Position numbers and translations under genes: made by a program. From positions 62,001-126,000 of the forward strand of contig NZ_JARUXE010000003.1 of assembly GCF_030433895.1 (NCBI RefSeq): 64,000 nucleotides of DNA. The letters are read 5' to 3'. Source of the stretch: Arthrobacter sp. PsM3 (GTDB taxonomy: Bacteria; Actinomycetota; Actinomycetes; Actinomycetales; Micrococcaceae). The notes below the pieces were generated by a model. The model ran no database searches. It was not told the origin of the DNA and saw only the letters and a program-made list of their open reading frames with translations. Shown in pieces: positions 1-64,000 of this stretch; position 1 is the first letter of the stretch, and every line of letters starts with the position of its first letter.

Positions 1-185
1 GCCGACACGCCCCGCCGGAATGTGACCGAATGACATAGTTGTTGTTTATGTTATTGGTGTGACCAGTGTTGCCAAAGTGGCAATTGGCACGTAGCCTCGA
101 CCGTGCTGGGGATCAGCCGCACGTTTCCACGCGCCGGAAATCCACATTCTCCCGCTCCAGCCCGACACTGCAGCGAGGTTTGCCC

Positions 186-1604
186 ATGACTTGGACCGGT
201 TCCGGCCGAAAGACGGCCGCGCTGTGCGCCGCCGTCGTCTTCCTGGGAGCAGTGGCCCTGCCCGCGCACGCAGACCCGCTCCCCACGGTCTTTCAGGTCC
301 CCGCTTCACCCGAAATTCCGTCGCCGGAGGATATTGCCGCGGCCAAGACCAGTGAGAGCGCGACGGCGGAGCAGGTCACCGCGATCGACCACCTCCTGGC
401 GGATGCTTCCACGGCCCAGGAAGCCAGCCTCGCAGCCTCTTTGCGGGCCAACAATTCTTACGGCGAAGCCCTCGTCGAGCTCCAGACCCGGCGCGACACC
501 GCCGCGGTTGCCGCCGCCAAGGCTTCGGCAGCCGGGGCGGAGGAGCAGAAGATGCGCAAGCAGATCGGCCAACTCGCCGGCGATCTCTACCGCAACGGCG
601 GCCTGAATCCCGCCCTCAGCAGCTTTGTCAGCGGGAACGGCAACCCCCTGGAACAGGCCGCCACACTCGAAGCGGTGACGGCCGGGCGCACCAGGGCCTT
701 CCAGTCGGCCGAAACCGCCGCAGTCGCCGCCGAATCGCTGACCGCTGCCGCCGAGGACGCCAACCGTGCCGCCGACGAGGCCGCGCGGACGGCGGAGACG
801 CGCAAGCTCGACGCCGGGCGTGCCAACGACGCCCAGCGGAAGGCGATGTCCGAGGCGAGCGCGCAGCGGACCGTGCTGGTGGACCAGCTCGCGAGCCTCA
901 AGAACACCACCGTCGCTCTGGAATCGGCCCGTGTGGACGCCCTGGACCGCCAGCGCCAGCAGGACCGGCTTGCCGCAGTCACGGCGGCTGCCGCCCAGGG
1001 TTCCGGCCAGAGCGCTGACCCTCAGCCCGACGCCGCTCCGGGCAACCCGGCCCCGGTCAACCAGAGTCCGCAGGCACCGGCCGCAGCTGCCCCCGTACCG
1101 CCGCCCGCGCCCGTTGTCCCCGTTCCAGGTCCAGCCGCCCCTGCCGCGCCGGCGGCCCCGCCCGCGCCCGTTCCTGCACCCGCTCCTGCGCCCGTTCCGC
1201 CGCCCGCCACTGCCCCTGCCCCGTCGCCGGGCGGCTCGAACCAGACGGCGATCTCGGCGGCTCTCGGCAAGGTCGGCGCGCCCTATTTCTACCAGTACGG
1301 CGGGACCGGTGCGCGGGGATTCGACTGCTCCGGACTGGTCCAGAACGCGTTCGCCGCAGCCGGCAAGCACCTGCCCCGCACCGCTTCCCAGCAGTTTGCC
1401 CAGGCCCCCGTGCATGTCCCGCTCTCCCAGGCCCAGCCGGGCGACCTGCTGGTCTGGGGGTCGGCACCGGATTTCTACCATGTGGCGATTTACCTTGGCG
1501 GCGGACGCGTGGTCCAGGCGCTGAATCCCGACGCCGGGATTACCGTGACCGACGTTGCCGCCATGTCCGGAATGCAGCTGTACCCGGCGGTCGCCCGGTA
1601 CTGA
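186..1604 (+). CDS. secreted NlpC/P60 family peptidoglycan hydrolase
   Basis: Predicted cell-wall endopeptidase acting outside the membrane. The 472-residue product starts with a signal peptide (cleavage likely after AHA at 27-29). An Ala/Glu/Arg-rich coiled-coil region (about 40-275) and a long Pro/Ala linker (about 278-354) follow. The C-terminal NlpC/P60 domain carries the catalytic Cys in FDCSGL (Cys381) and His in YHVAIYLG (His432). The layout matches actinobacterial RipA-like daughter-cell separation hydrolases. The ATG at 186 was chosen because GAGG lies 8 nt upstream and a signal peptide follows directly; the frame is open further upstream but that part does not look like protein. The coiled coil probably autoinhibits or positions the enzyme (family knowledge). 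It is monocistronic and converges on the ABC genes that follow. Confidence 0.9.
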   Translation: MTWTGSGRKTAALCAAVVFLGAVALPAHADPLPTVFQVPASPEIPSPEDIAAAKTSESATAEQVTAIDHLLADASTAQEASLAASLRANNSYGEALVELQTRRDTAAVAAAKASAAGAEEQKMRKQIGQLAGDLYRNGGLNPALSSFVSGNGNPLEQAATLEAVTAGRTRAFQSAETAAVAAESLTAAAEDANRAADEAARTAETRKLDAGRANDAQRKAMSEASAQRTVLVDQLASLKNTTVALESARVDALDRQRQQDRLAAVTAAAAQGSGQSADPQPDAAPGNPAPVNQSPQAPAAAAPVPPPAPVVPVPGPAAPAAPAAPPAPVPAPAPAPVPPPATAPAPSPGGSNQTAISAALGKVGAPYFYQYGGTGARGFDCSGLVQNAFAAAGKHLPRTASQQFAQAPVHVPLSQAQPGDLLVWGSAPDFYHVAIYLGGGRVVQALNPDAGITVTDVAAMSGMQLYPAVARY

Positions 1605-1610
1605 GCGCCG

Positions 1611-2537
1611 TTAGGAGAGCACGTCCTTGGTGATGAACCTGCCGTAGGCGAGGGCACCGAAGACTGCGACGTAGCCGCCCTGCAGCAGCAGGTTCGTGAG
1701 GAAGGAATCCCACGCGATGGGCTGGCGGAGCAGGTCCGCGAAGTCCAGCCAGTAGTGGCTGAAAAGCCACGGATGCAGCCAGTCCAGCTGGGGCAGCGCG
1801 TCGAGGACCTGCGAGACCACCGAGAGCACCACCGTGGACGCCATCGCACCCACTGGCACGTCCGTGAGGGTGGACATAAAGAGCCCGATCGCCGACAGGC
1901 CCATCAGTGAGACGGCGAGGTAGGCCGCTATCAGCAGCAGCCGCAACAATGCCTCGGCCGCGCCGATCGAGTCGCCGGAGAGCAGGGTGACCGGGCCAAC
2001 CGGGAAGAGCGCTGCTCCGATCGCCGCGCCGACAAGTGCCACCACGAGCGGCGCCGTGATGGCGAAGGCCACCGCCCCGGCGTATTTCACCAGCAGCAGC
2101 CGGACCCGGCCTGCCGGCGCCACCAGCAGGTAGCGCAGTGTTCCCAGTCCGGCCTCGCCGGCCACGGTATCCCCCGCGACCACCCCTACGGTCAGTGGAA
2201 GGAACAGCGGAACGGACACGAGCAACGCGGTCACGCCGACGAACAAGCCGTTCTGGGTAATCCGGTCCAGGAACGCCGGACCCCGCCCCGCCGGCACCGC
2301 GGAGGACAGCCGGACCGCCACGGCGATCAGGATCGGAATGGCCGCCAAAGCACACAGCATGGCCCAGGTCCTGCGGCGGCGGAAGAGCACCCCGAGTTCG
2401 GATGCGAGCAGGCCCCGCCCCCACCGGCCCTGCCGGGTGGGCGCCGCGGCGGGGCTGCCGCCGGAGCCGGAGGCACTGCTGGCAACGGACCCATTCCGCG
2501 GACCGGACTTTTCACCGGAAGACTTTTCACTGGACAA
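1611..2537 (-). CDS. ABC-2 type transporter permease
   Basis: Membrane subunit of an ABC exporter. The first 45 residues or so are polar and Ser/Gly-rich, then about six hydrophobic helices follow, with the long periplasmic-side loop typical of ABC-2 permeases. It forms a three-gene unit with the upstream ATPase and LolA-like gene. The only nearby in-frame start is a TTG at 2537, which overlaps the end of the ATPase gene by 11 nt. A strong GGGGGAGGG lies 7 nt upstream of that TTG, so the start is well supported and translation is probably coupled. The substrate cannot be read from the sequence. The gene ends 6 nt from the end of the convergent NlpC/P60 gene. Confidence 0.88.
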   Translation of the reverse strand: MSSEKSSGEKSGPRNGSVASSASGSGGSPAAAPTRQGRWGRGLLASELGVLFRRRRTWAMLCALAAIPILIAVAVRLSSAVPAGRGPAFLDRITQNGLFVGVTALLVSVPLFLPLTVGVVAGDTVAGEAGLGTLRYLLVAPAGRVRLLLVKYAGAVAFAITAPLVVALVGAAIGAALFPVGPVTLLSGDSIGAAEALLRLLLIAAYLAVSLMGLSAIGLFMSTLTDVPVGAMASTVVLSVVSQVLDALPQLDWLHPWLFSHYWLDFADLLRQPIAWDSFLTNLLLQGGYVAVFGALAYGRFITKDVLS

Positions 2538-3552
2538 CGTCGAAGCCCTCCCCCGTCAGCGCCACAAAGCGCTCTTCCAGGCTGACCTGTTCCGTCGCGA
2601 ACCCGCGGACCCGGACGCCGGCGGCCACCAGCGCCGCCACAACCGCCTCCGGCGCCACGGCCCCGGCGCCCGCCGCCGCTGTCGCCGCCGCGGGAAGCGG
2701 GGCGTAGAGCACCTCACCCGCATTGCTGGAATCTGTGCTGCCGGGCACCGCAGTGGTGGCCGTGCCGTCCGCGGCCGCGCTCAGGCCCAGCCGGGCCAGG
2801 ACCTCGGCCGCGGCTCCGGCGTCCGGGGTCAGTACCCGGATCCGGGCCTGCCCTGCCTGCCGCAGCTCCGCCAGGGTCCCCTGTGCCACCAGCCGGCCCG
2901 CACTCATGATGGCCGCGTGCGTGCAGATTTGTTCCACTTCGGCCAGCAGGTGGCTGGAGACGAACACCGTGGCGCCATCGGCGGCGAGCGAGCGCACCAG
3001 GCTGCGGACCTCCCGGGTGCCCTGCGGATCGAGGCCGTTGGTCGGTTCGTCCAGGACCAGGAGTTCGCGCGGCGCCAGCAGGGCGTTGGCGATGCCCAGC
3101 CGCTGTTTCATGCCCAGCGAATAGGCCCTGACCTTCTTGTCCGCGGCATGCGTCAACCCCACCCGCTCCAGCGCCGAGTGGACCCGGGCAGCGCGGGTGG
3201 CGGCCGGAACGTGGGGGTCCGCGGCGTCGAGCCGGTGCAGGTTGGCCGCGCCGGAGAGGAACGGGTAGAAGGCCGGTCCCTCAACCAGGGCGCCCACGCG
3301 GGGCAGCACCTCGCGCAGCTGCCCCGGCATGTCCTGGCCGAGGAGCCGGACGGATCCGGACGTGGCCGCGGCGAGACCGAGCATCAGCCGGATCGTGGTG
3401 GTCTTGCCCGAGCCGTTGGGGCCCAGGAAGCCGAAGACTGAGCCTTTCGGCACGGCCAGGTCGACGCCGTCGACGGCCAGCTGGTGTCCGAAGCGCTTGC
3501 TGAGACCGGAGGTCTCGATGCTTAGTTCCGTCGCCGGTCCGACGGCGGTCAC
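2527..3552 (-). CDS. ABC transporter ATP-binding protein
   Basis: ATPase subunit paired with the ABC-2 permease downstream. Walker A is GPNGSGKT (residues 44-51), the signature region reads YSLGMKQRL, and Walker B is LLVLDEPTNGLDP followed by the H-loop SSHLL. After the roughly 220-residue ATPase core there is an Ala/Gly-rich C-terminal extension of about 120 residues, as in drug- and lantibiotic-type CcmA-like ATPases. GTG at 3552 is preferred because homology begins just after it and it lies 19 nt after the preceding stop; an ATG at 3630 would overlap the upstream gene by 59 nt. No good ribosome binding site is visible, so the start is uncertain, but the function class is firm. Confidence 0.9.
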   Translation of the reverse strand: MTAVGPATELSIETSGLSKRFGHQLAVDGVDLAVPKGSVFGFLGPNGSGKTTTIRLMLGLAAATSGSVRLLGQDMPGQLREVLPRVGALVEGPAFYPFLSGAANLHRLDAADPHVPAATRAARVHSALERVGLTHAADKKVRAYSLGMKQRLGIANALLAPRELLVLDEPTNGLDPQGTREVRSLVRSLAADGATVFVSSHLLAEVEQICTHAAIMSAGRLVAQGTLAELRQAGQARIRVLTPDAGAAAEVLARLGLSAAADGTATTAVPGSTDSSNAGEVLYAPLPAAATAAAGAGAVAPEAVVAALVAAGVRVRGFATEQVSLEERFVALTGEGFDVVQ

Positions 3553-3571
3553 GCGGCGGTCACCGGATGGT

Positions 3572-4732
3572 TCACCGCTGCGTGGCGGCGGATTGCAGCC
3601 GCTCCAACGGCACGGAACCGGCGAGGACACGCCCGTCGTCGAGGATCAGCACGTTCACCAGCGATGTGGACACCAGCTTGCCGCCCGGGACGGCCACTGC
3701 GGCCTGTTCCAGCAGCGCGGCGGCGTCGGGCCGGGTTCCGCGCGGGTCGGCGGTGCCAGGCTGCAGCGGGTTGGCGGCCGCCTGGTCCGGCGCTCCGGTT
3801 TGAGGCGGGGTCTGGTCCGGGAGCGTGATGGACCCCGCCGGGAATTCGAGGACGGACTCCCAGCCTGTTCCGATCACGGTGGGCCGCTTCGCAGCGTTCG
3901 CTGTGCGGGCGTCCGGCGGCAGTGCGGCGGCATCGGCCTTATGGTCCGCCAGCGGGATTTCCTTCACCGTGGCACCGGGCGGCGGAGTGAAGTTGAAGAG
4001 GGAGGCATCCGGGGCCTCAAGCGTGAGGCTGGTAAACGCGACGCTGAAGGCCGGCCCGGACTGGCCCCGGGCCTTGACTTCGACGCCGAGCGGCAGTCCG
4101 CTTTCGCCGTCGACCGCGATGGCGACGGACGCCAGGAGGGTGACGTCCGACTTCGGGGTGAGCACGAGGTTGTAGGCTGCCCGTCCGGCCACCCTGGTAT
4201 CCGGTCCCACGGTTACCGCGGTGCCCGGGTCGAGTTTGGCGAGCAGCTTGTCGGCCAGCTCCGCGGGGGTCTGCGTTCCGGGACGGGCCTCTTGGCGGTC
4301 GGCGGCATCGGCAGGCAGCTGGGCGTGGGCGGCCGTGTTGTCCTTGGAGTTGTAGAACCAGAGGTCGTTGCCGTTCGTGACCGCATCCCGTTCCGCCATC
4401 TTGTCCATGACCTGGACGCGGGCCTTTCCGGGACCGTCAAGGTAAATGCGGGCGGTGTGGGGTCCGGCGAGCAGCTCCAGCCAGGCGGTCTCCGGGGACC
4501 TCGCACCGGACCCGGACGTCGGAAGGTCCGGCAGGCCGATCTCGGAGCTCTGTTCCAGCGTCCCGGACAGTGATTTTTCGCCGTGCTGGGCGACCATCAG
4601 CAGCACCTGCTGCGGAGTCTTCTCCGGCAGCGGGTCTCCGGCGCTCGCGGGAAGGGATCCGGACAGCACACCGGCCGCGATCACGGCGGGCACCGCCACA
4701 GCGGGGATCCAACGCAGCCATTTGCGCGTCAT
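3572..4732 (-). CDS. LolA-like lipoprotein-carrier domain protein, exported
   Basis: Exported protein of about 386 residues. Behind the start MTRKWLRW lies a hydrophobic signal segment ending near LPASAGDPLP. The body has the beta-rich LolA/LppX-like fold signature, with repeated statements such as AWLELLAGPHTARIYLDGPGKARVQVMD and the DLWFYNSKDN motif common to actinobacterial outer-membrane-lipoprotein-sorting-like proteins. In Actinobacteria such proteins sit next to ABC-2 exporters or sigma factors. Here the gene leads a lolA-like/ATPase/permease operon, so it may hand a lipidic or peptide substrate to or from the exporter (inference). The start was taken at the second methionine because the N-terminal signal peptide follows immediately; ATG 4768 is an alternative. 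Confidence 0.75.
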   Translation of the reverse strand: MTRKWLRWIPAVAVPAVIAAGVLSGSLPASAGDPLPEKTPQQVLLMVAQHGEKSLSGTLEQSSEIGLPDLPTSGSGARSPETAWLELLAGPHTARIYLDGPGKARVQVMDKMAERDAVTNGNDLWFYNSKDNTAAHAQLPADAADRQEARPGTQTPAELADKLLAKLDPGTAVTVGPDTRVAGRAAYNLVLTPKSDVTLLASVAIAVDGESGLPLGVEVKARGQSGPAFSVAFTSLTLEAPDASLFNFTPPPGATVKEIPLADHKADAAALPPDARTANAAKRPTVIGTGWESVLEFPAGSITLPDQTPPQTGAPDQAAANPLQPGTADPRGTRPDAAALLEQAAVAVPGGKLVSTSLVNVLILDDGRVLAGSVPLERLQSAATQR

Positions 4733-4861
4733 GGCAACCGCGCTCCAACTTTGCAGCTCATGATTCAACAGTACGCCCGGGATTGGCCCGTTTCACCCCT
4801 GACCGGCGGATTGGTCCGTCTCGGAGTCCGGGTGTGCGGCCGCCGTGGTCGTGGCCCGGCT

Positions 4862-5626
4862 TTAAGGCTCGGTAAAAACGTTCAGCGTCAGCTCGACCGC
4901 CCCGAGCAGGAGCGCGAGGACCGAAGTCCCGAGTCCGGCAACGAGCAACAACCCCGGGTGGGCGAGTCCCACGACGACCCGCCTGAGACGTGGCCTGCCG
5001 CGCAGGAACTTCCTGGGCAGGCCGCCCGGCGCGGGGTCCAGCCGCCAGCCGCGGAGCCGCCGGAGGAACCATGCGCAGCGGACGATGAAGGCCAGCCAGA
5101 GCACTGATACCACGAGGGGAACCGCGGCCAGCAGGAGATTGAACCCGAGGGCCGTGACCTCCCGCTCGGAGGCGCCGACAAGGGACTGGATGGTGGTGGA
5201 GATCGAGGCGCTCATGACCACCGAGACCCCCCACACGAGAAACGCCGCAGTCAGGGCGAGGAAGCGGACGAAGAAGTGCCCCAGCACGGAGTCCTTCCGC
5301 GGCTTGAGATACCGGCGTGGCGTGCCCTGCAGCAGGGCGATGGTCGCCAGCAGGGTGGGCAGGGCAGCCATGCCGACCATCACGTACCAGGACCAGCGGG
5401 CGAAGTCGAGGAATTCGTCCGCGACGATCAGGACCGCCCAGAATCCCGTCCAGGCCCAGCCGGCCGTGAGGGGCCGGCGGACGAGCCAGCCGGGGAGCCA
5501 GGGGTCGTCGACGCCGGGCTGCGCCGGCGGGGTCGCCGCCGGCTGGTTTTCCGGCTGGTTTTCCTGCCGGTGTTCCGGCACGGTTTCGTCTCGCACCGGC
5601 GGAGGGGGGCCCTGCGCATCGCTCAT
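4862..5626 (-). CDS. multi-pass membrane protein of unknown function
   Basis: About 254 residues. The N-terminal 40 residues are polar and rich in Pro, Glu and Gln. Four to five hydrophobic segments follow (around WTGFWAVLIVADEF, VMVGMAALPTLLATIALL, FLALTAAFLVWGVSVVMS, LLLAAVPLVVSVLWLAFIV and LLLVAGLGTSVLALLL). The third and fourth loops are basic. I do not recognise the family. It begins 13 nt after the stop of the PEP/pyruvate-binding gene and is surely co-transcribed with it, so its role may be tied to that enzyme. ATG 5626 is preferred over GTG 5632 because AGGGTGG sits just ahead of it. Confidence 0.75.
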   Translation of the reverse strand: MSDAQGPPPPVRDETVPEHRQENQPENQPAATPPAQPGVDDPWLPGWLVRRPLTAGWAWTGFWAVLIVADEFLDFARWSWYVMVGMAALPTLLATIALLQGTPRRYLKPRKDSVLGHFFVRFLALTAAFLVWGVSVVMSASISTTIQSLVGASEREVTALGFNLLLAAVPLVVSVLWLAFIVRCAWFLRRLRGWRLDPAPGGLPRKFLRGRPRLRRVVVGLAHPGLLLVAGLGTSVLALLLGAVELTLNVFTEP

Positions 5627-5639
5627 GTCCACCCTGTCG

Positions 5640-8432
5640 CTAAGGCCCCGCCGGCGGGGCGCCCGGCACCACGGTGCCGGCGGCGCCGTCGACCGTGATG
5701 CTGTGCCCGGTGACGATCAGCGAGGTGGCGTCCGGAACCCCGACCACTGCCGGGATCCCGTACTCACGGGCCACGACGGCGCCATGCGAGTTGGGTCCGC
5801 CCATTTCCATCACCAGGCCGCCGGCAGTAAGGAATAACGGCGTCCAGCCCGGATCGGTCGACGGTGCCACGAGGATCTCGCCGGGCTCCAGCTGCGCACC
5901 CTGCGGCTCCAGGATGACGCGGGCCGCGGCGGTCACCGTGCCGGCCGACGCCGGGGTGCCAGTCAGCACCCCCGCGGCTGCGGGATCGGTCCCGGCCTGC
6001 AGCGCTTCGGGTTCCGTCCCGTCCGAGAGCAGCACCCGCGGGATGCGGCGGCGGCCCAGTTCCTGGGCATAAGCGTCCCGGCGCTGCGCCACAACGTCGT
6101 GCAGCGGCTTCCCGGCGAGGCCGTCGCGGGCCTCGCCCAGGTCGAGGAAGAAGACGTCGTCCGCTTCGGTGATGCAGCCGGAGCCGGCCAGTTCCGTTCC
6201 AACGGCCTGGAGCTGCCCGCGCACCGCGGCCAGGGCCTCGACGATGTGGTACTTCGGCAGCTCCCGCAGCCCGGCGAACATCCGGGTGCGCTTCAGTGCC
6301 GCCCGCACCAGCGCAGCCCGCAGCCTGCTCCGCTTCTCCGCGGCTGCGGCAAGCCGCTCCATCTGGGCCTCGGCGTCGCGTGCCGCCCTGCTGAACTGCC
6401 GGTCCGGGGCCTGCCCGGTGTCCTCCAGCCGCAGGTAGTTGGCCAGGACTCCGAGGATGTGGGCGGGGTCGTCGGACCAGCGGGGCATGCCCACATCGAT
6501 CTCCGCCACAGCCCGGTGCCCGTAGCGGCTGAGGAACCCGGCCAGCCCGGACTGCACGGCGGCGGGAAGCTCGCGGGCCCGGTAGCGGCGGACCAGCTCC
6601 GGGACCCCTGTTTCATCGAACACAGCGCCGTCGAACGCCGCGGCGGATCCGGCGTCGGCCCGGATGTCGGAGGCGAGCTGCCAGAGTGCCAGGTCCATTT
6701 CGGTGGTCACGTTGTTGGGCAGCCCCCGCAGGACCGGCTGCAGTGCCCCCGCGCCGCCGTCGGGTCCCAGCAGCCTGCCGGCGGCTGCCAGCAGGGCAAA
6801 GCCCAGGGCGGGCAGCGGCAGGATGCTCGGCACCACGGGGAAAAGTTCCTGTCCCAGGATGCGCTCCACGTGGTCCAGCCTCTGCACCGGCGTGGACCCT
6901 ACCGGCACCACGAGGGCGGCCCGGAACCGTTCGCCGAACCGTTCCGCCCGGCGCAGCGCGGCCTCGGGACGGAACAGGGCGCGCAGCAGCGACTCCGGGA
7001 CCCTGGCCCGGGCTGCCACGGGCGCGACATGCCGCAGCAGCCGCCACGGGGACCTGCTGGTGACGGCGAACCGGGGGTCCGCGAACAGCCGGCGCAACAC
7101 TGCCGCCGAGCGGGCCTCCATGACGTCGAACACCCGGGGCACGATCGCCCGTCCAACGGCGCTGCGCAGCACCGGGGTGAGGTCGAAAAACAGCCGCTGA
7201 CCCGCCTGGACATAGGGTGCCGGCCCCTCGCGAGGGTCAGGAACGTCGAAATGCGCCGCGCGCGCCACGGACGAGGCAATCAGCCGGAACGCTGCCAGTC
7301 CCATCGGGGTCAGCGGGCGGGTCAGGCCCTGGGCCAGGCTGAAGCACAGGTAGACGCGTGTCCCGTCCCGGATCCGCTGCCGCTCCGGCAACGGGTACAG
7401 GGTGGTGATGGGCCGCGACTGCGTCAGCCACACTTCCCCGCCGCCGTCGACGGCCCATTCGAGGTCCTGCGGAGCGCCGAAGTGCACCTCGGCGCGGCGG
7501 CCAAGGAGCTCCAGTGCGGCAAGCTGGGCGTCGTCCAGGCAGGGCTGCGACCCGGCCCCGGACAACTTGATCCGTTCGGTTCCCCCGCCGGGCATCGGCC
7601 GGATCGCCAAGCTCTTGTTCCCGATCCTGCGCTCGAGGACCGTTTGCGTGCCGCTGTCGACGACGAAGTGGTCCGGGTTGACTGCACCGGAAACCACCGA
7701 TTCGCCGAGCCCGGGGCTGGCGTCGATGACCGCCTCGTGCCGCCTGCCGGTCACCGGATTAGCGGTGAACAGGACCCCGGCCACGGCTGCGTCCACCATC
7801 CGCTGGACCACCACGGCAAGAGCCACCGTCGACGGGCTGATCCCGTGGCTGGCGCGGTAGCTCACGGCGCGGTCCGTCCAGAGCGACGCCCAGCACTGCC
7901 TGACGGCGGCTAGGACCGCGTCAAAACCCACGACGTTCAGGAAAGTGTCCTGCTGGCCGGCGAAACTGGCGAACGGCAGGTCCTCGGCGGTCGCGGACGA
8001 GCGCACCGCAACGGGCACATCCGGTCCCAGTGCCGAGTAGGCGTTCCGGACGGCCTCGGCGATGTCAGCGGGAACCGCCGCTGCCAGGACGCGGCGGCGG
8101 GCGTCGGCGGCCCGGCGGGCGAGCCCCGGAAGGTCATCCGGGGCGGTGGAGGCCAGGCCGGCGTGGACGGCGTCGAGTCCGGCGGGCGAGGTGGCACGCC
8201 GGTAGGCGTGCGTGGTCAGGCAGAAACCGGCCGGAACCGGCAGCCCGGCCCGGAGCAGTTCACCGAGGTTGGCCGCCTTGCCGCCGACGTCGGGAAGCAG
8301 CTCCGCGCCGACCAGCTCCAGGGCGAGCACCAGAGCGTGCCGCGGTTTGTGCCGCTGTTCCTGCTGCGGGGCCTGCTGAGTTTCCTGGTGCGGTTCCGGC
8401 TGCGGCGCAGCGGGGCCGGGGAGCTGCTCCAC
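5640..8432 (-). CDS. PEP/pyruvate-binding phosphotransferase, rifampin-phosphotransferase-like
   Basis: A 930-residue protein with an N-terminal ATP-grasp (PPDK N-terminal) domain after a Gln/Pro-rich leader; the start of the domain reads LLPDVGGKAANLGELL and the motif AVRSSATAEDLPFASFAGQ is intact. A long middle section follows. At the C-terminus is the mobile phosphohistidine domain, with STDPGWTPLF and GGPNSHGAVVARE, where His883 is the predicted catalytic histidine. No C-terminal PEP-binding TIM barrel is present, unlike PEP synthase. This order (ATP-grasp, substrate region, His domain) is that of rifampin phosphotransferase and related enzymes of unknown substrate. GTG 8432 has GGGAGG about 9 nt upstream. 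Substrate unknown; rifamycin inactivation is only one possibility. Confidence 0.85.
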   Translation of the reverse strand: MEQLPGPAAPQPEPHQETQQAPQQEQRHKPRHALVLALELVGAELLPDVGGKAANLGELLRAGLPVPAGFCLTTHAYRRATSPAGLDAVHAGLASTAPDDLPGLARRAADARRRVLAAAVPADIAEAVRNAYSALGPDVPVAVRSSATAEDLPFASFAGQQDTFLNVVGFDAVLAAVRQCWASLWTDRAVSYRASHGISPSTVALAVVVQRMVDAAVAGVLFTANPVTGRRHEAVIDASPGLGESVVSGAVNPDHFVVDSGTQTVLERRIGNKSLAIRPMPGGGTERIKLSGAGSQPCLDDAQLAALELLGRRAEVHFGAPQDLEWAVDGGGEVWLTQSRPITTLYPLPERQRIRDGTRVYLCFSLAQGLTRPLTPMGLAAFRLIASSVARAAHFDVPDPREGPAPYVQAGQRLFFDLTPVLRSAVGRAIVPRVFDVMEARSAAVLRRLFADPRFAVTSRSPWRLLRHVAPVAARARVPESLLRALFRPEAALRRAERFGERFRAALVVPVGSTPVQRLDHVERILGQELFPVVPSILPLPALGFALLAAAGRLLGPDGGAGALQPVLRGLPNNVTTEMDLALWQLASDIRADAGSAAAFDGAVFDETGVPELVRRYRARELPAAVQSGLAGFLSRYGHRAVAEIDVGMPRWSDDPAHILGVLANYLRLEDTGQAPDRQFSRAARDAEAQMERLAAAAEKRSRLRAALVRAALKRTRMFAGLRELPKYHIVEALAAVRGQLQAVGTELAGSGCITEADDVFFLDLGEARDGLAGKPLHDVVAQRRDAYAQELGRRRIPRVLLSDGTEPEALQAGTDPAAAGVLTGTPASAGTVTAAARVILEPQGAQLEPGEILVAPSTDPGWTPLFLTAGGLVMEMGGPNSHGAVVAREYGIPAVVGVPDATSLIVTGHSITVDGAAGTVVPGAPPAGP

Positions 8433-8492
8433 CTGGCGGTCCTCCCTTCGCGCTCGATCGGGTCGCTCGACCTGGTGCTGGACTGCCCCGGG

Positions 8493-9530
8493 CTACGAAT
8501 CCCCGAGGATGGGCCCGAAGTTCACCCGGTCCGCCAGCCGGGGATCGTCCCGGTCCGGAACCACCATAACCGGGCCCTTGGCGTGGTGCAGGATGCCGTC
8601 CGAGGTGGAACCCAGCAGCATCCCGGCGAAGCCGCCGCGGCCGCGGGTGCCGACGACCACCAGTTCCACGTGCCGGCTGGCCTCGACGAGGATGTCCACG
8701 GGAGATCCATCCACCAGCTGGTTCTCCACCGTGAGGTGCGGAAAGTGGCTCCGGATCCAGGCGGTGCCGGCGTCGAGCTGGACCCTGATGTCGGCGAAGA
8801 GCGCTTCGCGGTCCATCGGTGCCGGGACCCAGGCCAGCGAGCCGTTGTACTGCGGGACGGCGCACACCACCCGCAGCCGCGCCGAGAGCCGTTCGGCCTG
8901 GGCCGCCGCCTCCAATACCGCCACGCGGGCCTGTTCAGAGCCGTCGACCCCCACCACCACAACGTTTTCGACCGGGACGTGCCCGGATTTCGCCCGCTCC
9001 GCGAGAACATGCCGGTCGTCGGTGGTTTCGCCCAGCCGGTCCGCGCAGATCAGGGGCACGGTGACCGTGGGACATTTGGAGTGCGCGGGCAGGGCACTGC
9101 TGACGGAGCCGAGCAGCCGGCCGACGAAGCCTCCCCGGCCGCGGGTGCCGAAGACCAGCAGCTCGGCGGTTTCGGACATTTCCAGCAGGACGCCGGAGGC
9201 GTCGCCGTTTTCGACGGAGGCGTCGACGTCGATGTTGTACCCCGCGACCTTGTTCACGGCCTGCTGCAGGATGGCCTCCGCGCCTTCGCGGATCACCGAA
9301 TCGTCGACCGTGGCGTAGCCCCCGTCGAGCCCCGAGGCAGCAAAGATCGGCACGGAATAGGCGGTCACAATGTGCAGCGGACGACGGCGGCGCTCGGCCT
9401 CGCGGGCCGCCCACACCAGGGCGCACTTGCTGTGGTCGGACCCGTCAACGCCGACGACGATCGCCCGGGGAGCTGCGGACCCGCCGGGGGCATCCCCTGC
9501 CGGATCCGGATGAACCTGTTCTCGGCCCAT
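8493..9530 (-). CDS. universal stress protein, two UspA domains
   Basis: Cytoplasmic 345-residue protein made of two tandem UspA folds. Each begins with VVGVDGS (AIVVGVDGSDHS and VVVVGVDGSEQA). Each ends with an ATP-binding G-2x-G-9x-G-S/T loop: GTRGRGGFVGRLLGSVS in the first and GTRGRGGFAGMLLGSTS in the second. Two-domain nucleotide-binding Usps are typical of Actinobacteria and of hypoxia or stress responses. ATG 9530 is chosen because AAGGAGG lies 8 nt upstream; the open frame further upstream is spurious. It lies 61 nt ahead of the PEP/pyruvate-binding gene on the same strand and may share its transcript. Confidence 0.92.
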   Translation of the reverse strand: MGREQVHPDPAGDAPGGSAAPRAIVVGVDGSDHSKCALVWAAREAERRRRPLHIVTAYSVPIFAASGLDGGYATVDDSVIREGAEAILQQAVNKVAGYNIDVDASVENGDASGVLLEMSETAELLVFGTRGRGGFVGRLLGSVSSALPAHSKCPTVTVPLICADRLGETTDDRHVLAERAKSGHVPVENVVVVGVDGSEQARVAVLEAAAQAERLSARLRVVCAVPQYNGSLAWVPAPMDREALFADIRVQLDAGTAWIRSHFPHLTVENQLVDGSPVDILVEASRHVELVVVGTRGRGGFAGMLLGSTSDGILHHAKGPVMVVPDRDDPRLADRVNFGPILGDS

Positions 9531-9997
9531 GGGGTCCGCCTCCTTGCGATTCTTGCCTGATGTTGCGGCTATTCTGCCAGACGTGTCCCCGTGCAGCGTC
9601 CACTGGCGACGCACACCGGATTCTGCGGGCAAGAACCCCTGGTTTTCCTCACTATTCTCGGTTTGCCGGGAACAATCAAGCGGCAGCAACACCATTCGAA
9701 AGGCGGACGTCGCCCAGGATTTACCCAGTGTTTACACGTCGTCCGGTGACCCCGGATGACGGCGGATGAGGTCCTCCGCACCGCCGGGAAAGCCCGGAAA
9801 TCCACGGACGAGCCAATGTTTCAGCTGCTCTATCCAAGGCGGGGAATGTTAGGTAGTCTTCGAGGCGTTGCTGAACCGAGACACGTGTTTCAGAAACGCA
9901 GTGCCGGCTGGTGGTGCGTTGAGGGCGCGGGGCGGAGCGGGCAACGCGTCCGGGGCAGCGTCCCGGCACCTGGAACCATTCGAGGAGGGACCCTGCA
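9531..9997. other. divergent intergenic region
   Basis: 467 nt between the stress protein gene and the Rossmann protein gene, which are divergent. It is less GC-rich than its neighbours (for example 9637-9700) and must hold promoters for both directions. I see no convincing coding sequence. The clearest structure is the dyad at 9878-9891. No strong -35/-10 pair could be assigned. Confidence 0.5.
9878..9891. promoter_or_regulatory. GAGACACGTGTTTC dyad, possible operator
   Basis: Near-perfect 14-bp dyad centred on CACGTG, about 107 nt upstream of the GTG start at 9998 and flanked by CTGAA and TCAG-type arms. Position and symmetry suit a repressor site for the downstream gene, but no regulator is adjacent, so this is a candidate only. 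Confidence 0.3.
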
Positions 9998-10633
9998 GTG
10001 TCGAGCATGCCTATATCCGGGGGCATCGAACGGACCGCCGCCGTCGTCATCGGCACCGGTCTGTCCGGGCTGGCGGTCGCCAGCGAGCTGCAGCGGCGCG
10101 GCGTGGGATCCATCATCGTGGACGGCCTCGATCTGCTGGGTGCCGGGCAGCCGGCCAACACTTCCTCCCTGCAACGCTGCGACGCGGCCGACGCCGGCAG
10201 CCTGCGGGAGCGCAACGAGATCCTCCGGCACCTGCGGAACTACGCCGCCAGCCACAAGCTGGATGTCCGCAACAACATCCGGGCCCTGCAGCTGGACCAC
10301 CTCGACGCCGGCGTCAGCGGGCCCACCCAGCAGTGGGCCGTCCGCACACCGGGAGGCCTGCTCCTGGCGGACCATCTCGTCCTGACCCGCTGCGCCCACA
10401 GCCAGCTGCGCCGGATGCTCTCCGAGCTCGGGATGGCCGCGGGCCAGAACCTGATGACGGGCATGCACGCCCTCGGAATGTACCTCGTGGGCGTGGGCGA
10501 ACTCATCACGCCGACGCCGAAGGAAGTGCTGCGCCAGGCCAAAGTGGTGGGCCAGGCGATCTCCGCCAAGGTCTACCCCGACGGCTTTCCCGCCGCGCTC
10601 CCCGGGGGCTACGCCCTCGCCGCACCGGCCTAA
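9998..10633 (+). CDS. short NAD(P)/FAD-binding Rossmann protein
   Basis: 211 residues. The N-terminus carries a dinucleotide-binding beta-alpha-beta fold, AAVVIGTGLSGLAVASELQRRG, with the GxGxxG fingerprint of flavoprotein monooxygenases and amine oxidases. The remainder does not match the FAD or NADPH domains of those families and is far shorter than a full enzyme (400-500 residues). It may therefore be a reduced family member or a binding-only protein. GTG 9998 is preferred because GAGGAGGG is 8 nt upstream. The gene is monocistronic and followed at once by a strong hairpin. Enzymatic activity is doubtful. Confidence 0.65.
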   Translation: MSSMPISGGIERTAAVVIGTGLSGLAVASELQRRGVGSIIVDGLDLLGAGQPANTSSLQRCDAADAGSLRERNEILRHLRNYAASHKLDVRNNIRALQLDHLDAGVSGPTQQWAVRTPGGLLLADHLVLTRCAHSQLRRMLSELGMAAGQNLMTGMHALGMYLVGVGELITPTPKEVLRQAKVVGQAISAKVYPDGFPAALPGGYALAAPA

Positions 10634-10700
10634 CCGGCCCCGCTGCTTCCGAGACCGCCGCCGCGCACGTCCCGGACCGCCGTCGCGCACTCACCAACCC

Positions 10701-10763
10701 CAACGCGGGGTCAGCTACGGCCCATCAAGCGGCGCCGGATGGGCCGTAGCTGACCCCGCATTG
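10701..10763. repeat. large intergenic palindrome, family 1 copy A, likely bidirectional terminator
   Basis: Two 22-nt arms (10705-10726 and 10738-10759) pair perfectly around an 11-nt loop. Three further pairs form outside one mismatch, CAAC against ATTG. The outer core AACGCGGGGTCA / TGACCCCGC recurs at 36367-36433, so this is a dispersed element. It lies between the convergent ends of the Rossmann gene and copC, where it can terminate both. Confidence 0.85.
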
Positions 10764-10770
10764 CTTCCGG

Positions 10771-11364
10771 TCAGCCTTCGGGGTGGTCGCCGGCGCCCGG
10801 CTTGAGCCGGCTCTTGGCCATCAGGCCCAGGACCACCAGGATGCCGATCGCCGTTCCGACGAAGATCACAATGCTCCACGGGAAGGGTTCCGCCGAGCTG
10901 GCCGGCTTTGACGGCTCCGGCGTGATGCCCGGCTGGGCGGTTCCCATCGTGGGAACTGCGGCAGCCGCCGTCGAGTCCGTGGCCGGGGCGGTGGCAGTGA
11001 ACGTGAAGCTGCCTTCGATGGGGTGCCCGTCCGAGCTGGCGACGCGCCAGGTGACCGTGTAGAGCCCGGCCGGGGCGCCGGACTTGAGCTTCTGCGCGGC
11101 GACGTTGTCCACGATCTCCACGGCGCCCTCGGCCCAGTTGGTGCCCGCGGCGTCGCTGACCACGATCTGTGAGCCCAGCGCCAGCGGGTTCCGGTTGAAC
11201 GTGACCGAGACTTTTTCGGGCGGCGCGGCCACCGTCGCGCCCGCGGCCGGACTGGTGGACTCGGCGACGTCGTGGGCCGAGGCCGGAGCAATGGCCCCCA
11301 GCACGGCGGCGGCGAGGATCGCGGCGCCCAGCAGGGCGCGCAGAAACTGTCGGATGAGGCGCAT
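10771..11364 (-). CDS. copC: copper resistance CopC domain protein, membrane-anchored
   Basis: 197 residues: signal peptide (cleavage near PASAHD), a CopC beta-barrel (about 31-125) and a C-terminal transmembrane helix (SIVIFVGTAIGILVVLGLM) with a basic tail. The mature protein begins with His in AHDVAESTSPAAGATV, the usual Cu(II)-binding N-terminal histidine. A second ligand region, SSDGHPIEGSFTF, is intact. CopC binds copper outside the membrane and often works with CopD or a YcnI/DUF1775 protein. None of these partners is next to it here, so it appears to act alone or with distant genes. Confidence 0.88.
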   Translation of the reverse strand: MRLIRQFLRALLGAAILAAAVLGAIAPASAHDVAESTSPAAGATVAAPPEKVSVTFNRNPLALGSQIVVSDAAGTNWAEGAVEIVDNVAAQKLKSGAPAGLYTVTWRVASSDGHPIEGSFTFTATAPATDSTAAAAVPTMGTAQPGITPEPSKPASSAEPFPWSIVIFVGTAIGILVVLGLMAKSRLKPGAGDHPEG

Positions 11365-11471
11365 GGAACTGCTCCTAGTGTTGGCTTCCTTACAGACTAG
11401 GTGAAATCGGCCGGACGCCGGGTGCCCGCCTAATAGGATTCAAGTAACCACCCACATCCCCCGGAGGATTA

Positions 11472-12914
11472 ATGCTTAAGCAGGGCTCTGCACTCGACCG
11501 GTACTTCAAGATATCCGAGCGGGGGTCGAACTTCTCCCGCGAGATCCGCGGAGGCTTCGCCACCTTCTTCGCCATGAGCTACATCGTGGTGTTGAATCCG
11601 CTGATCCTCTCGGGCCCCGATTCCTCCGGTGACACGCTCGGCTTCCCCGCCGTCGCCGCCGTCACCGCCCTTGTGGCCGGCATCCTGACCATCCTGATGG
11701 GGGCCTGGGCCAAGCATCCCTTCGCGCTGGCCACGGGCCTCGGCGTCAACGCCTTCGTCGCCGTGACGGTGGCCACCAACCCCGGCCTGACCTGGCCCGA
11801 CATGATGGGCCTGGTCGTGCTCTCGGGTGTCACCATGCTGATCCTGGTGCTCACCGGTTTCCGGACCGCCGTGTTCAAGGCGGTCCCGGAGGGGCTGAAA
11901 ACCGCGATCGTGGTCGGCATTGGCCTGTTCATCGCCCTGATCGGGCTGGTCAACGCGGGCTTCGTGCGCCGCATCCCGGATGTCGCCGGCACCACTGTTC
12001 CGGTCGGTCTGGGCTTCGATGGCAAGCTTCTGGGCTGGCCCACCCTGGTGTTCGTCTTCGGCTTGATCCTGACTATCGCCCTCGTGGTCCGCAAGGTCAA
12101 GGGCGCGATACTGATCGGCATCGTTGCCTCGACCATCCTGTCCGTGATCCTGGAATTCACCCTGCACATCGGCCCCAGCTTCGACGGCAAGACCCACAAC
12201 CCGGCGGGCTGGTCCCTCGTGGCCCCGAAGTTCTCCGAATGGGCGGCCCCGGACCTGTCACTGATCGGCAAGGCCAACCCGTTTGGCGCGTTTGAGCACC
12301 TCGGATTTGTCGCCGCGACCCTGCTGGCGTTCGTGATCCTGCTGAGCATCTTCTTCGATGCCATGGGCACCATGGTGGGCCTGGCCACCGAGGCCGGGAC
12401 GATCGACAAGGACGGCAACATCCCCAACGTGGACCGCGTGCTGCAGGTGGACGCGCTCGGCGCAATCATCGGCGGCGGCGCCTCGGTCTCCTCGAACCAG
12501 ATCTACGTCGAATCTGGCGCCGGCATCGGCGAAGGCGCCCGGACCGGGCTGGCCTCAATCGTCACCGGCCTGCTGTTCCTGGTGGCCATGTTCTTCACCC
12601 CGCTGATCAACCTTGTGCCGTTCGAGGCGGTGGCCCCCGCGCTCGTCGTCGTCGGCTTCATGATGGTCTCCCAGGTTGGCAAGATCGACTGGAAGGACCT
12701 GGGCATCGCGATCCCGGCCTTCCTGACCTTCACCCTGATGCCGTTCACCTACTCGATCGCCAACGGCCTGGGTGCCGGCTTCATCATGTTCGTCCTGATC
12801 CGCACGTTCCAGGGCCGCGCCCGTGAGGTGCACCCGCTGATGTGGGCTGTGGCCGCGGCGTTCCTGCTGTTCTTTGCGATCGGCCCGATCGAGGCAGCGC
12901 TGGGCATCCACTAG
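11472..12914 (+). CDS. NCS2 family purine permease, AzgA-like
   Basis: 480-residue inner-membrane transporter with 12-14 hydrophobic segments. The N-terminal block FATFFAMSYIVVLNPLILS and the repeated motif ATGLGVNAFVAV identify the AzgA/GhxP branch of NCS2, which takes up guanine, hypoxanthine or adenine with protons. The second helical repeat contains FFDAMGTMVGL and GGGASVSSNQIYVESGAGI, the substrate-site strands of this family. GGAGG lies 5 nt before the ATG. It is monocistronic between convergent and palindromic neighbours. Exact purine specificity cannot be told from the sequence. Confidence 0.92.
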   Translation: MLKQGSALDRYFKISERGSNFSREIRGGFATFFAMSYIVVLNPLILSGPDSSGDTLGFPAVAAVTALVAGILTILMGAWAKHPFALATGLGVNAFVAVTVATNPGLTWPDMMGLVVLSGVTMLILVLTGFRTAVFKAVPEGLKTAIVVGIGLFIALIGLVNAGFVRRIPDVAGTTVPVGLGFDGKLLGWPTLVFVFGLILTIALVVRKVKGAILIGIVASTILSVILEFTLHIGPSFDGKTHNPAGWSLVAPKFSEWAAPDLSLIGKANPFGAFEHLGFVAATLLAFVILLSIFFDAMGTMVGLATEAGTIDKDGNIPNVDRVLQVDALGAIIGGGASVSSNQIYVESGAGIGEGARTGLASIVTGLLFLVAMFFTPLINLVPFEAVAPALVVVGFMMVSQVGKIDWKDLGIAIPAFLTFTLMPFTYSIANGLGAGFIMFVLIRTFQGRAREVHPLMWAVAAAFLLFFAIGPIEAALGIH

Positions 12915-12953
12915 CCACCACACCCTGCCCTTCCCGCCCCTTTCCGCCCCCTT

Positions 12954-13018
12954 CCGCCGAGGTGAGACTTGGCGCCCATGTTTGTCCAAAACATCGGCGC
13001 GAAGTCTCACCTCGGCGG
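12954..13018. repeat. long intergenic palindrome, family 2, terminator-like
   Basis: Nearly perfect 30-nt arms. CCGCCGAGGTGAGACTT (12954-12970) pairs with its complement at 13002-13018, then GCGCC with GGCGC and ATGTTT with AAACAT, with single mismatches and a 5-nt loop. It sits 40 nt after the purine permease stop and 95 nt before hutG. It can terminate the former and insulate the latter. The size and symmetry look like a REP/MITE-type element. Confidence 0.8.
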
Positions 13019-13043
13019 CGTTTGGGGGTGTTTCGGGGCGGAT

Positions 13044-13057
13044 TCCGGGATTTCGGA
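13044..13057. promoter_or_regulatory. candidate HutR operator upstream of hutG
   Basis: TCCGGGATTTCGGA, a 14-bp imperfect dyad resembling the sites at 19206, 20227 and 20294. It lies 55 nt before the hutG start. A weaker relative, TCTGGTTTTCCGGC, follows at 13076-13089. It fits an IclR/HutR-controlled hutG promoter. Confidence 0.5.
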
Positions 13058-13112
13058 CAGTTCGAGGGCGGCGCGTCTGGTTTTCCGGCCCGGGCTGCGG
13101 TGAGCTAGTGGC

Positions 13113-14132
13113 ATGGTTTCTCCCGCACCCGCCGTTGATGTCCCGCCGCAGCCCTGGACCGGGCGGTTCGACGGCGACGGCGCCGAGCACCTCCGCTGGT
13201 GGCAGGCCGTCACGCCGTACGCCCCGCGCCGCGCCCGGCCTGCGTCTGCGGCCCGGCCTGCGTCTGCGGCGGGGCCCGCGTCTGTGGCGAGGATGACCGC
13301 GGGGCCAGCTTCCGCACGCCCCGCGGTCATCCTCGGCTTCGGCAGCGATGCCGGGGTGCGCCGCAACAAGGGCCGCACCGGCGCCGCCGCGGCGCCCGCC
13401 GCGATCCGCGGCGCCCTTGGCCCGCTCGCTTTCCACCTCGACCGGGAAGTCCACGACGCCGGCGACGTCACCGTGGCCGGCGATGCGCTGGAGGCCGGTC
13501 AGGCGCGTGCCGGGCTCGCCATCACCAGCCTGCTCGACGCCGGGCAGCTCCCTGTGGTGCTGGGCGGCGGGCACGAGACCGCATTCGCAAGCTACCTGGG
13601 TGTGGCCGGCTCGGCGGCGGTCCGCGATGGCCTGCGTGTGGGCGTGCTGAACCTGGACGCCCACTTCGACCTCCGCGACGAGGCCGTGCCCAGTTCCGGC
13701 ACCCCGTTCCTGCAGATGGCCCGCGCGGAAGCCGCCGCGGGCCGCGAACTGAACTACGCCGTCGTCGGGATCTCCGAACCGAACAACACCAGGGCGCTTT
13801 TCCGCACGGCCGAGGACCTCGGCGTCGACTACCTCCTCGACGAGGACTGCTCGGCGGAGGCGGCGCGCACTTTCGTGGCAGCGTTCCTGGCGCAGGTGGA
13901 CGCCCTGTACCTGACCATCGACCTGGACGTGCTGCCGGCCTCGGTGGCTCCGGGGGTGAGCGCACCGGCCGCGTACGGCGTGCCGATGGCGGTGATCAGC
14001 GCGGTCTGCCGCCAGGTGGCCGCGAGCGGGAAACTCCTGCACCTCGATGTCGCGGAGCTGAACCCGGTGTTCGACCTCGACCACCGGACCGCGAAGGTGG
14101 CGGCGCGGCTGATTAATACGCTGCTGGGGTAG
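13113..14132 (+). CDS. hutG: formimidoylglutamase (arginase/agmatinase family)
   Basis: Hydrolyses N-formimidoyl-L-glutamate to glutamate and formamide, the last step of histidine degradation. The 339-residue ureohydrolase fold carries the di-manganese ligand motifs GGGHE, NLDAHFDLRD and the late DLDVLPAS block. The C-terminal HLDVAELNPVFD is typical of HutG. The first 80 residues hold an unusual Ala/Pro repeat (RPASAARPASAAGPAS) and an in-frame palindrome, described separately. It is about 3 kb from hutUH and separated from them by a TetR/cupin pair, yet has a HutR-like site upstream. hutI is not in the window. Confidence 0.9.
   Translation: MVSPAPAVDVPPQPWTGRFDGDGAEHLRWWQAVTPYAPRRARPASAARPASAAGPASVARMTAGPASARPAVILGFGSDAGVRRNKGRTGAAAAPAAIRGALGPLAFHLDREVHDAGDVTVAGDALEAGQARAGLAITSLLDAGQLPVVLGGGHETAFASYLGVAGSAAVRDGLRVGVLNLDAHFDLRDEAVPSSGTPFLQMARAEAAAGRELNYAVVGISEPNNTRALFRTAEDLGVDYLLDEDCSAEAARTFVAAFLAQVDALYLTIDLDVLPASVAPGVSAPAAYGVPMAVISAVCRQVAASGKLLHLDVAELNPVFDLDHRTAKVAARLINTLLG
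13231..13335. repeat. tandem repeats and perfect palindrome inside hutG
   Basis: A unit close to GCCCGGCCTGCGTCTGCG occurs two and a half times near 13237-13285 and encodes Arg-Pro-Ala-Ser-Ala repeats. Directly after it, 17-nt arms (13288-13304 and 13319-13335) form a perfect inverted repeat with a 14-nt loop, all in frame with hutG. Confidence 0.7.
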
Positions 14133-14138
14133 CCCGCG

Positions 14139-14756
14139 TCAGCGCTGGACCCCCGGCGGGGGCCCGGAGGCGAGGGCCTGTTGGAGCAGGGCCCGCGCGG
14201 ACCAACGCATCGACTCCATGGCCTGCTCCCGCGAGAGTCCGCCTATATCGGTCAGCCAGACGAGGGCCTCGATTCCGGTCGCGCTGCGCACGGCCAGGGC
14301 CAGGGCACGGATCTCAGGCGCGGAGAACCTGTCCCGGAGGGGATTGAGGGCTTCCTCGATCCAGGCGATCGCCCGGCCCTGGCGCAGCGGGAGTGCCGGC
14401 TCCGCCGGGTCCGGGTCCAGGGAGAGCCGCAGCATCGTGCGCTGCTGGGCTTCGGTGGTCACGATCAGCTGGGTGAATTCCCGGACGACGGCGTCCAGCC
14501 GCGCCTCCGGGTCCTCCGGTGCGTCGGCCGGCAGCAGCGATTTCCTGGCAGTTTCCGGGTGGGCGGCTGCGAGGAGCTCCCGCTGGCTCGGGAAGTAGCG
14601 GTAGGCGGTGCTCCGCGCCACGCCGGCCGCTGCCGCCGTGCTGTCAACCGTCGGGGTCTCCCCCGCCGCGACCGCTTCCCGGGCAACCGCCACCAGCGCC
14701 TCAAGGGTGCGGCGCTTCTGGCCGGTGCGGCCGGCATCCTGATAGGGGGTTGACAT
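14139..14756 (-). CDS. TetR family transcriptional regulator
   Basis: 205 residues with an N-terminal TetR helix-turn-helix; the recognition region reads VDSTAAAAGVARSTAYRYFPSQRELL (about 37-62). A ligand-binding helical domain follows. It is divergent from the cupin gene with 66 nt between the starts, and a perfect ATGGGAC-N4-GTCCCAT dyad lies in that space. It most likely represses the cupin gene and itself. The inducer is unknown. The gene ends 6 nt after the convergent end of hutG but shows no functional link to histidine use. Confidence 0.9.
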   Translation of the reverse strand: MSTPYQDAGRTGQKRRTLEALVAVAREAVAAGETPTVDSTAAAAGVARSTAYRYFPSQRELLAAAHPETARKSLLPADAPEDPEARLDAVVREFTQLIVTTEAQQRTMLRLSLDPDPAEPALPLRQGRAIAWIEEALNPLRDRFSAPEIRALALAVRSATGIEALVWLTDIGGLSREQAMESMRWSARALLQQALASGPPPGVQR

Positions 14757-14782
14757 GCACTTTATGGTACATCAGTCTTGTG

Positions 14783-14800
14783 ATGGGACGAGTGTCCCAT
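14783..14800. promoter_or_regulatory. TetR operator between divergent tetR and cupin genes
   Basis: Perfect palindrome ATGGGACGAGTGTCCCAT, centred 35 nt from the tetR start and 31 nt from the cupin start. The location makes it the obvious autoregulatory operator. The GGGAC-N4-GTCCC core also resembles DosR boxes, but the TetR reading is preferred because of the adjacent regulator. Confidence 0.65.
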
Positions 14801-14822
14801 AAGCGATCTAAGAGGCGATCCC

Positions 14823-15323
14823 ATGGAAACGGTCAGCAGCCCTGCAGCCATCATCCGCGCGGAAGGACAGGGCGAGCGCCGCTGGTTCTTCGGCGGCGGC
14901 GTCCACACTTGGAAGGCCAAGGCGGCCGAGACCGGCGGCGCTTTCCTGTTGTTTGAGGACCGGATGGACGGCGGCAAGATGACGCCGCTGCACACGCACC
15001 CCGATTCGGATGAGTCCATGTACATCCTCGAGGGCGAAATCATCATGCACATGGACGGTGTCGAACACCGGATCGGAGCCGGGGGCCTGGCCGTGGCGCC
15101 GCGGGGTGTTCCGCACGCCTTTATGGTGGTTTCCGGGTCCGCGCGGATGCTCTGCCTGCACACCCCCGGCTGCTGCGAGGCCTTCTACTGGGACGCGAGC
15201 ACACCACTCGCCGACGGGGATCCCTCCGGGACCGGCCCCGTGGACTTCGGCAAGGTGCAGGAGTCCGCGCGCCGGAACGGCGGAATCGAACTGCTGGGGC
15301 CGCCCCCGTTTGCTCCGCGCTAA
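14823..15323 (+). CDS. cupin domain protein
   Basis: 166 residues forming a single cupin_2 beta-barrel. Motif 1 reads PLHTHPDSDESMYILEGE, supplying His, His and Glu metal ligands; motif 2 reads APRGVPHAFMV with the fourth ligand His. The enzyme class could be a dioxygenase, isomerase or sugar-binding protein and cannot be decided. It is divergently paired with a TetR regulator across a dedicated operator, so it is probably induced by the compound it processes. It is followed by a strong hairpin terminator. Confidence 0.85.
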   Translation: METVSSPAAIIRAEGQGERRWFFGGGVHTWKAKAAETGGAFLLFEDRMDGGKMTPLHTHPDSDESMYILEGEIIMHMDGVEHRIGAGGLAVAPRGVPHAFMVVSGSARMLCLHTPGCCEAFYWDASTPLADGDPSGTGPVDFGKVQESARRNGGIELLGPPPFAPR

Positions 15324-15355
15324 CGGAGCGGTACCGTCCAACGGGCACCGGAACG

Positions 15356-15391
15356 CAGAAAGTCCCCGCCGGCCAGGGCAGGGACTTTCTG
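15356..15391. terminator. hairpin terminator between convergent genes
   Basis: Arms CAGAAAGTCCC (15356-15366) and GGGACTTTCTG (15381-15391) pair perfectly around a 14-nt loop. The element lies between the convergent ends of the cupin gene and the small gene at 15408, so it can stop transcription from both sides. Confidence 0.75.
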
Positions 15392-15407
15392 GTGGGACCG
15401 GGTGCGG

Positions 15408-15644
15408 CTAGCTGCGCCGCACCTGCACGCCGTCGGATTTCAGGAAGAGCTCGGTCTCAGACGGTACCGCCGGCACCAGCCAGAGGACATTGCCGCTCAA
15501 CGAGACTTCCTCGACTTCGCCGGCCGCCAAAACCTGCGCATGCTTGAGGATTTCGACCGGATCGCCGGCCTTCAGGCTCCGCCAGTCGGAAACCGTGGTT
15601 GTGGATGCCATGCGTCTGGACATAACCGTCCCGCGTGCTTTCAT
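15408..15644 (-). CDS. small conserved-looking hypothetical protein
   Basis: 78 residues, not recognised. The core WRSLKAGDPVEILKHAQVLAAGEVEEVSLSGNVLWLVPA looks like a small beta-barrel with alternating hydrophobic strands and a charged tail ending VQVRRS. AAAGGGG lies 9 nt before ATG 15644; ATGs at 15623 and 15611 are alternatives and the homologous core would survive with any of them. The upstream region is AT-rich and holds a GTCACA/TGTGAC inverted repeat, as expected for a regulated promoter. It is monocistronic and ends in the hairpin at 15356. Confidence 0.6.
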   Translation of the reverse strand: MKARGTVMSRRMASTTTVSDWRSLKAGDPVEILKHAQVLAAGEVEEVSLSGNVLWLVPAVPSETELFLKSDGVQVRRS

Positions 15645-15673
15645 GAACTTCTACCCCTTTGTATATGTTCTTT

Positions 15674-15695
15674 GTCACAACTTCATTGGTGTGAC
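15674..15695. promoter_or_regulatory. GTCACA/TGTGAC inverted repeat upstream of small gene
   Basis: GTCACA (15674-15679) and TGTGAC (15690-15695), separated by 10 nt, 30-50 nt upstream of the start at 15644 on the minus strand. The stretch ATTGGTGTGAC also occurs upstream of the NlpC/P60 gene near position 52. Candidate regulator site only. Confidence 0.35.
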
Positions 15696-15794
15696 TTTCC
15701 ATTTCTACTACAGTTCCCGGGCCTCCGCTGGCCATGTTGCCGACTATTTCCCAGGCGCCGGAAATTGTTCAGCAAAATTGCATTTTGTTTTCCC

Positions 15795-17387
15795 TCAGGC
15801 CAGAATTCCGACGGCGGATTCGGCCGCCGCCCGGACCGTTCCGGCGGCGACAAGGGCGTCCGCCGCTTCCAGTTCCGGGGCAAGGAACCTGTCCGTGCCC
15901 GGACCGTCGACGACGTCGCGCAGCGCGGCGATCACGGCGGCGCCGGCGGGCCCGGGGGTCAGCTCGCCGCCGGAGAGCTGGGTGCGGATGTCCAGCGCCC
16001 GCGCCGAGGTCACGAGTTCGATCGCCAGGACCCGGCGCAGGTTCTCCACCGCGCGGCGGAGCTTGCGGGCCGCGTGCCAGCCCATCGACACGTGGTCCTC
16101 CTGCATCGCGGAGCTCGGGATCGAGTCCACCGACGCCGGGACAGCCAGCCGCTTGTTGTCCGAGACCAGCCCGGCCTGGGTGTACTGGGCGATCATCAGG
16201 CCGGAGTCGACGCCCGGGTCCGCGGCCAGGAAGGCCGGCAGCCCGTGCGAGCGGGCCGGATCCAGCATCCGGTCGGTCCGGCGCTCGGCGATGGAGCTCA
16301 GGTCCGCGACGGCGATGGCCAGGAAGTCCAGCACGTAGGCGACCGGGGCGCCGTGGAAGTTGCCGTTGGAGCTGACCCGGCCATCCGGCAGGACCACCGG
16401 GTTGTCGATCGCGGCGGCCAGCTCGCGGGAGGCGACCATGGCGGCGTGGTCCACGGTGTCGCGGACGGCGCCGGCCACCTGGGGGGCGCAGCGCAGCGAG
16501 TACGCGTCCTGGACTTTGGTGTCGTTGATCCGGTGCGAGGCCACGATCGGGGAATTGGACAGGACGCGGAGCATGTTGTCCGCGGAGGCGGCCTGGCCGG
16601 GGTGCGGGCGGAGTGCCGCGTGCAGCTCGGGCAGGAACACCTGGTCGGTGCCGAGCAGCGCCTCCACGCTCAGTGCCGCGGTGATGTCCGCCGTCGTAAG
16701 CAGTTGCCGGATGTCGGCGATGGCCATCAGCAGCATGCCCAGCATGCCCTCGGTGCCGTTGACGAGGGCCAGGCCTTCCTTTTCGGCCAGGGTGACGGGT
16801 TCGATGCCGTGCCCGGCGAGGAGCTCGGCGACGGTACGAGCGCCCTTGGCGCCGTAAAGCTCGCCATCGGGGCCCGTCGCTTCGCCTTCGCCCATGAGGA
16901 CGAGGGCGCAGTGCGAGAGGGGTGCGAGGTCGCCGGAGCAGCCCAGCGAGCCGAATTCGCGGACGACCGGGGTGATGCCGGCGTTCAGCACGTCCACCAT
17001 GGTCTGCAGCACGACGGGCCGGACGCCGGTGCGGCCGGAGGCGAGGGTCTTGGCGCGCAGGAACATGATGCCGCGGACCACTTCGCGTTCCACGGCCGGG
17101 CCCATGCCGGCGGCGTGGCTGCGGATGAGCGACTTCTGCAGCTGGGTGCGCAGCTCTTCGGGGATGTGCCGGTTGGCCAGCGCCCCGAAGCCGGTGGAGA
17201 TACCGTAGGCCGGGACCTCGCTGTGGGCGAGGGCGTCGATGTGGGCCCGGACCTTGGCGACGGCGTCGAGGGCTTCCTGGGAAATGGTCACCCGGGCGTC
17301 GTGGCGGGCGACGGCGACGACGTCCTCGGGGGTGACGCCGCTGGAGCCGAGGGTGACGGTGAGCGGTGAGTGCGTGGTGAGAGTCAT
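15795..17387 (-). CDS. hutH: histidine ammonia-lyase
   Basis: Deaminates L-histidine to urocanate. The 530-residue protein has Tyr61 in AYGISTGFG and the MIO-forming tripeptide in GSLGCSGDLAPL, where Cys150-Ser151-Gly152 cyclise to the electrophilic methylidene-imidazolone. Cys instead of Ala at the first position is common in actinobacterial HutH. The C-terminal helices and the HVSMGWHAARKLRRAVEN segment are as expected, so the enzyme looks complete. It starts 9 nt after the hutU stop and forms an operon with it, presumably controlled by the IclR regulator upstream. Confidence 0.95.
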   Translation of the reverse strand: MTLTTHSPLTVTLGSSGVTPEDVVAVARHDARVTISQEALDAVAKVRAHIDALAHSEVPAYGISTGFGALANRHIPEELRTQLQKSLIRSHAAGMGPAVEREVVRGIMFLRAKTLASGRTGVRPVVLQTMVDVLNAGITPVVREFGSLGCSGDLAPLSHCALVLMGEGEATGPDGELYGAKGARTVAELLAGHGIEPVTLAEKEGLALVNGTEGMLGMLLMAIADIRQLLTTADITAALSVEALLGTDQVFLPELHAALRPHPGQAASADNMLRVLSNSPIVASHRINDTKVQDAYSLRCAPQVAGAVRDTVDHAAMVASRELAAAIDNPVVLPDGRVSSNGNFHGAPVAYVLDFLAIAVADLSSIAERRTDRMLDPARSHGLPAFLAADPGVDSGLMIAQYTQAGLVSDNKRLAVPASVDSIPSSAMQEDHVSMGWHAARKLRRAVENLRRVLAIELVTSARALDIRTQLSGGELTPGPAGAAVIAALRDVVDGPGTDRFLAPELEAADALVAAGTVRAAAESAVGILA

Positions 17388-17396
17388 GGTGAAGTC

Positions 17397-19094
17397 CTAG
17401 TTCTTGTCTTGCATGGGGATGCGGACGCCGCGTTCCTTGGCGACTTCGACGGCGCGGTCGTAGCCGGCGTCGACGTGGCGGATCACACCCATCCCGGGGT
17501 CGTTGGTGAGCAGGCGTTCGAGTTTCTGTGCGGCAAGGTCGGTACCGTCCGCGACCGAAACCTGGCCGGCGTGGATGGAGCGGCCGATGCCGACGCCGCC
17601 GCCGTGGTGGATGGAGACCCAGGTGGCGCCGGAGGCGGTGTTGAGCAGGGCGTTGAGCAGCGGCCAGTCGGCCACGGCGTCCGAGCCGTCGGCCATGGCC
17701 TCGGTCTCGCGGTAGGGCGAGGCGACGGAGCCGGAGTCGAGGTGGTCGCGACCGATCACAATGGGCGCCTTGACCTTGCCGTCCCTGACCAGCTGGTTGA
17801 ACAGCAGCCCGGCCTTGGCGCGGTCGCCGTAGCCCAGCCAGCAGATCCGGGCCGGCAGGCCCTCGAATTCGACGCGCTCGGTGGCGGCGTCGATCCAGCG
17901 GTGCAGGTGCTTGTTGTCGGGGAAAAGTTCCTTGATGGCCTTGTCCGTGACGGCGATGTCCTCCGGGTCGCCGGAGAGCGCCACCCAGCGGAACGGGCCG
18001 AGGCCCTCGCAGAACAGCGGCCGGATGTACGCCGGGACGAAGCCGGGGAACTCGAAGGCGCGGTTGTAGCCGCCCTTGCGCGCCTCGTCGCGGATGGAGT
18101 TGCCGTAGTCGAACACCTCGGCGCCGGCGTCCTGGAACTCGACCATGGCCTGGACGTGCTTGGCCATCGAGGCCTGGGCCTTTTTGGTGAAGCCCTCCGG
18201 GTCGGCGGCGGCCTCGCGGTGCCATTCCGCGACGGTGATGCCTTCGGGCAGGTAGCTCAGTGGATCGTGCGCGGAGGTCTGGTCGGTCACGATGTCGACG
18301 GTGAGCTCACCGGCGTTGTGGCGGCGCAGGATCTCGGGGAAGACCGTGGCGGCGTTGCCGACGTAGCCCACGGACCAGCCGCGTCGTTCTTCCTTGGCCT
18401 TCATGACCTTGGCGATGGCGGTGTCGAGGTCGGTTTCGACCTCGTCGAGGTAACGCTTGCCGAGGCGGCGGCGCAGGTGGCTTTCATCGACGTCGACGAT
18501 CAGGCAGGCGCCGTCGTTGAGGGTGACGGCGAGCGGCTGGGCCCCGCCCATGCCGCCGCAGCCGCCGGTGAGGGTCAGGGTGCCGGCAAGAGTGCCGTCC
18601 TCGTCCCCGGTGAGCTTGCGGGCGATCGCGGCGAAGGTCTCGAAGGTGCCCTGCAGGATGCCCTGGGTGCCGATGTAGATCCAGGACCCGGCGGTCATCT
18701 GCCCGTACATCATCAGGCCCTCGGCCTCGAGCCGGCGGAATTCGGGCCAGTTCGCCCAGTCGCCGACGAGGTTGGAGTTGGCCAGCAGCACGCGCGGCGC
18801 CCATTCGTTGGTGCGGAACACGCCGACGGGCTTGCCGGACTGGACCAGCAGGGTCTCGTCCTTTTCCATGGTCTCCAGCGTGCGGGTGATCGCGTCGAAC
18901 GCCGCCCAGGACCGGACGGCGCGGCCGGTGCCGCCGTAGACGACGAGGTCATCGGGGCGTTCGGCAACCTCGGGGTCCAGGTTGTTCATGAGCATGCGCA
19001 GCGGGGCTTCCGTCTGCCAGCTCTTGGCCGTGAGCACGGTGCCGCGGGCTGCTTTGACCGGGCGGGCACCGGTGGTGAAATCGGCGGGTGCCAT
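17397..19094 (-). CDS. hutU: urocanate hydratase
   Basis: Converts urocanate to imidazolone propionate with a tightly bound NAD+. About 565 residues from the ATG at 19094, which has GAAGGAG 7-8 nt upstream; an earlier in-frame start at 19124 lacks such a site. Family landmarks are [14 protein letters not shown] near the N-terminus, the NAD-binding [15 protein letters not shown], and [12 protein letters not shown]. It is the first gene of the hutUH operon. A HutR-like dyad at 19206 and a long inverted repeat at 19247-19307 lie upstream. The next enzyme of the pathway, HutI, is not encoded nearby. Confidence 0.95.
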
Positions 19095-19205
19095 GAGGGG
19101 CTCCTTCGTGTATTGGTTGGTCAAGCACGGGCTTGAGGGGAATGAGGTCCTGTATCAACTAAAGCCTGTGGGCGGCCCCGGAAACAGGGCCTGCGGGCGG
19201 GTGCT

Positions 19206-19221
19206 GTCCGGGATTCCAGAC
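19206..19221. promoter_or_regulatory. HutR-like operator upstream of hutU
   Basis: GTCCGGGATTCCAGAC, a 16-bp imperfect dyad whose core TCCGGGATTCCAGA closely matches the TCTGwwATwCCAGA motif that I recall being described for HutR of Corynebacterium resistens. It lies 112 nt upstream of the hutU start. Confidence 0.6.
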
Positions 19222-19246
19222 GCTCCCGCAGCCTTCCCTCCCCCAC

Positions 19247-19307
19247 GTTGCGCTGTCACTTCCGGTTGCTAAAACGTGCCGGTGAGCACCATAAGTGATA
19301 GCGCAAC
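19247..19307. promoter_or_regulatory. 15-bp spaced inverted repeat in the hutU-hutR intergenic region
   Basis: GTTGCGCTGTCACTT (19247-19261) and AAGTGATAGCGCAAC (19293-19307) match in 14 of 15 pairs, with 31 nt between them. It may be a second regulator site for the hut operon or a transcription stop after the IclR gene, which ends at 19362. Confidence 0.5.
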
Positions 19308-19361
19308 CAGGGGGACGGAGTGGGTGGTTGGAGGTGGTGGGGGTGGGAAGTGGGTGGCCGG

Positions 19362-20204
19362 TCAGTTGGGCTGGGGGCGGCCGTGGATCCGGACCGAGAG
19401 TTCGTCCGCGACCTTCTGCACCCGGGCGGCCAGGGCGGGCCATTCCTCCGCCGGCAGTTTGTCCTCCAGGAAGGTCACGGCGACGGCGGCAGTCGGCCAG
19501 CCCACGTGGTCGGTGACGGCGGCGGCGATCGAGCCGAAGCCGGGCGTGACCTCCCCGTGTTCGGTGGCGTAGCCGCGCTGCCGGACCTGGTCCAGATGCG
19601 AGGACAGCGCCGAATACTTCATGATCGGCGACTCCGTCTCGTGCCGGGCAGTGAAAGCCGCCGCGTTCGGGTACAGCGCCCGGACCTGCGACTTCGGCAG
19701 CGCCGCGAGGATGGCCCGCCCGCTCGCGGTGAGGTGGCTCGGCAGCCGCACGCCGACGTCGGTCACCAGTGAGGGGCGGTTCTTGGCCCGCTCCTCAACG
19801 ATGTAGAGCACATCGCGGCCGTGCAGCACGGCGAGGTGTGCACTTTCGCCGATCACATCCACCAGCGAGGCGAGCATCGGCCGGCCCAGGCGGGAGAGCG
19901 GCTCCTGCCGCGAATACGCCGAGCTGAGCTCGAAGGCGCTGATCCCCAGCCCGTAGCGCTGCTCCTCGTGGAGGTGCAGCACAAAGCCGTTGGCCTCCAT
20001 CACGCCAAGCAGGTGGTAAACGCTGGAGCGCGGCAGCCCCAGCGCGGTGGCAATGTTCGACGCCGCCATCGGCCCCCGCTTCGAGGCCAGCAGTTTGAGG
20101 ATGCGCAGGGTATTTTCCGCCGCCGGCACCTTGGAGGCCACCTTGGGCGGGGCGGCTTTGGGCGCTGCCGCGGCGGCAGGCGCGGTGGTGCTGGTGGCAG
20201 GCAT
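19362..20204 (-). CDS. hutR: IclR family regulator of histidine utilisation
   Basis: 280 residues: an Ala/Pro-rich leader (about 1-28), a winged helix-turn-helix (NTLRILKLLASKRGPMAASNIATALGLPRSSVYHLLGVM) and the C-terminal IclR effector domain (LTASGRAILAALPKSQV and later GFGSIAAAVTDHVGWPTAAVAV). It precedes hutUH on the same strand and fits HutR, the IclR-type regulator of histidine use. Dyads of one consensus flank it: one before hutU, two before its own start, one before hutG. Whether it activates or represses is not shown by sequence. Confidence 0.85.
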   Translation of the reverse strand: MPATSTTAPAAAAAPKAAPPKVASKVPAAENTLRILKLLASKRGPMAASNIATALGLPRSSVYHLLGVMEANGFVLHLHEEQRYGLGISAFELSSAYSRQEPLSRLGRPMLASLVDVIGESAHLAVLHGRDVLYIVEERAKNRPSLVTDVGVRLPSHLTASGRAILAALPKSQVRALYPNAAAFTARHETESPIMKYSALSSHLDQVRQRGYATEHGEVTPGFGSIAAAVTDHVGWPTAAVAVTFLEDKLPAEEWPALAARVQKVADELSVRIHGRPQPN

Positions 20205-20226
20205 GGATCCTCTTCAAATAGTGCGT

Positions 20227-20242
20227 GTCCGGTATCCCGTAC
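20227..20242. promoter_or_regulatory. HutR-like operator B upstream of the IclR gene
   Basis: GTCCGGTATCCCGTAC, an imperfect dyad 23 nt upstream of the regulator start, where it would overlap the promoter or leader and give autoregulation. It is a weaker match to the consensus than the site at 20294. Confidence 0.45.
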
Positions 20243-20293
20243 TTAAGCATGCGCCCGGGCCGGCGTCCCGGACAGCCCGGCCCGCCCCGCAAT

Positions 20294-20309
20294 GTCTGGA
20301 ATACCGGAC
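20294..20309. promoter_or_regulatory. HutR-like operator C upstream of the IclR gene
   Basis: GTCTGGAATACCGGAC, 90 nt upstream of the regulator start. Its core TCTGGAATACCGGA is the best match in the window to TCTGwwATwCCAGA. It also forms a widely spaced inverted repeat with TGTCCGGTAT at 20226. Confidence 0.6.
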
Positions 20310-20479
20310 AATTGCCCCGCTTCCCCCTATCTTCCGCCGCCGGAAGCGGAGGTGCTTCTGCGCCGGAATCGGAAACGGCCCAGAGCCGGAGGGGCTTCCG
20401 CCCCTTGCCGCACCGCCACGGCGGTGCTTGCATGGACGCGTCGGCCGGGAAACAAGGCCGGGACGCAAGGAGGGCCGCC

Positions 20480-20818
20480 ATGCGCTGGATTGCGGGGTTG
20501 TTCGTGATTGCCCACGGCCTGGTGCATCTGGCCATCTGGCTGCCGAAGCCGGACGAGAAGGCGCCGTTCGACGTCGGCCATTCGCCGTTAGCCGGCGACG
20601 TCCGACGGCCGGCGTCCGTGCTGGCGATGCTGGCCGCCGTGATCCTCGGGCTGGGCGGCCTGGGACTGATCGGGGATGCATCCTGGTGGATTCCGGTGAC
20701 GGTCGCGGGCGCCCTGGTCTCGGCCGGACTGCTGCTGCTGACCTTCAACCGCTGGTGGTTGATCGGGCTCGGGATCAACGCCGCGATCGTTGTCCTCGCG
20801 GTGCAGCAGACCGGCTGA
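20480..20818 (+). CDS. small integral membrane protein
   Basis: 112 residues with three to four transmembrane helices: IAGLFVIAHGLVHLAIWLP, VLAMLAAVILGLGGLGLIG, IPVTVAGALVSAGLLLLTF and LIGLGINAAIVVLAVQQ. AAGGAGG sits 6 nt before ATG 20480, so the start is firm although the frame is open upstream. The H-G-x-x-H-L-x-I-W motif in helix 1 is also seen in small actinobacterial membrane proteins of unknown role. A hairpin terminator follows 10 nt after the stop. No function is proposed. Confidence 0.75.
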   Translation: MRWIAGLFVIAHGLVHLAIWLPKPDEKAPFDVGHSPLAGDVRRPASVLAMLAAVILGLGGLGLIGDASWWIPVTVAGALVSAGLLLLTFNRWWLIGLGINAAIVVLAVQQTG

Positions 20819-20828
20819 GCGCATGGCC

Positions 20829-20849
20829 TCAGGACAGGATCCGTCCTGA
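20829..20849 (+). terminator. hairpin terminator
   Basis: TCAGGAC and GTCCTGA pair perfectly around a 7-nt loop, starting 10 nt after the stop of the small membrane protein gene. There is no U-tract, as is usual in high-GC actinobacteria. Confidence 0.55.
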
Positions 20850-21025
20850 CATGAGGTGGCCCTGCGCGGCAACGCCGCCTACCTGGCAGACCGTGACCGG
20901 CTGGCACGTGGCGGGTCCGTCTAGTTCGAACCCGCGACGGACTCCCCGCGCCGGAGTCCGGGCCCGCCGGCGCCCGGAACGGCGTCCGGCATGGCGCCGG
21001 GCCGGCCGGCGCCCGCACGGCCGCC

Positions 21026-21994
21026 TCAGACCGTCACGACCACCTTGCCGCGGGCGTGGCCGTCATGCATGTACCGGATGGCTTCCGGAGCGTCGCCCAG
21101 CGGATAGCTCCTATCGATGACGGGCGTGAGGGAGCCGGCGTCGATGAGCTGGGCGAGGAAGCGAAGGTCCTCCTGCCGCTCCGTTGCCATCAGGCCCTTG
21201 AGTTTCTGGCCTACGAAAAGGGAGAGTATCGAGGCCCGGAGGGAGCGCTCAAACCCTCCGGTCCATCGGCCGCCGCCTTCGCCTCCGACGATCACCAGGG
21301 TTCCCCGGGGTTTGAGCGCGCGCCGCAGGACTGCGAGCGGGCGGTTGCCGGCCGTGTCCAGGATGAGGTCGAAGTGCCTCGCCCCGTCCGCGAAGTCGTC
21401 GTGCTTGTAGTCGATGACATGATCGGCACCGATTGACCGGACCAGCTCCAACTTCCCAGTGCTGCACACTCCGGTGACCTGCGCTCCGAGCGCCTTGGCG
21501 AGCTGAACGGCAAAGGAACCCACCCCGCCGCCGGCGCCAATGATCAGGACGTCCTGCCCTGGCTGGAGCCGGCCGCTGTCCCGGAGGCCCTGCAGCGCCG
21601 TGGTGGCGGAGATGGGAACGACGGCGGCCTGCTCGAAGCTGGAGCTCACCGGCTTCTTGGCGATCCTGGCTTCCTTGGCGCAGACAAATTCGGCAAAGGT
21701 TCCCTCGGCTGTCCCGTAGACCTCATCCCCCGGACGGAACCCGACGACGTTCCGCCCCACCGCCTCCACCCGGCCGGCGACTTCCCGGCCGCGGATCGGG
21801 TTCCTGGGCGCCTTGAGCCCAAAGAAAGCACGCGTCAGATACGGCAATCCGGTCATGAGGTGCCAGACCCCCTGCTCGACGCCGGCGGCGCGCACCCGGA
21901 TCAGCACGTCGTTGTCCCCGGGCACCGGCGTGTCGACGTCGCGCAACTCCAGCGCAGCCGCAGAGCCGTACACGTCCTGGACGATGGCTTTCAT
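21026..21994 (-). CDS. NADPH:quinone-reductase-like MDR oxidoreductase
   Basis: 322-residue medium-chain dehydrogenase/reductase without the zinc ligands, of the zeta-crystallin/quinone oxidoreductase branch. An N-terminal GroES-like domain (about 1-125, with IRGREVAGRVEAVGRNVVGFRPGDEVYG) precedes a Rossmann domain with LIIGAGGGVGSFAVQLAKALGAQVTGV. The closing YPLGDAPEAIRYMHDGHARGK is characteristic. It reduces a carbonyl or quinone with NAD(P)H; the substrate is unknown. It is monocistronic, with no regulator beside it. Confidence 0.88.
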   Translation of the reverse strand: MKAIVQDVYGSAAALELRDVDTPVPGDNDVLIRVRAAGVEQGVWHLMTGLPYLTRAFFGLKAPRNPIRGREVAGRVEAVGRNVVGFRPGDEVYGTAEGTFAEFVCAKEARIAKKPVSSSFEQAAVVPISATTALQGLRDSGRLQPGQDVLIIGAGGGVGSFAVQLAKALGAQVTGVCSTGKLELVRSIGADHVIDYKHDDFADGARHFDLILDTAGNRPLAVLRRALKPRGTLVIVGGEGGGRWTGGFERSLRASILSLFVGQKLKGLMATERQEDLRFLAQLIDAGSLTPVIDRSYPLGDAPEAIRYMHDGHARGKVVVTV

Positions 21995-22260
21995 GATGCA
22001 TCACCTTCACTGTCGGATGGAGTTTCAGCCCCGGGTCGGTTCTACCACGCCTGACGCCCATCCGTTAGGACAACACCTCCTCCCGCGGTGCGGGGTTTGT
22101 CTGCAATCGAAGACACGGGACGGCGCTATGGGTCCACGACCAGGGCCCGGGCCTGGGCCGAACTCGCCGACGAAACCTCGCGGCTCCCGCAGGTTCCGGC
22201 GGGAGCGTAGGGACGCCGGCGGGATCTGCCGGAGGCTCCCCGGCGGAGTTAAACTCAGGT

Positions 22261-22914
22261 ATGGTCCCCGCTCCCAACCTGCTGGCCTTTGCCCTCGCGG
22301 CCCTCCTCCTGATCGCGGTACCGGGACCCAGCGTGCTTTTCGTGATCGGACGGACGCTCGCCCTGGGCCGCCGGGGAGGGCTTCTGAGCGTGCTGGGCAA
22401 CGCCGCCGGGGAGCTGCTGCAGATCGCCGCGGTGGCGCTGGGGGTGGGAGTGGTGCTGGCCCAGTCCGTGCTGCTCTTCAGCCTGGTCAAGTTCGCCGGT
22501 GCGGCCTATCTCATCTACCTGGGGATCCAGGCCATCCGGCACCGCGGCGGGGTCCCGACGGCGGCAGGGGAACCGCGCCCGGCGTCGACCTGGCAGATCC
22601 TCCGGCAAGGGTTCATCGTCGGGGCCACCAATCCCAAGTCGATTGTCTTCTTCGTCGCCGTGCTGCCCCAGTTCGTGGACTACTCGGCCGGCGGCATTCC
22701 GCTGCAGCTCGCGATGCTGGGCGCCCTGTTCCTCGCGATCGCCCTGGCCTCGGACAGCGGCTGGGCCCTGATCGCCGGGACGGCGCGGCACTGGTTCGCC
22801 AGCTCGCCCCGGCGGATCGCCGCGCTGGGCACGACCGGGGGCGTGATGATGGTTGCACTCGGCGGGACGCTTGCCTTCGTCGGAAATGTCGCGGAACCTC
22901 CGTCCGGCAAGTAG
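22261..22914 (+). CDS. LysE/RhtB family amino-acid exporter
   Basis: 217 residues with six predicted helices. The N-terminal AVPGPSVLFVIGRTLALGRRGGLLSVLGNAAGE is the family signature (P-G-P and the G-x3-G helix). The second half contains GATNPKSIVFFVAVLPQFVD, also diagnostic. Members export amino acids or homoserine lactones by proton antiport. It stands alone with a 266-nt upstream region in which I see no clear regulatory site. Confidence 0.88.
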   Translation: MVPAPNLLAFALAALLLIAVPGPSVLFVIGRTLALGRRGGLLSVLGNAAGELLQIAAVALGVGVVLAQSVLLFSLVKFAGAAYLIYLGIQAIRHRGGVPTAAGEPRPASTWQILRQGFIVGATNPKSIVFFVAVLPQFVDYSAGGIPLQLAMLGALFLAIALASDSGWALIAGTARHWFASSPRRIAALGTTGGVMMVALGGTLAFVGNVAEPPSGK

Positions 22915-23105
22915 TCCGCGCCGCGTCCCAAGTGGTCCCCGGTCCCGCAGGGGTAGAAGTTACTCGTGTGACGAAAGGGGCTGGCGGCTACAGTTGCTTC
23001 ACGGCGGTATTGGAACGGCCGGGGAAGCTGGCTTGGGAGCCCTCCCAAAGCTGGTCCGGAACCTGTCGACTGTCCGAGTGGCACAGTTCCGAAGGAGTGG
23101 TTCCG

Positions 23106-23366
23106 ATGGGGTTCCCAGTATCTCCGCAGGCACAACACCAGCGACGCCGCGTGGCCCGCCTACTTTCGAACACGGTGAGCCTCGTCAGAACGCCGAGGAT
23201 TCCGTTCCGGTTGGGGGAAGTGCTGATTGGGGATGATCCGTTCAACGGCCGGCACCTCGGCACGGTGGACGTGATTGAGGCCCCCTTCGTTGGCCTCCGG
23301 ACAGCCGGCAACAGCCCCGGGCACGTCGTCTTCTACGACTACCGGCAACTCCGGTACCCAGAATAG
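23106..23366 (+). CDS. possible small hypothetical protein
   Basis: 86 residues beginning MGFPVSPQAQHQRRR. GAAGGAG lies about 8 nt before the ATG, and the stop overlaps the possible GTG start of the following DNA-binding gene, both of which favour a real gene. The N-terminal half is basic; the second half reads IPFRLGEVLIGDDPFNGRHLG. No family is recognised and no signal or membrane segment is visible, so existence is uncertain. Confidence 0.4.
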   Translation: MGFPVSPQAQHQRRRVARLLSNTVSLVRTPRIPFRLGEVLIGDDPFNGRHLGTVDVIEAPFVGLRTAGNSPGHVVFYDYRQLRYPE

Positions 23367-23383
23367 TGGACGGGCCCGAAGAC

Positions 23384-23632
23384 ATGAGCTCAGCGAATGT
23401 GTCCTCCCACTTCCTGACCATCGCGGAAGTCGCCGCTGCAATGCGGGTGTCCAAGATGACCGTTTACCGGCTGGTGAAAGCGCACGCCATCGCGGCCGTC
23501 CGGGTGGGCCGTTCGTTCCGGGTTCCAGAGGAGGCTGTCAACGACTACATCCGCCGCTCAACCGAGCCGGCCACCCAGGACCAGGACCACCAGGACCACC
23601 AGGACAAGGGCGACGACAAGCCAAGCGATTGA
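23384..23632 (+). CDS. excisionase-type helix-turn-helix DNA-binding protein
   Basis: 82 residues from ATG 23384 (GTG 23366 would add six). The MerR/excisionase-like winged helix reads FLTIAEVAAAMRVSKMTVYRLVKAHAIAAVRVGRSFRVPEEAVNDYIR, close to the actinobacterial small DNA-binding protein represented by Rv0500A. An acidic Gln/His/Asp tail (TQDQDHQDHQDKGDDK) follows. In many actinobacteria this gene sits directly before the tiny AURKAIP1-type ribosomal-associated gene; that partner is absent here. The copy may be a paralogue with its own role. Confidence 0.75.
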   Translation: MSSANVSSHFLTIAEVAAAMRVSKMTVYRLVKAHAIAAVRVGRSFRVPEEAVNDYIRRSTEPATQDQDHQDHQDKGDDKPSD

Positions 23633-23643
23633 TCAGTGGTTGG

Positions 23644-24393
23644 TCAACGTGCGGACCAGCCGCCGTCCATGGTGTAGCTTGCGCCGGTGACCATGCCGGC
23701 ATGGTCGGAGGCCAGCCAGGCCACCAGGGAAGCGACCTCCTCCGGCTCGACGAGGCGCTTCACCGCGGCCTCGGTCAGCATGATCTTGCTGAGCACCTCG
23801 GATTCCGGGATCCCGTGCACCTTGGCCTGATCCGCGATCTGGGACTCGACCAGCGGCGTCCGGACGTAGCCGGGGTTGATGCAGTTGGAAGTGACGCCGT
23901 GCGAGCCGCCCTCCAGTGCCGTAACTTTACTCAGGCCTTCCAGGCCATGCTTGGCCGACACGTAGGCACTCTTGAACGGCGAGGCGCGGAGCCCGTGCAC
24001 GGATGACAGGTTGATGATCCGGCCGAAGTTGTTCGCGTACATGTGCGGCAGCGCGGCGCGGATGAGCAGGAACGGCGCTTCCAGCATCAGCGTGATGATG
24101 CGGCGGAAGTCGGCCGGGTCGAAGTCCTCGATCGGGCTGATTCGCTGGATGCCGGCGTTGTTGACGAGGATGTCGCAGTCCAGGCTGACGGCCTCGAGTG
24201 ATTCGACGTCGAGCAGGTTGACCGCCCAGCAGGTGCCGCCGACCTCGTCGGCGAGGGCTGACGCCGCTGCCTCATCCACATCCGCGATCACCACCTTGGC
24301 GCCCCGGGCCGCGAGCGCGCGCACGCTGGCCGCGCCGATTCCGCCGGCTCCGCCGGTCACCAGGGCCTTACGCCCGTTCAAGCTGCTCTCCAT
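23644..24393 (-). CDS. 3-hydroxybutyrate dehydrogenase, SDR family
   Basis: Short-chain dehydrogenase of about 249 residues. It has the NAD-binding TGGAGGIGAAS, NNAG in LVNNAGIQRISPIEDF, and the catalytic Ser-Tyr-Lys in NLSSVHGLRASPFKSAYVSAKHG. Conserved blocks NPGYVRTPLVESQI and the late IMLTEAAVKRLVEPEEVA are characteristic of D-3-hydroxybutyrate dehydrogenases, which interconvert 3-hydroxybutyrate and acetoacetate in polyhydroxybutyrate or ketone-body use. TTGAGGAG lies 7 nt before ATG 24393, fixing the start. It is divergent from the LysR regulator, which probably controls it. Confidence 0.85.
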   Translation of the reverse strand: MESSLNGRKALVTGGAGGIGAASVRALAARGAKVVIADVDEAAASALADEVGGTCWAVNLLDVESLEAVSLDCDILVNNAGIQRISPIEDFDPADFRRIITLMLEAPFLLIRAALPHMYANNFGRIINLSSVHGLRASPFKSAYVSAKHGLEGLSKVTALEGGSHGVTSNCINPGYVRTPLVESQIADQAKVHGIPESEVLSKIMLTEAAVKRLVEPEEVASLVAWLASDHAGMVTGASYTMDGGWSAR

Positions 24394-24470
24394 GTCTGCA
24401 CTCCTCAAGTTCGCGGTCGTCAACGGCCCAGAGGAGGTGCGATGCACAGCACTGAGCAACTCCACTGAGT

Positions 24471-24492
24471 ATTGCCGCACAAAGTTGGCGAT
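24471..24492. promoter_or_regulatory. candidate LysR-type box
   Basis: ATTGCC-N10-GGCGAT, an interrupted dyad of the size LysR proteins use, in the 141-nt space between the divergent dehydrogenase and lysR genes. It lies 43 nt from the regulator start, which suits autoregulation and control of the dehydrogenase. Confidence 0.4.
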
Positions 24493-24534
24493 TCAATGGT
24501 CAAACAGGCACCCCGTATGTGCAGAATTGCAGAT

Positions 24535-25443
24535 ATGAATGCAAACCCGGATGACCTGCTGGTGCTCCTGGCCGTGTCCCGCTCCGCGAAGTTCACCACG
24601 GCCGCGCAATCCCTGGGGCTAAACCACACCACCGTGTCGCGCCGGATAGCGGCGTTGGAGAAGGCCCTGGGCGGGCGGGTATTGTCCCGCGCCTCGGGCG
24701 GCTGGGAGCTCACGGATCTGGGCGCGGAAGCCGTGCAGGTGGCCGAACGGGTGGAAGCGGCGATCCGGACCCTCGAAGAGCCCGGCCGGGTTCCGGACCC
24801 GATCACCGGCGTCGTTCGGATGACCGCAACGGACGGCTTTAGCGCCTACATCGCAGCCCCCGCGGTGACCAGGCTGCGCCGGAACCACCCCGGCCTCAGC
24901 GTCGAGATCATCACCGTGACGCGGCGGGCGCTCCAACAGCGTTCCGGGCTGGACATCGAAGTGGTGGTCGGTGAACCGCAGGTGCACCGAGCCGCTGCGG
25001 CCCGGCTCGGCGAGTACATGCTGGGCATGTATGCTTCCCGCGACTACCTCGCGGAGTACGGCACCCCCGCAACCGTCGAGGAACTGACCACCCATTCGCT
25101 GGTCTACTTCGTGGATTCCATGCTTCAGGTGGACGATCTGGATGCCCCGCGCCGTCTGGTGCCGACGATGCGGGATGGCCTGAGCTCCACCAACGTCTTC
25201 GTCCACGTCGAGGCGACCCGCGCCGGCGCCGGGATCGGTTTCCTGCCGTGCTTCGCGGCGGACCTGCATCCGGACCTTGTCAGGCTGCTGCCGGAGGAGT
25301 TCGCCGAACTGTTGCCCTACTGGATGGTGCTGCGGCCCGACTCCATGCGCCGCCCCGCCGTCGCGGCAGTGGTGCAGGCCCTGCGCGAACAGACGAAAGC
25401 CCACCGTGAGGCGCTCCTGGGCCGGGGTTCAGCCCGCGGGTAG
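24535..25443 (+). CDS. LysR family transcriptional regulator
   Basis: About 302 residues. The N-terminal winged helix DDLLVLLAVSRSAKFTTAAQSLGLNHTTVSRRIAALEKALGGRVLSR is intact, and the substrate-binding domain follows. ATG 24535 gives the standard distance to the helix-turn-helix; ATGs at 24517 and 24472 are alternatives, none with a clear ribosome binding site. It is divergent from the 3-hydroxybutyrate dehydrogenase gene and shares the dyad at 24471. Its 3-prime end overlaps the convergent spermidine-synthase-like gene by 15 nt. Confidence 0.88.
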   Translation: MNANPDDLLVLLAVSRSAKFTTAAQSLGLNHTTVSRRIAALEKALGGRVLSRASGGWELTDLGAEAVQVAERVEAAIRTLEEPGRVPDPITGVVRMTATDGFSAYIAAPAVTRLRRNHPGLSVEIITVTRRALQQRSGLDIEVVVGEPQVHRAAAARLGEYMLGMYASRDYLAEYGTPATVEELTTHSLVYFVDSMLQVDDLDAPRRLVPTMRDGLSSTNVFVHVEATRAGAGIGFLPCFAADLHPDLVRLLPEEFAELLPYWMVLRPDSMRRPAVAAVVQALREQTKAHREALLGRGSARG

Positions 25444-26334
25444 AACCTCCGGGTCATGGCGGACCGGGGCGCCCGCAGCAAAGGCCCGGACCTTGGCGTC
25501 ATTCCAGATGTGGGCGGGGACCGCGCCGCCCAGCAGGCGCCGCGCCAGCCCGGGGTCGTCGTCGAACGGGATGTCGCTGCCGGCCATGATCATGTTCCCG
25601 TAGCGCCGGCCCTTGAGCATGGCCGGATCAGCGATGATCGCGGTGTGCTTGAAAGCGTCCGCGATGGTGGCGGCGTCCTCGCGGGCATTCCTCAGGTCCG
25701 GTGCGTCGCCGGAATTCACCACGTACATCCCCCCGGGAGCCAGGACGCGCCTGGCGTGCTCGTTGAACTCCCTCGTGGTTAGCGGCCGCGGCGTCAGCGA
25801 GCCCGCAAAAACGTCGCGGATGACCAGGTCCCGGGTCTGCGGGGTCAGGCTTTCAGTCACCTCGCGGGCCTCCCCCACGCGCAGGCGCATCAGCGGCGCC
25901 TTTGGCAGGTCAAACCAGCCGCGGACGTATTCCGCCAGCTTTCCGTCGAGTTCCACCACCACCTGGCGGGCCTCCGGGTAGGCGGCGTGGAAGTAGCGCG
26001 CCAGTGAGCATGCTCCGCCGCCAAGGTGCAGGGCGCGCAGCTTCGGCCTGGATTCCCGCGGCCAGCGCGACTCCACCAGGGCCGAGATCCAGCGCATGTA
26101 CTCGAAGTCGAGGAACAACGGATCCGCCAGGTCGATGTGCGAACTCATCACGCCGTTGATCCGCAGCAGCCAGCCGTTGGAGTTGTCTTGGTCAGCGATC
26201 AGCTCGCAGTCACCGGTGTCGATGTAGTAGACGCCCTCCACGGGCCCCTCGGGACGGCTGCCCTTCGGCAGATCCACCACTCCGGCAGTCCTTTCGGTGG
26301 TGCTCCGGCTGGCAGCCCTGCCCCGCTTCGCCAT
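25429..26334 (-). CDS. spermidine-synthase-like methyltransferase-fold protein
   Basis: 301 residues. After a basic leader comes the polyamine-synthase-type N-terminal strand region (GVYYIDTGDCELIADQDNSNGWLLRINGVMSSHIDL), then a Rossmann core with ALHLGGGACSLARYFHAAYPEARQVVVELDGKL and the acidic strand end VIRDVFAG. The usual spermidine synthase gatekeeper Asp and aminopropyl motifs are not clearly kept, so actual polyamine synthesis is doubtful. Related spermidine-synthase-like proteins are common in Actinobacteria without known product. ATG 26334 was chosen from where the domain starts; the frame is open far upstream. Confidence 0.75.
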   Translation of the reverse strand: MAKRGRAASRSTTERTAGVVDLPKGSRPEGPVEGVYYIDTGDCELIADQDNSNGWLLRINGVMSSHIDLADPLFLDFEYMRWISALVESRWPRESRPKLRALHLGGGACSLARYFHAAYPEARQVVVELDGKLAEYVRGWFDLPKAPLMRLRVGEAREVTESLTPQTRDLVIRDVFAGSLTPRPLTTREFNEHARRVLAPGGMYVVNSGDAPDLRNAREDAATIADAFKHTAIIADPAMLKGRRYGNMIMAGSDIPFDDDPGLARRLLGGAVPAHIWNDAKVRAFAAGAPVRHDPEVLPAG

Positions 26335-26532
26335 CAGCCACCGACCGTTTTGTTCATGTTTCAAGCCTAGTTCACCGGTCGGGCGGGCTTCACCCGCGGC
26401 TGAGCCCTGGCGCCGGGCACGAGCGGCGAGGGTCTGCGTCATTCGGGGCGCCTGGGTCGATGTCGGCGTCGTTCGGGGGGACGGGCGTCGGCGACATTCG
26501 CGGCGCCCGCGTCGGCGTCGTTCGCGTCGCGC

Positions 26533-26579
26533 GGGCAGATCAGGGCGCCCCGGCGTCGCACATCCGCCCTGATCTGCCC
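26533..26579. repeat. intergenic palindrome, family 3
   Basis: GGGCAGATCAGGGCG (26533-26547) and its exact complement (26565-26579), separated by 17 nt. It lies about 200 nt before both flanking starts, so it is not at a gene end. It may be a dispersed palindromic element or an insulator. Confidence 0.7.
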
Positions 26580-26680
26580 ACCGAGTGAAGACGGAGTGGC
26601 TGGCTTGTACGGGGGCCAGCCGCTGACACCTGAACTGCCCCGCCGGAAGGAACCCGCGGGAAAAATAAAGCAAAGGGTAC

Positions 26681-26708
26681 TTACTATCTTTAGTAATCAT
26701 GCTTACTA
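26681..26708. promoter_or_regulatory. TTACTA/TAGTAA operator repeats before the envelope operon
   Basis: TTACTA-TCTT-TAGTAA (26681-26696) is a perfect dyad, and a third TTACTA follows at 26703-26708. All lie 60-85 nt upstream of the ATG at 26767 in an AT-rich island. Such repeated half-sites suggest cooperative binding of a regulator near the promoter. Confidence 0.5.
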
Positions 26709-26766
26709 TTAACTCTCCAGTTATTGCTGGTTGTGATCAGCAGCCGATCTTGAAAAGAGAGCGAAG

Positions 26767-27642
26767 ATGACAGAGAACACATGGCCCCAGGACGGTAGCT
26801 ACGGCACGCCCACGGCCACCCAGCAGACTCCCCTCCGGCCGGCAAGCACGTTCCCGCCGACTCCGAACGGCGGCGCCCACGGCGCTTCCACCACCTCCAC
26901 CGACGGCGGGGCCTCAAAAACCGACGCAGCCAAGGACGAGGCAGCCCACGTGACGCGCCAGGCCGCGGATTCCGCCCAGAACGTGGCCGAGACGGCCAAG
27001 ACCGAGGTCACCAATGTGGCGGCCGAGGTCAAGACGAACGCCCGGGATCTGCTGCACCAGGCGAAATCCGACCTGACTGACCAGGCCGGCACACAGCAGC
27101 AGAAGGTCGCCGAAGGTCTGCGCTCCATTTCCACGGAGCTGCACAGCATGGCCGCAGCCTCCGATCAGCCCGGGGTTGCCACCGACCTCGTGCGCCAGGC
27201 CGCCGAGCGGTCTTCCGCCGTCGCCGGCTGGCTGGATGGCCGCGATCCCGGTTCGCTGCTGACCGAGGTGAAATCCTTTGCCCGCCAGCGCCCCGGCACG
27301 TTCCTGCTGCTCGCGGCCGGAGCCGGCATCCTGGCAGGCCGGCTCAGCCGCAGCCTCAGCGCAGGCGCCCCCGAGTCCACGCCCGGCGCGGCCGCCGGCA
27401 CAGGCATGCCGGCCACCCGGATCCCTGACACCGGGACGGCAGTTCCGCCGCCGCCGGTGCAGATGCCGGCCCCGGAAACCACGACCGCGGGTTTTGCGGA
27501 CACCTACCCGCCCAACCCGCTCGACGCCGACCCGCTGGCCGGCGGCAACCGACAGGACCGCTGGGAATCTGAGCCCGTGGTGACTGACCCGCTCCGGCAG
27601 GACCCTTTCCGCGATGACCCCTTCGACGGCGGCCGTCGATGA
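26767..27642 (+). CDS. hypothetical protein with amphipathic helices and one membrane segment
   Basis: 291 residues, first gene of the envelope operon. The N-terminus is disordered (Thr/Pro/Gly-rich). Residues about 55-120 form an amphipathic helix with 11-mer-like repeats (AADSAQNVAETAKTEVTNVAAEVKTNARDLLHQA), resembling LEA or apolipoprotein-type surface binding. A hydrophobic hairpin (PGTFLLLAAGAGILAGRLS) follows, then a Pro/Asp-rich tail. Similar proteins accompany holin-like and DUF3618 genes in Actinobacteria. A purine-rich AAGAGAG precedes the ATG. Its stop overlaps the next start by 4 nt (ATGA), so translation is coupled. Confidence 0.8.
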   Translation: MTENTWPQDGSYGTPTATQQTPLRPASTFPPTPNGGAHGASTTSTDGGASKTDAAKDEAAHVTRQAADSAQNVAETAKTEVTNVAAEVKTNARDLLHQAKSDLTDQAGTQQQKVAEGLRSISTELHSMAAASDQPGVATDLVRQAAERSSAVAGWLDGRDPGSLLTEVKSFARQRPGTFLLLAAGAGILAGRLSRSLSAGAPESTPGAAAGTGMPATRIPDTGTAVPPPPVQMPAPETTTAGFADTYPPNPLDADPLAGGNRQDRWESEPVVTDPLRQDPFRDDPFDGGRR

Positions 27643-28052
27643 CCAGCGAAATGCCCCAGACCGCCGCGCACGCGAAGGCCGAAACCTCGTCCCTCGGCGA
27701 TCTCCTGGGCGAGGTCACGCGGGACATGTCCACCCTGATGCGGCAGGAAGTCGAACTGGCGAAGGTTGAGCTGAAGCAGTCGGCGACCCGCGCCGGCAAG
27801 GGCAGCGGAATGCTCGCCGGCGCCGGAGTCGCAGGCCACTTCGTCCTGCTGTTCCTGTCCCTGGCGCTCTGGTGGGCGCTTGGGAACGTCATGGGACTGG
27901 GATGGTCCGGCGTCGTTGTCGCGATCATCTGGGGAATCGTCGCCGCAGTCCTGGCAGCCATGGGCCGCAAGGAACTCAACGCGATCAAGGGCATGCCCCA
28001 GACCGCAGAGACGCTTCAGGAAATCCCGCCCACGCTCAAGCCCACCCCCTAA
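27639..28052 (+). CDS. phage-holin-family (holin superfamily III-like) membrane protein
   Basis: 137 residues. An amphipathic N-terminal helix (LGDLLGEVTRDMSTLMRQEVELAKVELKQSA) leads into two membrane helices (LLFLSLALWWALGNVMGLG and VVVAIIWGIVAAVLAAMG), the layout of actinobacterial holin-X proteins. These are chromosomal membrane proteins, not prophage lysis genes; no phage genes are nearby. It overlaps the upstream gene by ATGA and is followed 18 nt later by the DUF3618 gene. The role is unknown, probably in envelope stress together with its neighbours. Confidence 0.85.
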   Translation: MTSEMPQTAAHAKAETSSLGDLLGEVTRDMSTLMRQEVELAKVELKQSATRAGKGSGMLAGAGVAGHFVLLFLSLALWWALGNVMGLGWSGVVVAIIWGIVAAVLAAMGRKELNAIKGMPQTAETLQEIPPTLKPTP

Positions 28053-28070
28053 ATACAGCGAGGAAACACG

Positions 28071-28679
28071 ATGAGTGAAAACCCGGATGTCATCCGAGCA
28101 GATATTGAAGCAACCCGCGCGCGGCTGGGCACGAATGTCGATGCCGTAGCGGACAAGGTCACCCCGTCCCACATCGTCCAGCGGCAAACCGACAGAGTCA
28201 AAGAAAACGTCAAAGACGCCGTTTTTGGAGTGAAGGAGAAAGTCATGGGAGCTGCCGACCAAACCGCCGGCAATGTCCACTCGGCCACCGGCAGTGCCGG
28301 GTCGCACCTCGGCGACGCCGGGGCAGTTATCGGGGATGCCCCCACGCAGGTCAAGGTGAAGACCCAGGGGAACCCGCTGGCGGCAGGTCTGATTGCGTTC
28401 GGGGCCGGCCTGCTGGTCTCCTCCCTGATTCCTGCCAGCCAGAAGGAACGCGAAGCCGCAGATTCCCTGAAGACTGCTGCCGAGCCGCTCACGACGGAAC
28501 TCACGGATGCCGCCAAGCACGTGGCTGAAGGACTCAGGGAGCCTGCCCAGGCTGCGGTGGAGAACGTCAAGGCCACGGCCACCGCCGCCACCGAACACGT
28601 CAAGGCCGAAGGCCAGGGCGCCGTGGCGGACGTCAAGGATCGGACCGTTGAGGCCAAGGACAACGTCCAGCAGGTCTGA
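28071..28679 (+). CDS. DUF3618 domain protein
   Basis: 202 residues. The N-terminal NPDVIRADIEATRARLGTNVDAVADKVTP is the DUF3618 signature. Lys/Val/Ala-rich amphipathic stretches (DRVKENVKDAVFGVKEKVMGAADQ), one membrane segment (LAAGLIAFGAGLLVSSLIP) and a long LEA-like repeat region ending VKDRTVEAKDNVQQV follow. The alternating charged repeats could coat the membrane. It is the third gene of the operon and is followed by a strong hairpin before the BrkB gene. No biochemical role is known for the family. Confidence 0.85.
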   Translation: MSENPDVIRADIEATRARLGTNVDAVADKVTPSHIVQRQTDRVKENVKDAVFGVKEKVMGAADQTAGNVHSATGSAGSHLGDAGAVIGDAPTQVKVKTQGNPLAAGLIAFGAGLLVSSLIPASQKEREAADSLKTAAEPLTTELTDAAKHVAEGLREPAQAAVENVKATATAATEHVKAEGQGAVADVKDRTVEAKDNVQQV

Positions 28680-28692
28680 TCCCGTTCGAACC

Positions 28693-28732
28693 CGGCCGGC
28701 CGTCCTGCGCTTACGCGCCGGACGGCCGGCCG
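28693..28732 (+). terminator. intra-operon hairpin, terminator or attenuator
   Basis: CGGCCGGCCGTCC (28693-28705) and its exact complement (28720-28732) enclose a 14-nt loop, between the DUF3618 stop and the BrkB start. It would either end the first transcript or reduce expression of the last gene. Confidence 0.6.
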
Positions 28733-28761
28733 TTGCACTTAACCCCAAAGGAAGAATTCCC

Positions 28762-29928
28762 ATGGCCAAGAACCCCGCCCCGGCAGACACCACCGCCGAC
28801 GCCGAAACCCGGGAGAGCAGCACCGCCAAGGCCCGCACGGCCCCCGCCCCGGACGACTCCCGCAAACCGGACAGCCCCACCGAGGTGACCAAGCCCTCCT
28901 GGAAGTACATCGCCAGAAAGACGCTGCGCGAATTTACCAAGGACCAGTGCCCGGACCTCGCCGCGGCCCTGACCTACTACTCCGTACTCTCCATTTTCCC
29001 GGCCCTGCTGGCTCTCGTGTCCCTGCTGGGCATCTTCGGGCAGGCCGGGAAGACCACGGCCGCGCTCCTGGACATTGTCCAGGGCTTCGCGCCCGCAGAA
29101 ACGGTCGATGCCATCCGCCAGCCGGTCGAGCAGCTCAGCAGCTCCTCCGCTGCCGGACTGACCCTGGTGCTCGGCATCCTCACCGCCCTCTGGTCCGCGT
29201 CCGGCTACGTCGGGGCATTTGGCCGGGCCATGAACCGGATCTACGAAATCGACGAAGGCCGGCCCTTCATCAAACTGCGCGGCACCATGCTCGCCGTCAC
29301 CATCGCCACGGTGCTGATCGTCCTGCTGCTGGCTGCCATGCTGGTCCTGAGCGGACCGGTGGCCGAGTCCGTCGGCAACGCGATCGGGCTGGGCGGGGCT
29401 GTCCTCGTTGTCTGGAACATCGCCAAGTGGCCCGTCATCCTGCTGCTCGTGGTGCTCGCGATCGCCATCCTGTACTACGCCACGCCCAATGTGAAGCAGC
29501 CCAAGTTCCGCTGGATGAGCCTTGGCTCCTTCATTGCCCTGGCGGTCTTCCTGCTGTCCTCCGTGGCTTTCGCGTTCTACGTAGCCAACTTCAGCAGCTA
29601 CAACAAGACCTATGGCACGATCGGCGGCGTCATCATCTCGCTGCTGTGGCTCTGGATCCTGAACATGTCGCTGCTCTTCGGCGCCGAATTCGACGCCGAA
29701 ATGGAACGTGGCCGCCAGCTCCAGGCCGGCATCGAAGCCGAGGAAACCATCCAGCTGCCGCCCCGCGACACCAAACAGAGCGACAAGCTGCAGGCCCGTG
29801 AGCAGGAAGACATCCAGCGCGGCCGCGAACTGCGTGAGCGGAGCGGCGAAGCGGACGCGGGAGCCGCGGCGCGCTCCGGGCGGGTCCAGGACGCGGATCC
29901 GCGCAACCCGCGGGACCAAAGCCCCTAG
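28762..29928 (+). CDS. YihY/BrkB family membrane protein
   Basis: 388 residues with six membrane helices. The N-terminal WKYIARKTLREFTKDQCPDLAAALTYYSVLSIFPALLALVSLLGIFG and later SASGYVGAFGRAMNRIYE are diagnostic of YihY/BrkB. The roughly 45-residue N-terminus and the 65-residue C-terminus are polar and charged, the latter Arg/Glu-rich. AAAGGA sits about 8 nt before ATG 28762. The family was once named RNase BN in error and is now treated as a membrane protein of unknown transport or envelope function. It ends the holin/DUF3618 operon after the hairpin. Confidence 0.9.
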   Translation: MAKNPAPADTTADAETRESSTAKARTAPAPDDSRKPDSPTEVTKPSWKYIARKTLREFTKDQCPDLAAALTYYSVLSIFPALLALVSLLGIFGQAGKTTAALLDIVQGFAPAETVDAIRQPVEQLSSSSAAGLTLVLGILTALWSASGYVGAFGRAMNRIYEIDEGRPFIKLRGTMLAVTIATVLIVLLLAAMLVLSGPVAESVGNAIGLGGAVLVVWNIAKWPVILLLVVLAIAILYYATPNVKQPKFRWMSLGSFIALAVFLLSSVAFAFYVANFSSYNKTYGTIGGVIISLLWLWILNMSLLFGAEFDAEMERGRQLQAGIEAEETIQLPPRDTKQSDKLQAREQEDIQRGRELRERSGEADAGAAARSGRVQDADPRNPRDQSP

Positions 29929-30002
29929 CCCTTTCCTGCCCGCCGCGTTCTACTGGGGGCAAAGTACCGCCCGGAGGCGGACACAGCTGACGGGGAGGAC
30001 GA

Positions 30003-30953
30003 ATGACGGCACCCGCGGCAGGGCCCGAACGCACCACGGTGGCCGTGGGCTACGACGGGTCGGAGGCAGCGAAAGAGGCCGTCCAGTGGGCCGCGCAGTA
30101 CGCAGCCGCCGGACAATACCGGCTCCGCGTGGTCCACGCCTGGGTCTGGCCGATGTTCACCAGGAAGCTCGGCCCGGTCAAAGGCGTGGAAGGCAGCGGA
30201 CTGCGGCGCTCAGCCGAGGCGATCCTTGCCGAAGGCGTCGACCTGGCACGCGCGGCCTTCGCGGCTGCTCGAACCCCGGGCGCGGCAACGGCTGCAGGAC
30301 CCGCCCCAGCCGGAACCGCTGCGGACGCCGCGGCGGAGGCCCCCGCCGGAACCGGGCCCGACGTCGAGGGCGTCATGGAAACAGGGCTCCCGGCGGCGGT
30401 GCTGCGCGACGCAGCGCAGGATGCCCGCCTGCTGGTGGTCAGCAGCCGCGGGCTCGGCGGCGTGCTGGGGCAGCTTGCCGGCTCGGTCTGTCTCGACCTG
30501 GCCGGTTCCTCCCCGTGTCCGCTGATGGTGATCCGCCGGCTGCGCGGTCCCGGGGAAGCCGCGGGCCCCGTCGTCGTCGGCATCGACGGGACCTCCCGGA
30601 GCTCCGCGGCCCTGGCCGGCGCCGCACGGCTGGCGGGAGTGCTCGGCACAACCCTGCAGATCGTCACCATCGACCAGAGCCGTGGCGGAACCCGTGAAAT
30701 GCATGGCCGGCATGGCCCGATGCAGGGCCAGGAACTCCTGGACCACGCGCTGGAGGAGGCCCGGAACCTTGCCCCGCATCTGTCGATCTCAGTCGACTTG
30801 CGGGAAGGCCACGCGGCGTCCAAAGAACTGCTGGCGGCCGCCGGCGGGGCCGAGGTACTGGTGATTGGAACCCACAACCGGGAGGGAGGCCCGGGCAACA
30901 CGGTCACGACCGTCCTGAACAAGGCGCGCTGCAACGTCCTGATAACGCGCTGA
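30003..30953 (+). CDS. universal stress protein, two UspA domains
   Basis: 316 residues with two UspA folds. The first begins TVAVGYDGSEAAKEAVQWAA and ends with VVSSRGLGGVLGQLAGSV; its expected G-2x-G-9x-G loop is present in modified form. An Ala/Gly/Pro-rich insertion lies around residues 90-120. The second begins VVVGIDGTSRSSAAL and ends VIGTHNREGGPGNTVTTVL, where the loop is shortened and may not bind ATP. GGGGAGG precedes the ATG. It is followed 62 nt later by a zinc alcohol dehydrogenase, a pairing common in hypoxia and stress regions. Confidence 0.88.
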   Translation: MTAPAAGPERTTVAVGYDGSEAAKEAVQWAAQYAAAGQYRLRVVHAWVWPMFTRKLGPVKGVEGSGLRRSAEAILAEGVDLARAAFAAARTPGAATAAGPAPAGTAADAAAEAPAGTGPDVEGVMETGLPAAVLRDAAQDARLLVVSSRGLGGVLGQLAGSVCLDLAGSSPCPLMVIRRLRGPGEAAGPVVVGIDGTSRSSAALAGAARLAGVLGTTLQIVTIDQSRGGTREMHGRHGPMQGQELLDHALEEARNLAPHLSISVDLREGHAASKELLAAAGGAEVLVIGTHNREGGPGNTVTTVLNKARCNVLITR

Positions 30954-31015
30954 ACCGCTCCACCGGACCACTGCCTTCAGAGGGGAGCTGGAGGTCCTAG
31001 CAGAGGAGGACACCC

Positions 31016-32023
31016 GTGCGAGCCTGGCGGGTAGGACAGCCCGGGCCGATGAGAAGCGGCCCCCTCGTGGCAGGCGAGCGCCCCGACCCCCGGCCGGGCC
31101 CCGGCGAGGTGCTGGTGCGGGTCCACGTGTGCGGAGTCTGCCGGACCGACCTGCACCTCGCCGAGGGCGACCTCCGCCCGCGGCGCCCGGGCGTCATCCC
31201 GGGCCACGAGGTCGTCGGCGACGTCATTGCGTGCGGGTCCCGCGCCACGCGGTTCTCCCCCGGCGAACGGATCGGGGTCGCCTGGCTCGGCAGGACCTGC
31301 GGCTCCTGCCGCTTCTGCCTGCGTGGAGCGGAGAACCTGTGCCTGACCCCCGTGTTCACGGGCTGGGACCGTGACGGCGGCTATGCCGAACTCATCACGG
31401 TGTCCGAGAACTTCGCCTACCGGCTCCCGTCAAACTTCTCGGACGAGGAGGCCGCCCCCCTGCTGTGCGCCGGGATCATCGGTTACCGCGCGCTCTGCCG
31501 GGCCGAGCTGCCCATCGGCGGACGGCTGGGGATCTATGGCTTCGGCGGATCCGCGCATCTGGCCGCGCAGATCGCCCTGTTCCAGGGCGCGCGTGTGTAC
31601 GTCATGACGCGGTCTGAGGAAGCGCGCGCTCTGGCCCTCGAGCTGGGCGCGACCTTTGCCGGCGGCGCCGATGAGCAACCGCCGGATCCGCTGGATGCCG
31701 CCATCCTCTTCGCTCCGGCGGGCAGCCTGGTACCGGCGGCCCTACGTGCCCTGGACCGGGGCGGCACCCTCGCCGTCGCCGGCATCCACCTCAGCGACAT
31801 CCCGCCGCTGCACTACGCCACGGAACTGTTCCAGGAACGCCAGCTGCGCAGCGTCACCGCCAACACCCGGGCCGACGGCGAGGAGTTCTTCCGCATCGCC
31901 GCGGAGATCCCGCTGCGCCCCACGACGGTGTCCTATCCGTTCTCGGCCGCGGACCAGGCGCTGCTGGACCTGTCGGAGGACCGGGTCACGGGCGCGGCCG
32001 TGCTCCGGATGGACTCCCCCTAG
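31016..32023 (+). CDS. zinc-dependent alcohol dehydrogenase
   Basis: 335-residue medium-chain dehydrogenase. Catalytic zinc ligands are Cys in [12 protein letters not shown] and His-Glu in PGHEVVGDV; the structural zinc Cys cluster is [16 protein letters not shown]. The Rossmann motif reads [15 protein letters not shown]. It belongs to the YjgB/AdhA-like branch that oxidises or reduces simple alcohols. GTG 31016 has GAGGAGG about 6 nt upstream. It probably shares a transcript with the stress protein upstream and converges on the HAD-GH65 gene. Confidence 0.9.
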
Positions 32024-32045
32024 CGGGCCGTGGGCGCCGGCGGAT

Positions 32046-35000
32046 TCAGTCGTCCTGCCGCAGGAACACATGGTCCTGGCCGGCCCGGAGCAGCACCCGC
32101 TGGGTCCCGACCCGCACCAGCACCGGGGCGGCGTCGCCGGGGGCTGCTGACACCGACAGGCGGTCGCGTTCCAGATGGACGGCGAGCATCTGGTCCCGGT
32201 AGCGGACCTGGAAGCGCACGCGGCTGAGCTCGACGGGCAGCCGCGGCGCGAAGTCGAGGGCATCGCGGGTGATCCGCAGCCCGGCGAAGCTGCGCTGGAC
32301 GACGTCGATCGTCCCGGCCATCGCGCCCAGATGGATGCCGGAGCTGGTGGTTCCGCCCTGGGTGTCATCCAGGTCCGCGTCCAGGGCCTCACGGAACACC
32401 GCCCACGCCCGCTCGGGATCCCGCTGCGCCAGTACCGATGCGTGGGCCACCCGGCTGAGCGTGGAGCCGTGCGCCGTCCTGGCCAGGTAGAAGTCCACCG
32501 TCGCGGCCATCTGGGCTGAGGTGACCGTGTAGCCCAGCCGGGCCAGGAACGCGATGAGCTGGTCCTCGCCCAGGACGTACAGCAGCATCAGGACATCGGC
32601 CTGCTTGGCCAGCCGGTAGTGGTTCGCACTGTCCCCCTCGGCCTCCAGGATCAGGTCCAGCCGCTCGATGAGCCCGTAGGTCCGGCGGTAGTGCTTCCAG
32701 TCGAGTTCCCGGAGCGCGCTGTAGCCGTCGAACTGGCTGATGACGCCGTCGTCGTGGAACGGAACGAACATGCGGCGGCTGAGGTGTTCCCAGGCCTCGA
32801 TTTCGGCGGCCGTGACCAGCAGCCGGACACGGAGTTCGTCCATGTCGAACCCCTGGACTGAGTGCATGATCCAGACGGCCTGGTCGAACACCCAGGCCGC
32901 CATGATGTTGGTGTAGGCGTTGTCGTTCAGTCCGCCGCCGGGGTCGCCAGGATTTCCGGTGTGGTATTCATCCGGACCCATGACGCCGCGGAGGTGGAAG
33001 CGGTCCTCCGCCGGGTCCAGCTCCGCCATCGACGCGAACAACCGCGCGACGTCGACGATGATTTCCGCACCGTGCTCGGTCAGCCACCCGCGGTCCTGGG
33101 TCGCTTCGAAGTACTGCCAGGCGTTGTAGGCGACGGCGAGGCCGACATGCCGCTGTAGCCGGGAATGGTCCTGCATCCAGTGCCCGGACCGCCGGTTGAA
33201 CAGCAGCTGCGGCGTCTGTTCCGTGCCGTCGCTGCCGCTCTGCCACGGGAACATCGCCCCTTTCAGCCCCGCGGCCCGGGCCGCATCCCGCGCCGCGCCG
33301 AGCCGACGCCACCGGTAATCGACCAGCTCCCGCGCGACGGACGGCAGCCTGGAGTTCAGCAGCGGAAGAACGAAGAGTTCATCCCAGAAGACGTGTCCCC
33401 GGTAGCCCTCGCCATGCAGCCCGCGGGCCGGCACGCCCGCGTCCAGTTCCGCAGTGTGGGTGGTGAGTGCCTGCAGCAGATGAAAGACGTGCAGGTTCAG
33501 GATGAGCTGTGCCTGCGAGCCGTCGTCGAGCTCGATGATGAACGGTTTGAGCAGGATCGCCCACGCGGCCTCGTGCTCGGCCTGCAGCGCCCCGAAACCG
33601 CCCGGGGCCCGGGCCAGGGCGGCCCGGGCCGCGGTCAGCGGCGCGGCGATGGCGTGGTCGCGGGAGGAGGCCACGGCCACGGTCTTGAGAACCGTCAGCG
33701 GCTCCCCCGCAGCCACGGAAAGCTCGAAGCGGTGCGAGTGCAGCCCGCCCAGCTCCTCGGGGATCCCTGCCCCCTGCGGGCCGCCGGACCCGGAGACGTC
33801 GGTCCGGAGCGCCAGGGCAATCCCGATCCCGCTGGTGACGGTCCGGACTTCCACGGTGAGGCCGGCGACCCCGGGGCCGGGCTCGGACGCGGTAACCTCC
33901 ACGGACCCCAGATGCCGGCTGGACAGCGCCGCGTCCTCGGGGACATTGGAGTTGGTCACCCCAGTGTCGCAGCCGCTGCGGATGCTGACGGCACCGTCCC
34001 AGCCGACAGCCGTGATGACCGTTTCCAGCGCGGCCAGGTTCGGCGTTGCCATCGACACGAGACGGCGCTGCAGCAGCTTGAGCTGCCGGCCATCGCGGTT
34101 CTCCAGCAGCGCCTCTCGGGTGAGCACCGCACGCTTCAGGTCCAGGGTGCGGCGCTCGCTGCGGAGTGCAAGGCCGCCCTCGGACCACCACGCGCCGTCG
34201 CCGATCCGGAGGTCCAGCGGCAGCCAGTCCGGGATGTTGACCATGTGTTCGTCGACCGTTTCCTGGTCCATCACCACACTGCGCAGGCTATTGTAGACGC
34301 CGGCGAGATAGCTGCCCGGATAGTGCACCGCGCCGGCGCGGTGTTCGGGGGCGGCGCCGCGGGTGGCCAGGTACCCGTTGCCCAGGGTGGTGAGGGCCTC
34401 ACGGTGGCCCTCGTGCGCCGGGTCGAAGCCCTCGTAGACCAGCAGCCACGGGTGCGAAATGACGAGTCCGATGTCCAGTTGGCTGACATCTTCGACGACG
34501 ACGTCGGCGCCCGCCGCTTCCAGCGGATCCCGGCGCCCGGCCCGGTCGATCCCCACGACCAGCCCGAAGCCGCCGCGCCGGCCGGCCTCCACGCCGGTCA
34601 CCGATTCCTCGATGACCATCGCCCGGGCGGGCGGGATCTCGAGCCGGCGCACCGCCTCCAGCGGCAGGGCGGGGGCCGGTTTGCCCGCGACGTCGCGGTC
34701 CAGGGCTGTCTGCCCGTCGATGATGTGGTCGAAGACGTCCCCGAGCCCGGCGGCAGACAACAGCGCCCCCGCGTTCCGGGCCGAGGTGGCAAGCACCACG
34801 GGAATCCGGCCCGCCTTCAGCCGGCCGAGCAGGTCGGCAGTGCCGGGGAAGGCCCGGACCGGGTTGTTGCTGAGCAGCTTTTCGAACACTTCGTGGTGGC
34901 GGGCCGCGAGCCCGAACGCGGTCCAGTCCCCGGAGCCGTCCGACGGTGAGCCCATCGGGATGGCCCCGCCGCGGGATTCGAGAAAGGTTGTCACCGCGTC

Positions 35001-35219
35001 CTCCCAGGTCCGGCCCGCGACCAGGTCTTGGTAGTCCTCGGTGCTGAAAGGGTCCCGGCGGGTCCCGTCAGGAAGCCGCGGGTCCTGGAGGACTTCGTCG
35101 AAGAGTTGCGTCCATGCCGCCGCGCGAAGCTCCACCGTGTCCGTGACCACGCCGTCGAGGTCGAAGATCACCGCGTCGACGGGCGCCAGGGCTGCGGCAA
35201 GGGTGGGCGACTCCGTCAT
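32046..35219 (-). CDS. beta-phosphoglucomutase-like HAD domain fused to GH65 glycoside phosphorylase
   Basis: 1057 residues with two enzymes in one chain. Residues about 1-245 form a HAD fold (motif I DLDGVVTDT; motif II VLATSARNAG; a conserved Lys in DVAGKPAPALPL; motif IV VIEESVTGVEAG, where the usual Glu-Asp reads Glu-Glu). Residues about 260-1057 are a GH65 (alpha/alpha)6 phosphorylase with catalytic Glu751 in GPDEYH and phosphate-binding SSGIHLGAMAGT. Together they would cleave an alpha-glucosyl disaccharide (trehalose, maltose or kojibiose) with phosphate and convert beta-glucose 1-phosphate to glucose 6-phosphate. Mycobacterial Rv2006 has a related fusion. The substrate is unresolved. 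Confidence 0.9.
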   Translation of the reverse strand: MTESPTLAAALAPVDAVIFDLDGVVTDTVELRAAAWTQLFDEVLQDPRLPDGTRRDPFSTEDYQDLVAGRTWEDAVTTFLESRGGAIPMGSPSDGSGDWTAFGLAARHHEVFEKLLSNNPVRAFPGTADLLGRLKAGRIPVVLATSARNAGALLSAAGLGDVFDHIIDGQTALDRDVAGKPAPALPLEAVRRLEIPPARAMVIEESVTGVEAGRRGGFGLVVGIDRAGRRDPLEAAGADVVVEDVSQLDIGLVISHPWLLVYEGFDPAHEGHREALTTLGNGYLATRGAAPEHRAGAVHYPGSYLAGVYNSLRSVVMDQETVDEHMVNIPDWLPLDLRIGDGAWWSEGGLALRSERRTLDLKRAVLTREALLENRDGRQLKLLQRRLVSMATPNLAALETVITAVGWDGAVSIRSGCDTGVTNSNVPEDAALSSRHLGSVEVTASEPGPGVAGLTVEVRTVTSGIGIALALRTDVSGSGGPQGAGIPEELGGLHSHRFELSVAAGEPLTVLKTVAVASSRDHAIAAPLTAARAALARAPGGFGALQAEHEAAWAILLKPFIIELDDGSQAQLILNLHVFHLLQALTTHTAELDAGVPARGLHGEGYRGHVFWDELFVLPLLNSRLPSVARELVDYRWRRLGAARDAARAAGLKGAMFPWQSGSDGTEQTPQLLFNRRSGHWMQDHSRLQRHVGLAVAYNAWQYFEATQDRGWLTEHGAEIIVDVARLFASMAELDPAEDRFHLRGVMGPDEYHTGNPGDPGGGLNDNAYTNIMAAWVFDQAVWIMHSVQGFDMDELRVRLLVTAAEIEAWEHLSRRMFVPFHDDGVISQFDGYSALRELDWKHYRRTYGLIERLDLILEAEGDSANHYRLAKQADVLMLLYVLGEDQLIAFLARLGYTVTSAQMAATVDFYLARTAHGSTLSRVAHASVLAQRDPERAWAVFREALDADLDDTQGGTTSSGIHLGAMAGTIDVVQRSFAGLRITRDALDFAPRLPVELSRVRFQVRYRDQMLAVHLERDRLSVSAAPGDAAPVLVRVGTQRVLLRAGQDHVFLRQDD

Positions 35220-35270
35220 GCCATAGTCGTATCAGGCATCCGGTCAACGCGACAGTGGCGACCCGGCGCA

Positions 35271-35305
35271 ATGTCCGGCCGGTCCGGGATTCGAAGGGCG
35301 GACAT
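35271..35305 (-). terminator. hairpin after the polysaccharide deacetylase gene
   Basis: ATGTCCG (35271-35277) and CGGACAT (35299-35305) pair perfectly; the stem includes the last base of the deacetylase stop codon. It is a plausible terminator ahead of the HAD-GH65 start at 35219. Confidence 0.45.
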
Positions 35306-36297
35306 CAGCGCAGCAGCGCGTCGAGGGTGGTGAAGCTGTAGCCGGCCTGGCGGATCCGTTCGATCATCCCGGGGAGGGCGTCGGCGTCGAGGGTGGTCCG
35401 GTCATCGGGGTTGGAGCCGATGTGCATCAGCACAATCTCCCCCGGCTGAAGCCCGGCGAGCACCCGGTCCGCCACGATTTGCGCGCTGATTCCCCCGCTG
35501 CTGCCCTTCCAGCCCAGGGTGTCCACGGTCCAGCGGACGGGAAGGTAGCCATAGGCGTTGACGGCGGCGATGGTCCGGGCGTCGCGTTCGCCGAAGGGGA
35601 AGCGGAACAGCGGCCGCGGATCCCCGCCGCCGGCCCGGATGGCCTGCTCGGCTCCCGACAGTTGCTGCCCGATCGCGGCGTCCGGAAGCCCGGTGAAGCC
35701 CGGATGGGTCATCGAATGGTTGCCCAGCCGGTGGCCGCCCGCGACGATCCCGGCGACGCCTGACGGGTTGGCGGCGGCCCAGTTGCCGGTGAGGAAGAAG
35801 GTGCCGCGGACACCGGTGGCGGCCAGGGTCTGCAGGATGCTCGGCAGCCCGGCCGCGTTGGCTCCGGCGTCGAACGTCAGCGCCACAACTGCCCCGGCCC
35901 CCGGGATCACCTCGACGTCGCGTCCGGCGAGGGCGGCGGGGAACGGGACGGCGGGTGCCGGGGGTGGCGGCTCCGGAGCGGGCGGTTCGGGAGCAGGGGG
36001 TTCGGGAATGGACGGTGCCGGGGCCGGCCCGGCCGGAACCGTTTCGCTGGGGTTGGGGAGCGGGGTGTCCGACGGCGGCAGACCCGGCGTTGGGCTGTCC
36101 GACGGGCCGGCGGTGGCCGGGCCCGACGCCGAGGAGGGCGCTGGGACCGCCGGGGACGCCGTCGGGCTGCCCGCCGCCGGACCAGCCGACGGCGGGCCCG
36201 CCGAAAAGACGACCGCCAGCACCACGGCGGCGGCCAGCAACAGCACCGCAGCAGCGGCTGGCAGCCAGCGGCGCCGGTCGGAAAAGATCGACCACAT
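35305..36297 (-). CDS. membrane-anchored polysaccharide deacetylase (CE4) with TFDAG motif
   Basis: 330 residues. An N-terminal membrane anchor (LPAAAAVLLLAAAVVLAVVFSA) and a Pro/Ser/Glu linker (about 36-125) precede a NodB-type CE4 domain. Motif 1 reads TFDAGAN, so the second Asp, normally a metal ligand, is Ala144; Asp143 is kept. Motif 2 is HSMTH (His194, His198), motif 3 RFPFGE, and the late motif LMHIGS. The TFDAG variant defines a subgroup of extracellular CE4 proteins; altered metal binding or substrate range is likely. It probably acts on peptidoglycan or another amino-sugar polymer. It follows the PRISE reductase gene on the same strand, separated by a palindrome. Confidence 0.88.
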   Translation of the reverse strand: MWSIFSDRRRWLPAAAAVLLLAAAVVLAVVFSAGPPSAGPAAGSPTASPAVPAPSSASGPATAGPSDSPTPGLPPSDTPLPNPSETVPAGPAPAPSIPEPPAPEPPAPEPPPPAPAVPFPAALAGRDVEVIPGAGAVVALTFDAGANAAGLPSILQTLAATGVRGTFFLTGNWAAANPSGVAGIVAGGHRLGNHSMTHPGFTGLPDAAIGQQLSGAEQAIRAGGGDPRPLFRFPFGERDARTIAAVNAYGYLPVRWTVDTLGWKGSSGGISAQIVADRVLAGLQPGEIVLMHIGSNPDDRTTLDADALPGMIERIRQAGYSFTTLDALLR

Positions 36298-36366
36298 GCT
36301 TCACTGTGGCACCACCGGCCACAGTCGAACTAGGGCTGAAGTGCCCAGTATCCGCCAACCCTTCCA

Positions 36367-36433
36367 AGCAACGCGGGGTCAGATCGCGCCCATAATGACC
36401 CCTCGGATGGGCGCTAAGTGACCCCGCGTTGCT
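36367..36433. repeat. intergenic palindrome, family 1 copy B
   Basis: Arms AGCAACGCGGGGTCA...GCGCCCAT (36367-36393) and ATGGGCGC...TGACCCCGCGTTGCT (36407-36433) pair with four internal mismatches around a 13-nt loop. The outer sequence is the same as the element at 10701-10763. It overlaps the stop codon of the reductase gene and probably terminates it. Confidence 0.8.
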
Positions 36434-37535
36434 AGGCTGAGGCGGAGGGCGCTGCCGGAATCAGGCGGTCGGCCCGGAACCGGTCGAACAGGCGGATGAA
36501 GGAGTCTTCGGTCCGGCGGTACCCGGTGAAGCCCGCCAGGCGGCTCTTGCTCATATCGGTGACCACTTCGAGGTTCCGGCCCAGATCACCGTCGGTGTGC
36601 CACCAGGAGGCGACCCGGGCGAGATCGGGTTCTGCCAACCCATGGCGGGCGGCGATGCCGGTCCAGATGCCCTCCTTGCCGAGCATCTGCTGTTCCAGCG
36701 GGCGGGGCCGGCCGGCGTACCCTACGGGTTCGACGCCGAAGTAGGCGGCCAGCGCCGGCCACATGCGCCGCCAGCGGAAGATGTCGCCGTTGACGATGTT
36801 GTAGGCCTCGTCGCCGACCCCGTCGGCGGTGGCCGCCCAGATCATGTGTTCCGCCAGCAGCCCGCTGTCCGTCATGTCAGTGAGGCTGTTCCACTGCGTC
36901 TCGGAGCCGGGGAAGATGAAGGGTTGCCCGAGTTCCCGGCAGATGGACGCCTGGACGGCGAGCGTGAGTCCCATGTTCATGGCGTTGCCGACCGCATGCC
37001 CGATCACCCTATGCGCCCGGTGCACGGACCAGCCGAAGCCCTGCTTCCCGGCGGCCGCCCACAACTCGTCTTCCTGGGCGTAGTAGAAGTTGGGCGTCGG
37101 CAGCCTCGGCTCGCTTTCGCGGAAGGGCGTGTCCGGCATCTCGCCCGCCGCATACGCTTCAAACGGTCCCAAATAGTGCTTCAGCCCGGTCATGAGGGCC
37201 ACATGCTTCACCGGATGGCCGCTGAGGCTGGCGAGCAGGTTCCGCAGCATCGCCGCGTTGGTGTCGATGTTCTCCTGCTCGGTGTTCATCCGTGACCACG
37301 CCGTGTAGAACACGTGGCTCGGCCGTTCGCCGGCCAGGGCTTCACGCAGGTTCTCCACCGAGTGCAGGTCCGCGCTCACATGGCGGACATCGCTGCGCCG
37401 GATCCGGCCGCGGGACAGGGCCAGCACGTCCCAGCCCGTGTCGGCGAGCCTGTCGACCAGGGCCGATCCGGCAATTCCGCTGGCCCCAACCACCAGGGCA
37501 GTCCTGGTATCAACGGTGTCTGAACTGCTTTGCAC
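36432..37535 (-). CDS. PRISE-type SDR oxidoreductase
   Basis: 367-residue extended short-chain dehydrogenase. It has the Rossmann start ALVVGASGIAGSALVDRL and the family blocks HVFYTAWSRMNTEQENIDTNAAMLRNLL, HVALMTGLKHYLGPFE and PNFYYAQEDELW. The Lys in GLKHY and Tyr in NFYYAQED are the catalytic pair of the PRISE (progesterone 5-beta-reductase/iridoid synthase-like) group, which reduces enones with NADPH. The bacterial substrate is unknown. It is divergent from the heavy-metal ATPase and separated from the deacetylase downstream by a palindrome. Confidence 0.85.
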   Translation of the reverse strand: MQSSSDTVDTRTALVVGASGIAGSALVDRLADTGWDVLALSRGRIRRSDVRHVSADLHSVENLREALAGERPSHVFYTAWSRMNTEQENIDTNAAMLRNLLASLSGHPVKHVALMTGLKHYLGPFEAYAAGEMPDTPFRESEPRLPTPNFYYAQEDELWAAAGKQGFGWSVHRAHRVIGHAVGNAMNMGLTLAVQASICRELGQPFIFPGSETQWNSLTDMTDSGLLAEHMIWAATADGVGDEAYNIVNGDIFRWRRMWPALAAYFGVEPVGYAGRPRPLEQQMLGKEGIWTGIAARHGLAEPDLARVASWWHTDGDLGRNLEVVTDMSKSRLAGFTGYRRTEDSFIRLFDRFRADRLIPAAPSASA

Positions 37536-37796
37536 GCCATTCCTCCTGTTACTGTCCCGCGGCGCCGTCGCCGCCCCACCATGCGGGCCGGCTGGGCCTG
37601 GACGGGTCCTCCGCCGCCCCGCTCCAGCGTCTCACGCCCGCGCGGGGGCCGCCCGCGTAACCTGCGCCCGGGCCGCCCGCCAGCGGAGGGGTGCCGCGTA
37701 ACCTGATCCCGGGCAGCCCTCCCGGGGAGGGCCCCGCAGTAGGATGAAAGAGTGGAAGACGCGTAAAGATAGCGCGAATGCTAAGGCAGGATATCC

Positions 37797-39719
37797 GTGA
37801 AACTTTTGCTCCGGTATCCGCTTGTTGCGGGCACAGTCGCTGCCCTGCTCGCGGTGCTTATACTGCTCCTGTCCGGGCAGCCCTTGATTGCCCAGCTCGC
37901 GGCCAGCGTCTACGCCCTGGCGGTGGCCGTCTACCTCGGCGTCGGCATGGTCCGCCGCCTGATCGGCGGCCAATGGGGCATCGATATCCTGGCCGTTACC
38001 GCCATCGTCAGCACCGTGCTGGTGGGCGAGTTCATCGCCTCCATGATCATTGTCCTGATGATGGCTGGCGGAACAGCACTCGAGGACTACGCCGCCGGCC
38101 GGGCCAAAAAGGAACTGACGTCCCTGCTGGAACGCGTCCCGCAGACGGCCCACCGGGAACGCGGCGGCAACCATGAGGACGGCCAGCACGAGGATGTTGC
38201 CGCCACGGCTGTCAAGATCGGTGACATCCTGCTTGTGCGGCCGGGTGAGGTCGTGCCGCTGGACGGCGTCCTGCTCTCTGAATCCGGCAGCTTCGACGAG
38301 TCCTCGCTCACCGGGGAGAGCCTTCCAGTGGAGCGGGTGGCCGGCGAGGGGCTGATGAGCGGCTCCCTTAACGGCGAAGCCGCGGTCCGGATGCAGGTCA
38401 CGGCCCGGATGGAGGATTCGCAGTACAGCCGCATCGTCGCCCTGGTCAAGGAAGCCTCGGAGAGCAAAGCGCCGATGGTGCGGCTCGCTGACCGGTACGC
38501 CGTTCCGTTCACGGCCCTCGCCTACCTCCTTGGCGCGGTCGGCTGGATCGTCAGCGGCAGCCCGGCCCGCTTCGCGGAAGTGCTGGTGGTGGCCACCCCG
38601 TGCCCGCTGCTGATCGCCGCCCCCGTGGCATTTCTGGGCGGCATGAGCCGCGCCGCCCGCGGCGGAATCATCGTCAAATACGCCGGTGTCCTGGAACAGC
38701 TGAGCCGGATCAAAACGGTCGCCTTCGACAAGACCGGCACACTGACCTACGGCCGCCCCGCCCTCGTTGGGGTCCGGGCGTCGGGGTCCTTCACCGAGGA
38801 CGAGGTGCTCGGGCTGGCGGCCTCCGCCGAACAGTATTCCTCCCATGTGCTCGCCGCCTCGGTAATGGACGCCGCGCGGACCCGCGGGCTGGTCTTCGAA
38901 TCCGCCACGGAGGCCACCGAATTCGCCACCCACGGCGTCCGGGCGCGCTTCGACGGCCGCGACGTGGTGGTCGGCAAGCCCAATTTCGTGGCGGAATCGG
39001 CCGCTGGCGTCGAGGAAACGGAGCTGGCCAGCGGCGAACTCGCCATCTACGTGGGCGTGGCCGGCAAATTCGCCGGCTCCCTCGTCATGAGCGACCCGAT
39101 CCGCCGGGAAACCCGCCGCACCCTGGCAGAGCTCCAGGAACTCGGCGTCACGGAGACGGTCATGCTGACCGGCGATGCGCTCGGCACCGCCCAGCACATC
39201 GCGGCCGAGGCCGGGCTCACGGATGTCCGCGCCGAGTGCCTGCCGCCGGACAAGGTCGAAGCCGTCCGGTCCCTACCGCTGCGCCCGGTCATGATGGTCG
39301 GCGACGGCGTCAACGACGCCCCCGTCCTGGCCGTCGCCGACGTCGGGATCGCGATGGGGGCGCGCGGCTCGACGGCGGCCGGCGAGTCGGCCGACGTCGT
39401 GATCATCCTCGACGACCTGTCCAAGGTGGCCTCCGCCGTGCGGGTGGGCCAGCGCACCGTCAAGGTGGCGCTGCAGAGCATCTGGATCGGGATCGCGCTG
39501 AGCGTGGCGCTGATGGTCGCCGCCGCGGCCGGCTACATCCCGGCCATCGCCGGCGCCCTCTCCCAGGAACTCGTGGACCTGGCCACCATCCTCAATGCGC
39601 TGCGCGCGCTCAGCCCGGGAAAGCGGGCCGGAACCAGGGCGCCGGGGCAGAAGGCTGCCGGCGGAGTTACCGGGCCGCGGCCTGTTTCTCGGCTTCCGCG
39701 ATCCGCGGAACGGTCCTGA
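37797..39719 (+). CDS. P1B-type heavy-metal P-type ATPase with TPC motif, no metal-binding N-domain
   Basis: 640-residue cation exporter. It lacks an N-terminal HMA domain. Visible are the actuator motif DESSLTGESLPVE, the membrane motif ATPCPLL (Thr-Pro-Cys269-Pro instead of the usual Cys-Pro-Cys), phosphorylation Asp311 in FDKTGTLT, and the hinge GDGVNDAPVLAVADVGIAMG. The nucleotide-domain His-Pro signature reads SSHVLA, so Pro is Val. TPC in this helix is typical of the P1B-5 group, reported for nickel/iron export, which usually has a hemerythrin tail; none is seen. Metal unknown. GTG 37797 has AAGGCAGG 6 nt upstream. Its end overlaps the convergent ppsA by 53 nt. Confidence 0.88.
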   Translation: MKLLLRYPLVAGTVAALLAVLILLLSGQPLIAQLAASVYALAVAVYLGVGMVRRLIGGQWGIDILAVTAIVSTVLVGEFIASMIIVLMMAGGTALEDYAAGRAKKELTSLLERVPQTAHRERGGNHEDGQHEDVAATAVKIGDILLVRPGEVVPLDGVLLSESGSFDESSLTGESLPVERVAGEGLMSGSLNGEAAVRMQVTARMEDSQYSRIVALVKEASESKAPMVRLADRYAVPFTALAYLLGAVGWIVSGSPARFAEVLVVATPCPLLIAAPVAFLGGMSRAARGGIIVKYAGVLEQLSRIKTVAFDKTGTLTYGRPALVGVRASGSFTEDEVLGLAASAEQYSSHVLAASVMDAARTRGLVFESATEATEFATHGVRARFDGRDVVVGKPNFVAESAAGVEETELASGELAIYVGVAGKFAGSLVMSDPIRRETRRTLAELQELGVTETVMLTGDALGTAQHIAAEAGLTDVRAECLPPDKVEAVRSLPLRPVMMVGDGVNDAPVLAVADVGIAMGARGSTAAGESADVVIILDDLSKVASAVRVGQRTVKVALQSIWIGIALSVALMVAAAAGYIPAIAGALSQELVDLATILNALRALSPGKRAGTRAPGQKAAGGVTGPRPVSRLPRSAERS

Positions 39720-42057
39720 GGTAGCTGTCCGGATTCAGCGAGATCGAATCGATGCCCTCGCCGACCAGGAACGCCGCGAACTCGGGGTGGTTGCTGGGGC
39801 CCTGGCCGCAGATGCCGATCTTGATCCCGGCGGCGTGGGCCTTGCGGATGGCCTCGCTGATCATCGCCATGACGGCCTCGTCCCGCTCATCGAAGAGTGA
39901 GGCGAGGTGCGCCGAATCCCGGTCCACGCCCAGGACCAGCTGGGTGAGGTCGTTGGAGCCGATGGAGAAGCCGTCGAAGCGGGTGGCGAACTTTTCGGCG
40001 AGGACAACGTTGGACGGGATCTCACACATCATGTAGACCTGCAGTCCGTTCTCACCCCGGACCAAGCCGTTCTCCGCCATCACAGCCAGCACGTGGTCCG
40101 CTTCCTGCGGGGTCCGGCAGAACGGGACCATCACGATGATATTGCCGAACCCGAGCTTTTCCCGGACCCGCTTGAGGGCCACACACTCCAGCGCGAATCC
40201 CTCGCGGTAGCGCTCGTCGTAGTAGCGGGAGGCGCCGCGGAAGCCGAGCATAGGGTTCTCCTCCGGCTCCTCGAAGGCCGAACCGCCGATCAGGTGCGCG
40301 TACTCGTTGGTCTTGAAGTCGCTGAGCCGGACAATCACCGGCCGCGGGTGGTAGGGCGCGGCGATCTTGGCGATGCCCAGGGCCAAGGCGTCCACGAAGT
40401 AGTCCTTCGGGTCCGCGTAGCCGCTGGTCAGGGCGCGGATCTGCTCGGCTTCCCCGGGGTCGGTGACCCGCTCGGGGTGGACCAGCGCCATCGGATGGAC
40501 CCGGATCAGGGTGCTGATGATGAATTCCATCCGGGCCAGCCCGACGCCGTCTGCCGGCAGCCGCCACCATTGGAACGCGGCCGCGGGGCTGGCGATGTTG
40601 ACCATGACTTTGGTGCGCGTCTCCGGCAGCTCCCCGAGGTCCACCTCCTCGGTTTCAAACGCGAGGCTGCCCCGGTACACGCGGCCTTCATCGCCCTCGG
40701 CGCATGAGATCGTCACGGCCAGGCCCTCCGCCAGGACGGTGGTGGCATTGCCGGTGCCGACGACGGCGGGGACCCCGAGTTCGCGGCTCACGATCGCCGC
40801 GTGGCTGGTGGGGCCGCCGTGGTCGGTCACGATGCCGGCCGCCCGCTTCATGATGGGAACCCAGTCCGGGTCGGTCATCTCGGTGACGAGGATGGCGCCG
40901 TCGCGGAAGTTTTCGATGTCCGCCGCGCTCCTGATCACACACGCCGTGCCCTGCGCGATGGAGTCGCCGATCGCGGCGCCGCGCGCCAGCACGGTGCCGG
41001 TTTCCAGCAGGTGGTGCAGGATGAACCGGGAGCCCGACTTCCGCGACTGGACCGTCTCCGGCCGGGCCTGGACCATAAACAGCTCCCCGGTCACGCCGTC
41101 TTTGGCCCACTCCATGTCCATCGCCCGGGCGTAGTGCTCCTCGACGCTCACGGCCCAGCGCGCCAGCGCGAGGATCTCGGCGTCGTCCAGGACAAACGCG
41201 CGGCGTTCGGCCCCCGAGGTGTCCACCATCTTCGTGCGTGCGTGGCCGCCCCTGCTGTAAACCATTTTCCGGTCCTTGGAACCGAGGGTCTTTTCGATGA
41301 TCGGCGTGAACTCCTGCTCCGCCAGGAGCGGCTTGAACACGAGGTATTTGTCCGGGTTGATGGTGCCCTGGACCACGGTTTCGCCCAGGCCCCAGGCGGC
41401 GCTGACCACGGCCACGCGGGGGAAACCTGAATCCGTGTCGATGGAGAACATCACGCCGGAGGCACCGACGTCGGAGCGCACCATCCGCTGCACCCCGATC
41501 GAGAGCGCGACGTCGAGATGGTCAAAACCCTTGACCTCGCGGTAGCTGATGGCCCGGTCGGTGAACAGCGAGGCGTAGCAGCGGCGGCAGGCGTCCAGCA
41601 GTTCGCGTTCCCCGGCGATGTTCAGGAATGTCTCCTGCTGCCCGGCGAAGCTCGCGTCGGGCAGGTCCTCGGCGGTGGCGCTGCTGCGGACCGCGACCGA
41701 GAGCCGGTCCAGTCCGGCGCGCTGCCCCAGTTCCCGGTAGTGCGCGCGGATGGACGCTGCGATGTCCTCGGGGAATTCACTGTCCAGGAACAGCTCCCGG
41801 ATGGCTTCGCCGGTGGCGCGCAGCGAGGTTTCACCGGTTCGGTAGGCCTTGATCCGCGAGCGCATCGCGGATTCGATCCCGTTGGCCTCGATGAACCGGC
41901 GGTACGCATCAGCGGTGGTCGCGAAGCCGTCCGGCACCCGCACGCCCTGGGCTTTGAGGGACTGGATGAGTTCGCCGAGGGAGGCGTTCTTGCCTCCCAC
42001 CTGCGGGACATCGCCCATCCCGATCTCGTCAAACCACAGCACCGTGGATTCAGCCAT
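39667..42057 (-). CDS. ppsA: phosphoenolpyruvate synthase
   Basis: Converts pyruvate and ATP to PEP, AMP and phosphate for gluconeogenesis. The 796-residue enzyme has all three parts: the ATP-grasp domain (VGGKNASLGELI, AVRSSATAEDLPDASFAGQQETFLN), the phosphohistidine domain with His419 in GGPTSHAAIVSRELG, and the PEP-binding TIM barrel ending GICGQGPSNHPEFA with the catalytic Cys. GGAG lies 7-10 nt before ATG 42057. It follows the P2-type ATPase on the same strand after 116 nt. It is a true PEP synthase, in contrast to the barrel-less relative at 5640. Confidence 0.94.
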   Translation of the reverse strand: MAESTVLWFDEIGMGDVPQVGGKNASLGELIQSLKAQGVRVPDGFATTADAYRRFIEANGIESAMRSRIKAYRTGETSLRATGEAIRELFLDSEFPEDIAASIRAHYRELGQRAGLDRLSVAVRSSATAEDLPDASFAGQQETFLNIAGERELLDACRRCYASLFTDRAISYREVKGFDHLDVALSIGVQRMVRSDVGASGVMFSIDTDSGFPRVAVVSAAWGLGETVVQGTINPDKYLVFKPLLAEQEFTPIIEKTLGSKDRKMVYSRGGHARTKMVDTSGAERRAFVLDDAEILALARWAVSVEEHYARAMDMEWAKDGVTGELFMVQARPETVQSRKSGSRFILHHLLETGTVLARGAAIGDSIAQGTACVIRSAADIENFRDGAILVTEMTDPDWVPIMKRAAGIVTDHGGPTSHAAIVSRELGVPAVVGTGNATTVLAEGLAVTISCAEGDEGRVYRGSLAFETEEVDLGELPETRTKVMVNIASPAAAFQWWRLPADGVGLARMEFIISTLIRVHPMALVHPERVTDPGEAEQIRALTSGYADPKDYFVDALALGIAKIAAPYHPRPVIVRLSDFKTNEYAHLIGGSAFEEPEENPMLGFRGASRYYDERYREGFALECVALKRVREKLGFGNIIVMVPFCRTPQEADHVLAVMAENGLVRGENGLQVYMMCEIPSNVVLAEKFATRFDGFSIGSNDLTQLVLGVDRDSAHLASLFDERDEAVMAMISEAIRKAHAAGIKIGICGQGPSNHPEFAAFLVGEGIDSISLNPDSYLRTVPRIAEAEKQAAAR

Positions 42058-42173
42058 GTCGCAGCTCCTGCTTTCGGCAATAGGAAGGAACGCACCGGAC
42101 ACGGCGGTTACCGCCCGGAGCCCGGCGCCTCTGGACCCATCCTGTGGCGGCGGGCCGTCCGATGTCAGAGGCT

Positions 42174-44801
42174 TTAGACCTTGGTGGCCGGCGCGGCCTT
42201 CGCGACCCGGCGGTGGCGGACGATCTTGTACAGCCAGTCCGCGAGCAGCACCGCGGGAATGGCGGCGAGGGCCACGGCCAGGCCGCCGGGCGACGGCGGC
42301 GCGTGGCCCAGCAGGGTGGCGAGCGGTCCCAGGAACAGGAACACCGCCAGCAGACCCAGTTCCGCCAGCACGGCCCAGACCAGCAGCCGGTTGCTGAACC
42401 AGCCGAGCCGCCATGGCGGTACGGAGGCGCTGCGGCAGGCGAAGGCGTTGGCGAGCTGGGCCAGGACCACGGTGGTGAAGGCGGCGCCGGAGGCAGCCAT
42501 CAGGACGTCCGACGCCGGCAGTTCCGCCCCGGGGGTCCAGCCGGCACCGAGGAGCACCGCCGTGTACGCCGTCATTTCGAAAAGTGCCTCGACCGGGCCC
42601 AGCAGGCCGAACACCCGGATGATCAGCGCCCGGTCCATCAGGTGCCTGCGCTCCGGCGCGCGTTTCAGCGTTCCCTTGCTCGGGGCCTCGCTGCCCAGCG
42701 CCAGCGCGGGGAGCAGGTCGGTGCCGATGTCGAGGGCGAGGATCTGCAGCACGCTCAACGCCAGCGGGAACCGGCCGCCGGAAAGCGCCCAGATCACGAA
42801 GGGGGTGAGCTCGGCGACGTTGTCCGTCAGGTGGTACGTCAGGAAGCGCCGGATGTTCGCGTACGTGGCGCGGCCCTGCTCCACCGCCGCGATGATGGTG
42901 GCGAAATCGTCATCCAGCAGCACGAGGTCGGCCGCCTCGCGGGCCACGTCCGTGCCGCTCAGCCCCATGGCTACGCCGATGTCGGCCTGCTGCAGGGCCG
43001 GCCCGTCGTTGACGCCGTCGCCGGTCATCGCCACCACATGGCCGCGGCGCTGGAGCAGGCGGGCCACCCGCAGTTTCTGTTCCGGGGTGACGCGGCTGAC
43101 CACCACGCCGTCGCGGTCCAGCAGCGCGGTCAGGACGGCGTCGTCCTCGGGCAGGTTGTGTCCCTCCAGCACCAGTTCGGGCGATCCGATCAGCCCGGTT
43201 TCCCGGGCGATGGCCGCCGCGGTGAAGGCATGATCGCCGGTGACCATGGCCACTTTGATGCCGGCGTCGCGGGCCGCTTCGAGTGCCACCCGGACCTCGG
43301 CCCGGGGCGGGTCGTGCAGGCCGATCAGCCCCAGCAGCGTCAAGTCGCGCTCAACCTCCTCAAGCTTGAAGCTGGCGCCGGGCAGGCCGGGCAGGGTCCG
43401 CTCCGCCACGGCCAGCACCCGCAGCCCGTGGGAGGCCATCTCATCCACCATCCGCAGGGCGCGGCCGGCGCCGTCCTCGCCGCACAGCGGAACCACGGAC
43501 TCCGGGGCACCCTTGACATACAGGGTGGTCCCGACGATGGCGGACTCCCGCAGCCGGCGGGGATCGAAGGCGAAGCGGTGCGAGACGTCCGGCTCCCCGG
43601 GGCCTTGCCCGGGTCCTGCCAGCCTGGCGGCCAGGGCATGGATGGCGGCCTCCATCGGGTCGCCCTCGGCGACCCACTTGCCCTCGTGGAGCACGGCACG
43701 GCCCACGGAGGCGGCGAGCGCGGCGGTGCTGAGGTGCTGCGCCTCCACGGTTCCCTTCCCGGTGACCTCCGCCTCCGGGCTGTAGCCTCCGCCGATGATG
43801 CTGAGCACCCCGGACGGGGTCCAGACCTCGACGGCGTTCATCCTGTTCTGGGTGAGGGTGCCGGTTTTGTCCGTGCAGATGTACGTGGTGGAGCCGAGGG
43901 TTTCCACCGCTTCGAGGTTGCGGACGAGTGCGTTCCGCTGCGCCATCCGTTGGGCCCCGACGGCCAGGGACAGGGTGACCGTGGGCAGCAGGCCCTCGGG
44001 CACCAGCGCCACCATCACGCCGATGGCAAAAAGAAACGCGTCCCGCCACGAGATCCCGACGAGGAGCGAGAGCACGAAGAACAGCGCGCCGATGCCCAGG
44101 GCCATCGCGGCGGTGATGCGGACGATCCGTTGCAGTTCCCGGGCCAGCGGGCTGGGCGGCGCCTCGACCTTTCCCGTCAGGGCGGCGATTTCGGCGAGCC
44201 GGGTCTGACCGCCGGTGCTCGCGACAATGCCTTCGGCCTGGCCGTTGACCAGGAAGGTCCCGCCAAAGACGGTGTCGCCGGGAACCTTGGCAAGCGCCTC
44301 GCTTTCACCGGTGAGCATTGATTCGTCCACGGAACAGCTCGCCGCCACCGCCAGCCGCAGATCCGCCGGGACCCGGTCGCCGGCAACCAGCACCACAGCG
44401 TCGTCCGGGACCAGCTCGGTGGTGTGGACCTTGATGACGCGGTTGTCCCGGCGGACCGAGACCATTGCCGGGAGCAGCTCGCGGAGCTTCGCGGCGGCAT
44501 GCTGGGCGCGTTCCTGCTGGATGTAGGCGAACACCCCGTTCACCAGGATCACAATGACGATCGCGATGGCCAGCTGCGGCATGCCGGCCAGGTAGGCGAG
44601 CACGGAGGCACACCAGAGCAGGATGGCGAAGAAGTGGGTCAGTTCGGCGAGCAGCCTCCGCCAGCCGGGGACTGTGCCGGCCTCGGGCAGCCTGTTCGCC
44701 CCGACCTGTTCCAGCCGCCGCGCCGCCTCCGCGGAGCTCAGCCCGGGAGCGGCCCGGAGCGCCTCGGCGCTTTGCCCCCCGGCGGGGGCCTCCGGCGTCA
44801 C
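42174..44801 (-). CDS. P2-type cation-transporting ATPase, CtpF-like
   Basis: 875-residue P-type ATPase. It has an N-terminal cation-ATPase domain (GLSSAEAARRLEQVGANRLPE), the actuator motif DESMLTGESEA, the M4 motif ALVPEGLLPT, phosphorylation Asp in CTDKTGTLT, and the hinge TGDGVNDGPALQQADIGVAMG. A C-terminal six-helix transport region begins in LTPFVIWALSGG. PEGL in M4 places it with P2 (Ca2+/Na+,K+-like) pumps, near mycobacterial CtpF. The ion is not certain. The start is GTG 44801. A partial DosR-like sequence at 44892-44906 is discussed under rejected items. Confidence 0.88.
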   Translation of the reverse strand: MTPEAPAGGQSAEALRAAPGLSSAEAARRLEQVGANRLPEAGTVPGWRRLLAELTHFFAILLWCASVLAYLAGMPQLAIAIVIVILVNGVFAYIQQERAQHAAAKLRELLPAMVSVRRDNRVIKVHTTELVPDDAVVLVAGDRVPADLRLAVAASCSVDESMLTGESEALAKVPGDTVFGGTFLVNGQAEGIVASTGGQTRLAEIAALTGKVEAPPSPLARELQRIVRITAAMALGIGALFFVLSLLVGISWRDAFLFAIGVMVALVPEGLLPTVTLSLAVGAQRMAQRNALVRNLEAVETLGSTTYICTDKTGTLTQNRMNAVEVWTPSGVLSIIGGGYSPEAEVTGKGTVEAQHLSTAALAASVGRAVLHEGKWVAEGDPMEAAIHALAARLAGPGQGPGEPDVSHRFAFDPRRLRESAIVGTTLYVKGAPESVVPLCGEDGAGRALRMVDEMASHGLRVLAVAERTLPGLPGASFKLEEVERDLTLLGLIGLHDPPRAEVRVALEAARDAGIKVAMVTGDHAFTAAAIARETGLIGSPELVLEGHNLPEDDAVLTALLDRDGVVVSRVTPEQKLRVARLLQRRGHVVAMTGDGVNDGPALQQADIGVAMGLSGTDVAREAADLVLLDDDFATIIAAVEQGRATYANIRRFLTYHLTDNVAELTPFVIWALSGGRFPLALSVLQILALDIGTDLLPALALGSEAPSKGTLKRAPERRHLMDRALIIRVFGLLGPVEALFEMTAYTAVLLGAGWTPGAELPASDVLMAASGAAFTTVVLAQLANAFACRSASVPPWRLGWFSNRLLVWAVLAELGLLAVFLFLGPLATLLGHAPPSPGGLAVALAAIPAVLLADWLYKIVRHRRVAKAAPATKV

Positions 44802-44957
44802 GGCCGGCCGCGGCCGCTTAGGCGCAACACCGTAGACCGGCCCTGGTCAGGTAGCTCATGGATTGAGGGTGCGCCCCACCGTCGGCCCACGTTAGGGCCA
44901 AAGGTCACCGGGTGGCGTCAATCGGGTCTATCCGATGATCTACACTGTTCCCAACAC

Positions 44958-44968
44958 TACTGTCAGTA
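44958..44968. promoter_or_regulatory. TetR operator copy before the FtsX-type ABC operon
   Basis: TACTGTCAGTA, a perfect 11-bp dyad 10 nt before the ATG at 44979. The run GTCAGTAAG is shared with the palindrome upstream of the MFS pump at 47494-47513. It probably binds the TetR protein encoded between the two operons. Confidence 0.55.
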
Positions 44969-44978
44969 AGGATCCCTT

Positions 44979-46076
44979 ATGTTCGTCGCCCTGCGCGACC
45001 TGCGGTTCGCCCGCGGTCGATTCATTCTCATCGGCTCCGTCGTTCTCCTCATCACCCTTCTCGTCGGATTCCTCGGCGGCCTCACGCAGGGCCTGGCGAA
45101 CGCCAACATCTCCGCCCTGACGCCGTTCCACGCCGACCGCGTCGTGCTGGCCCAGCCGGGAATGGGCAAGACCCTGAGTTTCATCGACTCGCAGCTGAGC
45201 GAGGAATCCGCCACCGCGTGGAGTGCGGCACCCGGCGTCACCGCCGTCGAACCTCTGGGAATCACCATCAGCAAGGTCACGGCGGCACATGACCGCGAGG
45301 CGACCGTGTCGCTGTTCGGCGTGGAGAAGACCTTTACCTCCATCTCACCGGAGCAGACGGTGCCCACCCAGGACGGCACGCTTGTGCTGTCCAAACGCGC
45401 CCAAGCCGCGCTGCACGCGAATCCCGGTGACCCGGTGACCGTCTTCGGGCACGAGTTCACCGTCGCAGCCGTCTCCGGGAGCGCCGAATTCAGCCATACC
45501 GGGGTCATCTGGATGTCCCTCACCGACTGGCGTGACATCGTCGCCCAGCAGACCGTCAAGGCCGCGCCGTTCGCAACCGCCCTGGCTGTACAGGCCGACA
45601 GCAGCGGGGACTTCACGGCACTGGATGCCCGGGCCAATACGACGTCGAGCCCCCTCTTGCTGTCGCTGATGGCCATCGAGAGCTTCAAGAGCGAGATCGG
45701 TTCGCTCGGCATGATGCTGGGCCTTCTGCTTGGCATCTCCGCGCTCGTGATTGGCGCGTTCTTCACCGTTTGGACCATTCAGCGCAGCGGCGACATCGCA
45801 GTACTGAAGGCCCTGGGCGCGTCAACCGCCAGCCTGGTGCGCGACGCGCTCGGCCAGGCACTGGTGGTTCTCGTCATCGGGGTGGGTCTCGGCATCGGCA
45901 TCACCGCCGCAACCGGGGCCATGCTGCCCGCGGCGGTGCCGTTCGTCGTCAGCCCGGTCACCACCATTCTTCCCGCCGTCGCCATGGTCGGCCTCGGCCT
46001 GATCGGGGCCGCATTCGCGCTCCGCAGCGTGATCAAGACAGACCCGCTGACGGCCCTCAACGGCCAGAACAACTAG
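44979..46076 (+). CDS. FtsX-type ABC exporter permease (HrtB/DevC-like)
   Basis: 365 residues with the four-helix FtsX/MacB topology: one N-terminal helix (FILIGSVVLLITLLVGFLGGL), a large extracytoplasmic domain, then three C-terminal helices including LLLGISALVIGAFFTVWTIQ. The start MFVALRDLRFARGRF and the overall shape resemble HrtB of heme efflux and DevC of glycolipid export; the substrate remains open. It is followed 9 nt later by its ATPase. An operator-like dyad lies directly upstream, so expression is probably repressed until an inducer appears. Confidence 0.85.
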   Translation: MFVALRDLRFARGRFILIGSVVLLITLLVGFLGGLTQGLANANISALTPFHADRVVLAQPGMGKTLSFIDSQLSEESATAWSAAPGVTAVEPLGITISKVTAAHDREATVSLFGVEKTFTSISPEQTVPTQDGTLVLSKRAQAALHANPGDPVTVFGHEFTVAAVSGSAEFSHTGVIWMSLTDWRDIVAQQTVKAAPFATALAVQADSSGDFTALDARANTTSSPLLLSLMAIESFKSEIGSLGMMLGLLLGISALVIGAFFTVWTIQRSGDIAVLKALGASTASLVRDALGQALVVLVIGVGLGIGITAATGAMLPAAVPFVVSPVTTILPAVAMVGLGLIGAAFALRSVIKTDPLTALNGQNN

Positions 46077-46085
46077 GAGACCGCC

Positions 46086-46802
46086 ATGATTCGTCTCGAC
46101 GACATCACCCTGACCTTCCCCGACGGCGACGGCTTCGTCACCGCCATCGACCATGCCAACCTCGCCGTGGAGCGCGGCACGATCACGGCGATCACCGGAC
46201 CGAGCGGCTCTGGCAAGTCGAGCCTGTTGGCCGTCGCCTCCGCCCTGATCGCCCCCGACTCCGGGCGCGTACTGATTGACGATGTGGATGCCTCGACCCT
46301 CAGCCGCACCCAGACCGCCACCCTGCGGCGCGAACGCATCGGCATCGTCTTCCAGCAGTCCAACCTGCTGCCCTCGCTCACCGCACTGGAACAGCTCGAG
46401 GTCATGGGCCATCTCGGCAGTTCGAACGCGACGAAGCGCTCCGCACAGGAGCTTCGGGCCCGGGCCACCGACCTGCTGGTGTCCGTCGGCCTCGAGGGCC
46501 AGGCCGGCAAGCGCCCGAGCGCGCTCTCCGGCGGGCAGCGCCAGCGGGTCAACATCGCACGCGCCTTGATGAACGACCCCTCCATCCTTATCGTTGACGA
46601 GCCGACCAGCGCGCTCGACCAGGAACGCGGAGCGGCGATCATCGACCTCATTCTGGAGATGACGCTCGCCCGCAACACCGCGACCATTCTCGTGACCCAC
46701 GACCGGTCGCACCTTACCCGAATGGATGCCGTGTTCACCATGGTCGACGGCACGCTCACCCCGGCCGCGGTCGAGGTGGCGGCAATGATTGCAGCACAAT
46801 AG
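46086..46802 (+). CDS. ABC exporter ATP-binding protein (LolD/HrtA-like)
   Basis: 238-residue ATPase. Walker A is GPSGSGKSS, the Q-loop VFQQSNLLPSLT, the signature LSGGQRQRVNIARAL and Walker B ILIVDEPTSALDQERG, with the switch His in VTHDRSHL. It belongs to the LolD/MacB-ATPase class that drives FtsX-type permeases. AGGAG lies 7 nt before the ATG. It is co-transcribed with the permease before it and converges on the tetR gene. All catalytic motifs are intact. Confidence 0.92.
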   Translation: MIRLDDITLTFPDGDGFVTAIDHANLAVERGTITAITGPSGSGKSSLLAVASALIAPDSGRVLIDDVDASTLSRTQTATLRRERIGIVFQQSNLLPSLTALEQLEVMGHLGSSNATKRSAQELRARATDLLVSVGLEGQAGKRPSALSGGQRQRVNIARALMNDPSILIVDEPTSALDQERGAAIIDLILEMTLARNTATILVTHDRSHLTRMDAVFTMVDGTLTPAAVEVAAMIAAQ

Positions 46803-46851
46803 GTGCCGGCGAGGCTCCACCGCGGCCCGCTCGGGCGGTAGGGCGGCTCGC

Positions 46852-47424
46852 CTAAGCGGTAGCCATGTGCACCAGGGCCAGGGTGCGCTCGGTCACCGTG
46901 TCCACGGATGCCCCCGACTCGACCGCCGCCATGGCCGCCTCGAGCACTCCGCCCAGGAGCTGCGCCGTGATCAGGAGCTCAGGCACCCCGAGCTCCTGGA
47001 GCGCCTGCATGAACGGCGCAGTCTGCTCACGGTGCAACTCATCCAGCCGGGCCAGGCACTCCTTCGGAAGCTGCGCGGCGGCAAGCGCGGCGGCCGGCCG
47101 GTGCGCGCCCTCGTTCGCGAGCAGCAGTGTCACGCGCACATACTCATCGAGCCTTTCGGCCGGCCCGCTCACGGCGTCGAGGGCCAGCGCGAGCCTGGCA
47201 TTGGCGCGCGGAAAGGCATCCTCGATCACGGCGGCGAGGATATCTGCGCCGGAGGAGAAGTACTGATAGACGCTCGGCCTGGCCAGACCCGCGGCCGCCC
47301 CCACCGCTGCGGGCGTCACTGCGTTGACTCCCCCGCTGACGAGCAGCTCCGTTGCCGCTTCGAGGAGGGCGGAGCGCTGGCGCACACGGTGCTCCGCAAC
47401 GGTCGGGGCGGAGATCTTCGGCAT
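46852..47424 (-). CDS. TetR family repressor of efflux genes
   Basis: 190 residues. The N-terminal helix-turn-helix reads VTPAAVGAAAGLARPSVYQYFSSGADILAAV. The C-terminal domain is helical and forms the inducer pocket. It lies between the FtsX-type ABC operon and the DHA2 pump, divergent from the latter. Palindromes with the common GTCAGTA half-site occur before both, so it is the likely repressor of the whole efflux block and of itself. The inducer may be the hydrophobic compound pumped out (inference). Confidence 0.88.
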   Translation of the reverse strand: MPKISAPTVAEHRVRQRSALLEAATELLVSGGVNAVTPAAVGAAAGLARPSVYQYFSSGADILAAVIEDAFPRANARLALALDAVSGPAERLDEYVRVTLLLANEGAHRPAAALAAAQLPKECLARLDELHREQTAPFMQALQELGVPELLITAQLLGGVLEAAMAAVESGASVDTVTERTLALVHMATA

Positions 47425-47493
47425 GCGAGTCCTTTTCGTGAGCGGGCCAGTGAAGCCTCCAGTTTACGAGGTTCTCCTGCCAAAGGCCTAGGA

Positions 47494-47513
47494 TACTGAC
47501 AGAAGCGTCAGTA
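47494..47513. promoter_or_regulatory. TetR operator between tetR and the MFS gene
   Basis: TACTGAC-N6-GTCAGTA, a perfect 7+7 inverted repeat 42 nt from the MFS start and 70 nt from the tetR start. It is related to the dyad at 44958. Confidence 0.7.
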
Positions 47514-47554
47514 AGCTCCTGCATGACACGCACAACGAGAGATCAGGAACGACC

Positions 47555-49204
47555 GTGACCGATGCGCTTCCCCGCCCTGCCGACACCACGCTGAACCCGA
47601 AGCGCTGGAAAGCGATGCCGATCATCGCCCTGGCCGTCTCCATCATCATCATGGATGCCACGGTCGTCAATGTCGTTCTCCCCGTGCTGATCCGCGACAT
47701 CAGCCTGACCGCTTCCGACGCCGAATGGGTCAACTCCGTCTATGCGCTGGTCTTCGCCGCGCTCCTGATCACGGTCGGCCGGATCGGCGACATCTTCGGC
47801 AGGCGGCGTCTGCTCATCGTCGGCATCGTCGTTTTTGGCATCGCGAGCGTTCTGGCCGCCATGTCGGACTCCGGCGCGACCCTGATCGCTGCACGGCTCC
47901 TCCAGGGTGCCGGCGGCGCCATGATCCTGCCCGCAACCCTCTCCACCGTGAACGCTCTCTTCACCGGGCGGGAACGTGGGATCGCCTTCGCGATCTGGGG
48001 CTCGACCATCGGCGGCATGGCAGCGGTCGGGCCGCTCGTCGGCGGCTGGCTGACCACCGACTTCAGCTGGCGCTGGGCTTTCCTGATCAACATCCCGATC
48101 GCCGTGATCGTCCTGATCGGCACCTTGCGCTGGGTGCCGGAGACGAAGGACCCGCACGCCGAACGCGGTGCCGACATTGCCGGCGTCGTGCTGTCCATCC
48201 TCGGACTTGGCGCACTCGTCTTCGGCCTGATCGAGGGCCAGCGCTACGGCTGGTTGACCACCACGGAGCAGCTCACCGCCGGCAGCTTCCGCTGGACCTG
48301 GCCGATCTCCCCGGTCCCGGCCGCTTTCGCGCTCGGCGCAGCCATGCTTTTCACGTTCGTGCTCGTCGAGCGATCCAGGGCACACGCCCGCAAACCGGCG
48401 CTGCTTGACCTCACGCTGCTGGACATCCGGAGCTTCCGCTACGGAAGCATCGCGGCCCTGGTGGTGGCGCTGGGCGAATTCGGTATGCTCTTCGCGCTGC
48501 CGCTGTTCCTGCAGGGCGCTCTCGGCTACACGGCGCTGGACACGGGACTCCTGATCCTGTCCCTGGCCGTTGGCACCTTCCTGATCTCCGGTGGTTCAGC
48601 CCAGCTCACCCGCCGGCTCGGCGGTCGCGGCGTCGTGCGCGCGGGCCTGTTACTCGAGGCCGTCGCCATCACCGGGCTGGGCCTGAGCATCAGCCTCACC
48701 GCGAACGGCTGGGTGCTGGCGGCCTGGCTGTTCCTGTACGGCATCGGCGTCGGGATGGCCACCGCCCAGCTGACGAGCGTGATCCTCGCGGATGTCCCGG
48801 TCAGCCAGAGCGGGCAGGCATCCGGCCTGCAGAGCACCTTCCGGCAACTCGGCTCAGCACTCGGCATCGCCGTGCTCGGCACACTCCTCGTCTCGACCCT
48901 GGCCGCCCAGGCCGCCGAGAACCTGAACACAGTGCCCGGCCTCGATACGGATGCCCGTACGAAGATCGTCTCGATCGTCAAGGACTCGGCCGGAGCGGCG
49001 ATTCCCGAGGTCGGATCGCTGCCCCAGGGCAGTCCGGCCGCCCAGGCCGCGGCCGAGGCGGCAATGGTGACCGCCGCCCGGATCACCACCCTCAGCGCGG
49101 CCGGCATCATCCTCCTCGGCCTGCTCGCAACCTTCGCGCTTCCAGCCATGCGCCGCGAAGACGAGGACGACGCCGTGGTCGCTCCGCTGGCAGCCCAGCC
49201 GTAG
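47555..49204 (+). CDS. DHA2-type MFS multidrug efflux pump
   Basis: 549 residues with 14 predicted helices. Motif A reads GRIGDIFGRRRLLIVG. The early IIIMDATVVNVVLPVLIRDI and LLQGAGGAMILPATLS are typical of the EmrB/QacA branch of the major facilitator superfamily, which exports cationic or hydrophobic drugs with proton antiport. Helix 14 is followed by a short acidic tail. The start is GTG 47555. It is divergent from its probable TetR repressor across a perfect operator. Confidence 0.92.
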   Translation: MTDALPRPADTTLNPKRWKAMPIIALAVSIIIMDATVVNVVLPVLIRDISLTASDAEWVNSVYALVFAALLITVGRIGDIFGRRRLLIVGIVVFGIASVLAAMSDSGATLIAARLLQGAGGAMILPATLSTVNALFTGRERGIAFAIWGSTIGGMAAVGPLVGGWLTTDFSWRWAFLINIPIAVIVLIGTLRWVPETKDPHAERGADIAGVVLSILGLGALVFGLIEGQRYGWLTTTEQLTAGSFRWTWPISPVPAAFALGAAMLFTFVLVERSRAHARKPALLDLTLLDIRSFRYGSIAALVVALGEFGMLFALPLFLQGALGYTALDTGLLILSLAVGTFLISGGSAQLTRRLGGRGVVRAGLLLEAVAITGLGLSISLTANGWVLAAWLFLYGIGVGMATAQLTSVILADVPVSQSGQASGLQSTFRQLGSALGIAVLGTLLVSTLAAQAAENLNTVPGLDTDARTKIVSIVKDSAGAAIPEVGSLPQGSPAAQAAAEAAMVTAARITTLSAAGIILLGLLATFALPAMRREDEDDAVVAPLAAQP

Positions 49205-49277
49205 TGCGCGGCCCCCGGCGGCGAGGCCGGCGAGCCGGCTCTCTGGCCGCAACAGTCTTTCGTTGTAGCCTGCTGGG

Positions 49278-49776
49278 ATGGTCGAGGACGAGCAAGAACT
49301 GACGGGCGGAAATGCGTCCGAAAGTGTTGTGCGCGTTGGTCACACCGTCCGAAAACCCTGGCTGGAAAACTCTGCCGCCTCCAGAACTACCTTGGTGCGC
49401 TCCGGTCATCCGGGTGGATGTTCCGGAGCCGCTGGGCAGGGACGGCAACGGCCCAAGCACGCGGCTGTGGGATCTGGCGTACGTCGCGCAGTCATTCGGC
49501 CAGCTGTTCGACGGACAACCGGTGGAAGTCGCTGCCTTGAGGCTTCGTGCCGTTGTTGACGGATACGACGCTGATGACGCACTACGCAAGGCACTGCCGG
49601 CCGCTATGGCGAAACGAACAGCAGCGATGTTCAATCTCCTGAACTCCCCGAACGAGACTGGGTTCCAGCCCTGGGCGGACATGTATATCAACGGACATGG
49701 AGAGCTCTGGCGTGCCGCTGCTCACTACGTCGCCCGGAATCAAGCGGTGTTGGAGCGAGCCCTCGCGCAGCCATAA
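49278..49776 (+). pseudogene. aminoglycoside-phosphotransferase-family pseudogene
   Basis: Two pieces of one protein lie in different frames. The N-terminal piece (49278 to about 49400) reads MVEDEQELTGGNASESVVRVG then HTVRKPW, the usual start of APH-family small kinases. The C-terminal piece (frame of 49312, from about 49450 to 49776) reads GPSTRLWDLAYVAQSFGQLFDG and continues to the natural end. The central 130-150 residues, including the catalytic HGD and Mg-binding IDWD motifs, are missing, and the pieces need a frameshift to join. The gene is therefore broken by an internal deletion. The parent family includes antibiotic, choline and homoserine kinases. Confidence 0.7.
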
Positions 49777-50062
49777 GGGTCGCTACGGCGGGAAGCCAGA
49801 CGCACAGTCACCCGGGGCGTCGGCACCAATATTGTTAGGTTGCTGATGCTTGGTGATCCCGGAGCTGCGGTGGCAGTTACCCCTGACTGCCGAACGATTC
49901 AAACCGCCCCGGTAACCTCACGTCTGCCGCCGCATCGAGCGAAAGTTTCTTGCGAGCGGATACCGCCAGTCCTGCAGCTTCAACAGACTCTTCCAGGGAA
50001 CTTGGCATCTGCGAAGCCTAGCCCGGGTCCGGGGCGCGGACCGGACCGGCGCCTCCCCCGCG

Positions 50063-50875
50063 TCAGTCGACCGCAGTTGGCCGGTGCCGTCCCAGCGTCC
50101 GGAGGTACGCGCCGAAGCCGTGCGGCGCCCGCGCATGGATCCGGCCCGAGGTCAGCACGCGCATGCTGTCCGTGGCGGTCACGGTGAAAGCGCGGTTCCG
50201 GAGGCTTTGCACCAGGGTCCGGTCCTCGTGCGAGGCGAGCTTCGGGAAGCCCCCGGCGGCCAGGTAGGCCGAGGCCCTGACGCCGAAATTGGCTCCGTAG
50301 ATGTGCGGGTGGTTCTCCTCGAAGGGATGGCGTTCCAGCCAGCGCCGGAGCAGCTCCGGGTCCATCCCAGCGGGGTCCGGTTCCACCGAGCCCAGCACGG
50401 CGTCGGCTCCGGCTTCGGCGAATTCCAGCTGGCGGACGAGCCAGTTTTCCGGAACCTGCGAGTCCGCGTCCGTGTTGGCCAGCCAGGTCCGTCCGGCCCA
50501 CGGTGGCGGCGTCCAGCGTTTGCCGGGCGGCCTGCGCCGGGATGATCCGACGCCGGCGGCCTGGATTCCGGCCGCGCGGCTGGCCCCGGTGTTGCGGACG
50601 GCCACTTCAAGGGCGCTGAAGCGCCGGTCCGCCGCGACGTAGCGGGCCGTGATGCCGGCGGAACCGTCGGTGCAGCTGTCCAGCACCACGGTGACCCCGA
50701 CGTCCACGTCGGGGCGGCGCCGGTGCAGGGCATCGGCGGCACGCTGCACCGCCTTCAGGGCCCGGCCCAGGTGTTCGTCCTCATTGTGGGCCGGGATCAC
50801 GACGGAGATCCGGTCGATGCTGTGTCCGCGGGGCAGCGGCAGCGGCAGGGGCAGCGGCAGCGGCAGGGCGGCCAT
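50063..50875 (-). CDS. family 2 glycosyltransferase
   Basis: 270 residues. The GT-A core has ISVVIPAHNEDEHLGRAL, the strand VTVVLDSCTDGSAG, and the DXD-type NTDADSQVPENW, followed by the acceptor-side GANFGVRASAYLAAGGFPKLASHEDRTL with its catalytic ED. No membrane helices are present, so it acts in the cytoplasm or at the membrane face. The N-terminus is a Leu-Pro repeat (MAALPLPLPLPLPLPRG) encoded by a hexanucleotide repeat. It starts 5 nt after the stop of the PIG-L/methyltransferase gene and closes the three-gene cluster. Donor and acceptor are unknown. Confidence 0.85.
   Translation of the reverse strand: MAALPLPLPLPLPLPRGHSIDRISVVIPAHNEDEHLGRALKAVQRAADALHRRRPDVDVGVTVVLDSCTDGSAGITARYVAADRRFSALEVAVRNTGASRAAGIQAAGVGSSRRRPPGKRWTPPPWAGRTWLANTDADSQVPENWLVRQLEFAEAGADAVLGSVEPDPAGMDPELLRRWLERHPFEENHPHIYGANFGVRASAYLAAGGFPKLASHEDRTLVQSLRNRAFTVTATDSMRVLTSGRIHARAPHGFGAYLRTLGRHRPTAVD
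50826..50870. repeat. hexanucleotide repeat at the start of the GT2 gene
   Basis: About six units of GGCAGC (with GGCAGG variants) run from 50833 to 50868 and encode alternating Leu-Pro just after the initiator methionine. Unit changes would keep frame but alter the N-terminus length. Confidence 0.65.
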
Positions 50876-50880
50876 TCCGG

Positions 50881-52305
50881 TTAGCTCTCCGGGCCCGGGT
50901 CGGTGGTGGCTGCCGGCCGCGGGTCCCCGCCGGCCCCGGGCGCGATCAGGACCTCGAGGATGAAGTCGCGTTCCCGGTAGAGCCCGGCGTCTGCCCAGCC
51001 AAGCTGGCGGCGCGCGGCGGCGTGGACGGAATCGCCGTCGAGCTCCCAGCCGGAGATGGGGTGGCGCCAGTGGCACAGGGCCAGGGTGCCGCCGGGCAGG
51101 AGTGCGGCCTCGACCCGCCCGAACAGCTGAGCCAGCTCGCCGGGTGCGAGGTAGTAGCCCACCTCGGAGACCACGATCAGATCGAATCGGCCCTCCGGCC
51201 AGTCCTGCGGGACGGTGAGGTGGCGGGTCCGGGCGCCGGGCAGGTGCTCGAGGCGCCGGGCGGCGTAGGCCAGCGCGGCGCCGCTGGCATCGACGGCCAG
51301 GAAGCTGGCGCAGCGCTGCGCGAGGTCCACGCTGAGGGTCCCGATCGAACAGCCGATCTCGAGTCCCGCGTTGTAGTTCAGGCCGGGGAGGGCCGCGAGG
51401 GTGAGCGCGCGTTTGCGGTGCTCGTACCAGCTGGTGGTGTACTGCCAGGGGTCGTCGGTTCCGGTGTGGACTGCGTCGAAGACGCCTTCCGCGTCGGCGG
51501 CGGCGTAGGAATTGGTGCTGCTGGCGGCGGCCGGGCGCTGCCACGCGAAGGTCTCGAACGGCCGTTCGAAGTGCTCCAGGAAGGCCGGCGGGAGCAGCAC
51601 CTCGTCCCCCGGCTGGCCGGACAGCGCCCGGACCTGCGAGGTGTGGGAGGCCATGGCCGCAGCCTTGGCCTGCCGTTCGGCGGGATCCAGCGGCAGCCGC
51701 AGCCAGGACTGCCAGGCCGGGTCCGCGGCGTCCGCCCAGAGCCAGTACCAAATGGGGTACTCCAGCAACCCGTGGCCGCCGGCACCGGCGGCCTCGGCGG
51801 CGGCGGAGCCCAGTGCCTCGTGGTCGGTGTGGCCGTCATGCCGGTAGGGCGCCACGAGGGTGATGCGCTCCGCCGGCAGTCCCGAAGCGGCAGCTTCTGC
51901 GATGGCGCGCTGCAGCGCCGCGTGCACCTCCGCCCGGTGGTCGGCGAGCCTGCCGTCCGGCAGGGCGAGGAACCGCCAGCCCGGGTCCGGGAGCAACTGC
52001 CTGAGCGCGCCGCCGAATTCCCGGAGCCGGACGGCGGCGAGTTGTTCCGGCGTCGTACTTGGTGAGTCCGGGTGCGAGGCCTCCCCTGCCGTGCACAACA
52101 GCACCGTGATGCGGGCCCCGAGCCTCCGCAGCCGGACCATCAGCCCGCCGGCCCCGAGGGATTCGTCGTCCGGGTGTGCGGCCAGGACGATGAACGCCCG
52201 CCCGGCGAGTTCCCCGGCGTCGAGCGGCAGTTCCGGAAGGGCAGCCAGTCCGCTGGCTGCCCAGGCGTCCTCGCTGGTTCCGGCGTCCTCGTGAGTGAAG
52301 CTCAC
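50881..52305 (-). CDS. PIG-L deacetylase fused to NodS-like SAM methyltransferase
   Basis: 474 residues, two domains. The first (about 25-235) is a PIG-L/LmbE zinc deacetylase with AHPDDESLGAGGL and the distal ligand motif RHDGHTDHEALG, which removes acetyl from N-acetylglucosamine-type sugars. The second (about 285-455) is a class I methyltransferase with LEIGCSIGTLSVDLA as SAM loop, VDASGAAL and VVSEVGYYL, most like NodS-family N-methyltransferases. The start GTG 52305 overlaps the upstream stop as GTGA, so translation is coupled. Fusion of the two steps suggests deacetylation followed by methylation of the freed amine (inference). Confidence 0.87.
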   Translation of the reverse strand: MSFTHEDAGTSEDAWAASGLAALPELPLDAGELAGRAFIVLAAHPDDESLGAGGLMVRLRRLGARITVLLCTAGEASHPDSPSTTPEQLAAVRLREFGGALRQLLPDPGWRFLALPDGRLADHRAEVHAALQRAIAEAAASGLPAERITLVAPYRHDGHTDHEALGSAAAEAAGAGGHGLLEYPIWYWLWADAADPAWQSWLRLPLDPAERQAKAAAMASHTSQVRALSGQPGDEVLLPPAFLEHFERPFETFAWQRPAAASSTNSYAAADAEGVFDAVHTGTDDPWQYTTSWYEHRKRALTLAALPGLNYNAGLEIGCSIGTLSVDLAQRCASFLAVDASGAALAYAARRLEHLPGARTRHLTVPQDWPEGRFDLIVVSEVGYYLAPGELAQLFGRVEAALLPGGTLALCHWRHPISGWELDGDSVHAAARRQLGWADAGLYRERDFILEVLIAPGAGGDPRPAATTDPGPES

Positions 52306-53408
52306 CACGGGTGGTCCCCCTTGAGTGTGAGGGCACCGAGCTGGGCGTCGTCGCGCATGCCGTGGTGCTGGCGGATGTAGAGGGAGAGGTCGGCCATGCG
52401 TTTTCCGTAGACGGGGTCGAAGGCGAGCGGGCCGGGGCCGAGGTTGCGGCTGACCAGCGTCTGGATGCGTTCGACGGCGGTGGCGATGTTGCCGCGGACC
52501 CGGAGGGCCTCGCTCCAGGCCCCGGTGCCGGAGAGTTCCCCGGCATCGATCCGCGCGGCGGACCGGGCGAGGTATCCGGTCAGGGCAGTCAGTGTGCGGT
52601 CGATCTCGCCAAGGTGGGCCAGCGCCAGCTGGTCCGGTTCGCGGCCGCCGCCGGCCGCCTTGAGCAGGGAATCCGTGAAGCCGCGGGCCACCGCGACGGC
52701 GCCGCCCAGCCAGCAGGCCGCCACGCCCATGCCGCCCCAGGCGAAGCCGGGCCGGCGGTAGTACCAGCCGGAGTCGCCCAGCGGCACGGCCGGAACGGCG
52801 TCGAAGTGCACGGTGCCGCTGGGGATTTCCGTGAGTCCCCGGCTGGTCCACTGCGGATCCTCGAAGCTGACGCCATGGGCATGGAGGTCGACGGCGAAGG
52901 CCGCACGGCCGCCGTCGTCCAGATGGGCGGTCACGACGGCGTGGTCCAGCTGGGCGGCCAGGGAGCACCACGGTTTGGAACCGTGCAGCAGGAAACAGCC
53001 GTCCGCCGGCTTGGCCTCAAGCCGCAGGCCGGCGGCTTCGGCGGCAAACACACCCCAGGCGCCGTCGAAGTGGACGCCGTCAACGTCCGGGCAGTCCCCG
53101 CCGTTCAGGACCGCCTGCCCGGTGGCCTGGGCGAGGATTGCGGAGGCGTCCAAGTGGGGTTCGATGGCCCGGCCCGCGGCGACGTCAATGGCCGTGACGG
53201 ACGCCAGGATTTCCCACAGGAACGCGGTCCGGCCCTCGCCGGGATTCGGGGCTGCTGCTGCGGCGGTTTTGGCCAGCTCCAGCAGTGCCGGGACGTCGCC
53301 GACGGCCGACGCGGCCGCCGCGAGCAGGGGGCTGAGCCCGGCCAGGCGATCCGGTGCGGAGCTGATCCGCACGGCGAGGGGCCGCTGGGAATCGGGGGTC
53401 CGGTTCAT
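52302..53408 (-). CDS. acyl-CoA-dehydrogenase-like flavoprotein
   Basis: 368 residues with the acyl-CoA dehydrogenase fold. The middle beta-domain region contains GSKPWCSLAAQLDHAVVTA and GLTEIPSGTVHFDAVPAVPLG, and the C-terminal helices begin FAWGGMGVAACWLGGAVAVARG. The usual C-terminal Glu/Arg region of true dehydrogenases (YGG-type segment and RDAR) is not seen; the end reads YIRQHHGMRDDAQLG. It may thus be an oxidase, hydroxylase or non-catalytic relative. It is the first gene of the cluster with the PIG-L/methyltransferase and GT2 genes, coupled by a 4-nt overlap. Confidence 0.8.
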   Translation of the reverse strand: MNRTPDSQRPLAVRISSAPDRLAGLSPLLAAAASAVGDVPALLELAKTAAAAAPNPGEGRTAFLWEILASVTAIDVAAGRAIEPHLDASAILAQATGQAVLNGGDCPDVDGVHFDGAWGVFAAEAAGLRLEAKPADGCFLLHGSKPWCSLAAQLDHAVVTAHLDDGGRAAFAVDLHAHGVSFEDPQWTSRGLTEIPSGTVHFDAVPAVPLGDSGWYYRRPGFAWGGMGVAACWLGGAVAVARGFTDSLLKAAGGGREPDQLALAHLGEIDRTLTALTGYLARSAARIDAGELSGTGAWSEALRVRGNIATAVERIQTLVSRNLGPGPLAFDPVYGKRMADLSLYIRQHHGMRDDAQLGALTLKGDHPW

Positions 53409-53495
53409 GTGGTGGCCTGTTCTCCTTCGAGGTGCGTCTGCTGCTGTCGGCGTCCATGCCTGACGGCCGGGCTACTGCCGAGTAGTTCCAGGCCG

Positions 53496-53516
53496 CTCCA
53501 TAAATCTAAGCACACT
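53496..53516 (-). promoter_or_regulatory. CTAAG-CACA-CTTAG dyad and possible promoter of the glycoconjugate cluster
   Basis: A perfect 5-bp inverted repeat spaced by 4 nt lies near 53505-53518 in an AT-rich patch about 100 nt before the first gene. On the minus strand the sequence reads GTGCTTAGATTTATGG, which contains a TAGATT-like -10. Candidate only; boundaries are approximate. Confidence 0.35.
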
Positions 53517-53573
53517 TAGCACTTTCGGGATTCCGCTCGTAGCTCCCGTGCCGGCGCGATGGCCGCCGCGCGG

Positions 53574-54251
53574 CTACACCACCCGCGCCAGGGCGAAGCC
53601 GTCCCAGCCTTTGGAGCCCACGGTCTGGATCACGGTGCCGTCCAGCCGGGGGTCCCCGCCCAGCATCTTCACAGCGCTGATGATGCCCGGGGCGTTGACG
53701 GCGTCCAGGGCGGGGTCCAGCACCGCGCCCTCCCAGACCACGTTGTCCATCACGACGGCGGTGCCCGGCCTGCCGAGGCGGATGGCCCAGTCGAGGTAGT
53801 GCGGGTTGTTTTCCTTGTCCGCGTCGATGAACACGAAATCGAAGGGCTCGGCACCCTCGTCGGCGAGCGCCTGCAGGGTATCGAGTGCCGCCCCGACCCG
53901 GATCTCCACGAGGTGGCCCAAACCGGCGAAGTCGACGTTGGCGCGGGCCACGGCGGCGTGTTTGGAGAGGTATTCGCACGTGATCAGCCGGCCGCCGTCG
54001 GGCAGCCCCTGGGCCATCCAGATGGTGCTGAACCCAGCTAGCGTCCCGATTTCCAGCACGCGGCGGGCACCCGCGAGCTGGACGAGGAGTTTGAGCAGTT
54101 TGCCGGCTGTGGGGGCGACTTCGATAGGCGGCATGCCCGCCTCGCGGGCGGTGCTGACGGCGCGTTTCAGGGTGCTGTCAGGGCGGACCACAACCTCGGA
54201 CAGGAATTCCTCGACGGCGGTCCAGCGGGCGGTGGGCTGATGCTCGAACAT
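53574..54251 (-). CDS. SAM-dependent O-methyltransferase (class I, family 3)
   Basis: 225 residues of the cation-dependent catechol/caffeoyl-CoA type. The SAM site is VLEIGTLAGFSTIWMAQGLP, with the acidic loop ITCEYLSKHAAVARANVDFAG and the metal-binding FDFVFIDADKENN plus DNVVWEGAV. All ligands (Asp, Asp, Asn) are present, so it should be active on a vicinal diol or phenol. It lies 166 nt upstream-side of the glycoconjugate cluster, on the same strand but after it in orientation; whether it belongs to that pathway is unclear. Confidence 0.9.
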   Translation of the reverse strand: MFEHQPTARWTAVEEFLSEVVVRPDSTLKRAVSTAREAGMPPIEVAPTAGKLLKLLVQLAGARRVLEIGTLAGFSTIWMAQGLPDGGRLITCEYLSKHAAVARANVDFAGLGHLVEIRVGAALDTLQALADEGAEPFDFVFIDADKENNPHYLDWAIRLGRPGTAVVMDNVVWEGAVLDPALDAVNAPGIISAVKMLGGDPRLDGTVIQTVGSKGWDGFALARVV

Positions 54252-54333
54252 GCCCCAAGTCTTCCAGCTGACCCGGCCCGGCGGTAGGCCGCTGGCCGCC
54301 TACTGGAGCCGGATGTCCTGCGGCACCGCCGCA

Positions 54334-54681
54334 CTAGTCGCCGAGGGCCTGTTCCAGGCGGTCCAGCTTCCCGTTGAGTTCTCCTATGTAGCCCGGGCGG
54401 ATGTCTGCCTTGATGACGAGGGAGACCCTGCTGCCGTAGCGGCCCACCGCCTCGGTGGCCCGCTTCACGACGTCGAAGACCTCATCCCACTCCCCTTCAA
54501 TCGTGGTGAACATCGAGTCGGTGTGGTTCGGCAGGCCGGATTCACGGACGATCCGTACGGCTTCGGCGACGGCGTCGTGGACCGAGGCCTCGTCCGCCGC
54601 TATGGCCGCCGAACCGGCGGGTGCGTCATCGGCCTGGCGCGCGGGACGGCCTGAGGGTGCGACAGAAAATGCTAACAACAT
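54334..54681 (-). CDS. MTH1187/YkoF-type thiamine-binding protein
   Basis: 115 residues. The start MLLAFSVAPSG and the later MFTTIEGEWDEVFDVVKRATEAV match the DUF77/MTH1187 family, whose ferredoxin-like dimers bind thiamine or a related compound. An insertion of about 18 Ala/Gly-rich residues (RPARQADDAPAGSAAIAADE) follows the first strand. The pyrimidine pocket residues cannot be judged further. It is monocistronic and divergent from the TetR gene at 54849. Confidence 0.85.
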   Translation of the reverse strand: MLLAFSVAPSGRPARQADDAPAGSAAIAADEASVHDAVAEAVRIVRESGLPNHTDSMFTTIEGEWDEVFDVVKRATEAVGRYGSRVSLVIKADIRPGYIGELNGKLDRLEQALGD

Positions 54682-54801
54682 GGCACCAGTCTTTCACGTA
54701 CTCCCAGTTAGTGGCGGTGTGGACGGGGCCTGGATCTGTCCCCCCTCCCGGTCCGGACGCGGCCTGGAGCAATCCGCGGAATCCGTCACATTAGTCACTA
54801 C

Positions 54802-54819
54802 CCGGGAGTAATCTCCCGG
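54802..54819. promoter_or_regulatory. operator-like palindrome upstream of tetR
   Basis: CCGGGAG-TAAT-CTCCCGG, a perfect 18-bp dyad 29 nt before the TetR start. It is likely the autoregulatory site and may also affect the divergent thiamine-binding gene. Confidence 0.6.
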
Positions 54820-54848
54820 CCCCGGCCGTGCGTTGCTAACCTAGGCAA

Positions 54849-55481
54849 ATGAACCGGGTAGCAGACCGCAGGCCGCTCCGCGCCGATGCCGCGCGGAACG
54901 TGGACAAAATCATCACGGCCGCCCGCCAGTGCTTCCGGGAGCATGGCCCCGAGGTCCCGCTGCAGACCATCGCCGTGACCGCCGGAGTGGGACCGGCCAC
55001 ACTGTTCAGAAACTTCGCTGACAAGGAAGAACTGGTCCTCGCGGCACTGCACCGGCAGCTCGGGCTGATCGTCGATCCGGTCATTGAGGAGGCCCTCGCC
55101 GGACCGGACGCCGCCGATGGCCTGTTCCGTGTCATTGATGCGCTCATGGGCGTGGCCAGCGAGGAAGCCAACCTCTTGGGAGCCGTCGCCGGCCGGCGCG
55201 GGCTGCTGACCGGGATCACGGGGGACCTGATCGAATCCGTGGCTGTGCTCCTGGGCCGCGGTCAGGGCCAGGGCACCCTGCGCAGCGACATTTCGATGAC
55301 GGACCTGATCCGTTTGCTGGCCATGCTGATCGGCGTCGTGGACACGATGGAGGCAGGCTCGGATGCCTGGCGCCGACCGGTCGCCCTCGTCGAGGACGCC
55401 ATTCGCACGGAGCGCCCGCAACGGCCGCTGCCGCCCCAGGCGCCGCTGCCTGGCACCGCGTTCGACGCTGTGCTCGGCTAG
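54849..55481 (+). CDS. TetR family transcriptional regulator
   Basis: 210 residues. The N-terminal domain (RNVDKIITAARQCFREHGPEVPLQTIAVTAGVGPATLFRNFADKEELVLAAL) is a complete TetR helix-turn-helix. The C-terminal domain contains the SetR/TetR_C-like DAADGLFRVIDALMG region. A perfect dyad lies 29 nt upstream. The YkvA-like membrane gene follows after 38 nt on the same strand and is a probable co-transcribed target. Confidence 0.9.
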   Translation: MNRVADRRPLRADAARNVDKIITAARQCFREHGPEVPLQTIAVTAGVGPATLFRNFADKEELVLAALHRQLGLIVDPVIEEALAGPDAADGLFRVIDALMGVASEEANLLGAVAGRRGLLTGITGDLIESVAVLLGRGQGQGTLRSDISMTDLIRLLAMLIGVVDTMEAGSDAWRRPVALVEDAIRTERPQRPLPPQAPLPGTAFDAVLG

Positions 55482-55519
55482 AACTCCTGTGGCGCTATGC
55501 GCGCAGGCACCCGGAAACG

Positions 55520-55834
55520 GTGACGATGAAGGATGCGTTGCGGTTGCTGCCGGACCTGTTGAGACTTCTGCCGCGGCTGGTCGCTGACCGGACTCTGGGC
55601 GCCGGGGTGCGGATCCGGCTAGCCCTGCTCCTGGCCTACCTGCTCTCACCGATCGACCTTGTACCGGATTTCGTGCCCGTGATCGGGTACGCCGACGACG
55701 TGGTTATTGTGGCCCTCGTCCTGCGCGCCGTGATCGCGCGGGCGGGCGAGGATGCCCTGCGCCGGCACTGGCCGGGAACGCCAGAGGGGCTGCAGCTCAC
55801 CCTCAGGCTCGGCGGCCTCGGAGCGCCGCTGTAG
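55520..55834 (+). CDS. YkvA/DUF1232 membrane protein
   Basis: 104 residues. The DUF1232 signature LLAYLLSPIDLVPDFVPVIGYADDVVIVALVLRAVI is complete; the S-P-I-D-L-V-P-D-F-V-P core is diagnostic. Two membrane or membrane-surface helices are predicted. No function is established for the family. Start GTG 55520 or ATG 55526 cannot be decided because neither has a clear ribosome binding site. It follows the TetR gene and probably shares its transcript. Confidence 0.85.
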   Translation: MTMKDALRLLPDLLRLLPRLVADRTLGAGVRIRLALLLAYLLSPIDLVPDFVPVIGYADDVVIVALVLRAVIARAGEDALRRHWPGTPEGLQLTLRLGGLGAPL

Positions 55835-55855
55835 GAATGCGGGCGCTGTGGGACT

Positions 55856-56584
55856 TCAGGCACTGAAGGCCGTTGCCTCGGGACCGCCGTCGAACCTGCG
55901 CAGGATCTCACCGGCGACGATCCGGAGCTTGACGTTCCTGGTGTTGGAGACCTTGGACAGCATCGAAAACGCTTCCGACTGCGAGCAGCGGCTCTGTGCC
56001 ATGAGGATGCCGGTGGCCAGGTTGATGTCGGTCCGCGACCGCATGGCCATCAGCAGGTCCCGGTTCACGCCCCGGGCGGCTTCGAACCGGACAGCCAGCT
56101 TCGTCACTTTGGCGGCGCGGACGGCGAACGCCCCGCAGGCTCCCACGGCACCGTCGTCGAAAGCCTCGGGGGACGTCGAAAGGAAGGTCAGGGTGGCCGC
56201 TGCGTCCGGGTCGTCAATCAGCGAAACGGCGAAAATACTGCGGCTCCCACGCTGGGCAGCCGCCCGCTGGTAGCGCCTCCAGCGGGGATCCATCGTCGTG
56301 TCCGGCACCAGCACCGGCATCCCGGTCTGCTGCGCCTCCAGCCCCGGGCCCTCCCCAACGTCGTCCTGCAGCCGGTCCAGGGCCCCGGCGTCGGGGTCAC
56401 CGGCGGCCAGGGCCAGCGGCCTGCGTTTCCGGGCGACCCGCACCGAACAGACCACCGGGCGCCCGGTTTCAGCTGCGGCGAAATCGGCCGCCAGGTCGGA
56501 CAGTTGACGGAGGAAATCCTCCAGGACTTCATTGTCCAGCAACAGATCCTGCAGGTGCTCCGAGAGCCGGGTTTTCAGCATCAA
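55856..56584 (-). CDS. GAF-ANTAR transcription antitermination regulator
   Basis: 242 residues. A GAF sensor domain (about 15-165) precedes a C-terminal ANTAR domain (about 172-232) with ALA-type RNA-binding helices: RTDINLATGILMAQSRCSQSEAFSMLSKVSNTRNVKLRIVAGEIL. ANTAR proteins bind paired RNA hexaloop hairpins and prevent termination; the GAF domain senses a small ligand or redox cue. The start ATG at 56584 overlaps the stop of a small upstream gene by ATGA, so expression is coupled. Target transcripts are not visible here. Confidence 0.9.
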   Translation of the reverse strand: MMLKTRLSEHLQDLLLDNEVLEDFLRQLSDLAADFAAAETGRPVVCSVRVARKRRPLALAAGDPDAGALDRLQDDVGEGPGLEAQQTGMPVLVPDTTMDPRWRRYQRAAAQRGSRSIFAVSLIDDPDAAATLTFLSTSPEAFDDGAVGACGAFAVRAAKVTKLAVRFEAARGVNRDLLMAMRSRTDINLATGILMAQSRCSQSEAFSMLSKVSNTRNVKLRIVAGEILRRFDGGPEATAFSA

Positions 56585-56772
56585 TCCTCCGCGGGCTTCT
56601 CTTTGGCTTCCAGCAAGTGGTGCTGCAGTTTCTCTTCAGCCTCCCGCCGGCGCCGGGCCATCTCCCTTAGCTCGCGGGTGGACTCCGCCCCCGGCGGAAC
56701 GAACGGTTCGTGCGGCTTGGAGTGCTGACCTTTGCCGGGCGCAGGGGTAGCCGGATCGTCGTTGTCGCTCAT
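56581..56772 (-). CDS. small charged hypothetical protein, coupled to the ANTAR gene
   Basis: 63 residues, strongly charged. The first 30 residues are Pro/Asp-rich and probably disordered; the rest is an amphipathic helix, ESTRELREMARRRREAEEKLQH followed by HLLEAKEKPAED, with coiled-coil potential. It overlaps the ANTAR gene by 4 nt, which supports a real coding gene. No family is recognised. It may assist the regulator or simply lead its translation. Confidence 0.6.
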   Translation of the reverse strand: MSDNDDPATPAPGKGQHSKPHEPFVPPGAESTRELREMARRRREAEEKLQHHLLEAKEKPAED

Positions 56773-56904
56773 ATCCGAATGCTCCCACGGGGATTCGGCG
56801 GCAAGTAGGGACTAAAGACCGTTACGGAGCGGTACGGCAAAAGTGGCGGGGCTGCTAGGGCGAGTCTCCCAATTGGTTCTTGTCGGCTTTGGCGCGCTGG
56901 AAAC

Positions 56905-57474
56905 ATGTCGCGTACCGCGATCCTCACCGATGCCCAATGGGAGCGGATTGAATCGTTGATGCCCAGTTCCGACGGGAGCCGCGGGAGACCGTTCCAAACC
57001 ACCGTCCGATCGTCAAGGGCATTATCTACCGTTTCCGGGCGGGAATTCCTTGACGCGACCTGGCGGAGACCTTCGGCACGTCGCAGACAGTCGGGAAACC
57101 CCACCGCCGCTTCCACACGGGGTGGACCTGTCGAATTACGTGAATCTGTTGGAGGAACCGCTCGACCACGGGATCGGGAGGTCCCGCGGCTGGCTGACAA
57201 CGAAGATTCATCGCCTCTGTGCCGGCAAGATGCGCCCGCGGGTCAAGTTGCTTGGTCCCGGGCAGGGCGGGGACTCCCCGATATTCCCGCACCTACTGGA
57301 CTCCGCAGCGTTTCCCGACCGGGTCTGGTCAGGGCACGTTCCGCCCGGAGCGGGACTCGGCGGACAAGGATTACTCCTCGAAAGCCAAAGGGTCTTCTGC
57401 ACCGGCGCGGCATCCAGGCAGTGATCCCGGAGCGCTCCGACCAGGAAGCGAACCGCAAACGCCACCTAGCCTCC
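56905..57474 (+). pseudogene. decayed IS5-family (IS427-like) transposase
   Basis: Recognisable pieces of one transposase appear in several frames. MSRTAILTDAQWERIESLMP plus SSDGSRGRPF is the N-terminus (56905 on). KGIIYRFRAGIP-type sequence can be read from about 57012. LDHGIGRSRGWLTTKIHRL and GGDSPIFPHLL come from about 57153-57300, and ADKDYSS with RRGIQAVIPERSDQEANRKRH from about 57360-57465. Several frameshifts and a central deletion are present, and the DDE catalytic end is missing where the polysaccharide deacetylase gene begins. The element cannot move. The upstream GAGTCTCCCAATTGGTTC may be part of the old end. Confidence 0.75.
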
Positions 57475-58209
57475 GGCGGGCGCGACCACGACGGCCGGGG
57501 AGCCTTGGTTGATCGGGTTGGCCTTGGCGGATGGAGCGACCACCCCGAACTCGAAGCCCTTGGCCCGCAGTGCGTCGATGGTGGAGGCCAAGTACGTCCA
57601 CTGCGTTGAGCGGCAGGAAAGGACGTCCTCAGCGTCGTGGAGCAGGATGATGGCGCCGGGCACCGCCTCCGCCATTACATACTTCTTGACGCCGGCCGCA
57701 CCGGGGCACTCGAAGTCGCCGGGGTTACCGACGTTCCAGTGCCAGAGAACCCCGCCGCTCATACCGATGGTCTTGAGGTAGCCCGACGAGTAAGAGGTGC
57801 TGTTGCCGAACGGGAAGCGCATGATCTTGGGCGCCTCACCGGTGATGGCCTTGATGGCGTCGTTGGTGCGGTCGATCTGCTGCTTTTGCTGCGCCTTGCT
57901 GATGTCGGGGAAGTTGGCGTGATCCCACGAGTGGTTGCCGATCACGTGCCCCTCAGCCTTGATCCGGCGGACGAGGTCGGGGTACTGCTGGGCGTGGGAG
58001 CCCTCGAGGAAGAACGTCGCCTTGACGCCCTTCTGCTTGAGGACGTCGAGGACGAACGCGGTGCGCTGGGGCGAGGGCCCGTCGTCAAAAGTCAGGCCGA
58101 TCAGCGGTTTGTCGGCGGCTTGGGCTGCCACGGTGGGGCCGCCGGCCAGCAGGGCCAGGACCAAGCTCGCGGCGGCCAGGGCCGTCACGGCAATCTTCCT
58201 CTTCTTCAT
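57466..58209 (-). CDS. secreted polysaccharide deacetylase (CE4)
   Basis: 247 residues: a signal peptide ending near AAQAADKP, then a full NodB domain. Motif 1 is TFDDGP (Asp42, Asp43), motif 2 HSWDH (His93, His97), motif 3 RFPFGNS and the late motif LLHDAED, so all metal and catalytic residues are present. Probable substrates are peptidoglycan or chitin oligomers. GGAAGG lies 9 nt before ATG 58209, which is preferred over TTG 58218. Its end abuts an IS remnant, and a promoter-like pair is visible upstream. A second CE4 gene at 35305 has an altered motif. Confidence 0.9.
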   Translation of the reverse strand: MKKRKIAVTALAAASLVLALLAGGPTVAAQAADKPLIGLTFDDGPSPQRTAFVLDVLKQKGVKATFFLEGSHAQQYPDLVRRIKAEGHVIGNHSWDHANFPDISKAQQKQQIDRTNDAIKAITGEAPKIMRFPFGNSTSYSSGYLKTIGMSGGVLWHWNVGNPGDFECPGAAGVKKYVMAEAVPGAIILLHDAEDVLSCRSTQWTYLASTIDALRAKGFEFGVVAPSAKANPINQGSPAVVVAPAGG

Positions 58210-58259
58210 GGTGCTCAACCTTCCGTTCTCAAGGTGGTCTTCACCCTTGCTAGAGGTGC

Positions 58260-58288
58260 ACCATACTGCGCCGCTGAGGCGCTGTAAA
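58260..58288 (-). promoter_or_regulatory. sigma-70-like promoter of the deacetylase gene
   Basis: On the minus strand TTTACA (58288-58283) and TATGGT (58265-58260) are separated by 17 nt, giving 5/6 and 4/6 matches to housekeeping consensus. Transcription would begin about 45 nt before the start at 58209. Confidence 0.5.
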
Positions 58289-58420
58289 CAACTACTCGCT
58301 CGCCATGCCTGCGCCGCGACCAGCAGTCCGGATGAAATCCACCTGATGCCCCCCCATCAATTCCCGCGTGCCCACGTAAATCTCCGTTGGGCGCTTTCGG
58401 GCACGTGATCCACTCAGAAA

Positions 58421-58440
58421 GGCCATGAAACATCATGGCC
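58421..58440 (-). terminator. hairpin terminator of the azl operon
   Basis: GGCCATG-N6-CATGGCC forms a perfect 7-bp stem. On the minus strand TTTCT follows, giving a classical intrinsic terminator about 95 nt after the azlD stop. Confidence 0.65.
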
Positions 58441-58531
58441 TCAGAGATGAAAAAGCTCCTCGGGGAGCGGTCGGCCACCAGTAAGGCCGCTCCGGGCGAT
58501 CCTGGACCGGTGCGACTCACAGAGCAGCCTG

Positions 58532-58843
58532 CTAGCCCCAGCCAAGCAGCCGGAGCCCGGCAGCCGCGCCGGCGCCGGCGAGGACGACCACCAGGAAAGG
58601 CGCCCGGAAGACCAGGGCGATGCCGGCCGCGGTCAGTGCCCCGAGGCGCGCATCCAGTGCCAGCGTCTGCCCCGAGGCCACGGTGTTCACGATCGTCAGG
58701 GACGCCAGCAGCCCGATGGTCATGGTCCCGGCGATCCGCGACATCCGCGGGTCACGGAGCACGCTGGCGGGGACCAGGTAGCCCAGCAGTTTCCAGGCGT
58801 AGGCCAGCAGGCAGGAGAGCAGCAGCCACATCCACAGCGTCAT
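58532..58843 (-). CDS. azlD: AzlD-type branched-chain amino acid exporter subunit
   Basis: 103 residues with three hydrophobic helices. The start TLWMWLLLSCLLAYAWKLLGYL and the later ARLGALTAAGIALVFRAPFLVVVLAGAGAAAGLRLL are typical of AzlD, the small partner of AzlC in export of branched-chain amino acids or their analogues. ATG 58843 overlaps the azlC stop as ATGA. It is the last gene of the DoxX-azlC-azlD operon, followed by a terminator hairpin. Confidence 0.88.
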   Translation of the reverse strand: MTLWMWLLLSCLLAYAWKLLGYLVPASVLRDPRMSRIAGTMTIGLLASLTIVNTVASGQTLALDARLGALTAAGIALVFRAPFLVVVLAGAGAAAGLRLLGWG

Positions 58844-59586
58844 GACGCCTCCCCGGAGGGCCGTGCAGGCTGGTGCGGGTGTTCGGCGTAGGGGTCCATG
58901 TCCGGTTCCAGTCCCTCGTCACTGCGGCCATGGCTGAACCAACCGATGGCTGCCGCAACCACCGCGGCCACCAGGATCGGCACCCCGGCCGGCACGAAGG
59001 GAACAGCGAGCACGGTGGCGAGGGCGCAGACGACCGCGATCGCCACAGGTTCGCCGCCCTTGAGCCGGGGCCAGAGCAGGCCCAGGAACGCCGCAACTGC
59101 GGCCCCGTCGAGGCCCCACTGCTTGGGATCGCCCAGGGCCGCGCCGGCCAGCGCGCCCACGGCGGTAAACAGGTTCCACAGGACGAAGATGCCCAGGCCG
59201 GCAGTCCAGAAGCCGCGCTTCTGCTCGGACGGGTCCGTCTGGCCGGTGCTCGTGGCGGTGGACTCGTCGATGGTGACGTGGGCTGCCGCGAACCGCAACC
59301 AGCCCTTCGGCTGCAGCAGTGCGTTGACCTGCATTCCGTAGATGCCGTTGCGCATGCCCAGCAGGGTGGCCGCGCCCATCGCAGCGACGCCGGAGCCGCC
59401 CCCGGCCACCACCCCGATGAAGGCGAACTGTGAGCCGCCGCTGAACAGCAGCAGGCTCAAAGCCATGGTCTGCCAGAAGTCGAGCCCGGAGGTGACGGAC
59501 AGGGCGCCGAAGGACACGCCATAGAGACCGGTGGCGATGCTGATGGAAAGCCCGACCCGCACCGCCGGGGACTGCAGGAGTTTCAC
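58840..59586 (-). CDS. azlC: AzlC-type branched-chain amino acid exporter subunit
   Basis: 248 residues with seven to eight predicted helices. Family marks are LYGVSFGALSVTSGLDFWQTMALSLLLFSGGSQFAFIGVV and GMRNGIYGMQVNALL followed by VTIDESTA. With AzlD it forms a branched-chain amino acid exporter. The GTG start at 59586 overlaps the DoxX-like gene by GTGA. The C-terminal 30 residues are acidic and Pro/His-rich, longer than in many homologues. Confidence 0.9.
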   Translation of the reverse strand: MKLLQSPAVRVGLSISIATGLYGVSFGALSVTSGLDFWQTMALSLLLFSGGSQFAFIGVVAGGGSGVAAMGAATLLGMRNGIYGMQVNALLQPKGWLRFAAAHVTIDESTATSTGQTDPSEQKRGFWTAGLGIFVLWNLFTAVGALAGAALGDPKQWGLDGAAVAAFLGLLWPRLKGGEPVAIAVVCALATVLAVPFVPAGVPILVAAVVAAAIGWFSHGRSDEGLEPDMDPYAEHPHQPARPSGEAS

Positions 59587-60056
59587 TGCCGGACCGGCTT
59601 CCGCGGGTGCGGCTTCCCCAAAATGGGGTTCCGCAGGCTCCAGGCCCAGGCAATGAGCGGTGCCTGCAGCGGAAGCCGCAGGGTGTGCGCCCGTCGCTGG
59701 CCGGGGGTCCCCGCCGGGCCGTAGGCCTTACGCAGCGCGTCGATGTGTCCGGCGAGGAAGACGGTGAACATGGCCGCGGTGCAGCCCGCGGCCGCGCGAC
59801 GGGTCGCCGGGATCAGGAGTCCGGCGGCGGCTCCCGCCTCGAGCAGGCCGGTGAGCGCCACCCATTCCTCCCGGGACAGCACCGCGAGGGGGCTGTTGGA
59901 CTGCTCGCCGGTGTCATCGCGGCAGAGGAAGTCCGGAACCACCGGGCCGAAGAAACCGGGATCGTCGAAGTGCTTCGCGGCGCTCGCCAGCAGCAGGGCG
60001 CTCATCGCCACGGCGGATAGGGTCTGGGTGTCCCGGCCGGACCAGCGAAATGGCAT
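59583..60056 (-). CDS. DoxX-family membrane protein
   Basis: About 157 residues. The helix-rich sequence [25 protein letters not shown] and [45 protein letters not shown] match DoxX/DUF4267-like four-helix proteins, in which the G-H-I-D-A segment lies in the last helix. The function is unknown; relatives are tied to redox or thiosulfate metabolism. ATG 60056 is preferred over TTG 60068 on codon grounds. The end overlaps azlC by GTGA, so the three genes form one translationally coupled operon. Confidence 0.75.
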
Positions 60057-60135
60057 GGAATAACTCAATCACAGCCACAGACCCCCTGCTAACCGCGGCT
60101 GGCGTGCGGAAACGGGACTTTCCGCAGGGGTCAAT

Positions 60136-60153
60136 GTACGCCGATCGGCGTAC
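60136..60153. promoter_or_regulatory. perfect 18-bp palindrome just before the ABC ATPase start
   Basis: GTACGCCGATCGGCGTAC ends 4 nt before ATG 60158. It leaves no room for a Shine-Dalgarno sequence, so the ATPase mRNA may be leaderless, with the operator over the transcription start. The size and symmetry are of TetR type, but no tetR gene is adjacent. Confidence 0.65.
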
Positions 60154-60157
60154 CTTG

Positions 60158-61135
60158 ATGACTATGAGCGGTGTCGTGGAAATGACGGGTGTCGTAAAGC
60201 GTTTCGGGGCGGTGACAGCCCTGGACGGACTGGACTTCGAGGTGGCCGCCGGGGAGGTGCACGGCTTCCTCGGCCCGAACGGGTCCGGGAAGTCCACCAC
60301 CTTGCGCCTGCTGCTGGGTCTCCTGCGCTCCGACGCGGGTTCCATCAGGGTGCTCGGGCTGGACCCGTGGCGCGAGGTGGCGACCCTGCACCGCCGGCTG
60401 GCCTACGTCCCCGGGGACGTGGCCCTCTGGCCCAACCTGGCGGGCGGCGAAGTGATCGAGCTGCTGGGCCGGCTGCAGGGCGGCCAGGACCGCGCGCGGC
60501 GGGACCGCCTGCTGGAACTATTCGAGCTCGATCCCACCAAGAAGGCACGCACCTACTCCAAGGGAAACCGGCAGAAAGTGGCCCTCGTTGCCGCCCTGGC
60601 CACCGACGCCGAGCTGTTCCTGCTGGACGAGCCGACGAGCGGGCTGGACCCGCTGATGGAGGACGCATTCCGCGGCTGCGTCCGCGAACTGCGCGCGCAG
60701 GGGCGCACCGTCGTGCTGAGCAGCCATATCCTCAGCGAAGCCGAGGCGCTCTCCGACCGGGTCAGCATCATCCGCTCCGGGAGGGTGGTGGAGACCGGCC
60801 CGCTTGAGCAGCTGCGGCACCTGACCCGCACCTCGGTCACGGCCGACGTCGCGGCGGTCCCGCCCGGGCTGGACCTGCTGCCCGGCGTCCACGACGTTGT
60901 CATCACCAACCACCGGGTCACCGCCCAGGTGGACCCGGCCGGCCTGACCCACCTGATGCAGGCGCTGACGACGGCGGGGCTGAAGTCCCTCACGAGCCAT
61001 CCGCCAACGCTGGAGGACCTGTTCCTGCGCCATTACGGTGACATCCCCGCCGGGGTTCCTGCCGCGGCCGTCGGCTCTTCCCCGGGCCGGTCCACCGTTC
61101 CAGCTCCGGGCGGACGGCGGCCCGGCGGTGCCTGA
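60158..61135 (+). CDS. ABC transporter ATP-binding protein
   Basis: 325 residues. Walker A is GPNGSGKST, the signature [16 protein letters not shown], Walker [17 protein letters not shown] and the H-loop [13 protein letters not shown]-terminal extension of about 100 residues with a Pro/Gly/Ala tail follows. It is the drug-exporter (CcmA/DrrA-like) ATPase for the large permease after it, whose start overlaps by 8 nt. ATG 60158 or 60164 is preferred over upstream starts because the palindrome at 60136 occupies the leader. Confidence 0.9.
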
Positions 61136-62720
61136 GACCCTGGCCGGAACGGGCATCCTGATCAGGCTCGGACTGCGGCGGGACCGCTGGTTACTGCCGC
61201 TCTGGATCGCCGGCTTCGCCCTGATCGCCTATTCGACGGCGCTGGCCGGAACGGAGCTCTACCCGGATGTGGCGAGCCGCGTCGAGGCCGCCACCGCCCT
61301 GAACGCGACCGCCTCGATGGTGGCACTCTTTGGACGGATCTACGATCCCACCTCCATCGGCGCCCTCTCGCTGATCAAGTACACCGCGTTCATGACCGCC
61401 ATCCTGGCCGTCCTCATGGTGATCCTCGCCATCCGGCACACCCGCAGCGATGAGGAGAGCGGACGCCTGGAACTGCTCGGCGGCGGCAGGCTGGGCCGGG
61501 ACGCCCCGCTGGCGGCCGCCCTCACGATCAGCCTCGGCGCCAACGTGGTGCTGGGGTTGCTCTCGGCGGCCGCGCTGGCCGCCGGCGGACTGCCGGCTGC
61601 GGGCTCCCTCGCGTTTGGCTTGGGCTGGGCCGCCACGGGCATGGCGTTCAGTGCCGTGGCCGGGCTGGCGGCCCAGCTGACCGCCAGCGCCCGGGCCGCC
61701 ACCGGACTCAGCATCGGCGTCGTGGCCGTCACGTACGCGTTGCGCGCCGTCGGAGACCTGGCCGAACCGGGCCCGTCGGTGCTTTCCTGGCTGTCGCCCA
61801 TCGGGTGGAACCAGCAGATCCGGGCGTTCGCCGGGGACCGCTGGTGGGTGCTGGTGCTGCCCGTGAGCCTGTGCCTGGTGCTGGTCCCCGCGGCTTTTGC
61901 ACTCCGCGCCAGGCGCGACCTTGGCGCGGGTCTCCGCGCTGAACGCCCGGGCCCGGCCGTCGGTGCGCTCTCCGGCGTCTGGGACCTGGCGGTGCGCCTG
62001 CAGTACCGCGTCCTGCTGGCCTGGGCCGTGGCCTTCCTCGTTTTCGGCGTCGTCATCGGATCCCTGGTCAGCAACGTGGCAGAGCTGCTGAGTTCACCCA
62101 ACGCCCAGGACCTGATCAAGATGCTGGGCGGCCGGCAGGCCCTGACGGATGCTTTCCTGGCCGCCGAGATCAGCATCATGGGGCTGCTGGCCGCCGCCTT
62201 CGGGGTGTCCTCGGGCGGCCATCTGCGCAGCGAGGAGGCCGCGGGCCACACCGAAGCCCTGCTGGGCACGGCCACCACCCGGATCCGCTGGGCGAGCAGC
62301 CACTTCGCGTTCGCCCTGGCCGGCGTAGCCTTCCTGCTCCTGCTGGCGGGGGTCTCGATCGGCGTCGGAGCCGCTTTCGCCGTCCACGACTCGGCGCTGG
62401 TGGGGAGCAGCACCGTCGCCGCCGTGGCCCAGATCCCGGCCGCGTGGGTGGTGACCAGCGCCGTGCTTGCGGTGTTTGGCTGGGCGCCCCGGCTGACCGG
62501 GGCGGTCTGGGGCCTCCTGCTGGCTTTCGTCGCCCTAGGCGAATTCGGGGTGCTCTGGAACGCCCCGGACTGGCTCATGGACCTTTCGCCGTTCCGGCAC
62601 TCCCCGATGCTCCCGGTGGGCTCCGGGAGCGTGCCGGATCTGGCCGGGCTCACCGTGGCCGCCGCGGTGCTCGCGGCGCTGGGCTATGCCGGCTGGCGGC
62701 GCCGCGACCTGGCAGCCTAG
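61128..62720 (+). CDS. large ABC-2 exporter permease, polyketide-exporter type
   Basis: 530 residues with 12 predicted helices, twice the usual ABC-2 permease, as in the actinobacterial exporter-of-polyketide-antibiotics family. The first half begins [26 protein letters not shown] and has the cytoplasmic loop [21 protein letters not shown]; the second half repeats it with [21 protein letters not shown]. That internal duplication supports a fused pair of permeases. GTG 61128 overlaps the ATPase gene by 8 nt. The substrate is unknown; self-resistance or drug efflux are possible roles. Confidence 0.88.
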
Positions 62721-62738
62721 GGCCGTGACGCTGCCCGT

Positions 62739-63638
62739 CTAGTGGAGGCTCCGGGATCCGGCCGCCAGCTGCGCGAGGACCTGCGCGGGCCGATTCGTGG
62801 TGATCTCGTGGATCCCGAGCTGCTGGCAGAGGGCGACGTCGTTCTCCGAGTCCACGGTCCACACCCGGAAGCGGCGGCCGGAGTCGAGCCAGCGCCGGAT
62901 GGTGCGGGAATGCCCGCGGACGTAGTCGATGCCCGGCCCGGCCAGGCCCGTCTCGCGGTCGTCCAGGATCCGCTCGGCTTCGGTTTGCGCGGCCTTCATC
63001 ACGTTCGCCAGCGCCGCGCCGGTGAGCGCCCCCAGGCCGAGCTCCTCCCGGATCTCCTCGACGTTGACGTCGTCCACGAGCTGGCACACAGCGGACGCCG
63101 GGACTTTCTTCAGCAGGTGCTTCACCGAGTCCGGGCTGAAGCTCATGAACGACACCATGATGTTGCCCAGCCGGGACGTCGCCGGGTCCCAGCCTTCGGA
63201 CCGGAGGACTTCCAGGACGCGGTCCTCCAGCTTGAGCTGGAAGGGGCTGGGGTGTTTGAGCTCAATCGCCAGCCCGATCTCCCGCCCTGCGGCGCGCAGC
63301 AGTGCCAGCAGCTCCGGCAGTGTCAGCAACTGGGTGGACCTGGCGCCGTAAATCTCCGGAATCCTGGCGCCTTTCCAGGAGGAGAAGTCCAATTCCCGGA
63401 GCTCCTCAAGGGACCGGTCCGCCACCGGGCCGGTCCCGTCCGAGGTGCGGTCCAGGTTGGCGTCGTGCAGCAGCACCGCGTGCTGGTCCCGGGTGAGGTG
63501 GATGTCGCACTCGACGCCGTCGGCGCCGTCGGCGAGGGCCTGCAGGTAGGCGGCGCGGGTGTGCTCGGCGAAGGCCTCGCTTGAGCCGCGGTGGGCGTAG
63601 ACCAGCGGACGGGCTGCGGCGGACTGGTCAGGCGTCAT
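62739..63638 (-). CDS. glycerophosphodiester phosphodiesterase
   Basis: 299-residue GDPD TIM barrel without a signal peptide, so cytoplasmic. Catalytic blocks are YAHRGSSEAFAEHT (His, Arg, Glu), DGVECDIHLTRD (Glu, Asp) and LLHDANLDRTSDG (second His). The C-terminal VWTVDSENDVALCQQLGIHEITTNRPAQVL completes the barrel. It releases glycerol 3-phosphate from deacylated phospholipids. It is monocistronic and convergent with the ABC-2 operon 19 nt away. Confidence 0.92.
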   Translation of the reverse strand: MTPDQSAAARPLVYAHRGSSEAFAEHTRAAYLQALADGADGVECDIHLTRDQHAVLLHDANLDRTSDGTGPVADRSLEELRELDFSSWKGARIPEIYGARSTQLLTLPELLALLRAAGREIGLAIELKHPSPFQLKLEDRVLEVLRSEGWDPATSRLGNIMVSFMSFSPDSVKHLLKKVPASAVCQLVDDVNVEEIREELGLGALTGAALANVMKAAQTEAERILDDRETGLAGPGIDYVRGHSRTIRRWLDSGRRFRVWTVDSENDVALCQQLGIHEITTNRPAQVLAQLAAGSRSLH

Positions 63639-63688
63639 GCTGCCACGTTAGCCGACGGCCGCTGCCAAACCGGGGCTAGGCTGGGCAC

Positions 63689-64000
63689 ATGCAGGTGAAT
63701 ACTGAGCCAAGTACCCGTTCGGAGCGCCCTGGCGGCGCCGGAGCAGCCGCGGACGACCGTCCGCGCCGCCGCGAGACCGTGGCCACCGGCGACGCCGCGA
63801 AGGCGGCCGCGCTGCGGAAGATGAAGCTGCTGGCTCTCTCGCTGCTGATCCTGATGGCGATCATCTTTGTGGTCGCCTTCGCCTTGCAGAAGCAGTACCC
63901 ATGGCTCGAATACGTCCGGGCCGCGGCCGAGGGCGGCATGGTCGGCGCCCTCGCCGACTGGTTCGCCGTGACGGCCCTGTTCAAGTACCCGATGGGCCTC
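63689..64000 (+). CDS. DUF445 family membrane protein, partial
   Basis: The first 104 residues before the window edge. A charged N-terminus (about 1-42, Arg/Asp/Ala-rich) is followed by a membrane helix LLALSLLILMAIIFVVAFAL and the DUF445 hallmark GGMVGALADWFAVTALFKYP. Full members are about 400-450 residues with a second helix and a long helical ectodomain; function unknown. It is divergent from the phosphodiesterase gene, 50 nt apart. Confidence 0.85.
   Translation, partial: MQVNTEPSTRSERPGGAGAAADDRPRRRETVATGDAAKAAALRKMKLLALSLLILMAIIFVVAFALQKQYPWLEYVRAAAEGGMVGALADWFAVTALFKYPMGL

Follow-up and report, generated by a model that had tools for sequence, protein, structure and literature searches.

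A widespread bacterial gene cassette joining an ACAD-fold flavoprotein, a de-N-acetylase, a NodS-like methyltransferase and a GT2 glycosyltransferase, with a possible role in making N-methylated amino sugars

Described systems and the layout of the operon

Among the closest described counterparts of this locus is the Nod-factor system, whose nodB, nodC and nodS genes (a true operon, read at locus L235) likewise combine a GT2 glycosyltransferase with a de-N-acetylase acting on amino sugars and a methyltransferase of the NodS family; the cassette differs from it in an extra ACAD-fold flavoprotein and in having no NodA. The same three kinds of domain occur in one chain in the proteins that NCBI names trifunctional glycosyltransferase / SAM methyltransferase / polysaccharide deacetylase. 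The methyltransferases of these proteins are related to the one described here and group with true NodS; the proteins differ in carrying a CE4 rather than a PIG-L deacetylase and in having no flavoprotein in the stretches read. The LmbE/PIG-L deacetylases (MshB, BshB, BtrD, TkDAC) share with the cassette enzyme a His-Asp-His zinc site and a general-base Asp, a ligand pattern taken here from part of one published account (PMC4101496). The flavoprotein, in turn, has the ACAD fold in common with nitrososynthases (3MXL, KijD3, DnmZ) and DszC/SfnB monooxygenases, which a fold search cannot separate from true dehydrogenases. Nitrososynthases act on amino sugars.

The window, that is, the whole 64,000-nucleotide stretch of DNA analysed, contains three tightly packed genes, all on the minus strand, that make up one operon on translation of the window's frames. 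Translations and Pfam profiles confirm the original prediction of three genes of these domain types coupled by a 4-nt overlap and a 5-nt gap, and its attribution to an actinobacterium is consistent with the named relatives among the matches listed, the nearest of which are Arthrobacter. The features are as follows:

53506..53519, minus strand: candidate operator ahead of the operon, a perfect 5-4-5 palindrome
53408-52302, minus strand: the operon's first gene, encoding an ACAD-fold flavoprotein of 368 aa (translation, fold, family and active-site columns)
52302..52305, minus strand: GTGA, 4 nt, overlap of the flavoprotein stop with the fusion start (read from sequence)
50881..52305, minus strand: PIG-L de-N-acetylase and NodS-like SAM methyltransferase in one fused protein, 474 aa (translation and profiles)
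51790..52188, minus strand: PIG-L domain, residues 40-172 of the fusion, with HPDDE at 44 and HTDH at 159 (Pfam and motifs)
51055..51459, minus strand: NodS-like methyltransferase domain, about residues 283-417, with DPW at 285 and the SAM motif GCSIG at 318 (Pfam, NCBIfam and structure match)
50876-50880, minus strand: 5-nt intergenic gap between the fusion stop and the GT2 start (read from sequence)
50063..50875, minus strand: GT2 glycosyltransferase of GT-A fold, 270 aa, with TDADS at residue 135 and HEDR at 216 (translation, Pfam and fold)

The start codon of the fusion is a GTG lying within the GTGA overlap. The upstream palindrome is retained in 12 of 14 aligned close upstream regions, window included, and might serve as an operator; a promoter scan returned no match.

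Distribution of the cassette and exchange of its deacetylase

The three genes are the Micrococcales form of a widespread, uncharacterised cassette encoding an ACAD-fold flavoprotein, a de-N-acetylase, a NodS-like methyltransferase and a GT2. No paper on it was found in the open-access literature, judging by titles and abstract openings, which does not prove absence. The fusion is present in 72 of the 149 genomes surveyed from the window's family, and every one of these 72 also carries the flavoprotein and the GT2, contrary to the refuting possibility, named with the original prediction, that the three homologues rarely co-occur. Partial sets in the same 149 genomes amount to one with the flavoprotein only (G009, which keeps the PIG-L and GT2 as fragments) and two with the GT2 only (G119, and G102, which holds a complete but divergent set). 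Among the best 80 named relatives, out of at least 587, the flavoprotein lies directly upstream of the fusion in 78, the exceptions L051 and L103 being truncated by contig ends, and the GT2 lies directly downstream in 78, with the gene on the opposite side in L113 and none found in L122. This twofold adjacency indicates that the arrangement is conserved rather than due to chance. Two loci with stops were left out of one comparison. Further out, the Arthrobacter neighbourhood includes an O-methyltransferase (37 of 80 loci), a small protein (39/80) and a TetR gene (39/80), which look like local synteny only.

The cassette extends well beyond this family. At 22 Pseudomonadota places we found the flavoprotein 21 times, PIG-L 18 times and GT2 16 times, six places having no nearby GT2 and four no nearby deacetylase. 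The 26 Actinomycetota places besides the window's yielded 25 flavoproteins, 23 GT2s, nine PIG-L and 15 CE4 deacetylases, with both deacetylases together at none. Deinococcus and Nostoc plasmids carry a full or near-full set, and none of 40 control stretches contained components of the cassette.

A Rubrobacter-type clade has, in place of the PIG-L enzyme, a CE4 deacetylase that is unrelated to it, and the two never occur together in the 48 regions opened. Copies whose frame was read correctly (L173, L174, L176 and L183 excluded) retain the CE4 motifs TFDDG, HxxxH, RxPW and HD. The best NCBIfam model for the Rubrobacter enzyme, the sole copy scanned, is NodB, at 113 bits where 240 would be needed, and no signal peptide is apparent in it by eye. 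The loci with this exchange form a single clade (support 97/91) in a tree of 88 sequences, obtained after dropping two duplicates and one fragment. Elsewhere, GT2, NodS-like and CE4 domains occupy one chain, and the methyltransferase of that chain is the nearest to true NodS in the same tree, whose root is arbitrary and whose two NodS rows are nearly identical. In the group of large frames scoring roughly 100 bits, four of eight places were opened: three carry all three domains, and the frame of L236 carries two. The four do not include G173, another weak place. The exchange of PIG-L for CE4 and the GT2-NodS-CE4 fusions strengthen the view that the shared step would be to deacetylate, and then N-methylate, an amino sugar.

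Sequence and structural evidence for the enzymes

The N-terminal half of the fusion belongs to the PIG-L/LmbE superfamily (Pfam 5e-23, 82 bits against a cut-off of 28.2), and its HPDDE and HTDH motifs, at 44 and 159, lead us to expect a metal site at His44/Asp47/His162 with Asp46 as base. Unlike the described LmbE/PIG-L deacetylases, it is fused to a methyltransferase, and it scores below the NCBIfam equivalog cut-offs for MshB (32 of 224 bits) and Mca (17 of 277) and below that for BshB. The C-terminal half matches Methyltransf_12 (5e-11) and NodS (PF05401, 3e-10), placing it within the NodS fold family (40.6 bits against a cut-off of 24) and outside the nodulation NodS model NF041650 (52 bits against 300, true NodS scoring 341). 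The nearest solved structure, at 3e-38, is PDB 4ISC, labelled 'Methyltransferase' and presumably from Pseudomonas syringae, which probably belongs to the cassette methyltransferase family. Matches of this domain also include phosphoethanolamine methyltransferases, and it is the company of de-N-acetylases of two unrelated families that suggests a deacetylated amino sugar as the amine that the fusion N-methylates.

The GT2 matches Glycos_transf_2 (Pfam 2e-11, 44.7 bits) and has a GT-A fold with an intact DxD (TDADS); its fold matches are assorted GT-A enzymes that point to no particular donor (the GT2 set, A6, used 48 of 57 distinct rows). In contrast to NodC, it is short, has no membrane segment by eye and is not a chitin-oligomer synthase. 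The best NodC score in the window's genome, 43.5 bits against a cut-off of 550, falls elsewhere than in the operon, and the proposed equivalence of the GT2 with NodC is not supported.

The flavoprotein matches only the ACAD middle domain in Pfam (2e-8, barely above the cut-off), and its AlphaFold model (mean pLDDT 92.8) has a full ACAD fold. A structure search with VIA left ACADs and monooxygenases tied (Z 30-32), and Foldseek placed a nitrososynthase and KijD3 at ranks 2-4. SfnB is the NCBIfam family matched most, in seven of eight members scanned, although the window's protein scores 23.9 bits against a curated cut-off of 430.9, and the flavoproteins fall under every curated cut-off encountered. 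A Cys-Ser-Gly-Ala stretch of the family aligns with DszC.

We considered whether the family lacks the dehydrogenase base, taking the catalytic acid of acyl-CoA dehydrogenases to have two known positions. An acid fills the usual column in 45 of 79 lettered rows, among them the window (Asp331) and 17 of the 18 from Micrococcales; the column is not conserved family-wide. All 15 lettered rows of the CE4 clade (one locus counted twice) lack that acid and carry Asp in what we take to be the column of the isovaleryl-CoA dehydrogenase base, which weakens the argument from a missing base. Counting both columns, 60 of 79 rows have an acid, and the 19 with neither nonetheless occupy the same cassette. 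The alignment holds 82 rows, with two loci doubled (L125 = L180, L122 = L147), and L097 was omitted from the structure alignment because of masked letters. On the SfnB matches, the DszC-like stretch and the 19 acid-free rows, we consider it more likely that the family leans to DszC/SfnB-type monooxygenases than to fatty acyl-CoA dehydrogenases, although the base columns as a whole favour neither side and ordinary dehydrogenase chemistry keeps some likelihood.

Proposed pathway, alternatives and significance

We tentatively propose, at a little short of even chances, that the three genes represent one version of a conserved cytosolic pathway whose product is a small glycoside or glycoconjugate with an N-methylated amino sugar, a flavin oxidation and a stress role being part of the proposal. 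The GT2 would add an N-acetylated amino sugar, or extend one; the PIG-L domain (a NodB-like CE4 in one clade) would take off the N-acetyl group; and the fused NodS-like domain would then use SAM to methylate the amine so exposed, which the fusion would pass from one site to the other. The flavoprotein would be a flavin enzyme of DszC/SfnB/nitrososynthase type, either an oxidase or a monooxygenase, acting on the sugar or on its (methyl)amine, the best guess for the product being an N-methylated, perhaps N-oxidised, amino-sugar glycoside. Gene order, co-occurrence, domain identity, the intact deacetylase, SAM and GT motifs, the deacetylase exchange and the domain fusions are observed, whereas all substrates, the step order, the flavoprotein chemistry and the stress role are inferred. 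PIG-L and CE4 enzymes take varied N-acetyl substrates and NodS-like folds methylate other amines too, which counts against the proposal.

A possible link of the product to stress is statistical and confined to Pseudomonadota, where its synthesis would probably accompany desiccation, osmotic or oxidative stress. Using probes taken from plasmid loci, mostly proteobacterial, we found stress genes near the cassette at seven of 22 Pseudomonadota places against one of 40 controls (pooled, p 0.002); individual families are weak (p 0.04 to 1), and the pooled count alone is notable. The listed genes are absent from the surroundings of 18 Actinomycetota places (0/18) and from beside the window's operon, and eight Actinomycetota places opened later gave glgE (481 bits) near one and a weak ligD match near another.

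Of the alternatives, a genuine acyl-CoA or acyl-ACP dehydrogenase, yielding an N-acylated, lipid-bearing N-methyl amino sugar nearer a Nod factor, has the full ACAD fold (Z 32 to isovaleryl-CoA dehydrogenase) and the 60 acid-bearing rows, Asp331 included, in its favour. We consider it rather unlikely in view of the 19 acid-free rows, the prominence of SfnB and the lack of an acyltransferase in the conserved set. The window's genome gave no match to NodA, 14 control genomes being equally silent and both nod genomes used as positive controls (G402, G192) scoring above the cut-off. With no NodA in the genome and no acyltransferase in the set, the flavoprotein is set aside as the acyl source suggested by the original prediction; of that Nod-like reading, the core of deacetylation followed by N-methylation is the part that gains support. 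Alternatively, the target could be a polymer or a lipid carrier (exopolysaccharide, wall, or a sugar linked to lipid), decorated by the GT2, with no free small molecule made; in favour of this, some copies have additional GT4, GT2 or UDP-galactopyranose mutase genes nearby. Yet the conserved set includes no membrane synthase, flippase or polymerase, inspection by eye reveals neither a membrane nor a signal segment in the GT2 or in the CE4 enzyme of Rubrobacter, and GT4 is near just three of 22 Pseudomonadota and none of 18 Actinomycetota places, so this too appears unlikely.

A tie to trehalose, in which the cassette would convert this sugar or a similar compatible solute into an amino or N-methyl form, is suggested by Comamonas, where the cassette sits inside a trehalose operon (otsA-flavoprotein-PIG-L-MT-GT2-otsB), by L158 and L163, with otsB and otsA ahead of it on the same strand, and by otsA near it in Acinetobacter. 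The idea is nevertheless doubtful: otsA is in reach of only three of 22 Pseudomonadota and none of 18 Actinomycetota places, and shared regulation could suffice. Action of the fusion on mycothiol precursors, named beforehand as a refuting alternative, draws on the weak MshB similarity and on the genome's three further PIG-L proteins, one of them Mca, all of which fall under the MshB cut-off. It is very improbable given the fusion's own distance from that cut-off, its absence from 77 of 149 family genomes and the presence of the cassette in Pseudomonadota, Deinococcus and Nostoc, which are not known to make mycothiol.

If the proposed amino-sugar pathway is correct, a set of GT2, de-N-acetylase and NodS-type methyltransferase would not be peculiar to symbiosis and would represent a general bacterial route to N-methyl amino sugars, spread over no fewer than four phyla (Actinomycetota, Pseudomonadota, Deinococcota and Cyanobacteriota). 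A more speculative version, which we think unlikely, is a widespread non-symbiotic 'Nod-type' pathway to a stress metabolite whose amino sugar is N-methylated and oxidised by a flavoenzyme to a hydroxylamine, nitroso or nitrone form. Deacetylases of the PIG-L and NodB-like kinds would be interchangeable in it, and rhizobial NodS would be a late recruit from a wider amino-sugar N-methylating group. Cassette-bearing genera include desiccation-hardy ones. The proposed pathway would give a place to seek the origin of the Nod-factor enzymes and could yield stress metabolites of a new class, and the chemistry of its ACAD-fold enzyme would be directly testable, the genes being few and, in Micrococcales, partly fused.

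A conserved three-gene operon in Arthrobacter

The operon, in the 4.69-Mb, 197-contig genome of Arthrobacter sp. PsM3, was delimited by translation as follows.

53408-52302, minus strand: flavoprotein gene with the acyl-CoA dehydrogenase (ACAD) fold
52305-50881, minus strand: PIG-L/NodS-like fusion gene, starting inside a 4-nt overlap with the flavoprotein gene
50875-50063, minus strand: GT2 gene, following the fusion gene after a 5-nt gap

Translations and Pfam matches bear out the overlap, gap and domains of the original prediction. Motif reading found the zinc-deacetylation, SAM-binding and GT-A catalytic motifs intact, and the PIG-L zinc-ligand pattern matches that in PMC4101496.

Across 149 genomes of the same family, homologues of the fusion, flavoprotein and GT2 were present in 72, 73 and 74 genomes, respectively. 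All 72 fusion-bearing genomes contain the complete trio, which answers the co-occurrence survey that had been proposed. Three genomes (G009, G102 and G119) were exceptions to full co-occurrence, and two were opened: G009 carries a decayed cassette, with the flavoprotein followed by PIG-L and GT2 fragments (L240, G009:C15:150000-162000), and G102 a divergent, rearranged but complete set. A scan of named genomes returned at least 587 relatives, of which the best 80, with Arthrobacter nearest, were kept for neighborhood counts. Within these 80, the fusion is immediately preceded by the flavoprotein gene in 78 and immediately followed by the GT2 gene in 78; a single uninterrupted frame spans it in at least 70. 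The three genes thus travel together.

Upstream of the operon lies a perfect palindrome (53519-53506) that 12 of 14 close upstream regions retain, window counted. With up to three mismatches allowed, the genome has a single copy of the surrounding 21-base site. The palindrome may serve a local regulator as its operator, a candidate being the product of a divergent TetR gene (54849-55481) present in the loci of 39 of the best 80 relatives. An O-methyltransferase gene (53574-54251, minus strand; Pfam 2e-41) adjoins the operon upstream on the same strand and is found in 37 of these 80. About 4 kb from the operon lies a separate gene for a CE4 polysaccharide deacetylase (57466-58218, minus strand; Pfam 1e-38) with an apparent signal peptide by eye; 2 of the 80 have a match to it close to their cassette, at ~30% identity. 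By eye, 56905-57609 resembles the remnant of an IS5-type transposase gene in more than one frame.

Distribution across phyla and stress-gene neighbors

The set of flavoprotein, de-N-acetylase, NodS-like methyltransferase and GT2 extends far beyond the Micrococcales. Of 299 Pseudomonadota genomes, 21 (22 places) scored above 130 bits with the methyltransferase profile, one of the 21 being the sample's centre genome, picked because it bears the cassette; of 246 Actinomycetota genomes, 26 gave a match, including that of the window. We opened every one of the 22 Pseudomonadota places and, apart from the window's own, the 26 Actinomycetota places. The former include the flavoprotein at 21, PIG-L at 18 and GT2 at 16; the latter include the flavoprotein at 25, PIG-L at 9, CE4 at 15 and GT2 at 23, with PIG-L and CE4 together at none and neither at two (L226, cut by a contig end, and L231). 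No cassette component was detected at 1e-10 in 40 hand-picked control stretches of 16.5 kb from 13 of these Pseudomonadota genomes.

A plasmid search (71 records at 1e-10) identified sets, not always complete, in Bradyrhizobium, Pandoraea, Sulfitobacter, Komagataeibacter, Limimaricola, Roseomonas, Sphingomonas, Novosphingobium, Comamonas, Acinetobacter, Kitasatospora, Deinococcus and Nostoc, with deacetylase and methyltransferase as separate genes where annotated. The Roseomonas and Kitasatospora plasmid sets have no annotated GT2; in D. radiodurans a helicase gene separates the PIG-L and methyltransferase genes, and no GT2 was found in the set. Two Deinococcus flavoproteins (L124:1172-3511 and L132:3886-6249) carry ~400 additional N-terminal residues, for which the L124 protein gave no Pfam match.

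In Comamonas, otsA and otsB flank the set; at two further loci (L158 and L163) it follows otsB and otsA on the same strand. Other copies have Ku/ligD, catalase or rpoH nearby. Genes of a stress query list drawn from the plasmid loci occur at 7 of 22 Pseudomonadota places versus 1 of 40 control stretches (one-sided p 0.002). The first 18 Actinomycetota places yielded none; the eight opened later yielded glgE in L227 (481 bits) and a weak ligD match in L231. No stress gene appears among the Pfam matches of the window operon's neighbors, and a stress role in Arthrobacter sp. PsM3 is therefore an extrapolation.

Chemistry of the flavoprotein

The Pfam match of the flavoprotein is confined to the ACAD middle domain, and AlphaFold predicts the complete ACAD fold for it (pLDDT 92.8). 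The column that we take to be the base position of ordinary short-chain acyl-CoA dehydrogenases, in the register of the HMMER alignment, is not conserved (D 37, G 9, E 8, A 7, N 6, P 5, S 4, T 3; 79 lettered of 82 rows, two loci being counted twice). Among lettered Micrococcales rows, 17 of 18 have an acid here, window included; in a CE4-bearing clade, each of the 15 lettered rows has Ala, Gly or Ser instead. These 15 rows all have Asp at a second column, presumably that of the isovaleryl-CoA dehydrogenase base, which counts against a flavin oxidase or monooxygenase. An acid occupies one or other column in 60 of 79 rows and neither in 19. His85, Lys145, Ser149, Asp340 and Gln347 are conserved. 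Many cassette flavoproteins in the alignment share the Cys-Ser-Gly-Ala form of DszC, and the SfnB model, at scores under its cut-off, matches 7 of 8 members. A fold search placed nitrososynthase and KijD3 at ranks 2-4, and isovaleryl-CoA dehydrogenase tied with them in Z value on structure comparison. With low to modest confidence, we regard the flavoprotein as a candidate flavin oxidase or monooxygenase, whose target may be an amino-sugar nitrogen.

Nod-factor resemblance and deacetylase exchange

The operon had been likened to Nod-factor chemistry. As a way of working, the core of this comparison (GT2, de-N-acetylase and NodS-type methyltransferase) is supported; the acyl part is not. Membership among the Nod-factor genes was rejected, with no NodA, no NodC and a score below the NodS cut-off. 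A true nod operon, the positive control, scored above the cut-off for each of its three products (NodB 320, NodC 756 and NodS 341 bits). Searches of the open-access PMC library gave no paper on the cassette, judging by titles and the openings of abstracts. A related methyltransferase group sits within large proteins at eight places. Four were opened: three (L233, L234 and L238; ~1000-1200 aa) combine GT2, NodS-like and CE4 domains in a single polypeptide, and the fourth frame has NodS-like and CE4 domains. NCBI names the three-domain proteins trifunctional, so this architecture is already recognized in annotation. NodS, represented by two near-identical rows on a long branch, groups with them (support 98/95) in an arbitrarily rooted tree.

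In a clade including Rubrobacter indicoceani, the opened stretches contain no PIG-L gene, and a CE4 gene precedes the flavoprotein gene, the commonest order being CE4, flavoprotein, methyltransferase, GT2 (12 places). Rubrobacter itself has a ferredoxin-NAD-reductase-like gene inserted between those for the methyltransferase and GT2, and most of its kin show a similar-sized gap. NodB is the best NCBIfam model for the Rubrobacter CE4 protein, below cut-off (113 versus 240 bits); no signal peptide was seen by eye, and CE4 motifs are intact in the clade copies read in frame. Because the methyltransferases of these CE4-bearing places form one clade (support 97/91), PIG-L was probably exchanged for CE4 in a single event. 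Two unrelated deacetylase folds fill the same place in a conserved set, which provides good evidence that de-N-acetylation is a genuine step of the cassette pathway.
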